From a virus, in the IMG/VR virus record IMGVR_UViG_3300037493_002298, positions 1 through 32,232 of that record: a stretch of DNA of 32,232 nt. One strand, given 5' to 3'. Of this stretch, positions 1-32,232 are shown piece by piece. Within the stretch, counting starts at the first letter, position 1; each line of letters opens with the position of its first letter. A program made the position numbers and the translations under genes. Below the pieces are notes generated by a model. It worked only from the letters and a program-made list of their open reading frames with translations. It ran no database searches and was not told the origin of the DNA.

Positions 1-46
1 CGCAGACGGGTTCGGCGGCGGCTGTGTTAGCTGGTTGTTCTGGCAT
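1..46 (-). CDS. 5' end of a leftward gene (partial, product unknown)
   Basis: Read on the minus strand, an ATG at 46-44 opens a frame beginning MPEQPANTAAAEPVC that runs off the left edge. It is preceded on that strand by GAAGGAG about five bases upstream, a good ribosome-binding site, which is the main support. Fifteen residues are too few to suggest a family; the start is rich in Ala and Pro. It is divergent from the rightward replication operon, so 47-159 probably holds promoters for both directions. Confidence 0.6.
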   Translation of the reverse strand, partial: MPEQPANTAAAEPVC

Positions 47-159
47 GGTGCTCCTTCGTGCTGCTGGCACATTAGGGCGCAGCCTGCACAAGAACTGAGG
101 GCGGTCTGTTAGGTGCCGAGGCTATGGTTCTGCGCCACCACCTAGAAGAAGGGAACGTG
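47..159. promoter_or_regulatory. divergent intergenic region with candidate promoters
   Basis: This non-coding stretch separates a leftward and a rightward start. TATGGT at 123-128 fits the actinobacterial -10 pattern TANNNT and would give a leader of about 25 nt carrying GAAGGGA (146-154) before the ATG at 160. On the minus strand TAATGT (complement of about 70-75) could serve the leftward gene. I see no convincing -35 box for either, so the promoter calls are inferences. Confidence 0.35.
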
Positions 160-540
160 ATGACAGGAAGCACCCTGCCTGACCTGGACGCCTTCGACGG
201 TCTGCCGCTGCGGCCGAGCGATGACGTGATTGACAGCCGACAAGTGACCGAGGCGTTGTGGCGGTTGCAGCGTGTGGAACCGGACCATCCGGCGATTCCG
301 GCGCTGGCCGAACTCGACGCCTGGGGAGCGACGCACCTGCGGGACTGGCACCACGGCGTTGAGCTGGTGAACGAGCGAGCCTGGCTCGCCTACCACCGGA
401 CACGGGCCGACGAGGAAGGGCTGCTGAACGACCTGGAGTGGCCGTTCATGTTCGTGGATTGGGCAGCTGCGGCGGCGTCGGTGCGGCACCAATACGACGA
501 GGTGGACTGGCAGGGCTTCTCCTTTCTGGGCCTGGCATGA
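160..540 (+). CDS. hypothetical protein, first gene of the replication operon
   Basis: A 126-residue soluble acidic protein with no family I recognise. The frame opens upstream at 124, but ATG 160 is chosen because AGAAGGGA lies just before it; GTG 157 is an alternative. Trp and aromatic residues are frequent in the second half (WHHG, WLAYHRT, WPFMFVDWA), suggesting a compact globular fold without membrane segments. Its stop overlaps the next start as ATGA, so it is translationally coupled to the initiator-like gene. That points to a role linked to replication or early takeover, but no function can be assigned. Confidence 0.75.
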   Translation: MTGSTLPDLDAFDGLPLRPSDDVIDSRQVTEALWRLQRVEPDHPAIPALAELDAWGATHLRDWHHGVELVNERAWLAYHRTRADEEGLLNDLEWPFMFVDWAAAAASVRHQYDEVDWQGFSFLGLA

Positions 541-1292
541 GTGCTGAGGCTACGGGTTGGGTCTGGCGGCACAGCCCGTGGAAGGGCAGGCACGTCCGGT
601 TTCTGCTGCACCTGGCGGTCGCCGATGTGGTGAACGATGCGCACGGCAACGAGTTCTGGATGAGTCAGGCGGCGCTGGCCGAGAAGGTTGGTTGCAAGCG
701 TGGCACCGTGTGCGAGTGGTTCGCCGAGGCGCAGGACTGCCAGCTGGTGACGTTGCTGACGGACAACTCGAAGGCGGGTAGACCCAACCGCTACCGCCTG
801 GAGCTACCCGCGCGTGAGGTGTCCGCTGGGCGGACAGCCCTGTCCGCTGGGCGGACACGAGGTGTCCGTGTGGCGGACACAGAACTAAAGGAACACAAGA
901 GAACACAAGAAACAACTATCGCGAAGCAGACGACGAACGAGGCTGCGCAGATGGTGCTGGACGCCTGGGTCGTTGCTACCGGTCGCGATGCTGGCCGGGT
1001 GAAGCTGAACGCGAAGCGGACTGCGGCGGTGGCGGCACGGATGCGTGAGGGCTACTCGGCCGACGACCTGGTTGCAGCGGTTCGCGGAATTGCGTTGTCC
1101 CGGTGGCACATGGGAGAGAACCCGGACGGCAAGAAGTACGACGACTTCCTGGTGGCCGTGCGTGACGGAGAGCGGGTAGAGAAGTTCCGAGACCTCTACG
1201 ACGCTGGTGGCGATGGCGAGCGGCGCAGTGCCGTGGACGTGGTGCTGGACCTGTTCGATGACGGCGTGCCGCAGCTGGGGACGGGCGCATGA
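537..1292 (+). CDS. winged-helix replication initiator-like protein
   Basis: A 251-residue protein whose N-terminal part holds a winged helix-turn-helix: MSQAALAEKVGCKRGTV at residues 42-58 gives the two helices, followed by a wing leading to GRPNRYRLELP. This arrangement is typical of phage and plasmid initiators and replisome organisers. A hydrophilic linker (about 90-135) joins a C-terminal helical domain (about 136-251). The start at 537 makes an ATGA overlap with the upstream stop and removes an unconvincing Gly-rich extension. The linker is encoded by three spaced palindromes followed by an A-rich block (820-920), the layout of a lambda-O-type gene containing its own origin. The next genes are a loader-like protein and a helicase. 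Initiator function is inferred from domain and context. Confidence 0.75.
   Translation: MSAEATGWVWRHSPWKGRHVRFLLHLAVADVVNDAHGNEFWMSQAALAEKVGCKRGTVCEWFAEAQDCQLVTLLTDNSKAGRPNRYRLELPAREVSAGRTALSAGRTRGVRVADTELKEHKRTQETTIAKQTTNEAAQMVLDAWVVATGRDAGRVKLNAKRTAAVAARMREGYSADDLVAAVRGIALSRWHMGENPDGKKYDDFLVAVRDGERVEKFRDLYDAGGDGERRSAVDVVLDLFDDGVPQLGTGA
820..920. other. candidate replication origin: three palindromic iterons plus A-rich block
   Basis: Three 17-bp near-identical palindromes lie at 820-836, 841-857 and 863-879. The first two read TGTCCGCTGGGCGGACA; the third differs only in its centre (TGTCCGTGTGGCGGACA). Their starts are 21 and 22 bp apart, two helical turns, so bound proteins would sit on one face of the DNA. 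Directly after them, 881-920 has 14 G/C out of 40 in an otherwise very G+C-rich region and contains the tandem 10-mer GAACACAAGA (891-910). Iterons followed by an easily melted block, inside an initiator gene, match the organisation of lambda ori. Initiation itself is not shown. Confidence 0.6.
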
Positions 1293-1756
1293 CGGACCAC
1301 CCTGCGGCGCAGGCGATTCGGATGCTGGAGCACGGCTGGCCGGGCCGTATGACGCCAGAGACAGCGGCGTTGTACCTGGACGGCCTGGGCGACCTGCCAG
1401 CGGGTGCCCTGGTTGCTGCGGTGCGTACCTTGCTGCGGACCTCGGAGTACCGGCCGTCTGTGGCCCTGGTGCGCCAGGAAGCAGGGCGGCAGGGTGCGGG
1501 TGCTGCGCCTGGCGACCTGGAGGCTATGGCGCAGGCGTTAGAGCTGCTGCGGTACCGGGAGCAGCTGCGGCACGTGAACGGCAGCGGGTACGAGGCGCAG
1601 CGACCAGCGGTTCATCCTGCGGTTGAGCGCGTGTGCCTGGCAGCTGGACTCACGCTGGACGATGTGCGGTGGCGGCAGACGTTCCGTGCTGCCTGGCAGG
1701 AAGCAACCATCAACGGCGGCATGGTGCCGCAGCTAGGAGACGGCAGTGCGACGTGA
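1289..1756 (+). CDS. helicase-loader-like small protein
   Basis: A 155-residue protein. The N-terminal part, about residues 10-65, contains WPGRMTPETAALYLDGL followed by LPAGALVAAVRTLLRT and then YRPSVALVRQEA. This resembles the helical domain of phage helicase loader/inhibitor proteins of the G39P type, in which a WP-containing segment ends in a P-S-x-x-x-(L/I/V)-R stretch. The C-terminal half is Ala-rich and helical. It overlaps the initiator-like gene by ATGA and lies immediately upstream of the helicase, the usual loader position. The loader assignment rests on this similarity and on context, not on catalytic residues. Confidence 0.55.
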   Translation: MTDHPAAQAIRMLEHGWPGRMTPETAALYLDGLGDLPAGALVAAVRTLLRTSEYRPSVALVRQEAGRQGAGAAPGDLEAMAQALELLRYREQLRHVNGSGYEAQRPAVHPAVERVCLAAGLTLDDVRWRQTFRAAWQEATINGGMVPQLGDGSAT

Positions 1757-3041
1757 TGACAGGGTGCCACCGCACGACGAGGCGAGTGAGCGTGCGCTGG
1801 TTGGTGCGATGCTGGTGGACGGCAGTGTGGTCGGCATGGTGGAGCCGGTACTGACACCGAACGATTTCTACCTGCCACGGATGCGGCAGATGGTGGCGGC
1901 GGTCTTGGACCTGTGGCGCAGCGGTGAGGCGATTGACGTGACCACCGTGTCGGCCTGGTTGCGGTCTGCTGGGCAGCTGGACACGGTTGGCGGTGACATG
2001 GGAATCATGGAGACGCTGGGCGGTGCGGGCTTTGTTGGTAACGCTGGCAGCTACATGAGCCGAGTTGCTGAGTGTGCGAGCTACCGACGCCTGATTGAGT
2101 CGTGCCGTGACGGCATGGATGCCGCCTATGCGCAGACGTTGCCACCTGGCGACCTGGCCGATTGGGTCGGGCAGGCAGCGGCCGACGCACAGATTGCAGA
2201 CACGATGGAAGTGCCTGACGACCTGACCACGATGGATTCATTCTTGGACCGGCCGACGAGTAGCCGTCCACCCTGGGTCGTGCCGGGCCTGGCCCGTGTC
2301 GGGTGGCGGGTGATGGTTGTTGCGTCCGAGGGCGTAGGCAAGACCGTTCTGTTCCGACAGATTGGGCTGGCAGCTGCGCAGGGCGTCCACCCGTTGCACT
2401 ACCGGCCGATCCCGCCTGTGCGGGTACTGATTGTGGACTTGGAGAACCCGGACGACAGCATCATTGACGTGTGCGAGCCGATTAGGCGGCAGACGATGGC
2501 GAAGGTGCAGGACGGCTACGACAGCGACCGGGCCTGGTTGTGGCACCGTCCGGGCGGCGTGAACCTGCGCAAGCGCAAGGACCGGAGCGAGTTGGAGGCG
2601 GTGCTGGCGCACGTGAAGCCTGACCTGGTCTGCCTCGGCCCGATCTACAAGAGTTATCGGGTGGAAGCACGCGAGAGTGACGAGCTGGCAGCGTCTGAGG
2701 TGATGGCAGTGTTCGACGAGTTGCGGACCCGGTACCGCTTCGCACTGATGCTGGAGCACCATGCGCCGAAGGGCAGCGGCGGCTACCGGGACCTGATGCC
2801 CTACGGGTCCAGCCTGTGGCTCCGCTGGCCCGAGATCGGCCTGAAGCTGACACCGAAGGACGATGAGAACCGGGTGATGGTGGTTGGCCGCTGGCGAGGT
2901 GACCGCCTGAAGAACGCCTGGCCGATGGAGCTGGAGCGTTCGCAGCCGTGGCCCTGGGCTGGCATCTGGCCCGAGGGCTATCTGAACGAGCCTGATGGTG
3001 CAGCTGCACCAGCCGAGCAGGAGATGAACTATGACTTCTGA
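1746..3041 (+). CDS. DnaB/RepA-type replicative DNA helicase
   Basis: A 431-residue protein with a DnaB-like N-terminal helical domain (about 8-115; ASERALVGAMLVD near residue 13 is the typical opening) joined to a RecA-fold ATPase of the RepA/AAA_25 type. Walker A is SEGVGKT at 194-200. VRVLIVDLENP near 225-235 is the strand carrying an acidic Walker-type residue, and GPIYKSY near 300 and the HHAPKG segment near 338-343 fit the later RecA-core motifs. It is probably the fork helicase. Start GTG 1746 is preferred because AGGAGA ends five bases upstream. It overlaps the loader-like gene by 11 bp and the next gene by 11 bp. Near its 3' end is a perfect 16-bp palindrome (2996-3011). Confidence 0.85.
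   Translation: MRRDDRVPPHDEASERALVGAMLVDGSVVGMVEPVLTPNDFYLPRMRQMVAAVLDLWRSGEAIDVTTVSAWLRSAGQLDTVGGDMGIMETLGGAGFVGNAGSYMSRVAECASYRRLIESCRDGMDAAYAQTLPPGDLADWVGQAAADAQIADTMEVPDDLTTMDSFLDRPTSSRPPWVVPGLARVGWRVMVVASEGVGKTVLFRQIGLAAAQGVHPLHYRPIPPVRVLIVDLENPDDSIIDVCEPIRRQTMAKVQDGYDSDRAWLWHRPGGVNLRKRKDRSELEAVLAHVKPDLVCLGPIYKSYRVEARESDELAASEVMAVFDELRTRYRFALMLEHHAPKGSGGYRDLMPYGSSLWLRWPEIGLKLTPKDDENRVMVVGRWRGDRLKNAWPMELERSQPWPWAGIWPEGYLNEPDGAAAPAEQEMNYDF
2996..3011. repeat. 16-bp perfect palindrome in the helicase 3' end
   Basis: TGGTGCAGCTGCACCA is a perfect inverted repeat with no loop. It contains the octamer GGTGCAGC on both strands, a word that recurs many times in the window. It lies about 20 bp before the start of the next gene, where a regulator could act, but coding constraint or chance is possible. 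Confidence 0.5.
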
Positions 3042-3231
3042 CTACGACGAACTGACGTTCGGCGAGTGCGATCACGAGTGGACGTGCTGGCGGTGCGGCA
3101 GTAGGCAGGACAGCGCACCGAACAACCGCCTCGGGAACTTCGTGGCGGCGGTGGTGGCGCTGCTGCTGCTGGCCGTCACGATCACTCCGTTGCTGTGGCT
3201 CGTTCGGGTCTCTTGGGCCTGGGCGCTATGA
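3031..3231 (+). CDS. small zinc-knuckle membrane protein
   Basis: A 66-residue protein. The N-terminal half has a C-x-H and C-x2-C pattern (GECDHEWTCWRCGS, about residues 11-24) that could bind zinc. The C-terminal half (about 36-62) is a long hydrophobic stretch, VAAVVALLLLAVTITPLLWL, enough for one transmembrane helix and ending in aromatic residues. The predicted topology is a cytoplasmic metal-binding head with one anchor. It overlaps the helicase gene by 11 bp. A holin-like role is possible, since the window has no clear holin, but the metal knuckle and early-operon position argue against it. Function unknown. Confidence 0.7.
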   Translation: MTSDYDELTFGECDHEWTCWRCGSRQDSAPNNRLGNFVAAVVALLLLAVTITPLLWLVRVSWAWAL

Positions 3232-3242
3232 AAGGAATCACT

Positions 3243-3482
3243 ATGACTGAACCTGCACCTGACTTCTGGAGCTGGCTCCAGGTTGGTGTCATGCACGGCT
3301 GGGTCACTGAACCCGTGTGCCAGACGCATGACTGCACGCCGATGACGTTCGACGAGGAGGCCGAGTTCGAGGATGGCGGCGACCCGTGCGTGACGGTGGT
3401 TCGGGTCTGGACGGAGAAGGTCTGGGACGACGAGCGGCAGCTGGCCGAGGCTGCGGTTGTGGATTCTGTTACTCCCGAGTGA
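3243..3482 (+). CDS. conserved small acidic phage protein
   Basis: A 79-residue protein containing FWSWLQVGVMHGWV (about 9-22), CQTHDCTPMT, and EEAEFEDGGDPCV, ending in a Trp-containing strand. I recall similar short proteins with a THD-x-x-PM-(T/S) and EEAE(F/W)E-GGDPC pattern in actinobacteriophages, with no known function. The C-x3-H-x-C grouping and the later Cys could bind a metal. ATG 3243 is chosen over upstream in-frame starts because AAAGGAA (3231-3237) sits at a good distance. It is the last gene of the replication operon; a structured non-coding region follows. Confidence 0.75.
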   Translation: MTEPAPDFWSWLQVGVMHGWVTEPVCQTHDCTPMTFDEEAEFEDGGDPCVTVVRVWTEKVWDDERQLAEAAVVDSVTPE

Positions 3483-3493
3483 CACAATGGGTC

Positions 3494-3601
3494 TGCGGGT
3501 CCAGGCGTTGCGACTCGGCCCTCCCGGTCAGCCTGGTGCTCCATGTCAGGCGGTCGCCCGCGCGTGGTGGCGCGGATTCCCTTCTGACGCCTGGACCCGC
3601 A
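3494..3601 (+). ncRNA. candidate structured RNA (cloverleaf-like, 15-bp closing stem)
   Basis: TGCGGGTCCAGGCGT (3494-3508) is exactly complementary to ACGCCTGGACCCGCA (3587-3601). Two G-U pairs would extend the stem inward. Three hairpins fit inside: 3512-3529 (GAC, bulged T, CGG / CCGGTC, 5-nt loop), 3531-3551 (GCCTG/CAGGC, 11-nt loop) and 3558-3575 (CCGCGC/GCGCGG, 6-nt loop). Together they make a four-way junction. It is not a tRNA: the closing stem is too long and there is no recognisable T arm or CCA context. CACAAT (3484-3489) could be a weak -10 that would start a transcript near the closing stem. Its class and strand are unknown. It might instead be a DNA-level signal or the 3' end of the upstream transcript. 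Confidence 0.45.
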
Positions 3602-3648
3602 TTCACTCCGGCCTGCACCTGGCACCCTGCCCGAATGTTACGAACGTC

Positions 3649-3677
3649 TTACGACTGTGAAGGGCAGCGGGTAGGGT
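3649..3677 (+). promoter_or_regulatory. candidate promoter for the lysis/fibre block
   Basis: TTACGA (3649-3654) and TAGGGT (3672-3677) are separated by 17 bp, and the -10 is preceded by CGGG as at several other candidate promoters in this window. Transcription would begin near 3684, just before the leader hairpin at 3687-3715. The -35 match is weak. Confidence 0.4.
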
Positions 3678-3686
3678 AGAAAGCGA

Positions 3687-3715
3687 CAGCCGACCTCATA
3701 GGACGAGGTCGGCTG
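3687..3715 (+). promoter_or_regulatory. perfect 11-bp leader hairpin upstream of the transglycosylase
   Basis: CAGCCGACCTC (3687-3697) and GAGGTCGGCTG (3705-3715) are exactly complementary around a 7-nt loop. No T-run follows, so it is not a standard terminator. It would lie at the very 5' end of a transcript from the candidate promoter at 3649-3677, leaving the Shine-Dalgarno AGAGGAGAAG unpaired. It may stabilise the mRNA or act as an attenuator. Confidence 0.55.
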
Positions 3716-3739
3716 CGCCTACAACAGAGGAGAAGAACC

Positions 3740-4150
3740 GTGAGCCGGAAACTCGCTTCGTCATTCCTGGTTGCTGCCGTCATGGTAGCAACCCTCGGCA
3801 CCGTTGCCGACGTGGCCACAGCTGCACCAGCGGCACCAGCCGCACCCGTGGCCCGCACCTGGGCCGGACCCTGCCATGCTGCCGTGGACGCCTACTGGCC
3901 CGCACAGTGGAGAGCCTGGGGACATTCGATAGTCCATCGAGAGTCTCGCGGAATCCCAACCGCAGCGAATCCCCGCTCGTCAGCCCGAGGGTGCTTCCAG
4001 ATGTTGCTGCGCTACTCGGCACCGTTCTACCGGGCCGTAGGTTGCTCGAATGCTTCCTGGTCGAATGCGACGTGCAACGTGCGAGCGGCGCTCGTGATGC
4101 GTCAGCGTCATGGCACCTGGCCGTGGAAGATGCCTACCCGTCGTCGTTAG
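3740..4150 (+). CDS. secreted lysozyme-like transglycosylase
   Basis: A 136-residue protein with an N-terminal signal peptide: basic MSRK, a hydrophobic core at about 5-23, and an Ala-rich probable cleavage site near residues 28-35. The mature part has a lysozyme/soluble lytic transglycosylase fold signature: IVHRESRG at 64-71 with a likely catalytic Glu68, then ANPRSSARGCFQML, the Gly-x-x-Gln-Met strand seen in this superfamily. Three or four Cys may form disulfides after export. GTG 3740 has the strong site AGAGGAGAAG upstream. It would cleave peptidoglycan glycan strands from outside the membrane using the host Sec pathway. It stands just before the amidase, so it is probably a second lysis enzyme; a role at entry or in superinfection exclusion is an alternative. 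Confidence 0.7.
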   Translation: MSRKLASSFLVAAVMVATLGTVADVATAAPAAPAAPVARTWAGPCHAAVDAYWPAQWRAWGHSIVHRESRGIPTAANPRSSARGCFQMLLRYSAPFYRAVGCSNASWSNATCNVRAALVMRQRHGTWPWKMPTRRR

Positions 4151-4180
4151 GGAACATCCGGCACGGCCCGTCACGGCCGG

Positions 4181-4192
4181 TACGATGGCCTC
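4181..4192 (+). promoter_or_regulatory. candidate leaderless promoter
   Basis: TACGAT (4181-4186) is followed by six bases and then ATG 4193, so transcription would start at or next to the A of the start codon. No Shine-Dalgarno sequence is present. The hexamer is preceded by CCGG and lies between two GGCC words. Confidence 0.45.
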
Positions 4193-4384
4193 ATGTTCGC
4201 CTGGCTCAAGCGCAAGAGTTCTGATGAGTTGTGCGGCTGCGACCTGGACTTCCGTGACGGTGCCGTAGCCGACGACGACCTCGACAGCCTCGTCCTGTTC
4301 GCAGATGTAGACCCTGGCGACGGTGCTGCTGTGGCGGCACGGGCGGCAGAGTGGCGGCAGCTTGGAGGGCACCATGCCTCGTGA
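4193..4384 (+). CDS. hypothetical small acidic protein upstream of the endolysin
   Basis: A 63-residue protein starting MFAWLKRKSSDELCGCD, then very acidic (DDDLDSLVLFADVDPGDG) and ending in an Ala-rich helix. It has no membrane segment, so it is not a holin. There is no ribosome-binding site, but a -10-like hexamer six bases upstream supports a leaderless start. Its end overlaps the endolysin start by 11 bp, implying coupled expression and perhaps a lysis-timing role. That is context only. Confidence 0.6.
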   Translation: MFAWLKRKSSDELCGCDLDFRDGAVADDDLDSLVLFADVDPGDGAAVAARAAEWRQLGGHHAS

Positions 4385-5207
4385 CACTGGCATCGCTGAC
4401 CGCCTGCGAGCTGCTGGGCTGAAGGTTGTGGAGGTGGCCGGGTGGCAGACGCGCGGCAGTACGTCCTTCAACCCGATTGGCTCGGTGGACCACCATACGG
4501 CCGGACCTCGGACGGGTAACGCTCCGTCGCTGGGCACGGTGGTCAATGGTCGCCCTGACTTGCCTGGGCCGCTGTGCAACGTCCTAGTCGGCCGGGACGG
4601 GACGTGCTACGTCGTGGCAGCTGGCCGGGCGAACCATGCGGGCGCAGGTACCTGGAAGGGTCTTGTCGGCAACTCGACTGTCTTTGGCGTCGAGCGCGAG
4701 AACGTCGGCAACGGCTCAGAGCCGTGGACCCTGGTGCAGTACGACACGGCGGCGAAGGTTCATGCGGCACTGATTCGGGCGCACGGCAGCCGCTGGGACC
4801 TCGTCTGTGAACATAAGGAGTGGGCACCTCGGCGGAAGATTGACGCCTGGGGAGTGGACGGGAACGTGATGCGCGACCTGGTGCGGGACCGCCTGCGGGC
4901 TGCGCCTACGCCTGGCCCTGCGCCTGCACCTGCACCGTCGGGCAACGAGTTCCTCCAGGCTGTCCACAATGCTGCCGTGAATCGGCCGGTCATCAAGCTC
5001 GGCGACCGTGGCAGCTGGGTCAAAGACTTCCAAGAGGGCATAAATCAGGTCGTCGGCCGTCCGGTGCTGGTTGCCGATGGTTCCTTTGGCCCTTCGACGG
5101 AACGCTGGGCGAAGCAATTTCAGAAGGACCACGGCCTACGAGCCGATGGAGTTGTGGGCGTGCAGACCTGGGAACAGATGATCGCTCGCCGTCTGACGGG
5201 CCGCTGA
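4374..5207 (+). CDS. endolysin: N-acetylmuramoyl-L-alanine amidase with peptidoglycan-binding domain
   Basis: A 277-residue two-domain lysin. The N-terminal Amidase_2/PGRP domain (about 15-180) has zinc-ligand signatures: VDHHTAG at 38-44, RANHAG in the middle, and CEHKEWAPRRKID near 150, where the second His and the basic residue lie in the active site. A Pro-Ala linker (about 188-202) leads to a PG_binding_1 domain (about 212-277), with KLGDRGSWVKDFQ, DGSFGPST and HGLRADGVVG as its usual repeats. It cuts the bond between N-acetylmuramic acid and the stem peptide. ATG 4374 follows TTGGAGGG at the right distance. It has no signal peptide, so it would need a holin, pinholin or other access route; none is obvious nearby. 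Confidence 0.9.
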   Translation: MPRDTGIADRLRAAGLKVVEVAGWQTRGSTSFNPIGSVDHHTAGPRTGNAPSLGTVVNGRPDLPGPLCNVLVGRDGTCYVVAAGRANHAGAGTWKGLVGNSTVFGVERENVGNGSEPWTLVQYDTAAKVHAALIRAHGSRWDLVCEHKEWAPRRKIDAWGVDGNVMRDLVRDRLRAAPTPGPAPAPAPSGNEFLQAVHNAAVNRPVIKLGDRGSWVKDFQEGINQVVGRPVLVADGSFGPSTERWAKQFQKDHGLRADGVVGVQTWEQMIARRLTGR

Positions 5208-5208
5208 G

Positions 5209-5556
5209 ATGCCGACGATTGACGACCTGGGCGGTGCTGCCGATTGGCTCGTGCGGGCTGGTTGCGTATGGCGCAGCGACTTCACGGCCGAGGTGGACTG
5301 CACGCCGATCGACTTGACGGGCGTTACGGTGAACGCTGTGGTCACGCCGAGTGCTACCGACGACACGGTACTCAAGACGTTCACGGTGACGATGACGAAT
5401 CCGACTGGCGGCGAGTTCAGCATCCAGATCGACGAGCCTGATGCCGACTTGGACCCTGGCCGCTATTGGTGGCTCGCACAGTGGGACCTCGGTGATGGCA
5501 ACGAGCCGATCGTGTCGGGTCCGTTCGTGGTGCAGCCCTGGGTCATCAGTCCATGA
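5209..5556 (+). CDS. baseplate/fibre-associated protein
   Basis: A 115-residue beta-rich protein. The pattern of a proposed linker strand (PIDLTGVTVNAVV), a short acidic turn, then GGEFSIQI, and LDPGRYWWLAQWDLGDGNEP followed by GPFVV resembles the small upper-baseplate or fibre-attachment domains of siphophages that accept substrate-like arguments as strands of a beta sandwich. It starts two bases after the endolysin stop and overlaps the large fibre gene by ATGA, so it is probably an adaptor or co-assembly partner of the fibre. The assignment is by fold-like pattern and context. Confidence 0.5.
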   Translation: MPTIDDLGGAADWLVRAGCVWRSDFTAEVDCTPIDLTGVTVNAVVTPSATDDTVLKTFTVTMTNPTGGEFSIQIDEPDADLDPGRYWWLAQWDLGDGNEPIVSGPFVVQPWVISP

Positions 5557-8500
5557 CCACCACCATCGTCATTCGCCAGAACGTAGGCGTGACGGTGACG
5601 CGTGATGCAGCTGCGGTCACGGTGCAGCCGCGCACGGTCACGATCAGGCTTGCGCGTCGTGGCCCGCAGGGTCCGCCCGGTCCTGGTGGTGGTGGCGGGT
5701 CGTCGTGGGTCGTGGACTACTTCGGGGCGTTCGGCCCGTTCTACGACGTGGCGGTACCGGCCGGAGTGTTCGGGCCGCTTGCCTGGGGACCGGACTTCTT
5801 CTTGTACCAGACGCCTTCCGGCGAGTACCTGACTGCGCAGGCTGCGGCCGTTGAGACCATCGGGTGCGCCGACTATCGGGACGCGCTCGGTAACTCGGTG
5901 CCAGCTAACGAGCGCATCTGGACGCTCACTGGCGGCGTGTGGCTCATCGACGTGGTGCAGCCGCAGCCCGGTCAGCCCATCGTGCTCGCCGACTGGACTG
6001 CGTTCGGGCAGTGGGCACTCGGCGTCACCATGATCCTGACGGGCGATGGCCGGATGGAGGAGATCAACCTCCAGCATGACCGGGCGGCGTTCGCCCATAC
6101 GACCGGACTCGTGTTCGCTGCCGCTAACGGCTATGACGGCGACCTGGGCGGCGTGCCTGTCGGCACTGTGTTCGTCGATGCAACGGCCGGGCCTGTGGTC
6201 CGAACGCTGGATGCCACTCCTTATCCGGGTCGGGAGGTCGTGTACGTCAAGACGGACGGCACGGCGAACACTGTCTCGGTCGCTCCGTCGCCTGGTCAGA
6301 GCATCTTGGGTCCGGCCGACCCGGTGGTGCTGACTGCCGCCTGGCAGGTCGCACGCCTCGTGTTCGACGGCACAGATTGGGTCACCGTTACGACAGCGGG
6401 ACCCGCTGGCCCTGCCGGGCCACCGGGGACGGCTGCCACCATCACAGTCGGTACCACTACGACTCTGACGGCTGGTGACCCGGCGACGGTTGCGAACTCG
6501 GGTACGTCCTCCGCAGCTGTGTTCGACTTCGGTATCCCAGAGGGACCGCAGGGCGACAAGGGTGATCCGGGAGATCCGGGAGCGCCTGGCGCAGCTGCGA
6601 CCGTGGATGCCGGAACCACCACGACGCTCGCCGCAGGCAGTCCGGCAACCGTTACCAACTCGGGCAGCACGTCGGCCGCAGTGTTCGACTTCGGCATTCC
6701 AGAAGGACCACAGGGTGATCCGGGCGACCCTGGCGCTCCGGGTACCGCAGCGACAATCGCTGCGGGTACCGCCACGGCAGTCCCCTACGGGGATCCGCCC
6801 ACGGTGACGAATAGTGGCACGTCGTCGGCTGCAATCTTTGACTTCGAGATTCCGCAGGGCGAGCAGGGCGATCCGGGTCCACCTGGTCCGGGCGTGGACG
6901 TGTCGGACGCTACGAAGGAGCCGATTGGCCACACGGACAAGACCGAGAGTGTCATCTCATTTGACAACGGCAGCCGCACCTTCACCATCGCTCCGGTCGG
7001 TTCAACCTACGAAGTCTGGTGCGCTGGCACGAAGTACGACCTGACGACGCAATCGGTGACAATCCCGAATACGACGGGCCTCTACTACCTGTCGTTCACG
7101 GCGGGCGTGCTGGGCTACTCGACGACCTACTTCGTCTGGAACGTGCAGACTCCCACGGCCTACGTCTACTGGAACCAGAGCACAGGGAAAGCCGAATTCT
7201 TTGCCGACGAGCGGCACGGCGTCACGCTGGATTGGGCGACTCACGAGTACCTGCACCGCACCAGAGGTGCAGCTTTCGCGACGGGCTTCAGTCTGTCGGG
7301 CTACACATTGAGCGGCACAGGCGCTAACGACGCAGACGCAGAAATGGCGCTGTCTGGCGGCACCTTCTTTGACGAGGATCTTCAGGTTGACGTCGTGTCG
7401 TCGGCTACGCCGACGCCGAACACATGGGAACAGAACCTGGCCCTGCCGATGCAGGTCCCGACGTTCTATCTGTCCGGCACTGCCTGGCGGGCCGATGCGG
7501 CGACGAACTTCCCACTCAAGACGGGCGTGCAGCGGGCGCAATACAACGTCCTGTCAGGCGGTTCGTGGACGACAGCTGATGCAGGAAATAGCGATTACGT
7601 CATTAGCTGGTTGGCGGCAACTAACAACCTGACCAATCCGGTTCTCACCATCTTGGGTCAGGCGTCATACACATCGCTTCCAGCTGCCAGGAACGCATCC
7701 TGGGATTCGCTGGTGCTTACGAACTTTCCGGTCTTTGAGTTCCGGCCGCTCTACAAGCTGATCTTCCAGACCCGAACTAGCTACGCGAACACTCCTCATT
7801 CGCGCCTGGCCGACATTCAGGACCTTCGTGGTGGTGCCAGCGTCGGTTCCGGCAGTGTGGTGTCCGATCACGGACTGCTGAATGGGCTGGCCGATGACGA
7901 TCACGTTCAGTACGCACTGGCCGACGGGTCTCGCGGATCGTTCGCCGCTCTAACTCACGCTCTTACGCACGCCTCGGCGGGTAGCGACCCGGTCGCTCTG
8001 GACACTACGCAAGTCACGTCAGGCGTGTTCACGTCGGCTCGCCTGGCGAGGCCAATTGGTGCAACCGGGTCGCAGCTCTCGGGCGGTGCTACGGGCGGGC
8101 AGGCGCTCGTCCCTACGGCTTCGTCGGCGGCGACACAGTCAGTCGCCCTGGGCAGCTTGCTTCTGGCTCAGACTGACCGGTCAGGTCTGGTGAATGTGCT
8201 GGGCGTGTGGGTCACTGCAACCTCGCTGACTGCTGGGCAGTCGGTCCTGATCGCGGCGTACAACGCATCGGCGACGACCGGGCTACCGACGACGCTTGCC
8301 TGGTCGCAGGCAGTCACGGTCGGTACCACTACGAACTTCGTCGCGCAGACCGGCCTGAGCCTCACGGTTCCGGCAGGCGCGTGGATCGGCATTCAGAACC
8401 CGAGTACGAATGCCGGAACGGTCACGTTCACGGGTGCGCAGCCTACGATCGGCGGGTTGTTCCTGGGCGGGCTGAGCCGCTTCTGCCTCGCTGCCAGCTC

Positions 8501-8615
8501 GCAGGGTGCTACCGCTGCACTGGACGTGTCGGCCTACACATACTCGACCTCGGGTGGCGCAACGACGTTCGGAACTCAGCAGACTGCTCCGCAGATCATC
8601 GGCAGGCTTACATGA
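5553..8615 (+). CDS. tail fibre with collagen-like Gly-X-Y repeats
   Basis: A 1020-residue structural protein. A short Gly-X-Y/poly-Gly patch (GPQGPPGPGGGGG) lies near residues 37-49. A globular segment with baseplate-like WTAFGQW and VVDYFGAFGPF strands follows. A collagen-like run begins at residue 283 (GPAGPAGPPG), then three tandem modules of about 51-54 residues, each ending in FDFGIPEGPQGD-type Gly-X-Y blocks (about 295-449). The distal part contains LLNGLADDDHVQYALADG, a short motif common in phage fibres near trimerisation regions, and a beta-rich, Ser/Thr/Ala-rich C terminus likely to be the receptor-binding tip. It is trimeric by analogy with other collagen-like fibres. Encoding it beside the endolysin, far from the tail genes, implies a late-expressed host-contact module. 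Confidence 0.85.
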   Translation: MTTTIVIRQNVGVTVTRDAAAVTVQPRTVTIRLARRGPQGPPGPGGGGGSSWVVDYFGAFGPFYDVAVPAGVFGPLAWGPDFFLYQTPSGEYLTAQAAAVETIGCADYRDALGNSVPANERIWTLTGGVWLIDVVQPQPGQPIVLADWTAFGQWALGVTMILTGDGRMEEINLQHDRAAFAHTTGLVFAAANGYDGDLGGVPVGTVFVDATAGPVVRTLDATPYPGREVVYVKTDGTANTVSVAPSPGQSILGPADPVVLTAAWQVARLVFDGTDWVTVTTAGPAGPAGPPGTAATITVGTTTTLTAGDPATVANSGTSSAAVFDFGIPEGPQGDKGDPGDPGAPGAAATVDAGTTTTLAAGSPATVTNSGSTSAAVFDFGIPEGPQGDPGDPGAPGTAATIAAGTATAVPYGDPPTVTNSGTSSAAIFDFEIPQGEQGDPGPPGPGVDVSDATKEPIGHTDKTESVISFDNGSRTFTIAPVGSTYEVWCAGTKYDLTTQSVTIPNTTGLYYLSFTAGVLGYSTTYFVWNVQTPTAYVYWNQSTGKAEFFADERHGVTLDWATHEYLHRTRGAAFATGFSLSGYTLSGTGANDADAEMALSGGTFFDEDLQVDVVSSATPTPNTWEQNLALPMQVPTFYLSGTAWRADAATNFPLKTGVQRAQYNVLSGGSWTTADAGNSDYVISWLAATNNLTNPVLTILGQASYTSLPAARNASWDSLVLTNFPVFEFRPLYKLIFQTRTSYANTPHSRLADIQDLRGGASVGSGSVVSDHGLLNGLADDDHVQYALADGSRGSFAALTHALTHASAGSDPVALDTTQVTSGVFTSARLARPIGATGSQLSGGATGGQALVPTASSAATQSVALGSLLLAQTDRSGLVNVLGVWVTATSLTAGQSVLIAAYNASATTGLPTTLAWSQAVTVGTTTNFVAQTGLSLTVPAGAWIGIQNPSTNAGTVTFTGAQPTIGGLFLGGLSRFCLAASSQGATAALDVSAYTYSTSGGATTFGTQQTAPQIIGRLT
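6435..6899 (+). repeat. three tandem fibre modules (162, 153 and about 150 bp)
   Basis: Copies begin near 6435, 6597 and 6750. Each encodes a segment A-T-(I/V)-x-x-G-T-x-T, then P-x-T-V-x-N-S-G, then FDF-x-IP and a Gly-X-Y tail. The second copy lost one Gly-X-Y triplet relative to the first. The third has diverged, with IPQGEQGD instead of IPEGPQGD. This arrangement can shorten or lengthen the fibre by recombination. Confidence 0.85.
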
Positions 8616-8908
8616 CGCGCATCGGTACCGAATACGGCCCTGGCGGGCAGCTTGCCCGGACGGTGGACGACAACGAGGACGGCACCGTCACTGTCACTGT
8701 CTACGACCTGGCAGGCGTACCCGCAGACACCGAGTTAGTCATGGTGGAGCCACCGTTGCCGCAGCCCTTGGACCATGCGGGCGCTCTGGCGGCGCTGCTC
8801 GCCTGCCTGGCAGTCATACCCGTCGAGGATGCTGCGAACGCAGTAGGCGTCACGCCTGCCGCCCTAGAGGCCGAGGTGCTCGCCTGGGAAGTCGCTGCGG
8901 CCGGGTAG
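8612..8908 (+). CDS. hypothetical protein following the fibre
   Basis: A 98-residue protein whose ATG overlaps the fibre stop (ATGA). The first half is beta-like (TVDDNEDGTVTVTVYDLAGVPADTELVMVEP). The second is a helical Ala-rich segment, AGALAALLACLAVIPVEDAANAVGVTPAALEAEVLAW, resembling a short amphipathic helical hairpin. It may be a fibre chaperone or adhesion accessory, as small genes after fibres often are. I do not recognise a family. Its stop faces the leftward operon just six bases away. Confidence 0.65.
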   Translation: MTRIGTEYGPGGQLARTVDDNEDGTVTVTVYDLAGVPADTELVMVEPPLPQPLDHAGALAALLACLAVIPVEDAANAVGVTPAALEAEVLAWEVAAAG

Positions 8909-8914
8909 CGGCCG
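8898..8914. terminator. candidate bidirectional terminator between convergent genes
   Basis: CGGCCG (8898-8903) and CGGCCG (8909-8914) can pair around a 5-nt loop that contains the stop codon of the rightward gene. It lies exactly between two converging genes with no other space for termination. The stem is short and no T-run follows on either strand. Confidence 0.3.
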
Positions 8915-9106
8915 TTAGGTCGCGTGTCCGTTGTGGGCGTACACAGCGGAGATGTCGCACGTTCCGTGAGCGTGGTCCTCGGACCAGCACCAGCCGCAGC
9001 CGCCAGACTTCTTGAAGGTTGCCGAGATGTGCCGGGCTGCCCGCTCCCGTTCACGGTCGTTCGTGAGCAGCTGCCACGTCCGAATCATGTCGGCCAGCTC
9101 AGGCAC
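8915..9106 (-). CDS. small Cys-rich protein, last gene of the leftward operon
   Basis: About 63 residues from GTG 9106, which overlaps the stop of the upstream gene by eight bases. A longer frame begins at 9199 but would run deep into that gene. The sequence has a helical first half (ELADMIRTWQLL, DRERERAARHI) and a compact metal-site candidate, GCGWCWSEDHAHGTC, with C-x2-C, His and Cys. It is probably a small zinc-binding protein that may contact nucleic acid or a host factor. No family recognised. Confidence 0.6.
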   Translation of the reverse strand: MPELADMIRTWQLLTNDRERERAARHISATFKKSGGCGWCWSEDHAHGTCDISAVYAHNGHAT

Positions 9107-9341
9107 CCGTAACCTCGACTCGTCGCGATTCCAGGCGCCACCCTGGGCGGCTGCGCATCGCTGCACGGGCTTCGTAGAGCGTGTCGTAGACCAGCTCATC
9201 GGCGCTCTCCTCGGGCGGTGGCGCTACGAAGAACCGGACCTTCGTCCGTAGCCGCTGCCCGGTGCGAATGGTGCTGTCGCCAGCTGCGCCGGTTGTGGTG
9301 CGGGCTACGAGGTTGGAGCTGCGGCCGCAATTGCAGCCCAT
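9099..9341 (-). CDS. MGCNCG small protein, paralogue 2
   Basis: About 80 residues from ATG 9341, which shares one base with the upstream stop (TGATG). It begins MGCNCGRSSN and continues with a basic beta segment and DTLYEARAAMRSRPGWRLESRRVEV. The neighbouring gene starts MGCNCGKKAK and has the aligned segment RTLYDARAAARQ...GWQVEGRRIEV, so the two are tandem duplicates. The Cys pair could bind metal. Short MGCNCG proteins recur in actinophages with no settled function. A start further upstream at 9479 is rejected because it would overlap the paralogue and lose the conserved first residues. Confidence 0.75.
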   Translation of the reverse strand: MGCNCGRSSNLVARTTTGAAGDSTIRTGQRLRTKVRFFVAPPPEESADELVYDTLYEARAAMRSRPGWRLESRRVEVTGA

Positions 9342-9565
9342 CAGTCCACGACCTCGATGCGGCGTCCTTCGACTTGCCACCCTGGGCCGGTGCCCTGACG
9401 GGCTGCTGCACGGGCGTCGTAGAGGGTGCGGTGCATGGACTCGGCCTCGGTGCTGCCTGGCGGCGGTACGGCGAACCACCGCACGTCACCCGTCTTGATG
9501 GCGGGTGCGCTGGCCGGAATCTGACTCCGGCGCACCTTCGCCTTCTTGCCGCAATTGCATCCCAT
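9341..9565 (-). CDS. MGCNCG small protein, paralogue 1
   Basis: A 74-residue protein starting MGCNCGKKAKVRR, then an Ala/Pro linker, RWFAVPPPGS, and a C-terminal alpha-beta unit (LYDARAAARQ, GWQVEGRRIEV). It is paralogous to the next gene in the operon, which repeats the same layout including FVAPPP. Read leftward, a TACCCT hexamer lies six bases before the ATG and there is no Shine-Dalgarno site, suggesting its own leaderless promoter inside the operon. The predicted fold is small and soluble, perhaps metal-binding at the N terminus. Confidence 0.75.
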   Translation of the reverse strand: MGCNCGKKAKVRRSQIPASAPAIKTGDVRWFAVPPPGSTEAESMHRTLYDARAAARQGTGPGWQVEGRRIEVVD

Positions 9566-9577
9566 GACTTCAGGGTA
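9566..9577 (-). promoter_or_regulatory. candidate leaderless promoter (minus strand)
   Basis: On the minus strand the order is CGGG, TACCCT (9577-9572), six bases, then ATG 9565. The hexamer overlaps the palindrome GGGTACCC. The spacing equals that at other candidate leaderless starts in the window, and no ribosome-binding site is present. Confidence 0.45.
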
Positions 9578-9637
9578 CCCGGTGGACGTAACACGACCGG
9601 GAGCGCCTGCGGTGCGGACGGCGGGCTGCCTGGCGGG

Positions 9638-10171
9638 TCAGTCGCCGGACCAGCGGCGAACGTCGTCGGTGCGGCGCTCGTAGCCGCAGTGGACGCAGCT
9701 GTGGATCGTGGTCTTGCGGCCGGTGCCCATCACCGGGTCGAAGCTGCCCTCGGTACGGGTGGTCATCTGGTGCTGGCACTCGGCGGCGTACTCGGCTGCG
9801 GTGGTGCGGTAGGCATCGGCGAAGGTCATGCCGTCGTGGGCCATGTGCTGCCACAGTCGGCCGGTCTGCCGGATGCGCTGCTCACCTGCGGTGCTGTGCA
9901 GGCTCCAGAGGTGGTAGATGGTGCGCTGTGCGCTGTCGGCGTGGTGGCCACGGGCTTTCACCTCGGCGATGCCCGAGAGGGTGCCGTAGCGGTGCAGCTC
10001 TCCGGCGTCGTATGCCTGGCGCAGCTCGGCGTAGATGGCATCGGCGTCGGCCTCGGTCATGGACAGCAGTGTGTCCAGGTCGTAGGCGGGCAGTCCGTAC
10101 TCGTGGCGGGTGCCGCTCTTGGTGCGGTAGCTGCTGACGGGTACGAGGTGGCGGTAGGTGGTGGTCTGCAT
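9638..10171 (-). CDS. hypothetical protein with C-terminal zinc knuckle
   Basis: A 177-residue largely helical protein. It starts with a beta segment (TTYRHLVPVSSYRT), continues with EADADAIYAELRQAYDAGEL and several His-rich helices (HHADSAQRTIYHLWSLHSTAG, WQHMAHDGMTFADAYRTTAAEYAAECQHQ), and ends in HSCVHCGYERRTDDVRRW, a C-x2-C with nearby His that suggests a treble-clef or zinc-ribbon end. ATG 10171 follows AGGAAAG on the minus strand. It is the third gene of the leftward operon. No family recognised; nucleic-acid binding is only a guess. Confidence 0.75.
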   Translation of the reverse strand: MQTTTYRHLVPVSSYRTKSGTRHEYGLPAYDLDTLLSMTEADADAIYAELRQAYDAGELHRYGTLSGIAEVKARGHHADSAQRTIYHLWSLHSTAGEQRIRQTGRLWQHMAHDGMTFADAYRTTAAEYAAECQHQMTTRTEGSFDPVMGTGRKTTIHSCVHCGYERRTDDVRRWSGD

Positions 10172-10196
10172 GGTCTTTCCTGTCTGCTGGTGGTGG

Positions 10197-10451
10197 TCAG
10201 TGGGCGGTTGCGATGACGGTCAGGAGTGCTGCCTGGCGGGTTGCGGCGTAGAGCACGGCTCCGTCTCGGAGGGTGATCGTGTAGCGGGCGTCGGCGTCGC
10301 TCCATGCCAGTGTGGCGAGGTGGTGGTTCTTCCAGTCGGTGGTGCGCTGGTGGACGCGTAGGCCGTCGGCTGCCGGGTTCACCCGGATGCGGTCTGCGAT
10401 GTAGCGGTCCAGGCGGCGGGCGGCGTGGAAGGTGGCGTCGGGCTGGTTCAT
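10197..10451 (-). CDS. hypothetical small protein
   Basis: An 84-residue protein beginning MNQPDATFHAARRLDRYIADRI, a helical start, followed by strands (LATLAWSDADARYTITLRDGAVLYAATRQAALLTVI). The helix then beta-meander pattern suggests a small alpha-beta domain. ATG 10451 follows AGGGAG on the minus strand. It is flanked by co-oriented genes with 25-30 bp gaps, so it is part of one transcript. Function unknown. Confidence 0.7.
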   Translation of the reverse strand: MNQPDATFHAARRLDRYIADRIRVNPAADGLRVHQRTTDWKNHHLATLAWSDADARYTITLRDGAVLYAATRQAALLTVIATAH

Positions 10452-10480
10452 TGTGGTGGCTCCCTGGTTGGTGCAGCTGG

Positions 10481-10807
10481 TCAGCGGACGGTCTCAATGT
10501 GGTCCGGGTAGACCTCGAAGCGCATCATCACGGCGTCCTCTTTGCTCTCGGCAACGTCAAGTCCCCATCCGGTGCCGTGGATGTCCACAGTGTGGGCGGG
10601 CACGGTGCGCATCTGGCGCAGGTCCACGAACATTCGGCTCGCCTGGCCGTTGGACAGGATCACCTGCTCGCTGCGGGCGTGCGCAACGGCTTCGTCGAAG
10701 GTGGCGAAGTCCGGGCCGGGTCCGTAGTGGCCGGGGACGTTCCAGCGGGTGGTGCCCTCGATAACGGCCGGGCGGGTGGTCTGGTTGGTGGTGGTTGTGG
10801 TGTCCAT
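10481..10807 (-). CDS. hypothetical protein, first gene of the leftward operon
   Basis: A 108-residue protein starting MDTTTTTNQTTRP, a Thr-rich tail, then an alpha-beta domain: FATFDEAVAHARSE, VILSNGQASRMFVDLRQM, TVDIHGTGWGLDVAESKEDAVMMRFEVYPDHIETVR. A much longer frame continues upstream into the divergent region. ATG 10807 is preferred because TACACT lies six bases upstream (10819-10814) with TTGCAC (10844-10839) as a possible -35, and because the upstream frame lacks a start signal. It leads the leftward operon. No family identified. Confidence 0.7.
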   Translation of the reverse strand: MDTTTTTNQTTRPAVIEGTTRWNVPGHYGPGPDFATFDEAVAHARSEQVILSNGQASRMFVDLRQMRTVPAHTVDIHGTGWGLDVAESKEDAVMMRFEVYPDHIETVR

Positions 10808-10844
10808 GCGTTGAGTGTAGCACGATGCGCGACAGAGTGTGCAA
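10808..10844 (-). promoter_or_regulatory. promoter of the leftward operon (leaderless)
   Basis: On the minus strand TTGCAC (10844-10839), a 19-bp spacer and TACACT (10819-10814) are followed by six bases and ATG 10807. This is the best -35/-10 pair among the candidate leaderless promoters, though the spacer is long. Confidence 0.5.
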
Positions 10845-10926
10845 GAGGGTAGACAGAATTCTTTGAGCGCAGCCTGCCGCACGCCTGTGACACGGCCCGA
10901 GCGCAGGCAGCGGCGACGATTGAAGG

Positions 10927-11235
10927 GTGCAGCTGCCCACGACAACCCGAGGCACCGTGACCCGCCTGGCCGTGGCGCGTGCAGCCCGAGGAATGACCTG
11001 CGCCGACCTGGGCAACGCAATGGGCACCACGGCAAGTCAGGTGAGTTGCTGGGAGCGCGGCCTGGGCGACCCGACGGTAGGGCAGTGGGCGGCGCTGGCG
11101 CTGCGCCTGGGCTGGCCCGTCGAGGAGTTGCGGCTGCCCGACCTGGCCGAGTCTGTTGGTTGGTCCCTGGCCGTTGCTGCCCACAACCGCATCGTGAAAG
11201 GAGTGCGTACTGCTGCCAAGAAACATGACCTCTAA
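10927..11235 (+). CDS. XRE-type helix-turn-helix regulator
   Basis: A 102-residue DNA-binding protein of the Cro/C1 type. The HTH runs from about residue 13 to 65: LAVARAARGMTCADLGNAMGTTASQVSCWERGLGDPTVGQWAALALRLGWP is a textbook sequence of five helices, with TASQVSCWERG as recognition helix and turn. The C-terminal part is basic (NRIVKGVRTAAKKHDL). It starts at GTG 10927, with GACGAT six bases upstream and no separated Shine-Dalgarno, so it may be translated from a leaderless mRNA. Its position opposite the leftward operon, sharing the intergenic region 10808-10926, suggests it regulates one or both promoters. Confidence 0.8.
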   Translation: MQLPTTTRGTVTRLAVARAARGMTCADLGNAMGTTASQVSCWERGLGDPTVGQWAALALRLGWPVEELRLPDLAESVGWSLAVAAHNRIVKGVRTAAKKHDL

Positions 11236-11244
11236 TGTTGCGCA

Positions 11245-11311
11245 CCGTGCGACAGGTAGGTAGTTTCTCGTCACGGGCTTCACGGCCCTACCACCACGGC
11301 GTGTCGCACGG
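11245..11311. repeat. inverted repeat, candidate operator region
   Basis: CCGTGCGAC (11245-11253) and GTCGCACGG (11303-11311) are exact inverted 9-mers 49 bp apart, in the gap between two HTH genes. The arms extend imperfectly outward. TAGTTT (11261-11266) and TACCGT (11318-11323) nearby fit the -10 pattern. DNA looping by a regulator or an mRNA stem are both possible. Confidence 0.35.
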
Positions 11312-11338
11312 CACGCCTACCGTTACCGAGGGGAAAGC

Positions 11339-11401
11339 ATGGACACGAAACACAGCAACAGACCAGCCGCAGGCACCGACCGACAGGCGGTGACCCGATG
11401 A
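11339..11401 (+). CDS. 20-codon leader ORF coupled to the second HTH gene
   Basis: ATG 11339 follows GAGGGGAAAGC, one of the best ribosome-binding sites in the window. It opens a frame of 20 codons (MDTKHSNRPAAGTDRQAVTR) whose stop overlaps the next start as ATGA (11398-11401). The gene behind it has only a weak site of its own. The peptide may matter only as a translational-coupling leader. It is too short to judge by composition. Confidence 0.45.
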   Translation: MDTKHSNRPAAGTDRQAVTR

Positions 11402-11742
11402 GCGTGCAGGCTGCACTACCACTAGACCCGCTGCGCAAGCTGGCCGAACTGAAGGCCGACCTCCACGCCGAGGACGGCCGTGGCGGCTTCACCGAACGAC
11501 TGTTCGCCGAGATGCTGGGCACCACAGCGATGAGCCTGAACCGCTGGTCCAAGACCGGGATGGTGCCCTGGGCCAGCGCCGACGAGTGCGCCGTAGCCCT
11601 GGGCCTGCACCCTGCCCTCGTATGGGGCGACCTGTGGTGGAACGTGAAGGGCGACTTCGACAAGCTGGCCGCAGCCGCCGAGCGCGACCTGGCCCGCTAC
11701 GAGGTGGACGAACGTACCGCCGAGGCGACCGAGAACGCATGA
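11398..11742 (+). CDS. helix-turn-helix DNA-binding protein
   Basis: A 114-residue protein. TERLFAEMLGTTAMSLNRWSKTGMVPWASADECAVALGLHPALVWGDLWW (about residues 31-81) forms an HTH followed by the GxxPW-x-xAD-x-x-A-x-x-LG-x-HP-x-x-(V/I)WG pattern common in small actinobacterial and phage HTH proteins of excise/MerR-like or XRE-like annotation. The N-terminal helix (PLRKLAELKADLH) and the C-terminal acidic-basic helix may dimerise. It lies 160 bp after another HTH gene and is coupled to a mini-ORF. It is probably a transcriptional regulator of this operon; an excisionase-like role cannot be excluded, but no integrase is visible. Confidence 0.7.
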   Translation: MSVQAALPLDPLRKLAELKADLHAEDGRGGFTERLFAEMLGTTAMSLNRWSKTGMVPWASADECAVALGLHPALVWGDLWWNVKGDFDKLAAAAERDLARYEVDERTAEATENA

Positions 11743-11814
11743 CGGCAGCCGCCGAGATTGTGAACCCTGGACCGTATGGTGCAGGCAACCGACTAGAGCG
11801 TGGAGCGTGCGACT

Positions 11815-12522
11815 ATGCCAGCAATCAGTGAGACCTACGCATCACCAGGACTGCGCCTGGGACTGCTGCTGGAGGACCATCCGACAGCGACCTACTCCTT
11901 CGACCTGGTGGCAGGTAAGGACATCGGCGTGCCAGACAGCTACGGCGGCGGCAAGAGCTTCTGCCTCTGCACCATCCACTTCGGTGCGGGACGTGCCGAC
12001 GTGACGGCCTGGAAACCTGTGCCGGACAAGGGCAACCCGGACGACTGGAACATCCTCTGCACCAAGACCCTCGGGCGTGCCCTGAAGCGTGCCGGGTACC
12101 CGGACGACCTGAAGGACCTGAAGGCGCTGGTGCTGTGGCGGCAGCGGGACGCCGAGATTGCTGCCATTCGTGGCGGCACGGCACAGGTCGCCATCGCCAG
12201 CGCGAACCAGATTGCGGCGCTGCCAGCGGCCGACCCGATGCAGGCGGCGCTAGACGAGGCAGCTGTGTCCGATGCCGAGGCGATTGGCGCTGACGAGGTG
12301 GACTACGACACGGGTGAGGTACTGGACGCTGCACCGCTAGAGCTGGACGCACAGGGTCAGGACGAGGCGCTACTCATCACCGAACTCGCTAACGGCCTGT
12401 CCGCAGCCGAGGGCAAGAGCTACGCAGCGTTCCTCAAGACCCTGGGCGCACCTGCGGACCCGTATGCGATGTCCGAGCAGGACCGCCACGACGTGCTCGC
12501 CTGGTTGGACCCGGCAGAGTGA
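11815..12522 (+). CDS. conserved hypothetical, DNA-metabolism operon
   Basis: A 235-residue protein. The N-terminal two thirds contain LRLGLLLEDHP, YSFDLVAGKDIGVPDSYGGGKSFCLCTIHFG and DDWNILCTKTLGRALKRAGYPDDLKDLKALVLWRQRDAEI. I associate the latter LCTK-LGRALKRAGYPDD-x-x-DLKAL stretch with a conserved actinophage protein found beside SSB and recombination genes, but I cannot name a biochemical role. The C-terminal third is acidic and Ala-rich. ATG 11815 is chosen with GGAG (11801-11804) upstream; GTG 11800 is in frame too. Position before HIRAN and SSB genes favours a recombination or replication accessory role. Confidence 0.65.
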   Translation: MPAISETYASPGLRLGLLLEDHPTATYSFDLVAGKDIGVPDSYGGGKSFCLCTIHFGAGRADVTAWKPVPDKGNPDDWNILCTKTLGRALKRAGYPDDLKDLKALVLWRQRDAEIAAIRGGTAQVAIASANQIAALPAADPMQAALDEAAVSDAEAIGADEVDYDTGEVLDAAPLELDAQGQDEALLITELANGLSAAEGKSYAAFLKTLGAPADPYAMSEQDRHDVLAWLDPAE

Positions 12523-12920
12523 CGATGACAGGCGTGGCGACGCAGGAGTTTAAGACGGTTGGGCTGTCCTTTGTGGACGCCTATCCGGCGAACCTGCACC
12601 AGCTGGCGGCGCTGCTGGAGGACCGGGAGCGGTCCAGCGGGTGGCAGGCAGTGAACGAGGGCGATGTGACGCCTGGGCTGCCTGCGGTGCTGGTCCGCAA
12701 TCCTGACAACGAGTTCGACCCGAATGCTGTGGAGGTTCACGTGCCCGTACTCGGGCGACGTACTGGCATGATCGGGCACGTTCCGGCCGCTGTGGCGGCA
12801 CGGTTGGCACCGTCGATGGACGGCGGTGCCGAGTGGGCTGCACGGTTGGTGAGGGTGCTGGTTACAGACGGCCACCCTGACCGGCCGGGTGCCCTGATAG
12901 TCATTGAGCGAGAGCCGTAA
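12519..12920 (+). CDS. stand-alone HIRAN-domain protein
   Basis: A 133-residue protein from a GTG overlapping the previous stop (GTGA); ATG 12525 is also possible. VLVRNPDNEFDPNAVEVHV (about 56-74) followed by RTGMIGHVPAAVAARLAP matches the HIRAN domain signature: an N-x-x-D-x-N-A-(V/I) loop, a strand, then G-(F/Y/M)-(I/V)-(G/P)-x-(V/I)-A. In eukaryotic HLTF and Rad5 this domain binds 3' ends of single-stranded DNA. In bacteria and phages it occurs alone or fused to repair enzymes. Followed by SSB after 22 bp, it likely binds DNA ends or stalled forks. The HIRAN call is firm; the role is inferred. Confidence 0.75.
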   Translation: MTMTGVATQEFKTVGLSFVDAYPANLHQLAALLEDRERSSGWQAVNEGDVTPGLPAVLVRNPDNEFDPNAVEVHVPVLGRRTGMIGHVPAAVAARLAPSMDGGAEWAARLVRVLVTDGHPDRPGALIVIEREP

Positions 12921-12942
12921 TAGGCAGACAAGGGAGTATGAA

Positions 12943-13425
12943 ATGGCAGCTGGCAACGAAGTGACCCTCGTGGGCAACATCACGAGTGACATCGACCTGA
13001 AGATCACGCCGAGCGGGACGGCTGTGGCCCGCTTCGGCCTGGCATGGAACCGGAAGTTCCAGAAGGACGGCGAGTGGCAGGAGGAGCCGAACTTCTTCGA
13101 TGTCACCGTGTGGCGCGAGCAGGCGGAGCACCTGGCCGAGAGTGCTGGCAAGGGCAGCCGTGTCATCGTGATCGGGCGTCTGGAGCAGCAGCGATGGGAG
13201 GACAAGGAGACGGGCGCTGGCCGGTCGAAGGTCGCCGTCGCAGCCGATGAGGTCGGCGTGTCGTTGCGCTGGGCTACCGCCGAGGTGACGAAGGCGGAGC
13301 GCGAGGGCGGGCAGCAGTACCGCGAGGAGCGTCCGGCAGCTGGTGGCCGTGGCGGTCGTGAGGCTGCGCCTCGTAGGTCTGAGCGGCCGGAGCCGGGCCT
13401 GGCCGGGGACGACGACTACTTCTGA
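12943..13425 (+). CDS. ssb: single-stranded DNA-binding protein
   Basis: A 160-residue SSB. The OB fold covers about residues 4-115: NEVTLVGNITSDIDLKITPSGTAVARFGLAWNRK is the standard opening, then FFDVTVWREQAEHLAES, KGSRVIVIGRLEQQRWEDKETG and a final strand. The disordered tail is Arg/Gly/Pro-rich and ends GDDDYF, close to the acidic DDDxPF tip that recruits partners, but without the Pro. ATG 12943 follows AAGGGAG at proper spacing; a start at 12904 would add a Ser/Arg-rich extension not typical of SSBs. It protects ssDNA during replication and works with the neighbouring HIRAN and nuclease proteins. Confidence 0.93.
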   Translation: MAAGNEVTLVGNITSDIDLKITPSGTAVARFGLAWNRKFQKDGEWQEEPNFFDVTVWREQAEHLAESAGKGSRVIVIGRLEQQRWEDKETGAGRSKVAVAADEVGVSLRWATAEVTKAEREGGQQYREERPAAGGRGGREAAPRRSERPEPGLAGDDDYF

Positions 13426-13444
13426 GTCTGTTGCTGCTGCCGGG

Positions 13445-13455
13445 TACGGTGCAGC
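13445..13455 (+). promoter_or_regulatory. candidate leaderless promoter within a short dyad
   Basis: CGGG then TACGGT (13445-13450) precedes ATG 13456 by five bases. TGCTGC (13435-13440) and GCAGCA (13451-13456) form an inverted repeat around it. No ribosome-binding site is present. Confidence 0.4.
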
Positions 13456-13602
13456 ATGGACCACCACAAGAAGAACGAGGCGGAGCGTGACCGCTCCGAG
13501 TACCTGGAGGCGCTGCGGCGGGCTGGTTCTGAGGACCGGCTCGCCGTTGCGCTCTTTGAGACAGAGGGTGAGGGTCGGCCGCTGCCAGAATGGGCCGAGT
13601 GA
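13456..13602 (+). CDS. small charged protein
   Basis: A 48-residue protein, MDHHKKNEAERDRSEYLEA at the start, then LRRAGSEDRLAVALFE and an acidic end PLPEWAE. It is highly charged and probably helical. The frame opens after a -10-like hexamer with no Shine-Dalgarno, and its end overlaps the HNH gene by 13 bp. Similar very short coiled proteins sit between SSB and endonuclease genes in other phages, but I cannot name this one. Confidence 0.55.
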   Translation: MDHHKKNEAERDRSEYLEALRRAGSEDRLAVALFETEGEGRPLPEWAE

Positions 13603-14018
13603 AACGCTCGTCCCCGCTCCGGCGTACTGCACCACTCGACAACCGTGGCAGCCTGGCGCGTGGCCCGTTGCGTTCTCGGTCGGCAACCCGGTCCGACTTC
13701 ATGCGTACTGTGCGGGCACCAGCTGTCGCCGGGCTGGTTGCTGCTGGCGAGTCGTGCCGTATTGGCCCGGTGCTGGCCGATGCAGGGTTGTTCGCCGGGT
13801 GCAGTGGTGCGGTCCAAGGGCTGCACGAGCGGCGCAAGCGGTCGGCCGGTGGCAGCTTGAACAATCCGGCCAACCTGGTTCCGGCGTGCAACGTCTGCAA
13901 CGGATGGATCGAGGATCATCCGGCCCTGGCCCGAGAGCATTTCGGGTCGGCGCTGGTTGTGCGCGAGGGGGATGAGGAGTGGGAGGCGTTGAGCCGCAGG
14001 CACGACCGAAGCGCATGA
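13590..14018 (+). CDS. HNH endonuclease-like protein
   Basis: A 142-residue protein beginning MGRVKRSSPLRRTAPL; GTG 13599 is an equally good start because KRSxLRR is the usual N terminus of such phage HNH proteins. The HNH core is near residues 78-115: LHERRKRSAGGSLNNPANLVPACNVCNGWIEDHP, matching the LHHRRxRSxGG-(S)-x-x-NL-x-x-xC-x-x-C-H-x-x-(I/V)-H pattern. Two usual His positions are changed (HE rather than HH, and Asn-Gly-Trp-Ile rather than His-x-x-Ile), so cleavage may be altered or lost. HNH proteins near the portal often assist terminase. Here it precedes the VRR-NUC nuclease and portal. Confidence 0.7.
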   Translation: MGRVKRSSPLRRTAPLDNRGSLARGPLRSRSATRSDFMRTVRAPAVAGLVAAGESCRIGPVLADAGLFAGCSGAVQGLHERRKRSAGGSLNNPANLVPACNVCNGWIEDHPALAREHFGSALVVREGDEEWEALSRRHDRSA

Positions 14019-14236
14019 TGCGCAACGCGACGAGCCTGGTGAACGAGCTGACTTTGGCGGCACGCTTCGGTCATCCGATTGTGCTGGTTGCACCTGGCGT
14101 CCTGGTGCTGGGCGAGACTGGCGCTGCCATCGGGGCGAACGGCTCCGAGATGAACGTGCTGTTCTCGGCCGAGCAGGCTGGCCGGATGGCGCAGCGACTC
14201 CTGGCAGAATCTGCCGATGGGCAGACGGCTGACTGA
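14015..14236 (+). CDS. hypothetical small protein
   Basis: About 73 residues from ATG 14015, which overlaps the HNH stop as ATGA; a GTG at 13979 with GAGGAG nearby is an alternative. The sequence runs NELTLAARFGHPIVLVAPGVLVLGETGAAIGANGSEMNVLFSAEQAGRMAQRLLAE: strands followed by a helix, resembling a small regulator or anti-restriction fold but with no family I can name. It overlaps the next gene by 20 bp. Confidence 0.55.
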   Translation: MMRNATSLVNELTLAARFGHPIVLVAPGVLVLGETGAAIGANGSEMNVLFSAEQAGRMAQRLLAESADGQTAD

Positions 14237-14588
14237 CGAAGAACGGGCGCTGCGCGACCTCACCGAGAAGGACTTTCAGAAGCAGCTGCTGGAAATGGCC
14301 CGAATGTTCGGGTGGCGGGTAGCGCACTTCCATGACAGCCGCAGGCAGGTGAAACCGGGAGTGTTCGTCGGCGACAAGGACGCTGCGGGCTTCCCTGACC
14401 TGGTGCTGGTTCGGCCACCCGACATCCTTGTGCTGGAACTCAAGCGGGAACTCGGTAAGACCACTGACGCTCAGGACGAGTGGTTGGCGGCGCTGCTGGG
14501 CTGCGGCATCGAGGCGCGTGTGGTGCGGCCCTCCGACTGGAACTACCTGGTGGACCGACTGAAACCTGGGCGCAGGCAGGACCGCTAG
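14217..14588 (+). CDS. VRR-NUC domain nuclease
   Basis: A 123-residue PD-(D/E)xK enzyme of the VRR-NUC type, found alone in phages. EKDFQKQLLEMARMFGWRVAHFHDSR (about 17-42) is the first helix and strand. GFPDLVLVR carries Asp61, and LVLELKRELGKTTDAQDEWLAALLGCGIEARVVRPSDW carries Glu74 and Lys76 and the C-terminal Vxxx(R)PSD motif. Such proteins cut branched or flapped DNA, consistent with packaging or junction resolution. CAGAAT six bases upstream of ATG 14217 is a -10-like hexamer with no ribosome-binding site. It is the last gene before the head cassette. Confidence 0.85.
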   Translation: MGRRLTDEERALRDLTEKDFQKQLLEMARMFGWRVAHFHDSRRQVKPGVFVGDKDAAGFPDLVLVRPPDILVLELKRELGKTTDAQDEWLAALLGCGIEARVVRPSDWNYLVDRLKPGRRQDR

Positions 14589-14607
14589 ACGGCCGGGTGC
14601 TCTCGGG

Positions 14608-14619
14608 TAGATTGGGTCG
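14608..14619 (+). promoter_or_regulatory. candidate leaderless promoter for the head cassette
   Basis: CGGG then TAGATT (14608-14613), six bases, then GTG 14620 of the portal gene. No Shine-Dalgarno is present. This would give the start of the structural transcript. Confidence 0.5.
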
Positions 14620-16674
14620 GTGCCTCGCGAATCCGGTTCCCGATACGACCTGTCCAGCCGCAGCGGTGCCGACTTCGCGATGCTGCTGCCTCAGCGGTAC
14701 CTGGCCCGAGTCTCGTCGGCAGCTGTTCGGACGGTTGGCGAGTTCAACCCGCCATCACGCAAGGGTCACGAGTGGCAGCGTGACGCCTTCACGTACAACG
14801 AGGTCATCGGCGAGGTTGGCTACCTGCACAACCTGACTGCGAACCTGGTGTCGTCGTGCGAGCTGCGCCTCATTGAGGTGACGCCAGATGCCGAGACTGG
14901 CGATCCGACGATGCAGGAATGTCGCGACGAGCGTGTGGTGCGCGTCATGGACGCCTTCGTGGGTCCGCAGGGTGGCCAGAAGGAACTCAAGCGTCGTGCC
15001 GCCATGCACTATCAGATCGCCGGAGAGTCGTACCTCCTGGGCACTCCGCTTCGTGACGAGTTTGATCTGTTGCAGGGCGTGTCGTGGGAGTTCCTGTCCA
15101 CCGAAGAAATCCGGGTGACCAAAGAGGGCAACCGTCAGGTCGTCAAGCGCAACTCGGCAGGCGTCTCTGACAACGGTGGTGACGGCGGCTTCGTTGATGT
15201 GGACGCCTACATCGCCCGATTCTGGCGACCCGACCCTCGCTTCAGCCTGCGGGCCGACTCGCCGATGAAGCGGGTGCTGCCCATCTGCCGAGAGCTGGTG
15301 GTGCTGTCCGAGGTCGTGGACTCGGTAGCTAAGAGCCGCCTGTCGTCGGGCCTCCTGTTCGTGCCCGAGGAACTCAGCTTCGGGCCGCTGGACGAGTCCG
15401 AGGAAGAGTCGCAGAACACGGACGACATCGACCGGTTCATTGAGGCGCTGCTGGACCACATGAGGGCACCCGTGGAGGACCGCACCTCGGCGGCGGGCCT
15501 GGTGCCACTCGTGGTCAAGGGTGCAGCCGAGTTCGGCAAGGAGATCCGGCTCATTCCGCTGGCCCAAGACCTGGACACGGCCTATCAGTCACTCCGAGAG
15601 GAGCTGCTGAAGCGGCTGGCGCAGGGCTTGGATGCACCGCCCGAGGTCATCAGCGGCAAGTCGGGTCTCAACCACTGGACCAGCTACAACGTAGACGCCG
15701 ACTTCATCGACAAGCACGTCAATCCGGTTGGCGAGGCGCTGGCCGAGTTCCTGACGGTTGCCTACCTGCGGCCGATGCTCGTCGAGTACGAGAACATCCC
15801 TGACACTGAGGTGGACCGCTACCGGATCATCTTCGACGCACGTCCCATCACCAGTCGTAGTGACGAGGGTCCGGCTGCGGGTGCAGCCTGGGACCGGATG
15901 GCACTGTCGGACGTTGCGTACCTGCGGGCTAACGGCTTCACGGACGACGACTACCCGAGCGAGGACGAGCGGACCCGTCGCTTCATCGAGAAGGTTGTGC
16001 TGACGGACCCGGCGAATTTCGGCCCGGTTCTGCTGCCGCTGATCTACCCGGAGTTGCGTAGTGCGTTCGGTGGCGGGCTGCCAGCTGTGACCACGCCTGG
16101 CGCTGTGCCTGTGGCACCGCAGGACCATCCGGTGCCGCCTAGCGGGCTGCCTGCGGCACCGCAGCCGCAGCGGCCGTCTACTGAGCCGACGCCGATGCCT
16201 GGCACGTCGATCCAGTCGCTGCTCGACCGCCTGACGGTGGCAGCCGACTCGGCTCTTGAGCGTGCCCTGGAGCGGGCAGGTAATCGCATCATCTCGAAGG
16301 CGGCGAAGGTGCCGGTGCTGCGCGATCAGTTCAAGAACGCTCCGACGGCTGCTGTGCTGGCAACCGTGACGGACATGGACTTCCGCAGCCTGGGCCTGAA
16401 TCGGCAGGAAGTGGTCGGTGACGCCTGGGACAACTTCGTGCTCCGTGGCACTGCCTGGCTCCGAGATTGGCTCATCGCCGAGGGCGAGTCGTCGTTCGTA
16501 GCCGACCAGATTGCAGCTGCGGTGATGAAGGAAGTCGCTCGGCACCTGGACGAGTGGTTGCAGGCTGGCATCGGTAAGGAAATTCCGGTCGGGCCGAACG
16601 GGCTGCGGGTGCCCTATGAGGCGATCTCGGAGCCGCTGGCCGACGCGATGGTCCGGTACTCGCAGCTCCTCTGA
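14620..16674 (+). CDS. portal protein
   Basis: A 684-residue head gene. Order and sequence fit the phage portal family: an N-terminal segment with QRDAFTYNEVIGEVGYLHNLTANLVSSCELRLIEV, a long stem/wing region including YQIAGESYLLGTPL, DAYIARFWRPDPRFSLRADSPMKRVLP and RLAQGLDAPPEVISGKSGLNHWTSYNVDADFIDKHVNPVGEALAEFLTVAYLRP, a signature stretch for actinophage portals. The tail end is Pro-rich (about 475-530) followed by a helical domain. Its twelve copies form the DNA portal vertex. GTG 14620 is chosen because an in-frame -10-like hexamer lies six bases before it. It overlaps the MuF-like gene by one base (TGATG). No terminase gene precedes it in the window. Confidence 0.85.
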   Translation: MPRESGSRYDLSSRSGADFAMLLPQRYLARVSSAAVRTVGEFNPPSRKGHEWQRDAFTYNEVIGEVGYLHNLTANLVSSCELRLIEVTPDAETGDPTMQECRDERVVRVMDAFVGPQGGQKELKRRAAMHYQIAGESYLLGTPLRDEFDLLQGVSWEFLSTEEIRVTKEGNRQVVKRNSAGVSDNGGDGGFVDVDAYIARFWRPDPRFSLRADSPMKRVLPICRELVVLSEVVDSVAKSRLSSGLLFVPEELSFGPLDESEEESQNTDDIDRFIEALLDHMRAPVEDRTSAAGLVPLVVKGAAEFGKEIRLIPLAQDLDTAYQSLREELLKRLAQGLDAPPEVISGKSGLNHWTSYNVDADFIDKHVNPVGEALAEFLTVAYLRPMLVEYENIPDTEVDRYRIIFDARPITSRSDEGPAAGAAWDRMALSDVAYLRANGFTDDDYPSEDERTRRFIEKVVLTDPANFGPVLLPLIYPELRSAFGGGLPAVTTPGAVPVAPQDHPVPPSGLPAAPQPQRPSTEPTPMPGTSIQSLLDRLTVAADSALERALERAGNRIISKAAKVPVLRDQFKNAPTAAVLATVTDMDFRSLGLNRQEVVGDAWDNFVLRGTAWLRDWLIAEGESSFVADQIAAAVMKEVARHLDEWLQAGIGKEIPVGPNGLRVPYEAISEPLADAMVRYSQLL

Positions 16675-18314
16675 TGGCTAAGAAGGTGCGCTTCTCTGTC
16701 TCGCCGAAGGAGCGGGACTTCTACCGCTACACGATGAAGCGCGGCGTAACGGCGGCGCTGGATCAGGCGAAGGCCGAGATGCGGACGGCCGTAGAGCGGT
16801 CGAAACCTGGCGATTACAACGCTGACCAGCTGTGGGACCCGGCCTGGTGGACTGCTGCGGTGGACGGCAACATCGCTCCGGCGTTGTGGACGGTCTACTG
16901 GAAGGCGGCGCAGCGGGCCGCTGAGCGTGCTGGGCTGCCTGCGGTGCCGAACAGTGCCTACCGTGGCATCGAGTCTCGGTGGCGGGCGCAGGTTGCGTCG
17001 TTGTACGGGTATGCGGAGACGGTGCAGCGGCGTGTCGTTGAGCTGACCCTGGCGGGTGCCGACGAGCCGAAGGGCTGGATGCTGGACAAGCTGGGCCTCG
17101 TGGCGGCTGCTGGCCCGCTGTCCCCTGGCATTGGGAACGGCATGGCCGACACCGAGGCGCTCGCAGCCGAGAACGGTGGCAGCGCAGAGGGCGTCGGCTT
17201 CCAGGGAACTAAGACGTGGCTCCAGACTGGCCCTCGGCCACGGCAGACGCACATTGAGGCCGATGGGCAGGTTGTGGGCTGGGAGGAGCTGTTCATCGTC
17301 GGCGGCTTCGAGGGCGAGTATCCGGGCGATGCTGCGCTGCCACCCGAGGAGCGGTGCAATTGCGAGTGTTCCGTCGAGTATGCGGTGGACGAGTGGCAGC
17401 CTGTCGAGGTGGACGGCACCCTTGAGCCGCTGATTGACGAGTTGGCTCAGGAAGCGGTGGACGCAGCTGGTGGCCCTGGCGAGGTTGATTGGGGCGACTA
17501 CATGGCCGCTCAAGACCTCCAAGTGCCGCCGACGGTGCAGGGCACGGCAAGCATCGACACAGACCTGCGGAAATGGGCCGAGCAGGCGGTGCCTATGGGC
17601 GACGCCAACTCCGCCGACCTGATTGGCCTCCGTGGCCCGGTTCAGACGGTGCAGGACGCAGTCGCGCACACTGCCGAGGTCATCGACGGCGTTCACGGAA
17701 TGCCTGCCGATATGCCTGGCACCACCGTCCACTGGATGCCAGCTAACAAGACTGAGGCAGGCATTTTCCGTGTCAATGAGGAGACCGGCGAGTCCCTCAT
17801 CGCGATCCGGTCTGGCGACAGTCCGCACATGACCTTCGCCCACGAGGCCGGTCACTACTTCGACTCGGCGAACTTCGACACGCCTCCAGGGCGGTACGCA
17901 ACAGGCAGCGCGAGCATCATCGACGGCCGGTACGTCGTGTCGGTTGGCGACGAGTCCTTCGCACCCTTCTTCGATGCGGTGCTAGAGACGCCCGAGATCC
18001 AGAACCTGGTCGGCATCTATGAGCAGCTGGCCACCACGGGTGAGGCAATCCTGGACGGCGTGCGGTACACAGCGTCCGGCCCGGTGATGGACGCTCTTGA
18101 GTACGTTCTGGACCCACAGGAAATCTTCGCTCGTGCCTACTCTCAGTTCATCGCCGTCGAGTCGGGCGATGCGCTGATGCTGCGCGAGCTGGCCCGGATG
18201 GTCACGTTCGAGGGCACTGGCCCGCTGATCTCAGAGCAGTGGTTGGCAGGCAACTTCGGCGGCGTGCAGGACGCTCTTCGGACTCTGTTCCGTGGACACG
18301 GGTTGGTAGGGTGA
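16674..18314 (+). CDS. MuF-like minor head protein fused to a zinc metallopeptidase
   Basis: A 546-residue two-part protein. Residues about 1-250 look like a MuF/gp7 minor head protein: helical N terminus, GWMLDKLGLVAAAG, TWLQTGPRPRQTHIEADGQ, WEELFIVGGFEGEYPGDAALPPEERCNCECSVEY, where the P-G-D, then N-C-x-C end is the usual MuF C terminus. After a linker, residues about 300-546 carry FAHEAGHYFDS, an HExxH zinc motif with His390, Glu391 and His394, in a context like anthrax-lethal-factor/zincin-type peptidases. MuF proteins with C-terminal toxin or enzyme domains are known. It may be ejected with DNA or process head proteins. Confidence 0.8.
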   Translation: MAKKVRFSVSPKERDFYRYTMKRGVTAALDQAKAEMRTAVERSKPGDYNADQLWDPAWWTAAVDGNIAPALWTVYWKAAQRAAERAGLPAVPNSAYRGIESRWRAQVASLYGYAETVQRRVVELTLAGADEPKGWMLDKLGLVAAAGPLSPGIGNGMADTEALAAENGGSAEGVGFQGTKTWLQTGPRPRQTHIEADGQVVGWEELFIVGGFEGEYPGDAALPPEERCNCECSVEYAVDEWQPVEVDGTLEPLIDELAQEAVDAAGGPGEVDWGDYMAAQDLQVPPTVQGTASIDTDLRKWAEQAVPMGDANSADLIGLRGPVQTVQDAVAHTAEVIDGVHGMPADMPGTTVHWMPANKTEAGIFRVNEETGESLIAIRSGDSPHMTFAHEAGHYFDSANFDTPPGRYATGSASIIDGRYVVSVGDESFAPFFDAVLETPEIQNLVGIYEQLATTGEAILDGVRYTASGPVMDALEYVLDPQEIFARAYSQFIAVESGDALMLRELARMVTFEGTGPLISEQWLAGNFGGVQDALRTLFRGHGLVG

Positions 18315-18318
18315 CCAG
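18307..18318 (+). promoter_or_regulatory. candidate leaderless promoter
   Basis: TAGGGT (18307-18312), six bases, then ATG 18319. The start codon of the MuF gene's neighbour has no ribosome-binding site. The hexamer overlaps the MuF stop codon. Confidence 0.45.
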
Positions 18319-18486
18319 ATGACCGACGTGCCACCTATGCCTCCGGTCCAACCCGAGGACTTCGACCAGCTTTCCGAGGCGGACAAGCGGGCTGCACTGC
18401 TACGAGTGTTCGGCCCTGGGCCATTCGGTCAGGTTGCAGCTGCCATCGTGCTCGGCGAGTCTGAAGGCGATGTCGAGTCCCGCTAG
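18319..18486 (+). CDS. small hypothetical protein in the head cassette
   Basis: A 55-residue protein, MTDVPPMPPVQPEDFDQLSEADKRAA at the start and then LLRVFGPGPFGQVAAAIVLGES. It is Pro-rich at the start and has a helix with FGPGPFG near residue 36. Four bases separate it from the MuF-like gene. The last codons form the left arm of a small terminator hairpin. Such small proteins in head cassettes are sometimes assembly factors, but there is no evidence here for function. Confidence 0.6.
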   Translation: MTDVPPMPPVQPEDFDQLSEADKRAALLRVFGPGPFGQVAAAIVLGESEGDVESR

Positions 18487-18496
18487 GGCGGGCTTT
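18479..18496 (+). terminator. short intrinsic terminator overlapping a stop codon
   Basis: CCCGC (18479-18483) and GCGGG (18488-18492) pair around the 4-nt loop TAGG, which contains the TAG stop, followed by CTTTCGC. The stem is short but G+C only, with a T-run of three. Confidence 0.45.
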
Positions 18497-18594
18497 CGCA
18501 GTATCCCGGCCATCATGGTCTAGTCTGATTCTGTTCGACCGTCTGGTTGCGTTCAGGTTCGCGACAGATGCGAGACTGACCTGGAGGTCTAGGA
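18497..18594 (+). promoter_or_regulatory. leader of the prohead-protease gene
   Basis: TAGTCT at 18521-18526 fits the -10 pattern; ATCA (18512-18515) and TGAT (18526-18529) flank it. Transcription would start near 18533, giving a leader of about 60 nt that ends in CTGGAGGTCTAGG before ATG 18595. GGTCTAG occurs at 18518 and again in this ribosome-binding site. I see no clear -35. Confidence 0.35.
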
Positions 18595-21219
18595 ATGGAC
18601 TGGAAGATCGTCGAGGATTCGGCCGAGTGCATGGCGCAGGGCGACGGGACGCAGTCGGTTGCAGTGGTGGCCGTTGCAGACGATGGCACCGAGACGCTGG
18701 ACTCGTGCCACGCCGACATGGAAGCGGCAGCGGCTCGCATCGACGATCTGGTCATGGCTCTGGCCGAGCCGATGGACGACGATCCGGCCTCGGTGGCTCC
18801 CGAGATGATGGACGAGGTCGTGTCCGAGGCCAGCATTGAGCGCCTGGAGCGTGCCGCTGCCCTGGCCGACCGTGTCAGTGCAGCCCTGGGCCTCCTGGCC
18901 AGCCTGGCAGACTCGTCGCCGGTTGATTGGGAAGCTGCTGCCAGCACCGAGCTGACGGAGATCGTTGCGGAGTTCACCGCCATCCAGTCTCACAGCACTG
19001 CCACCAGCGACGATCCCTGGGATGCTGCCGAGCAGGAAGTGAAGGTGACCTCACCTTCTGACGAGGCGTACTACGCCGAGGTCTACGCCTGGCGCGACGA
19101 CGAGGCCGACACCTCCGTCAAGTCGTCCTACCGCTTCATCCATCACTTCGTCGGCGACGACGGTGGCCCGCAGGCTGCCTCTACCGTTGCCTGCTCGGCT
19201 GGCATCGGCGTCCTGAACGGTGGCCGTGGCGGCACCACCATCCCCGACGCCGACCGGAAGGGCGTCTACGACCATCTGGCTCGCCACCTGGTGGACGCTG
19301 GCCGTGAGGCTCCGGCACTGATGTCGCAGGACAGCTACGAGGCGGCGCTAGAGGCGTCGAATGCGGCGCTGGCCGCCGAGCTGGCCGTGCCCGCAGCGGC
19401 GGGCGGTCTTGGCGGCATGGCCGACGAGGAACTGATTGCCGAGCTTGCTCGCCGCTGGGCGACTGACCTGGTGGAGCGGCTTCACTCCGACGGTGCAGCT
19501 ACCGAGTTCGGTGGCATGGAGATCGAGATCAACGTCGGTGGCAAGGAAGAGGAGCACGACGGCGAGCACGAGTACCCGGAGGGCTGCGAAATGTGCCCGA
19601 TGTGTCACGGCTCGGGTGAGGTCGTGGACGCTGGCATGACGGTGATGTGCCCGGAGTGCGCTGGCGAGGGCTACGTCGAGTCCGAGGAGACTGTGGTTGA
19701 GGACGAGGGCGTGGCCGAGGTGCCTGCTCCGGTGCCTGGGCCTGGTGCTGGCATGGAAGCGGCCGTGGACGGCGCTGACGAGGCTGCACCGAAGAAGGAC
19801 TCGGCCTGGGATTGGGAGGGCGTGCTGATCGTTGAGGGCATTCCGTCCGGCGACGGCCGCATGATCGCCGAGGAGGCGCTCACCTGGCGCGAGCTTCCCA
19901 TCCCGCTCATGCTCCAGACCGTGAACGCACCTGGGCACGACGGCGCAGTCATCGCCGGGTCCATCCACGAGATCGTCCGTGACGGTCAGAACGTCGTGGG
20001 TCGTGGCCGCTTTGACTCGGGTGCAGCTGGCCAGGAGGCGCAGCGGCTTCTGACCGAGGGCACCATGCGCGGCGTCTCGGCAGACATCGACAGCGTCGTG
20101 GTCGAGTTCCTGACCCCGGACGGCCAGGACGTGTCGCCCGAGGACATGATGTTCGCAGGCGTGGACGCTCTGGAGGTGCTGGTCGAGGGCCGCATCATGG
20201 GAGCGACCCTGACTCCGTTCCCGGCGTTCCAAGAGGCTCACGTGCGGGTGCTGGACGCTGGTGCAGCCGTCGAGGACGTGGCCCTGGTTGCTTCGGGTGC
20301 CGAGGTCCGTGGCGACGTGTGGCGGGTGCCGTCACCGCTCGGTGCCTGGCTCCCTGGCCAGCAGGACGCGGCCTACGAGCTGGCGGCGCTGGTTGCCTCT
20401 GCCTCGCACGCTGTGGAGGTGCCTGTCAATCCGCCTCGCGAGTGGTTCCAGGTTGGTCAGATGGAGCAGCCGCAGCCCTTCACCGTCTACGCCGATGGCC
20501 GCTGCTACGGCCTGGTCGCTCAGTGGGGAACGTGCCACATCGGGTTCACTGACCGGTGCGTCCCGGTGCCGAAGTCGGGCAGCGCCTACAAGAGCTTCCG
20601 CAACAAGAACGTCCTCACGGCCGAGGGTGATCTGGTTGCCACGGGTCCGATCTTCATGGACACGGTTCACCCCGACCTGCGCCTGCGGGCTTCTGACACT
20701 CAGGCGTTCTACGCCGACACGGGCTGCGCCGTGGCCGATGTTGCTCTGTACGAGAACGAGTTCGGCATCGTGGCGGCGGGTGCGGTGCGCCCTGGCCTCA
20801 CGCCTGAGCAGCTGCGCCGGTTCCGTGGCTCCGACGTGTCGCCCGACTGGCGGCAGCTGGGCGGTCGCCTGGAGGTCGTTGGTCTCCTGTGCGTGAACGT
20901 GTCGGGCTTCATCGTCGAGGGTCTGGTGGCGTCGGGTGCTTCGGTGCCGAACGCTCGGGGCGTGTGGGACAGCACTGCCGGACAGCTGACTGCCCTGGTG
21001 GCGGCGGGCATGGTGCGCCGTGCCGACACTCAGGTTCATACCCTGGCCGACGATCTTGCTGAGGTTCGTGCCGAGCTGGCCGAGATTCGGGAGGCGTTGC
21101 GTCCGATGCGGGCCGAGCGTGCTGCCGAACGGTTCGCCCGTCTGGCGCAGGCATTCTCCAAGTCCGACGACCACGGCTGCGGCTGTGGCGGCGGCGACGT
21201 GTGCGCCTGCGACGCCTGA
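18595..21219 (+). CDS. prohead protease/capsid maturation protein with DnaJ-type zinc finger
   Basis: An 874-residue multi-domain head protein. The N-terminal helical region leads to a domain with SSYRFIHHFVGDDGG, GIGVLNGGRGGT and GVYDHLARHLVDAG (about 175-235), common in actinophage capsid proteases. Two CxxCxGxG repeats, CPMCHGSG (334-341) and CPECAGEG (352-359), form a DnaJ-like zinc finger. The S78-type protease follows: WDWEGVLIVEGIPSGDGRMI (from about 402), NAPGHDGA with likely catalytic His448, and MRGVSADID with likely nucleophile Ser495. The rest (about 620-800), PFTVYADGRCYGLVAQWGTCHIG and GTAGV-like LEVVGLLCVNVSGF segments, is the conserved C-terminal region of these proteins. It ends in a coil and CGCGGG. 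It would cleave scaffold in procapsids. Confidence 0.8.
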   Translation: MDWKIVEDSAECMAQGDGTQSVAVVAVADDGTETLDSCHADMEAAAARIDDLVMALAEPMDDDPASVAPEMMDEVVSEASIERLERAAALADRVSAALGLLASLADSSPVDWEAAASTELTEIVAEFTAIQSHSTATSDDPWDAAEQEVKVTSPSDEAYYAEVYAWRDDEADTSVKSSYRFIHHFVGDDGGPQAASTVACSAGIGVLNGGRGGTTIPDADRKGVYDHLARHLVDAGREAPALMSQDSYEAALEASNAALAAELAVPAAAGGLGGMADEELIAELARRWATDLVERLHSDGAATEFGGMEIEINVGGKEEEHDGEHEYPEGCEMCPMCHGSGEVVDAGMTVMCPECAGEGYVESEETVVEDEGVAEVPAPVPGPGAGMEAAVDGADEAAPKKDSAWDWEGVLIVEGIPSGDGRMIAEEALTWRELPIPLMLQTVNAPGHDGAVIAGSIHEIVRDGQNVVGRGRFDSGAAGQEAQRLLTEGTMRGVSADIDSVVVEFLTPDGQDVSPEDMMFAGVDALEVLVEGRIMGATLTPFPAFQEAHVRVLDAGAAVEDVALVASGAEVRGDVWRVPSPLGAWLPGQQDAAYELAALVASASHAVEVPVNPPREWFQVGQMEQPQPFTVYADGRCYGLVAQWGTCHIGFTDRCVPVPKSGSAYKSFRNKNVLTAEGDLVATGPIFMDTVHPDLRLRASDTQAFYADTGCAVADVALYENEFGIVAAGAVRPGLTPEQLRRFRGSDVSPDWRQLGGRLEVVGLLCVNVSGFIVEGLVASGASVPNARGVWDSTAGQLTALVAAGMVRRADTQVHTLADDLAEVRAELAEIREALRPMRAERAAERFARLAQAFSKSDDHGCGCGGGDVCACDA

Positions 21220-21252
21220 CCGGGCGACGCTGCGCCCTGGCCGGGAGGTCTT

Positions 21253-21546
21253 GTGGGCGGTCTTGCTGACGAGTTCAAGTCCTTCCAACGGGAGTATCGG
21301 CCCTCCAACGGCCCGGCCTGCGCTGTGGGCGAGGTCTTGAAGGCACTGAATCCGCCTGACCAGAAGGCGTTCTTGTTGCTGCTGGAGGACACTCGCATCT
21401 ACGGCACGTCTCTAGCGGTACGCCTGCGCGATATCGCCGACCGGTTGCCGGACGAGGACTTGAAGATGGCCCGGTTGTTCAGGGCGTGTGGTGCGCCCTC
21501 CATTCAGCGGCACCGTCGGGGCGAGTGCCGGTGCAGCCGTGCCTGA
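21253..21546 (+). CDS. small hypothetical regulator-like protein
   Basis: A 97-residue protein after GGGAGGT (GTG 21253). It has helical segments: ADEFKSFQREYRPSNGPACAVGEVLKAL, PDQKAFLLLLEDTRIYGTSLAVRLRDIADRLPDEDLKMARLFRACGAPS. The pattern of a small all-helical protein with RxC-GxGxCxCS near the end is reminiscent of phage head-tail or DNA-binding accessory factors, but I cannot assign one. Its last eight bases overlap the phosphoesterase gene. Confidence 0.65.
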   Translation: MGGLADEFKSFQREYRPSNGPACAVGEVLKALNPPDQKAFLLLLEDTRIYGTSLAVRLRDIADRLPDEDLKMARLFRACGAPSIQRHRRGECRCSRA

Positions 21547-22792
21547 CCGTCGCCTTCGTGACGAGTTCGAGCAGCTGCGCACCGTTGAGAACGAGCGGTC
21601 GGTAGAGCAGGAAGCACGTCGGCAGGCTGCGGCGCACCCGAAGGGCTGGGAACCTGGCGTCCAGTGGTCCGGCGAGTCGGGCGTGCTGTCCACAGGACCA
21701 CGGCAGGAGCCGCCTACTGCGGCCGACTGGCTCGACTTGCTGGCCGTGTGGGACCTGGACCCTGCCGTCTACGAGGTGGACCCCGACTACGCACCCGAGT
21801 TCCGGGCCTGGGATGCCAACCTGGGCGGCGGCGAGGTGCAACGATTCTTCTACTTCAAAGCGCGAATCCGGCTCCGTGCCCGCTGGTACGGCCTGGACAT
21901 AGACGATCTGATCTACGGGCTTGACCGTTGGAAGCGACCGAAGGGCTGGAAGGCGGCGCAAGCTGCCACAGAGGCCGTTTCGGTCGTGTTCCCTGCCTCC
22001 GACTGGCAGATAGGCAAGGGTGACGGCGACGGCGTCCGAGGCACCGTGCAGCGCCTAATGGAGTCGTCTGAGCGAATGGTGGACTACCTGGCCGACCTGA
22101 AGCGGCTGAAGGTGCCCGTCGAGGCTGTCTACCTGGTTGGGATGGGCGACCTCATCGAGAATTGCCGTGGCCACTATGCGGCGCAGCCTGCAACCGTGGA
22201 ACTCAACCGGCGCGAGCAGATGCGCCTGACCCGACGCATCTTCCGGGACTGGACTTTGACCCTGGCCCGCCATGCGCCTCGGCTAGTTGTGGCAGCTGTG
22301 GGCGGCAACCACGGCGAGAACCGCAACGCCGAGGGAAAGCAATTCATGGGACCGGGCGACAATGACGATGTCGCTGTGGTCGAGATGGTTGCCGAGGTGC
22401 TGGCAGGGCGTAGTGAGCTGGATCACGTGTCGTGGGTCGTGCCGGAGGACCGGCTCACGCTGGTGCTGGACTGTTCGGGCGTGCCTGTGGGCTTCACTCA
22501 CGGTCACCTGGGCGGGCGTGGCTCGACGGTGGCCGGAAAGCTGTGGGCCTGGTGGAAGGACCAGATGGGCGGTGCGCAGCCTGTGGGCGACGCTCGCATA
22601 CTCGTGTCGGGCCACTACCACCACCTCTCGGTGACGGACCACGGCCCTCGGGTCCATATCCAGTGTCCGGCGCAGGACGGCGGCTCGGATTGGTTCAAGA
22701 ACGCTGCGGGTGCCGACAGCGCATCCGGGCAGCTTGCGTTCGTGGTGGCAGACCACCTGAAGGCGGGCTTCGACCGTCTACGAGTGCTCTAG
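21539..22792 (+). CDS. calcineurin-like metallophosphoesterase
   Basis: A 417-residue enzyme; GTG 21539 is the start that gives a short overlap with the previous gene. After a helical N terminus, the metal-binding motifs appear in order: FPASDWQIGKGD (Asp155, then Gln where many family members have His), LVGMGDLIENCRG, AVGGNHGENR (Asn257, His258), GFTHGHLGG and SGHYHHLS. These are the five blocks of the calcineurin-like/Mre11-type superfamily. Known phage members are nucleases or phosphatases; the gene's place after the head cassette and before a WhiB-like regulator gives no further clue. Family is confident, substrate unknown. Confidence 0.85.
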   Translation: MPDRRLRDEFEQLRTVENERSVEQEARRQAAAHPKGWEPGVQWSGESGVLSTGPRQEPPTAADWLDLLAVWDLDPAVYEVDPDYAPEFRAWDANLGGGEVQRFFYFKARIRLRARWYGLDIDDLIYGLDRWKRPKGWKAAQAATEAVSVVFPASDWQIGKGDGDGVRGTVQRLMESSERMVDYLADLKRLKVPVEAVYLVGMGDLIENCRGHYAAQPATVELNRREQMRLTRRIFRDWTLTLARHAPRLVVAAVGGNHGENRNAEGKQFMGPGDNDDVAVVEMVAEVLAGRSELDHVSWVVPEDRLTLVLDCSGVPVGFTHGHLGGRGSTVAGKLWAWWKDQMGGAQPVGDARILVSGHYHHLSVTDHGPRVHIQCPAQDGGSDWFKNAAGADSASGQLAFVVADHLKAGFDRLRVL

Positions 22793-23358
22793 CAAGCTGC
22801 CAGCCCGAAGAAGCGGTAGAGGTGCCCGTGCTTCCCCTTCAGGTTGTGCCGCTCCCGGTACTCCTTCTCGGCGGCGGTGCTGGCCCGGTAGCAGACGCAG
22901 AGTTCCCACTTCTCGATGGACCTGGCGGCGAGTGCCAGCTGCCGAAGGTCGTCCTCTGACAGTCGCTTGCACTTCGTAAGGAGTGCGCGTCGGCGCTGGT
23001 ACGAGGTGCGCTGCCACTCGTGGTCGAACTTCCGGCGCACCTTCAGCTCGGGCAGTACCGCAGGCGGCGGCAGTGCCCGGCCTGACTGGTGCATCTGGCC
23101 GGTTGAGTAGACGTACCGGATGCCGTGTGGCCGTGCGTCGGGCTGCGGTACCTCGTCCCTGATCCACCACACGAGTTCTTCCCACTCGATGTCCGTCAGT
23201 GCCCTGGGCTTCTCGACCTCGACGAAGTTGCCGACTGTCGAGATGGTGCCGTTGTACGGCTCGTGTCCCCGCTCCCACTGTGCGCGTTCGGTAGCGACGT
23301 GGAAGGCTTGCTCGGCGGTTGCGCCGAACGCCTCGTCGTCGAAATCGTGTGATCCCAT
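22789..23358 (-). CDS. hypothetical leftward protein
   Basis: A 189-residue protein from ATG 23358, chosen because GGAGGA lies just upstream; an upstream frame start is rejected. It has aromatic-acidic N-terminal sequence (MGSHDFDDEAFGATAEQAFHVATERAQWERG), a middle with NGTISTVGNFVEVEKPRALTDIEWEELVWWIRDEVP, and a basic C-terminal helix bundle (YQRRRALLTKCKRLSEDDLRQLALAARSIEKWELCVCYRAST). No family recognised. Its stop overlaps that of the opposing phosphoesterase gene by the tetranucleotide CTAG. TAGGGT (complement of 23386-23391 region) is a candidate -10. Confidence 0.7.
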   Translation of the reverse strand: MGSHDFDDEAFGATAEQAFHVATERAQWERGHEPYNGTISTVGNFVEVEKPRALTDIEWEELVWWIRDEVPQPDARPHGIRYVYSTGQMHQSGRALPPPAVLPELKVRRKFDHEWQRTSYQRRRALLTKCKRLSEDDLRQLALAARSIEKWELCVCYRASTAAEKEYRERHNLKGKHGHLYRFFGLAAC

Positions 23359-23385
23359 CTGTCCTCCATGCTCGGGTGCTGGCAC

Positions 23386-23477
23386 CCTAACGACGGGCCA
23401 TAACGGTCTAACTCGTGCCGTTCCGCCGAGTGACGCGTATCATGCGACGGCGTGAGCGGCAGGGGAACGGAACAACG
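23386..23477. promoter_or_regulatory. divergent promoter region before the WhiB-like gene
   Basis: The rightward TATCAT (23438-23443) and the leftward TAGGGT near 23381-23389 fit the -10 pattern and serve divergent genes. The rightward leader would contain AGGGGAACGGAA before ATG 23478. -35 boxes are not clear. Several short inverted words occur but none is long. Confidence 0.35.
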
Positions 23478-23942
23478 ATGAGCGATGGGGACGTGCCGCA
23501 GCCGCTACCGCCTGGCCAATTGGACGACGGGCCGGACGAAATGATTGAGTTCGACCTGATGCAGCTGGTGGAACGACCTCGATGGATGAAGCGGGCAGCG
23601 TGCCGAGGCTTGGATGCCAGCCTGTTCTTCCCTGAGCGTGGCGAAATGGTGTCGCCGGAGGCACGGCAGGTCTGCGCCGAGTGCGAGGTGCGCGTCGAGT
23701 GCCTGCACTACGCAATCGCCATCAAAGAGCGTGACGGCGTATGGGGCGGACGGTCTGGGCGGCAGCGCCGGGACATGAGGGCAGCGAAGGTAGACCGGTC
23801 ATCCGACCGGGTCTGTATCCAGTGCGGCGTCGAGTTCCTCGGCAACTACCGGTCGCAGCTGTGTTCTACCGACTGTCGGCGCACTCGGTACCAGGAGAAG
23901 AAGCAGGAGGGCGGCACCGTTGCGGATCAGGCTGACGATTGA
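23478..23942 (+). CDS. whiB-like: WhiB-family iron-sulfur regulator with C-terminal zinc ribbon
   Basis: A 154-residue protein. Residues about 36-97 form the WhiB domain: RAACRGLD with Cys42, a spacer, then VCAECEVRVEC with Cys66, Cys69 and Cys75, the four ligands of a [4Fe-4S] cluster, and GVWGG at 87-91, followed by a basic DNA-binding segment RSGRQRR. A second Cys4 unit follows: CIQC (113-116) and CSTDC (129-133) with RRTRYQEKK, a zinc-ribbon-like extension unusual for WhiB proteins. ATG 23478 has AGGGGAACGGAA upstream. WhiB-like proteins occur only in actinobacteria and their phages, which supports the host assignment; phage copies redirect sigma-factor-based transcription. Confidence 0.88.
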   Translation: MSDGDVPQPLPPGQLDDGPDEMIEFDLMQLVERPRWMKRAACRGLDASLFFPERGEMVSPEARQVCAECEVRVECLHYAIAIKERDGVWGGRSGRQRRDMRAAKVDRSSDRVCIQCGVEFLGNYRSQLCSTDCRRTRYQEKKQEGGTVADQADD

Positions 23943-24312
23943 GACTGCCGGGCATGGCCGACGTGTGACCGAGGATGACGCTACGGCTGACACGGCTGCT
24001 GCCATGCGCTTGATTCGCGAGGCGTGGCAGAAGGTGCGGGACGCAGACGATGGCCAGCGGCCCGGTCGGCGACAGTGGTTGGGCGGTGCGGTGGCCGTCT
24101 TTGCGGCCCTAACCGGGCAGGATGGAGAGGCTGTGCTGGCCGACCTGGGCGACCTGCCCGTTGCCGGTACCGAGGCGTCGGGTGCAACCGTCTACGACGG
24201 TACGGTGCCCGCTTTCCGCCCTGGGCGCAGCACTCCGCCTCCGCCTCGTGCGCCTGGCGCACAACGTCCGGTAGATGCCACAGCGGTCTCGAATGTGGAG
24301 CAGTCGTACTGA
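23920..24312 (+). CDS. hypothetical protein started at TTG
   Basis: A 130-residue protein from TTG 23920, preferred because AGGAGG (23905-23910) lies nine bases upstream. It overlaps the WhiB-like gene by 23 bp. The N-terminal half, RLTIETAGHGRRVTEDDATADTAAAMRLIREAWQKVRDADD, is a strand-helix; the middle is Ala-rich and helical (LGGAVAVFAALTGQDGEAVLADLGDL); the C-terminal third is Pro-rich and disordered. No family. It may be a WhiB co-regulator or an unrelated late gene. Confidence 0.6.
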   Translation: MRIRLTIETAGHGRRVTEDDATADTAAAMRLIREAWQKVRDADDGQRPGRRQWLGGAVAVFAALTGQDGEAVLADLGDLPVAGTEASGATVYDGTVPAFRPGRSTPPPPRAPGAQRPVDATAVSNVEQSY

Positions 24313-24340
24313 GATGCACGGCAGCCGCTTCGCAGGACTC

Positions 24341-24433
24341 TATGATCGTCTGCAAGTCGCCTGCGCAGCTGGTGGCGAGTGGCAAGGGTGCAGCCCGAGT
24401 CGCGCCTACTGATCCATCGACCCTGGAGTTCCC
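24341..24433 (+). promoter_or_regulatory. candidate capsid-gene promoter and leader
   Basis: TATGAT (24341-24346) is one of the best -10 hexamers in the window. Transcription would start near 24353, giving a leader of about 80 nt that ends in CTGGAG before ATG 24434. No clear -35 is seen. Confidence 0.4.
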
Positions 24434-26152
24434 ATGAAGGACATCGTGATCCCCGAGGACCTGACGGCCCTCAGTGACGACGAACTGACCGACCTGGGCG
24501 TCAAGATCCGTGAGGCTGCCGAGTCGCTTGCCGACGATGCTGCCACCTCGGACGAGGCGCTCACCGCCATCGAGACCCTCGTGGCCGAGTTTGACCGTGT
24601 GAACGGCGAGCTGGCCAGCCGCGAGGCGAAGGCTGCGGAGCGCGCCGAGCGTGCCAGCAGCGCCATCATCAAGCTCACCGGAGACACCGACCCTGCCGCT
24701 GGCGAGGACGGCACCGCCGACGAGGCCGAGACCGACGAGGTCTCCGACATCATCGAGGTCGCAGCCGCGACTGACGACAGCATCGAGTTCACCAGCGACG
24801 AGGCTCAGGAGGCCGAAGTGAACGACCCGACCAAGACCACCGCACAGGTCACCAGCGACCTGACTGCTGCCCGTCCCGACGGCCTGGAGCCGGTCACCGA
24901 GGCTGCCGCCTCCGGTGCGCTGCTCGTGGCGTCGAACGCTGCACCCGGTACCTCCGAGGGAACGCAGCTGGACACTCGCAACCTGGCGGCGTCCATCGCC
25001 AAGAAGCAGCACGGCCTGAACAACGCTTCGGCGGGCACCTACGAGCGGATCGTGCTGGCCACTGGCCAGTCGAACCTCCCGAACCGTGTCTCCGGGTCGG
25101 CCGAGGACAACTTCGCCATCTTCGATCAGGTGTCGAAGGACTGGCGCTCGCACCGCTCGCAGCAGACGGCCCTCGTGGCGTCGGGCGGCAGCTGCGCTCC
25201 CCTCACCCCGAGCTACGAGTTCTTCCGCCTGGCGGAGGCGCTCAACCCGGTCGAGTCGGCCCTGCCGACCGTCGAGGCTCCCCGTGGCGGCATCCGCTTC
25301 ATCACTCCTCCGATCTGGACGCAGGCATCGCCCGGCGTCCGTGTGACCACCGAGGCCGAGGACGCTGCCGGGTACCCTCCCACGGAGCCGAAGCCCTGTG
25401 TCCAGGTCGAGTGCCCGCCGATCGAGGAGTGCCGGGTGGACGCGGTCTCGCAGTGCGTGACCTTCGGCAACCTCAACTACCGGGTGTTCCCCGAGCAGGT
25501 TGAGGCGTTCCTTCAGGACCTGTCGGTCGCCTTCACCTCCACGAAGGAGATCGCCTACCTGGACGGCATCGACAACGCCTCCACGGCTGTCACGGCGACG
25601 CCTGCCTACGGTGCCACCCGTGGCGTCACGCAGACGATCCTCGCTGCCGCTGCCAACTACCGGCGTCGTCAGCACATGGCTCCGTCGGCCGTGCTCACCC
25701 TCATGCTCCCGTCGTGGGTCGTCGAGTTCATCAAGGTGGACATGGTGAACGATCACATGATGGGCCTCGGGTTCCTCAACGCTGGCGAGGCTGAGGTGAA
25801 CGCCTGGCTCGCCTCTGCGAACCTGGATGTCGCCTGGTACTACGACTCGGCGACCGGTGCCGGTCAGGCATTCGACGACGCGCAGGGTGCGGGTGCCATC
25901 AACCCGTTCCCGACCAGCGTGGTCGGCTACCTGTTCGCTCCGGGCACCTTCGTCCGGCTCGACGGCGGCACCCTGGATGTCGGCATCGTGCGTGACTCCA
26001 CGCTCAACGGCACCAACGACCTTCAGATCTTCTCGGAGCAGTGGGTCCAGGTCTGCATGGTCGGCCTGGAGTCGCTGCGCCTGGAGATCACCCTCTGCCC
26101 GGACGGCACTGGCCCGGAGCCGGTGGTTCCGCTGGTCTGCGGCGGTTACTGA
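24434..26152 (+). CDS. major capsid protein (HK97-type fold)
   Basis: A 572-residue protein. The first ~130 residues are acidic and helical (LSDDELTDLGVKIREAAESLADD...), the delta/scaffold region usually removed by the prohead protease. The capsid domain follows: the acidic E-loop-like strand region, the GGIRFITPPIWTQ stretch (about 290), the long segment with RTTEAEDA, and the alternating basic strands near FGNLNYRVFPEQVEAFLQDLSVAF and YGATRGVTQTILAAAANYRRRQHM. The end, APGTFVRLDGGTLDVGIVRDSTLNGTNDLQIFSEQW, is a typical C-terminal capsid strand set. ATG 24434 has CTGGAG upstream. It ends in Cys-rich strands and is followed by a strong hairpin. Confidence 0.82.
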   Translation: MKDIVIPEDLTALSDDELTDLGVKIREAAESLADDAATSDEALTAIETLVAEFDRVNGELASREAKAAERAERASSAIIKLTGDTDPAAGEDGTADEAETDEVSDIIEVAAATDDSIEFTSDEAQEAEVNDPTKTTAQVTSDLTAARPDGLEPVTEAAASGALLVASNAAPGTSEGTQLDTRNLAASIAKKQHGLNNASAGTYERIVLATGQSNLPNRVSGSAEDNFAIFDQVSKDWRSHRSQQTALVASGGSCAPLTPSYEFFRLAEALNPVESALPTVEAPRGGIRFITPPIWTQASPGVRVTTEAEDAAGYPPTEPKPCVQVECPPIEECRVDAVSQCVTFGNLNYRVFPEQVEAFLQDLSVAFTSTKEIAYLDGIDNASTAVTATPAYGATRGVTQTILAAAANYRRRQHMAPSAVLTLMLPSWVVEFIKVDMVNDHMMGLGFLNAGEAEVNAWLASANLDVAWYYDSATGAGQAFDDAQGAGAINPFPTSVVGYLFAPGTFVRLDGGTLDVGIVRDSTLNGTNDLQIFSEQWVQVCMVGLESLRLEITLCPDGTGPEPVVPLVCGGY

Positions 26153-26174
26153 GCCTCGCAAGGGTTCCGCAGCT

Positions 26175-26206
26175 GGGAGGGTCGGATCTGCGGGTCCGGC
26201 CCTCCC
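26175..26206 (+). terminator. terminator after the capsid gene
   Basis: GGGAGGG (26175-26181) pairs with CCCTCCC (26200-26206), with an inner CGGA/TCCG and one G-U between them, a 12-bp stem around an 8-nt loop. TTCGCGTCT follows. Just upstream, 26152-26162 shares AGCCTCGCAAG with 28903-28913, before another terminator-like hairpin. Confidence 0.6.
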
Positions 26207-26214
26207 TTCGCGTC

Positions 26215-26226
26215 TAGGCTGCTGTC
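26215..26226 (+). promoter_or_regulatory. leaderless promoter for the glycosyltransferase
   Basis: TAGGCT (26215-26220), six bases, then GTG 26227. It lies immediately after the capsid terminator, so the downstream gene would be transcribed separately from the capsid gene. Confidence 0.5.
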
Positions 26227-27165
26227 GTGCTGGTTGCAGCGATCCTTCCTCTCTACGTGCCGGACAGTCGGATCGGTGCCTGGCTCTCTACGCACGAGTG
26301 CCTGAAGGCGATGATCGTGGCGGGCCACTCGGTTCGGGTATGTGCGTTCCTGGCGAAAGGTGACCCGTACTGGCATGAGGGCGTTGAAGTGTGGCTCGGT
26401 CAAAGTCATATGGAGTCTGTGGTGTCTGGCGCAGACGTGGTCGTGTCGCATCACGGCGACAATGGTGTCGCTGTCCAATTGGCTAAGCAGCACAAGATTC
26501 CGTCGGTGCGAATCTTCAACGCCGACGTGGCGACCGTGTCGAAGCGCAACCTGCTCGCAAGTCCCCCCGATCTGGCGGTCTTTGTTGCGGAGTGGATGAG
26601 TCGCGATCTTCCGTTGCCTGGCCGAACGCTGGTGGTGCCCTCGGTGATATGGCCGGAGGAGCATCGGGCGACACCTGGCAATCGGGTAACTCTCGTGAAC
26701 CTGTGTGACGACAAGGGCGGCAAGGTCTTTGAGCAGCTGGTGCGTCAGATGCCTGACGTGGAGTTCCTTGGAGTCCGCGGCGGGTATGGAGTGCAGCGCG
26801 AGGTGCGGCTGCCGAACGTCGAGTACGTCGGACCCACTCTGGACATGAGGAATGACGTGTGGGCGCGTACTCGTGTTCTGTTGATGCCGTCGGTCAGGGA
26901 AGCTTCGGGTCGGGTGGGACTGGAGGCGCTGGTATCTGGAATTCCTGTCATCTGTCATCCGACGCCTGGATTGCTGGAGACACAGGGCCGGACGGGAATC
27001 TTTGTTGATCGGGACGATACGCAGGCGTGGATCTCTACGCTTCGGTGGCTATTGGACCCTGAGGTCTGGGCGCAGAAATCCAAGGACGCTCTGGCGCGAT
27101 GGGCTGAACAGGACCCGGAGTTGGGCCTACGGCGTTTCGTTGCGGCGGTCGAGGCGCTCGTATGA
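26227..27165 (+). CDS. GT-B glycosyltransferase, probable virion glycosylation
   Basis: A 312-residue glycosyltransferase of the GT4-like GT-B class. The N-terminal Rossmann part has LVAAILPLYVPDSRIGAWLSTHECLKAMIVAGHSVRV, and DVVVSHHGDNGVAVQLAKQHKIPSVR; the C-terminal donor-binding part has NVEYVGPTLDMRNDVWARTRVLLMPSVREASGRVGLEALVSGIPVICHPTPGLLE, where the E-x7-E motif (E in REASGRVGLE) contacts the nucleotide-sugar. No signal or membrane anchor. Base composition is slightly less G+C-rich than flanking head genes. Sandwiched between the capsid terminator and a virion gene, it suggests decoration of capsid or tail proteins, as found in several actinophages; a DNA-base modifying role is less likely as no base-hydroxylating gene is seen. 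Confidence 0.8.
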   Translation: MLVAAILPLYVPDSRIGAWLSTHECLKAMIVAGHSVRVCAFLAKGDPYWHEGVEVWLGQSHMESVVSGADVVVSHHGDNGVAVQLAKQHKIPSVRIFNADVATVSKRNLLASPPDLAVFVAEWMSRDLPLPGRTLVVPSVIWPEEHRATPGNRVTLVNLCDDKGGKVFEQLVRQMPDVEFLGVRGGYGVQREVRLPNVEYVGPTLDMRNDVWARTRVLLMPSVREASGRVGLEALVSGIPVICHPTPGLLETQGRTGIFVDRDDTQAWISTLRWLLDPEVWAQKSKDALARWAEQDPELGLRRFVAAVEALV

Positions 27166-27209
27166 GGGTCATGGTGCAGCTGCGGAGGCTGCGCTGCCGC
27201 TTGGAAGGT

Positions 27210-27228
27210 AACGACTAGAGTGGTCGTT
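27210..27228. promoter_or_regulatory. dyad enclosing a -10-like hexamer before the virion gene
   Basis: AACGAC (27210-27215) and GTCGTT (27223-27228) are an inverted 6-bp repeat whose 7-nt centre holds TAGAGT, a -10 candidate. The downstream leader contains CGGAGGG before ATG 27258. A regulator binding the dyad could cover the promoter. Confidence 0.4.
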
Positions 27229-27257
27229 GATCGTGGCTAGGTACCTCGGAGGGCTTG

Positions 27258-28523
27258 ATGCCAGTCTCACCTGAATGGATCGTGTCCGCTCCGATGACCG
27301 TGGCGGCACCGCACTCGCTTCTTGGCTCGGCCAACCTGGTTGAGGAGCGCGAGGGTTCGCGCTGGGAGGGCGGCTTCACGTTCAAGCCCGAGAATTGCAT
27401 CGAGGCTGAGGTCTGGCAGCCCTGCGGTCCTGATGGCGAGATCCGGGTGCTCCTGGAGATCGACGCTACTGGCGGGTCGTTCGTGCTTCAGTACGACGGC
27501 GACGGCGAACAGGAGCTGCCGTTCAACGTGTCTGCGGCGCAGCTTCTTGAGGCGATGGACGTTGCCTCGGACGGCATTTCGGCCGGGTACGTCAATGTCC
27601 ACGACGGGACTGGCGACTCGGGCGCTGTGGGCGCACGGCTGTTCGTGACCATCACGCAGCCCAATCCGCTGTCGGTGCCGCTGTTCGATCCGAACGGCTT
27701 CAACTTCTCGGACAGCACGACGGACCCGCTGACGGGTGGCGGCGCAGCCGTGAACTTCACCATCCTGGGCATCGGCGACTATCAGGGCTTCGGCTCTGAC
27801 GTGTGGCCGCAGGCGGAGCAGAAGAAGGACTACGACGGCTTCCAGACGAACCTGACGTACCACCCGTTCGTCGTCGAGGTGCCGTACTCGTGCTCCACCT
27901 GGGGATTTGAGGCGAACGACTACGAGGCGAAGGCGCTGCACCAGCTTGAGGCGGGTCTGTCGAAGGCGATGGAGCACGAGTTCTGGACGGGTGACAAGAA
28001 CCCGTCGAACATCAACCTGGTCTACTGGACGCCGAACGACGACGCTCACGTGCTGAACCCTGGCGGTGCAGCTGCGCCGGACCCGGTGGATGCTGGCACG
28101 GGCATCATTCTGCTGGAGGCTGCGCTGGCACGTTGCGGCCCTGGCGGTCGCGGCTACATCCACATGACGACCGAGGTCGCAACGAAGCTGGGCAACGCCT
28201 ACGTCGTGGACGACGACGACACCAATCAGAACCGCTTCCTGTCCACCCGTAGCCGTGACGACATCGTGATCGTCGGTGCCGGGTACACAGGCGACGGCCC
28301 GTTCGGGCAGCCTGCACCGTCCGGGACGGAGATGTGGGCGTTCGCTACCGGTCAGGTCGATGTGCGCCTGGGCGAGCCTGAGGTCGTGCCCAACGAGTTC
28401 TGGATGGCCCTGGACCGTGCCACGAACACGGTGACGTTCCGTGGCGAGCAGGTTGCCAGCGTCGTTCACGACGGCTGCTGCTCGTTCGCCGTGCTCATTG
28501 ACTGGTCGCTGCCGGTTCTCTGA
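27258..28523 (+). CDS. virion structural protein with an inserted beta domain
   Basis: A 421-residue protein; ATG 27258 follows CGGAGGG. The outer parts, EWIVSAPMTVAAP...LLGSANLV, PYSCSTWGFEANDYEAKALHQLEAGLSKAMEHEFWTGD, RGYIHMTTEVATKLGNAYVV and IVGAGYTGDGP...WAFATGQVDVRLGEPEV...NTVTFRGEQVASVVHDGCCSFAVLIDW, resemble a conserved actinophage head/virion protein family often placed after the capsid. Between about residues 75 and 170 there is an inserted beta-rich block, LEIDATGGSFVLQYDGDGEQELPFNVSAAQLLEAMD...GARLFVTITQP...LTGGG, which matches a repeat-like domain found in many actinophage structural proteins (GGxFxLxFxGxxTxxIxxNxxAAxxxxALE). It may be a head-tail or capsid-surface protein. Confidence 0.65.
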   Translation: MPVSPEWIVSAPMTVAAPHSLLGSANLVEEREGSRWEGGFTFKPENCIEAEVWQPCGPDGEIRVLLEIDATGGSFVLQYDGDGEQELPFNVSAAQLLEAMDVASDGISAGYVNVHDGTGDSGAVGARLFVTITQPNPLSVPLFDPNGFNFSDSTTDPLTGGGAAVNFTILGIGDYQGFGSDVWPQAEQKKDYDGFQTNLTYHPFVVEVPYSCSTWGFEANDYEAKALHQLEAGLSKAMEHEFWTGDKNPSNINLVYWTPNDDAHVLNPGGAAAPDPVDAGTGIILLEAALARCGPGGRGYIHMTTEVATKLGNAYVVDDDDTNQNRFLSTRSRDDIVIVGAGYTGDGPFGQPAPSGTEMWAFATGQVDVRLGEPEVVPNEFWMALDRATNTVTFRGEQVASVVHDGCCSFAVLIDWSLPVL

Positions 28524-28876
28524 TGTTCCTGTTCGCGCGTTACGGCGTACTTCTGTCTCCCGACAACCTGGCGGGCCTGTCCCTCATGGTGGACGTGTTC
28601 GCGAGTCGTGACGGCCAGCTGGAGCAGCGGCCCGTCTACGAGGGCGACATTGTGATGGACGTGCAGCTGGCGCAGGACGGGCGCACGACGGCGGCGTTGT
28701 GGAACGTGCATGACGGCCGTCCGTGGTCGCTTGCGTCCAACCAGCCTGCGCCGGGCGACGTGGTGGTTGCCATCTGTCCGTCGTCGGACCTGCCGTATCA
28801 GGGTGGAGCGCTGGCAGTGTTCGCCATCGACGACTCGTTCGTAGCTGCCAACCTGGGCGTCTTTCTGTCGGGCTGA
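28523..28876 (+). CDS. small hypothetical virion-module protein
   Basis: A 117-residue protein whose ATG shares a base with the previous stop (TGATG). It is beta-rich: FARYGVLLSPDNLAGLSLMVDVFASRDG, PVYEGDIVMDVQLAQDGRTTAALWNVHDGRPWS, GDVVVAICPSSDLPYQGGALAVFAIDDSFVAANLGVFLSG. No signal or helix bundle. It could be a decoration or head-tail joining protein. The gene is followed by a 167-bp non-coding stretch containing a hairpin. Confidence 0.6.
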   Translation: MFLFARYGVLLSPDNLAGLSLMVDVFASRDGQLEQRPVYEGDIVMDVQLAQDGRTTAALWNVHDGRPWSLASNQPAPGDVVVAICPSSDLPYQGGALAVFAIDDSFVAANLGVFLSG

Positions 28877-28928
28877 CAGTCTTGGCCCATAGAGCCGTTC
28901 TAAGCCTCGCAAGATTCCAGAGGCATAA

Positions 28929-28967
28929 CGGCCGTCCAATGTGCATGGACGGCCGCTAAGACGTCTT
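28929..28967 (+). terminator. terminator-like hairpin with adjacent palindrome
   Basis: CGGCCGTCCA (28929-28938) and TGGACGGCCG (28946-28955) are exactly complementary around ATGTGCA. AAGACGTCTT (28958-28967) is a second, perfect palindrome right after it. AGCCTCGCAAG (28903-28913) and a 5-bp GCCTC/GAGGC stem (28904-28924) lie just upstream. It separates the capsid/virion genes from the tail genes. No T-run follows, so its role as terminator is inferred. Confidence 0.5.
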
Positions 28968-29031
28968 GTAGGTCAATGCCGGGTGCCTGGCGGGCCGAGT
29001 TGCTCAGCATGGTTGCAGCGTGCAGGCGTGC

Positions 29032-29043
29032 GATACTGGCGGA
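29032..29043 (+). promoter_or_regulatory. candidate leaderless promoter for the tail gene
   Basis: GATACT (29032-29037), six bases, then ATG 29044. The hexamer has one mismatch from TANNNT. No ribosome-binding site at usable spacing. Confidence 0.4.
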
Positions 29044-31143
29044 ATGACCTGGTGCTGCCCGAAGTCCGTGAAGGCGTGCGCCCTGCGCGTCACCCGGCTC
29101 AACGCCTCGGGCGTACCGCTGGACCCGCTGCTGCCACAGACCCGCATTCTGACGGCCGGATTCGTCACCGTGTCACTGAACCCGATGTTCGAGACGGGCA
29201 GGCGGGAAGTGATTCGGGATCAGGCGAACAACATCCTGTTCGTGGACGACGACTTCGACGTGATGACGGGCATGACCGTCAAGATGCAGCTGTGCGGCAT
29301 CAACCCGCTCGCCCTAGAGATGCTCACGGGTGCCACCCTGGCATCGTCGTCGGCCGTTGTGCTGGGCGACAGCCGCCGCTTCGCGTGCCAGGACCCGGTG
29401 ATGATCGAGCTGTGGTCCAAGAATGCGGGCTACCGCTGCCCGCCTGGCGGCATAGCCGACCAGAACGGCGGTGCCTGGATTCAGTGGGTCTTGCCTCGGA
29501 CGAATCAGTGGCGCATTGACGGCGACGTGACGTTCTCGGATGGCGCAACGCAGATCAGCCTCACGGGTATGGCCGTGCCGTCGGAATCGTGGTTCCCGTC
29601 TGCGCCGAACGGGCTGCTGGGCTGGCCGTCGTATCAACCAGCTGTGTCGCCTGCCGGATGGCCGATTGGTGCCAGCCCGGTCGAGCTGCCCGAGGAATGG
29701 ACGGCAGACACGTGGACCGAGGCCGAGGGTGCTGCCATCCGTAACGGTGGCCCGCTTGCCTGGAAGTGCGTCCCGTCGTTGCCTGCACCCGTGTCCGAGT
29801 GCGACTGGATGCCGACGCCTACGCAGTGCCAGGAGCGGCCGAGTGTGTCGCAGTCGTTCATCGGTACGCCTGGCGATGTGCCGTCGCCGCCCTGGGAACG
29901 AATGGGCTTCTTTGAGTTGAACTCCCTCCTCCAGCTGGGTCCGTCGGGCGTTGTGCCGGGCGAGGACTTTCAGACGGGCGTTGTGGACAACCCGAACCTC
30001 GGCTTCAATTGCGAGTGCGACGGGAACGCTCTGCGAACCACCATCGACGGCATCGTGCGGGTCACCGAGAGCGGCTTCGTTACGCCGAGCGTCGTGTTCG
30101 AGTACGACCGAAACATAGGTGCCAGCGGCGACTCGCTCATCAACCTCGCCTGGGACAGCGTGAACAGCTGGCAACTCAGGTTCACAGGCATCGACTGGAA
30201 CGTACCGCTGGGCATTACTCCGCAAGTGCAGTGGCAAGACACTCGTTCGTTCGGTTCTGCTGCCGTGCCTGCCGACGGCGACGAGTACCGCCTGCGCGTC
30301 TATCAGGACTCTTACTACGGCACCGATTCGCTGTGGGCGGTTGCGTACCTGAACGGCGTACAGATTGGACAGACGTTGTGGTACGGCACGGCGTCGATCG
30401 GGCAGGGCTACGGCTGGATGATGGACGAGTACGTCCCGTCGTGCTACCCGACGGGCGCATACGGGTCGGCCATCAACACGGCGACCTCGTTGTACGTGAC
30501 CGTCACCGACAACGGCGTCGGCGGCTATTCGCTGACGCTGGACGACCCTGGGCAGACGGCAGTCCTGTCGGACCCTGCCGGGCCAGCTAACAACGTCGGC
30601 GGCGCAGTAACCGAATGCCAGCCGAACGGCACGGGTGCAGCCTGCGCATCCGACTCGCGTAGTCAAGCGCAGCGGCAATCGTTCGTCGTCGTGTCCGACT
30701 CGACGGCCTGGACCTTCACCTCGTGGCCGGGCTACGTCACCAGCGGCAGCGGCAGCCCGTCGGGTACAGGATGGTCTCAGACCACCAACTTCAATCTGAG
30801 CACGACCTACCTGCCGACAGGCGGCCTCAACCCGTCGATCGGTGCAGCTGCAATCGGCGAACAACTCAGGGACACGTTCGCACAGTGGGTCATTGACTAC
30901 GGCTCCGGCGTGCCGGTCGAGGTGAAGGCGGCATCCTCCACAGCCGTCGAGTGCCTCAACAACATCTTCCCGGTCGGCACGAATACGCCTGGCCGCAGTC
31001 CTACGCAGGTCGGCGTCTTTGTGGTGCCCGATGCGCTCACCGAGATACCACAGTCGTCGGTCACGGCGTTCGAGACGGCGTGTGCTGCACGGCCAACAGG
31101 AGACTTCGTTGGCACCACTCCCGTTCTGGTCTTTCCCGCATGA
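29044..31143 (+). CDS. major tail protein-like, long form with C-terminal extension
   Basis: A 699-residue protein starting MTWCCPKSVKACALRVTRLN. Its first ~170 residues match the start of the gene at 31740: a CCPxSxKACALRVTR opening, then RILTxGF, MFETGRREVIRDQANNILFVDDDFDVMTGMTVKMQLCGINPLALEMLTG, DSRRFACQDPVMIELWSKN and WIQWVLPRTNQWRIDGDVTFS. This is the pattern of an actinophage major tail protein (the NILFVDD, CGINPLALEMLTG and LWSKNAG segments are characteristic). The remaining ~500 residues are a beta-rich extension with many Trp/Tyr/Asn, and a jelly-roll-like block near 300-480. One paralogue could be the tail tube and the other a decorated or minor form. Confidence 0.75.
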   Translation: MTWCCPKSVKACALRVTRLNASGVPLDPLLPQTRILTAGFVTVSLNPMFETGRREVIRDQANNILFVDDDFDVMTGMTVKMQLCGINPLALEMLTGATLASSSAVVLGDSRRFACQDPVMIELWSKNAGYRCPPGGIADQNGGAWIQWVLPRTNQWRIDGDVTFSDGATQISLTGMAVPSESWFPSAPNGLLGWPSYQPAVSPAGWPIGASPVELPEEWTADTWTEAEGAAIRNGGPLAWKCVPSLPAPVSECDWMPTPTQCQERPSVSQSFIGTPGDVPSPPWERMGFFELNSLLQLGPSGVVPGEDFQTGVVDNPNLGFNCECDGNALRTTIDGIVRVTESGFVTPSVVFEYDRNIGASGDSLINLAWDSVNSWQLRFTGIDWNVPLGITPQVQWQDTRSFGSAAVPADGDEYRLRVYQDSYYGTDSLWAVAYLNGVQIGQTLWYGTASIGQGYGWMMDEYVPSCYPTGAYGSAINTATSLYVTVTDNGVGGYSLTLDDPGQTAVLSDPAGPANNVGGAVTECQPNGTGAACASDSRSQAQRQSFVVVSDSTAWTFTSWPGYVTSGSGSPSGTGWSQTTNFNLSTTYLPTGGLNPSIGAAAIGEQLRDTFAQWVIDYGSGVPVEVKAASSTAVECLNNIFPVGTNTPGRSPTQVGVFVVPDALTEIPQSSVTAFETACAARPTGDFVGTTPVLVFPA

Positions 31144-31409
31144 CGGCACGGGCTGACCATCCATCGGGCCGCAACCTGGTTCGGGCAACCGTCACGTGGA
31201 GCGGCGAGACCGCCATGCTGGAACTCGTGAACCGTCACGGCCGCATCGTCGAGTTCGTCGTCGAGGGCACCACCGCAGGCAGACGCCGAATTCGGGTAGC
31301 TGGCAACGACCGCTTCGCCATCCTCTACGAGGTGCAGCCTGACTCCGAGCTGGTTGTCGCAGTGGACGACGACTCTGGACGTATCCTGTACTCAGGACGA
31401 CCCGAGTAG
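31140..31409 (+). CDS. small hypothetical tail-module protein
   Basis: An 89-residue protein from ATG 31140, overlapping the previous stop (ATGA). It is beta-rich: RNLVRATVTWSGETAMLELVNRHGRIVEFVVEG, RRRIRVAGNDRFAILYEVQPDSELVVAVDDDSGRILYSG. Such short beta proteins between tail genes are often tail terminator or chaperone-like, but I do not recognise this one. No membrane segment. Confidence 0.65.
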   Translation: MTARADHPSGRNLVRATVTWSGETAMLELVNRHGRIVEFVVEGTTAGRRRIRVAGNDRFAILYEVQPDSELVVAVDDDSGRILYSGRPE

Positions 31410-31418
31410 GAGTTCGAG

Positions 31419-31670
31419 ATGTCCAAGACCGTGCCCTCTGGGCGACACAGCCGCTTCCCTGCCGTGAACCGCGAGGGCGCGTCTCGCCCTGCACCGCAGC
31501 CGCAGCAGACGGCCGCACCTGCCGAATCGCAGACCCCGAACTTCAACGACCTCACCGTCCGCGAGGTGCTGGAGTGGGTCGGCGACGACGCTGCCCGTGC
31601 AGCGACCGCCCTGGCCGCTGAGCGTGCAGGCAAGAACCGCAAGAGCCTCATCGACCAGCTGGAAAGCTGA
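31419..31670 (+). CDS. small hypothetical protein, possible rho-like N-terminal-type helix pair
   Basis: An 83-residue protein; TAGGAG lies before ATG 31419. The N-terminal half is basic, Pro/Gln-rich and disordered (GRHSRFPAVNREGASRPAPQPQQT). The C-terminal half, FNDLTVREVLEWVGDDAARAATALAAERAGKNRKSLIDQLES, is a helix-turn-helix pair like the short VxEVLxWVGDDxxRAxxALxxExxGxxRxxLIxxLE unit that occurs in many phage proteins of unknown role, sometimes near capsid or tail genes. No function assigned. Confidence 0.65.
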   Translation: MSKTVPSGRHSRFPAVNREGASRPAPQPQQTAAPAESQTPNFNDLTVREVLEWVGDDAARAATALAAERAGKNRKSLIDQLES

Positions 31671-31683
31671 ACATCCCAAGAGC

Positions 31684-31719
31684 ACGGCGACCCATCGGTA
31701 GACTGATGCCAGTCGCCGT
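31684..31719. promoter_or_regulatory. 36-bp dyad with a -10 hexamer at its centre
   Basis: ACGGCGAC (31684-31691) pairs exactly with GTCGCCGT (31712-31719), and CATC (31693-31696) with GATG (31705-31708) inside. The 8-nt centre holds TAGACT (31699-31704), a -10 candidate. AGGAGG follows 8 bp further, before ATG 31740. It may be an operator over the promoter or a leader hairpin if transcription starts upstream. Confidence 0.5.
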
Positions 31720-31739
31720 CCGTCGCAGGAGGAAATGAA

Positions 31740-32232
31740 ATGCCGACCATCTGCTGCCCGAGTTCCATCAAAGCGTGTGCCCTGCGGGTCACCCGTCAGG
31801 ACGAGTGCAACATCGCCGTCAATCCGCTGACCGCGAACAGCCGCATCCTGACGAACGGCTTCATGGAGCTGACGCTCAAGCCTGACGTGGAGAAGGGCAA
31901 CGACATCACGCAGAAGAACGCCTGTGGCGAAATCTGCATCCACGACGTGGACTGCGACCGCCTGAAGGGCTTCGAGCTGGAACTCAAGCTGTGCGGCGTG
32001 CCGCTGCCCGTGCTGGAGATGCTGCTGGACGCGACGCTGCTGGAGGACGGCTCCGGCAACCTGGTTGGCGCTGCCATGCGCAACTCGCTCAGTGACCCGT
32101 GCCAGAACTCCAAGATGCTGGAGCTGTGGTCGAAGAACTCGGGTGCCGTGTGCGACGCTGGTGGTGCGCAGCCCGACAACCTCTGGATTCAGTGGGTCCT
32201 GCCGCTCACGAAGAATTGGGAGATCAGCGGTG
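31740..32232 (+). CDS. major tail protein-like (partial at right edge)
   Basis: At least 164 residues from ATG 31740, with AGGAGG upstream, running off the window. It opens MPTICCPSSIKACALRVTRQD and aligns along its length with the N terminus of the gene at 29044 (GFMELTLKPDVEKG, DCDRLKGFELELKLCGVPLPVLEMLLDATL, MLELWSKNSGA, LWIQWVLPLTKNW). As it has the better ribosome-binding site and its own promoter-like dyad, it may be the abundant tail-tube form, with the longer paralogue as a minor or decorated form. The missing C terminus decides this. Confidence 0.7.
   Translation, partial: MPTICCPSSIKACALRVTRQDECNIAVNPLTANSRILTNGFMELTLKPDVEKGNDITQKNACGEICIHDVDCDRLKGFELELKLCGVPLPVLEMLLDATLLEDGSGNLVGAAMRNSLSDPCQNSKMLELWSKNSGAVCDAGGAQPDNLWIQWVLPLTKNWEISG

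Follow-up and report, generated by a model that had tools for sequence, protein, structure and literature searches.

Intrinsic terminators of mycobacteria are often I-shaped, lack a U tail and lie at most 50 bp from the stop codon (PMC12288462), and clusters of hairpins without U trails are described at many operon ends in 13 genomes (PMC8355165). In typical terminators, the stem is shorter than 14 and the loop shorter than 13 nt in over 90% of cases. The need for a U-tract is disputed for the actinobacterial polymerase, and one cited study finds that the mycobacterial polymerase requires it. Here, we describe a 108-nt structured element of an uncultured phage that shares with the U-tract-less and hairpin-cluster terminators (PMC12288462, PMC8355165) its GC-rich stable hairpins, a position within 50–80 nt of the last stop codon, a non-coding gap and the lack of a U-tract. 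It differs from them in its outer stem of 16 pairs, which encloses a branched structure of 78 nt, and in that termination is a prediction. If the element does terminate or stabilize, it would represent a clean natural case of separating early from lysis transcription without U-tracts in GC-rich actinobacterial phages, a mode of separation on which published data disagree.

The window, that is the whole stretch of DNA analysed, comprises the 32,232 bases of an IMG/VR virus record from a GC-rich phage genome and has no repeats at its ends. Its genes encode a RepO-like initiator, a DnaB-like helicase, an endolysin, an SSB protein, a portal, a major capsid protein and a WhiB-like regulator. An actinobacterial host is indicated by the WhiB-like gene and by the closest phage proteins, which belong to Gordonia, Arthrobacter and Microbacterium phages. 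Since no large terminase is seen among the window proteins searched, the window is probably a fragment of the phage genome. Upstream of the element, all on the + strand, follow the genes for the RepO-like initiator (2.2 kb from the element), a 155-aa protein, the DnaB-like helicase, a 66-aa membrane protein and a 79-aa protein, here p79. The element begins 11 nt downstream of the p79 stop codon and ends 47 nt before the TTACGA (−35 box) of a promoter-like site, which is followed by a leader hairpin, a ribosome-binding site and the lysis genes. The placement between the end of the early operon and the putative lysis promoter, proposed in a sequence-only reading, is thus borne out. The features are:

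3243..3482, + strand: p79, 79-aa ORF, last gene of the replication-side operon (homologues in L084, L048 and further viral contigs; codon score 0.44)
3494..3601, + strand: structured intergenic element, 108 nt (exact 15-bp inverted repeat, 3/400 shuffles, fold z −4.46, no coding signal)
3494..3508, + strand: outer stem 5' arm, TGCGGGTCCAGGCGT
3510..3557, + strand: branched arm, a GCGAC/GTCGC helix with a GGCC/GGTC hairpin and a GCCTG/CAGGC hairpin with 11-nt loop (pair probabilities 0.90–0.98)
3558..3575, + strand: hairpin CCGCGC-GTGGTG-GCGCGG with 6-nt loop (pair probabilities 0.98–0.99)
3576..3585, + strand: pyrimidine-rich 10-nt linker, unpaired by pair probabilities, ATTCCCTTCT
3587..3601, + strand: outer stem 3' arm, ACGCCTGGACCCGCA
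3649..3677, + strand: promoter-like TTACGA, 17 nt, TAGGGT, upstream of the lysis genes (read by eye from the sequence)
3687..3715, + strand: leader hairpin (11-bp stem, 7-nt loop), downstream of the promoter-like site and ahead of the ribosome-binding site of the lysis gene

The consensus promoter scan does not call the promoter-like site at 3649–3677. p79 is a member of a small phage protein family without assigned function (L113–L142), which carries the motif WLxxGxxxGWV...VCxTH...DPC, is common in viral contigs of widely differing GC content and has no PHROGs or Pfam match. On the lysis side, ORF 3740–4150 encodes a secreted-looking protein of 136 aa with homologues of 46–72% identity in L045–L050 and no match in Pfam, PHROGs or phage records; its codon usage differs from the rest of the window. 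In L048, the copy of this gene is preceded by TTGGCA-17-TAGCGT and then a 12-bp hairpin, whose sequence is unrelated to that in the window. A hairpin is likewise located upstream of the homologue in L049.

The two arms of the element show perfect complementarity over 15 bp across a spacer of 78 nt, as first read from the sequence, and represent the longest exact inverted repeat of the window. They sit in a 257-nt gap (3483–3739) without coding signal, and the element is present as a single copy within the window. When the whole 32-kb window is shuffled with dinucleotides preserved, a 15-bp exact pair within 150 nt occurs in only 3 of 400 cases (mean 0.0075), which agrees with the initial claim that the match is improbable by chance. 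Exact inverted repeats of 11–13 bp are more frequent in the window than in the shuffles (12 vs 3.1 at 11 bp), and several of them are intragenic. The shuffle control therefore underrates chance, and the true surprise is somewhat smaller. This excess, the three positive shuffles, the equally strong folds found within genes and the lack of conservation in the relative L084 would all fit an accident of this lineage, in which an inverted repeat in an unconstrained gap arose by chance or is short-lived and can fold, but has no function. We regard such an accident as unlikely, given that no exact repeat of the window is longer, that the gap around it is small and non-coding, and that three more helices of high pair probability fit inside the repeat. 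The element is a real structure of this one phage, probably non-random and non-coding.

The non-coding character was assessed with a model of codon usage built from 20 genes of the window, for which true frames score 0.36 and wrong frames −0.41 on average. An overlapping protein reading frame had been named as evidence against a structured element, and no frame of 3483–3739 looks coding: all six score like wrong frames (−0.21 to −0.49), and GC content is flat across codon phase. ORF 3488–3661 (57 aa), which spans the element, was considered as a hidden protein. Its score of −0.29, where true genes have a 5th percentile of 0.04, shows that it is probably not a gene, with the limit that the test is not absolute, as the lysis gene at 3740–4150 scores −0.09 despite its homologues.

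The 108 nt fold with −64.7 kcal/mol (z −4.46), and none of 200 shuffles is as stable. The element itself thus folds better than shuffled sequence, but the stability is not unique: z weakens to −2.6 when 14–19 nt of flank are included, and in a genome-wide control with 893 windows of 108 nt, z ≤ −4 is seen in 5 and z ≤ −3 in 18. The strongest local RNA fold of the window is found at 12781–12890 (−71 to −73 kcal/mol, z −5.9 to −7.2), within ORF 12519–12920 immediately upstream of the SSB gene.

From the pair probabilities, the shape of the element is that of two nested three-way junctions. The three inner hairpins of the sequence-only reading are all recovered, namely GGCC/GGTC, which contains one G-U pair, GCCTG/CAGGC with its 11-nt loop and CCGCGC/GCGCGG. 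The four-way, cloverleaf-like junction proposed there is not, since the first two hairpins sit within a fourth helix, GCGAC 3510–3514 with GTCGC 3553–3557 (pair probability 0.95). The outer stem reaches 16 pairs via T3509-G3586, with pair probabilities of mostly 1.0. An alternative pairing among CCAGGC/GCCTGG/CAGGC/GCCTGG was considered as the basis of a two-state switch. The best fold without the outer stem has −32.3 vs −64.7 kcal/mol, and there is therefore no balanced two-state switch.

Overall fold energies are equal on both strands. The two wobbles T3509-G3586 and G3518-T3528 pair in the + strand RNA only, which gives a small hint that the sense RNA may be the relevant molecule. These wobble pairs also bear on a function at the DNA level, such as a cruciform or a protein-binding inverted repeat, for example as part of an origin for the RepO-like initiator. 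Such a site would be in line with a repeat that is perfect at the DNA level, with the nearly identical energies of the two strands under DNA parameters (−36.9 and −36.4 kcal/mol) and with the adjoining replication genes. The wobbles, however, favour the + strand RNA, iterons (short direct repeats) are not found beside the element, and the cumulative GC skew is unchanged at this position, so that we consider a DNA site improbable.

We tentatively interpret the element as an operon-end hairpin cluster of the replication-side transcript, either a U-tract-less terminator or a 3'-UTR stabilizer, at a probability that we place somewhat below even. This interpretation is preferred because of the position, the high stability, the non-coding character and the published actinobacterial operon ends without U-tract. 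The replication-side transcript would comprise the RepO-like, DnaB-like, small membrane protein and p79 genes and carry the element at its 3' end. As RNA polymerase exits p79, the inner hairpins would fold first, and the 3' arm would then close the 16-bp outer stem to yield a very stable branched hairpin cluster. The cluster would reduce read-through as a terminator without U-tract, shield the early transcript at its 3' end, or both, and in effect the early transcript would be separated from the lysis promoter 47 nt downstream. While the inverted repeat, its predicted fold, the lack of coding signal and the site between stop codon and promoter-like site are direct observations, transcription of the element, the order of folding and the terminating or stabilizing effect are what we infer from them.

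Several findings are counted in favour of the operon-end hairpin cluster. Beyond the 15-bp repeat in excess of chance, the fold z of −4.46, the pair probabilities of the outer stem, the codon usage and the + strand wobbles, folding of the growing transcript yields the branched arm no later than 3568 and the outer stem no later than 3600. The start of the element 11 nt after the p79 stop agrees with the definition of U-tract-less terminators, one or more stable hairpins within about 80 nt of the last stop codon. Two further p79 loci, L116 and L113 (= L048), carry an exact 10-bp inverted repeat shortly past the p79 stop. Counted against it are the missing U-tract, with a scan of 2900–4500 for classical intrinsic terminators (hairpin and T run) being negative, the interior of 78 nt and the unstructured sequence after p79 in L084. 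While the inner hairpins (5–6 bp stems, 5–11 nt loops) are within the usual terminator size, the outer 16-bp stem around 78 nt is outside.

RNase III processing sites occur in early transcripts of phages, e.g. T7. Similar to these sites, the element is a stable double-stranded stem between phage transcription units; different from them, its 16-pair stem has a branched interior. The proposal of a processing signal, made in the sequence-only reading, overlaps with the operon-end explanation and may hold beside it.

In the same reading, a non-coding phage RNA or tRNA-like decoy was suggested. Its non-coding part holds together with the placement, while the discrete RNA and the decoy are unsupported, because the shape is no cloverleaf, ARAGORN and Rfam are silent and homologues are missing. 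ARAGORN finds no tRNA or tmRNA gene in the window, and Rfam gives no match above the gathering cut-off anywhere in the window nor, up to an E-value of 10, a plausible one close to the element. An identity as tRNA, tmRNA or riboswitch, which the sequence-only reading had not recognized either, is rejected on these grounds. In common with tRNA, tmRNA and tRNA-like phage RNAs, the element has about 100 nt, several hairpins and a terminal closing stem; it deviates from them by its nested three-way junctions and a closing stem of 16 bp. The literature searched for a matching phage RNA holds nothing relevant.

Searches for homologues were negative throughout, in collections that may lack the records closest to the window, and near-identical phages may thus exist. 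Phage and plasmid sequence searches reveal none, and blastn against 396 actinobacterial genomes gives matching pieces of 19–73 nt at chance level. A single-sequence covariance model recovers the window copy alone in 75 sources, has no match at E ≤ 1 when 13 records are searched in full and none in 198 actinobacterial genomes. A discrete small phage RNA of about 108 nt, cut from the early transcript or transcribed on its own and acting in regulation or as a decoy, would account for a compact, stable and non-coding unit with defined ends. Sequence and covariance searches find no homologue, Rfam and ARAGORN have no match, the shape is not a cloverleaf, and the consensus scan shows no promoter immediately upstream; we therefore give this small RNA little credence. 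Very doubtful is its more specific form, a lineage-specific RNA of new architecture, with a 16-bp stem and two nested three-way junctions, that would be released from the end of the replication transcript and act independently, e.g. in lysis timing or by binding a host RNA-processing factor. Were it an RNA in its own right, the element would represent an orphan family that deserves a name; one sequence without relatives offers little leverage at present.

Related loci were collected by scans with the capsid protein (19 loci) and the helicase (27 loci); in genomes, the helicase scan yields one distant Frankia match and one weak match only. The closest syntenic relative is L084, with a DnaB of 71% identity. 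DnaB, the small membrane protein and p79 are all retained; ahead of p79, L084 has an inserted gene that resembles a DNA methyltransferase by its motifs. In the ~420 nt from its p79 stop to the contig end, no strong inverted repeat is present, and fold z ranges from +2.0 to −0.7. This region (8477–8898 of L084) is pyrimidine-rich, with no convincing reading frame or stable fold. We rejected the element as a conserved companion of three nearby genes. For p79, the 260 nt that follow the stop (less near contig ends) contain no exact repeat above 10 bp at the other loci found; for the lysis gene, the element is absent upstream in L045–L049; for DnaB, the covariance search of L084–L108 is negative, and the syntenic L084 is without the element.

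The missing element at the corresponding site of L084 would also be expected for a small mobile, MITE-like cassette whose arms are terminal inverted repeats. The element resembles MITEs in its length of about 100 bp, its intergenic location and its perfect terminal repeats, which are flush with its ends, but it lacks a target-site duplication in its flanks and a second copy in the window. Outside the window, an exact-arm scan of all viral contigs finds 43 loci with one arm and none with both, and both 11-nt arms occur together in none of 84,980 genomes. Word composition is odd under a strand-specific model and just mildly unusual under a strand-symmetric one. The strand-specific signal arises in part because in a strand-polar genome half of the words of an inverted repeat fall on the wrong strand; a horizontal origin by composition, strong under that model only, was therefore rejected. 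Taken together, a mobile cassette appears highly improbable.

Apart from the element, the numbers of putative restriction sites differ among these phages. At least 14 related records lack CCWGG entirely, with 16–49 sites expected in each. The CCWGG-free records are L051, L084, L061, L062, L064, L066, L067, L068, L070, L072, L091, L092, L094, L098 and L100; relatives with the site are L069 (18 sites), L073, L074 and L077. Since it is wholly avoided, the pattern suggests restriction pressure on the CCWGG-free relatives. The window contains 231 CCWGG sites vs 103 expected, with a ratio on the + strand of 212 CCTGG to 19 CCAGG (212:19). CTGGG is found 91 times on the + strand and CCCAG once, vs 31 expected in genes by synonymous-codon shuffling. 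The palindromes GCCGGC, GGCGCC, CCCGGG and GGGCCC are absent from the window genes tested, with 15–35 expected each. The CCCAG/CTGGG bias and the absence of palindromes look like restriction avoidance. In T7, all EcoP15I sites have one orientation (PMC12707154), and the one-orientation pattern of the window recalls this evasion of a type III system.
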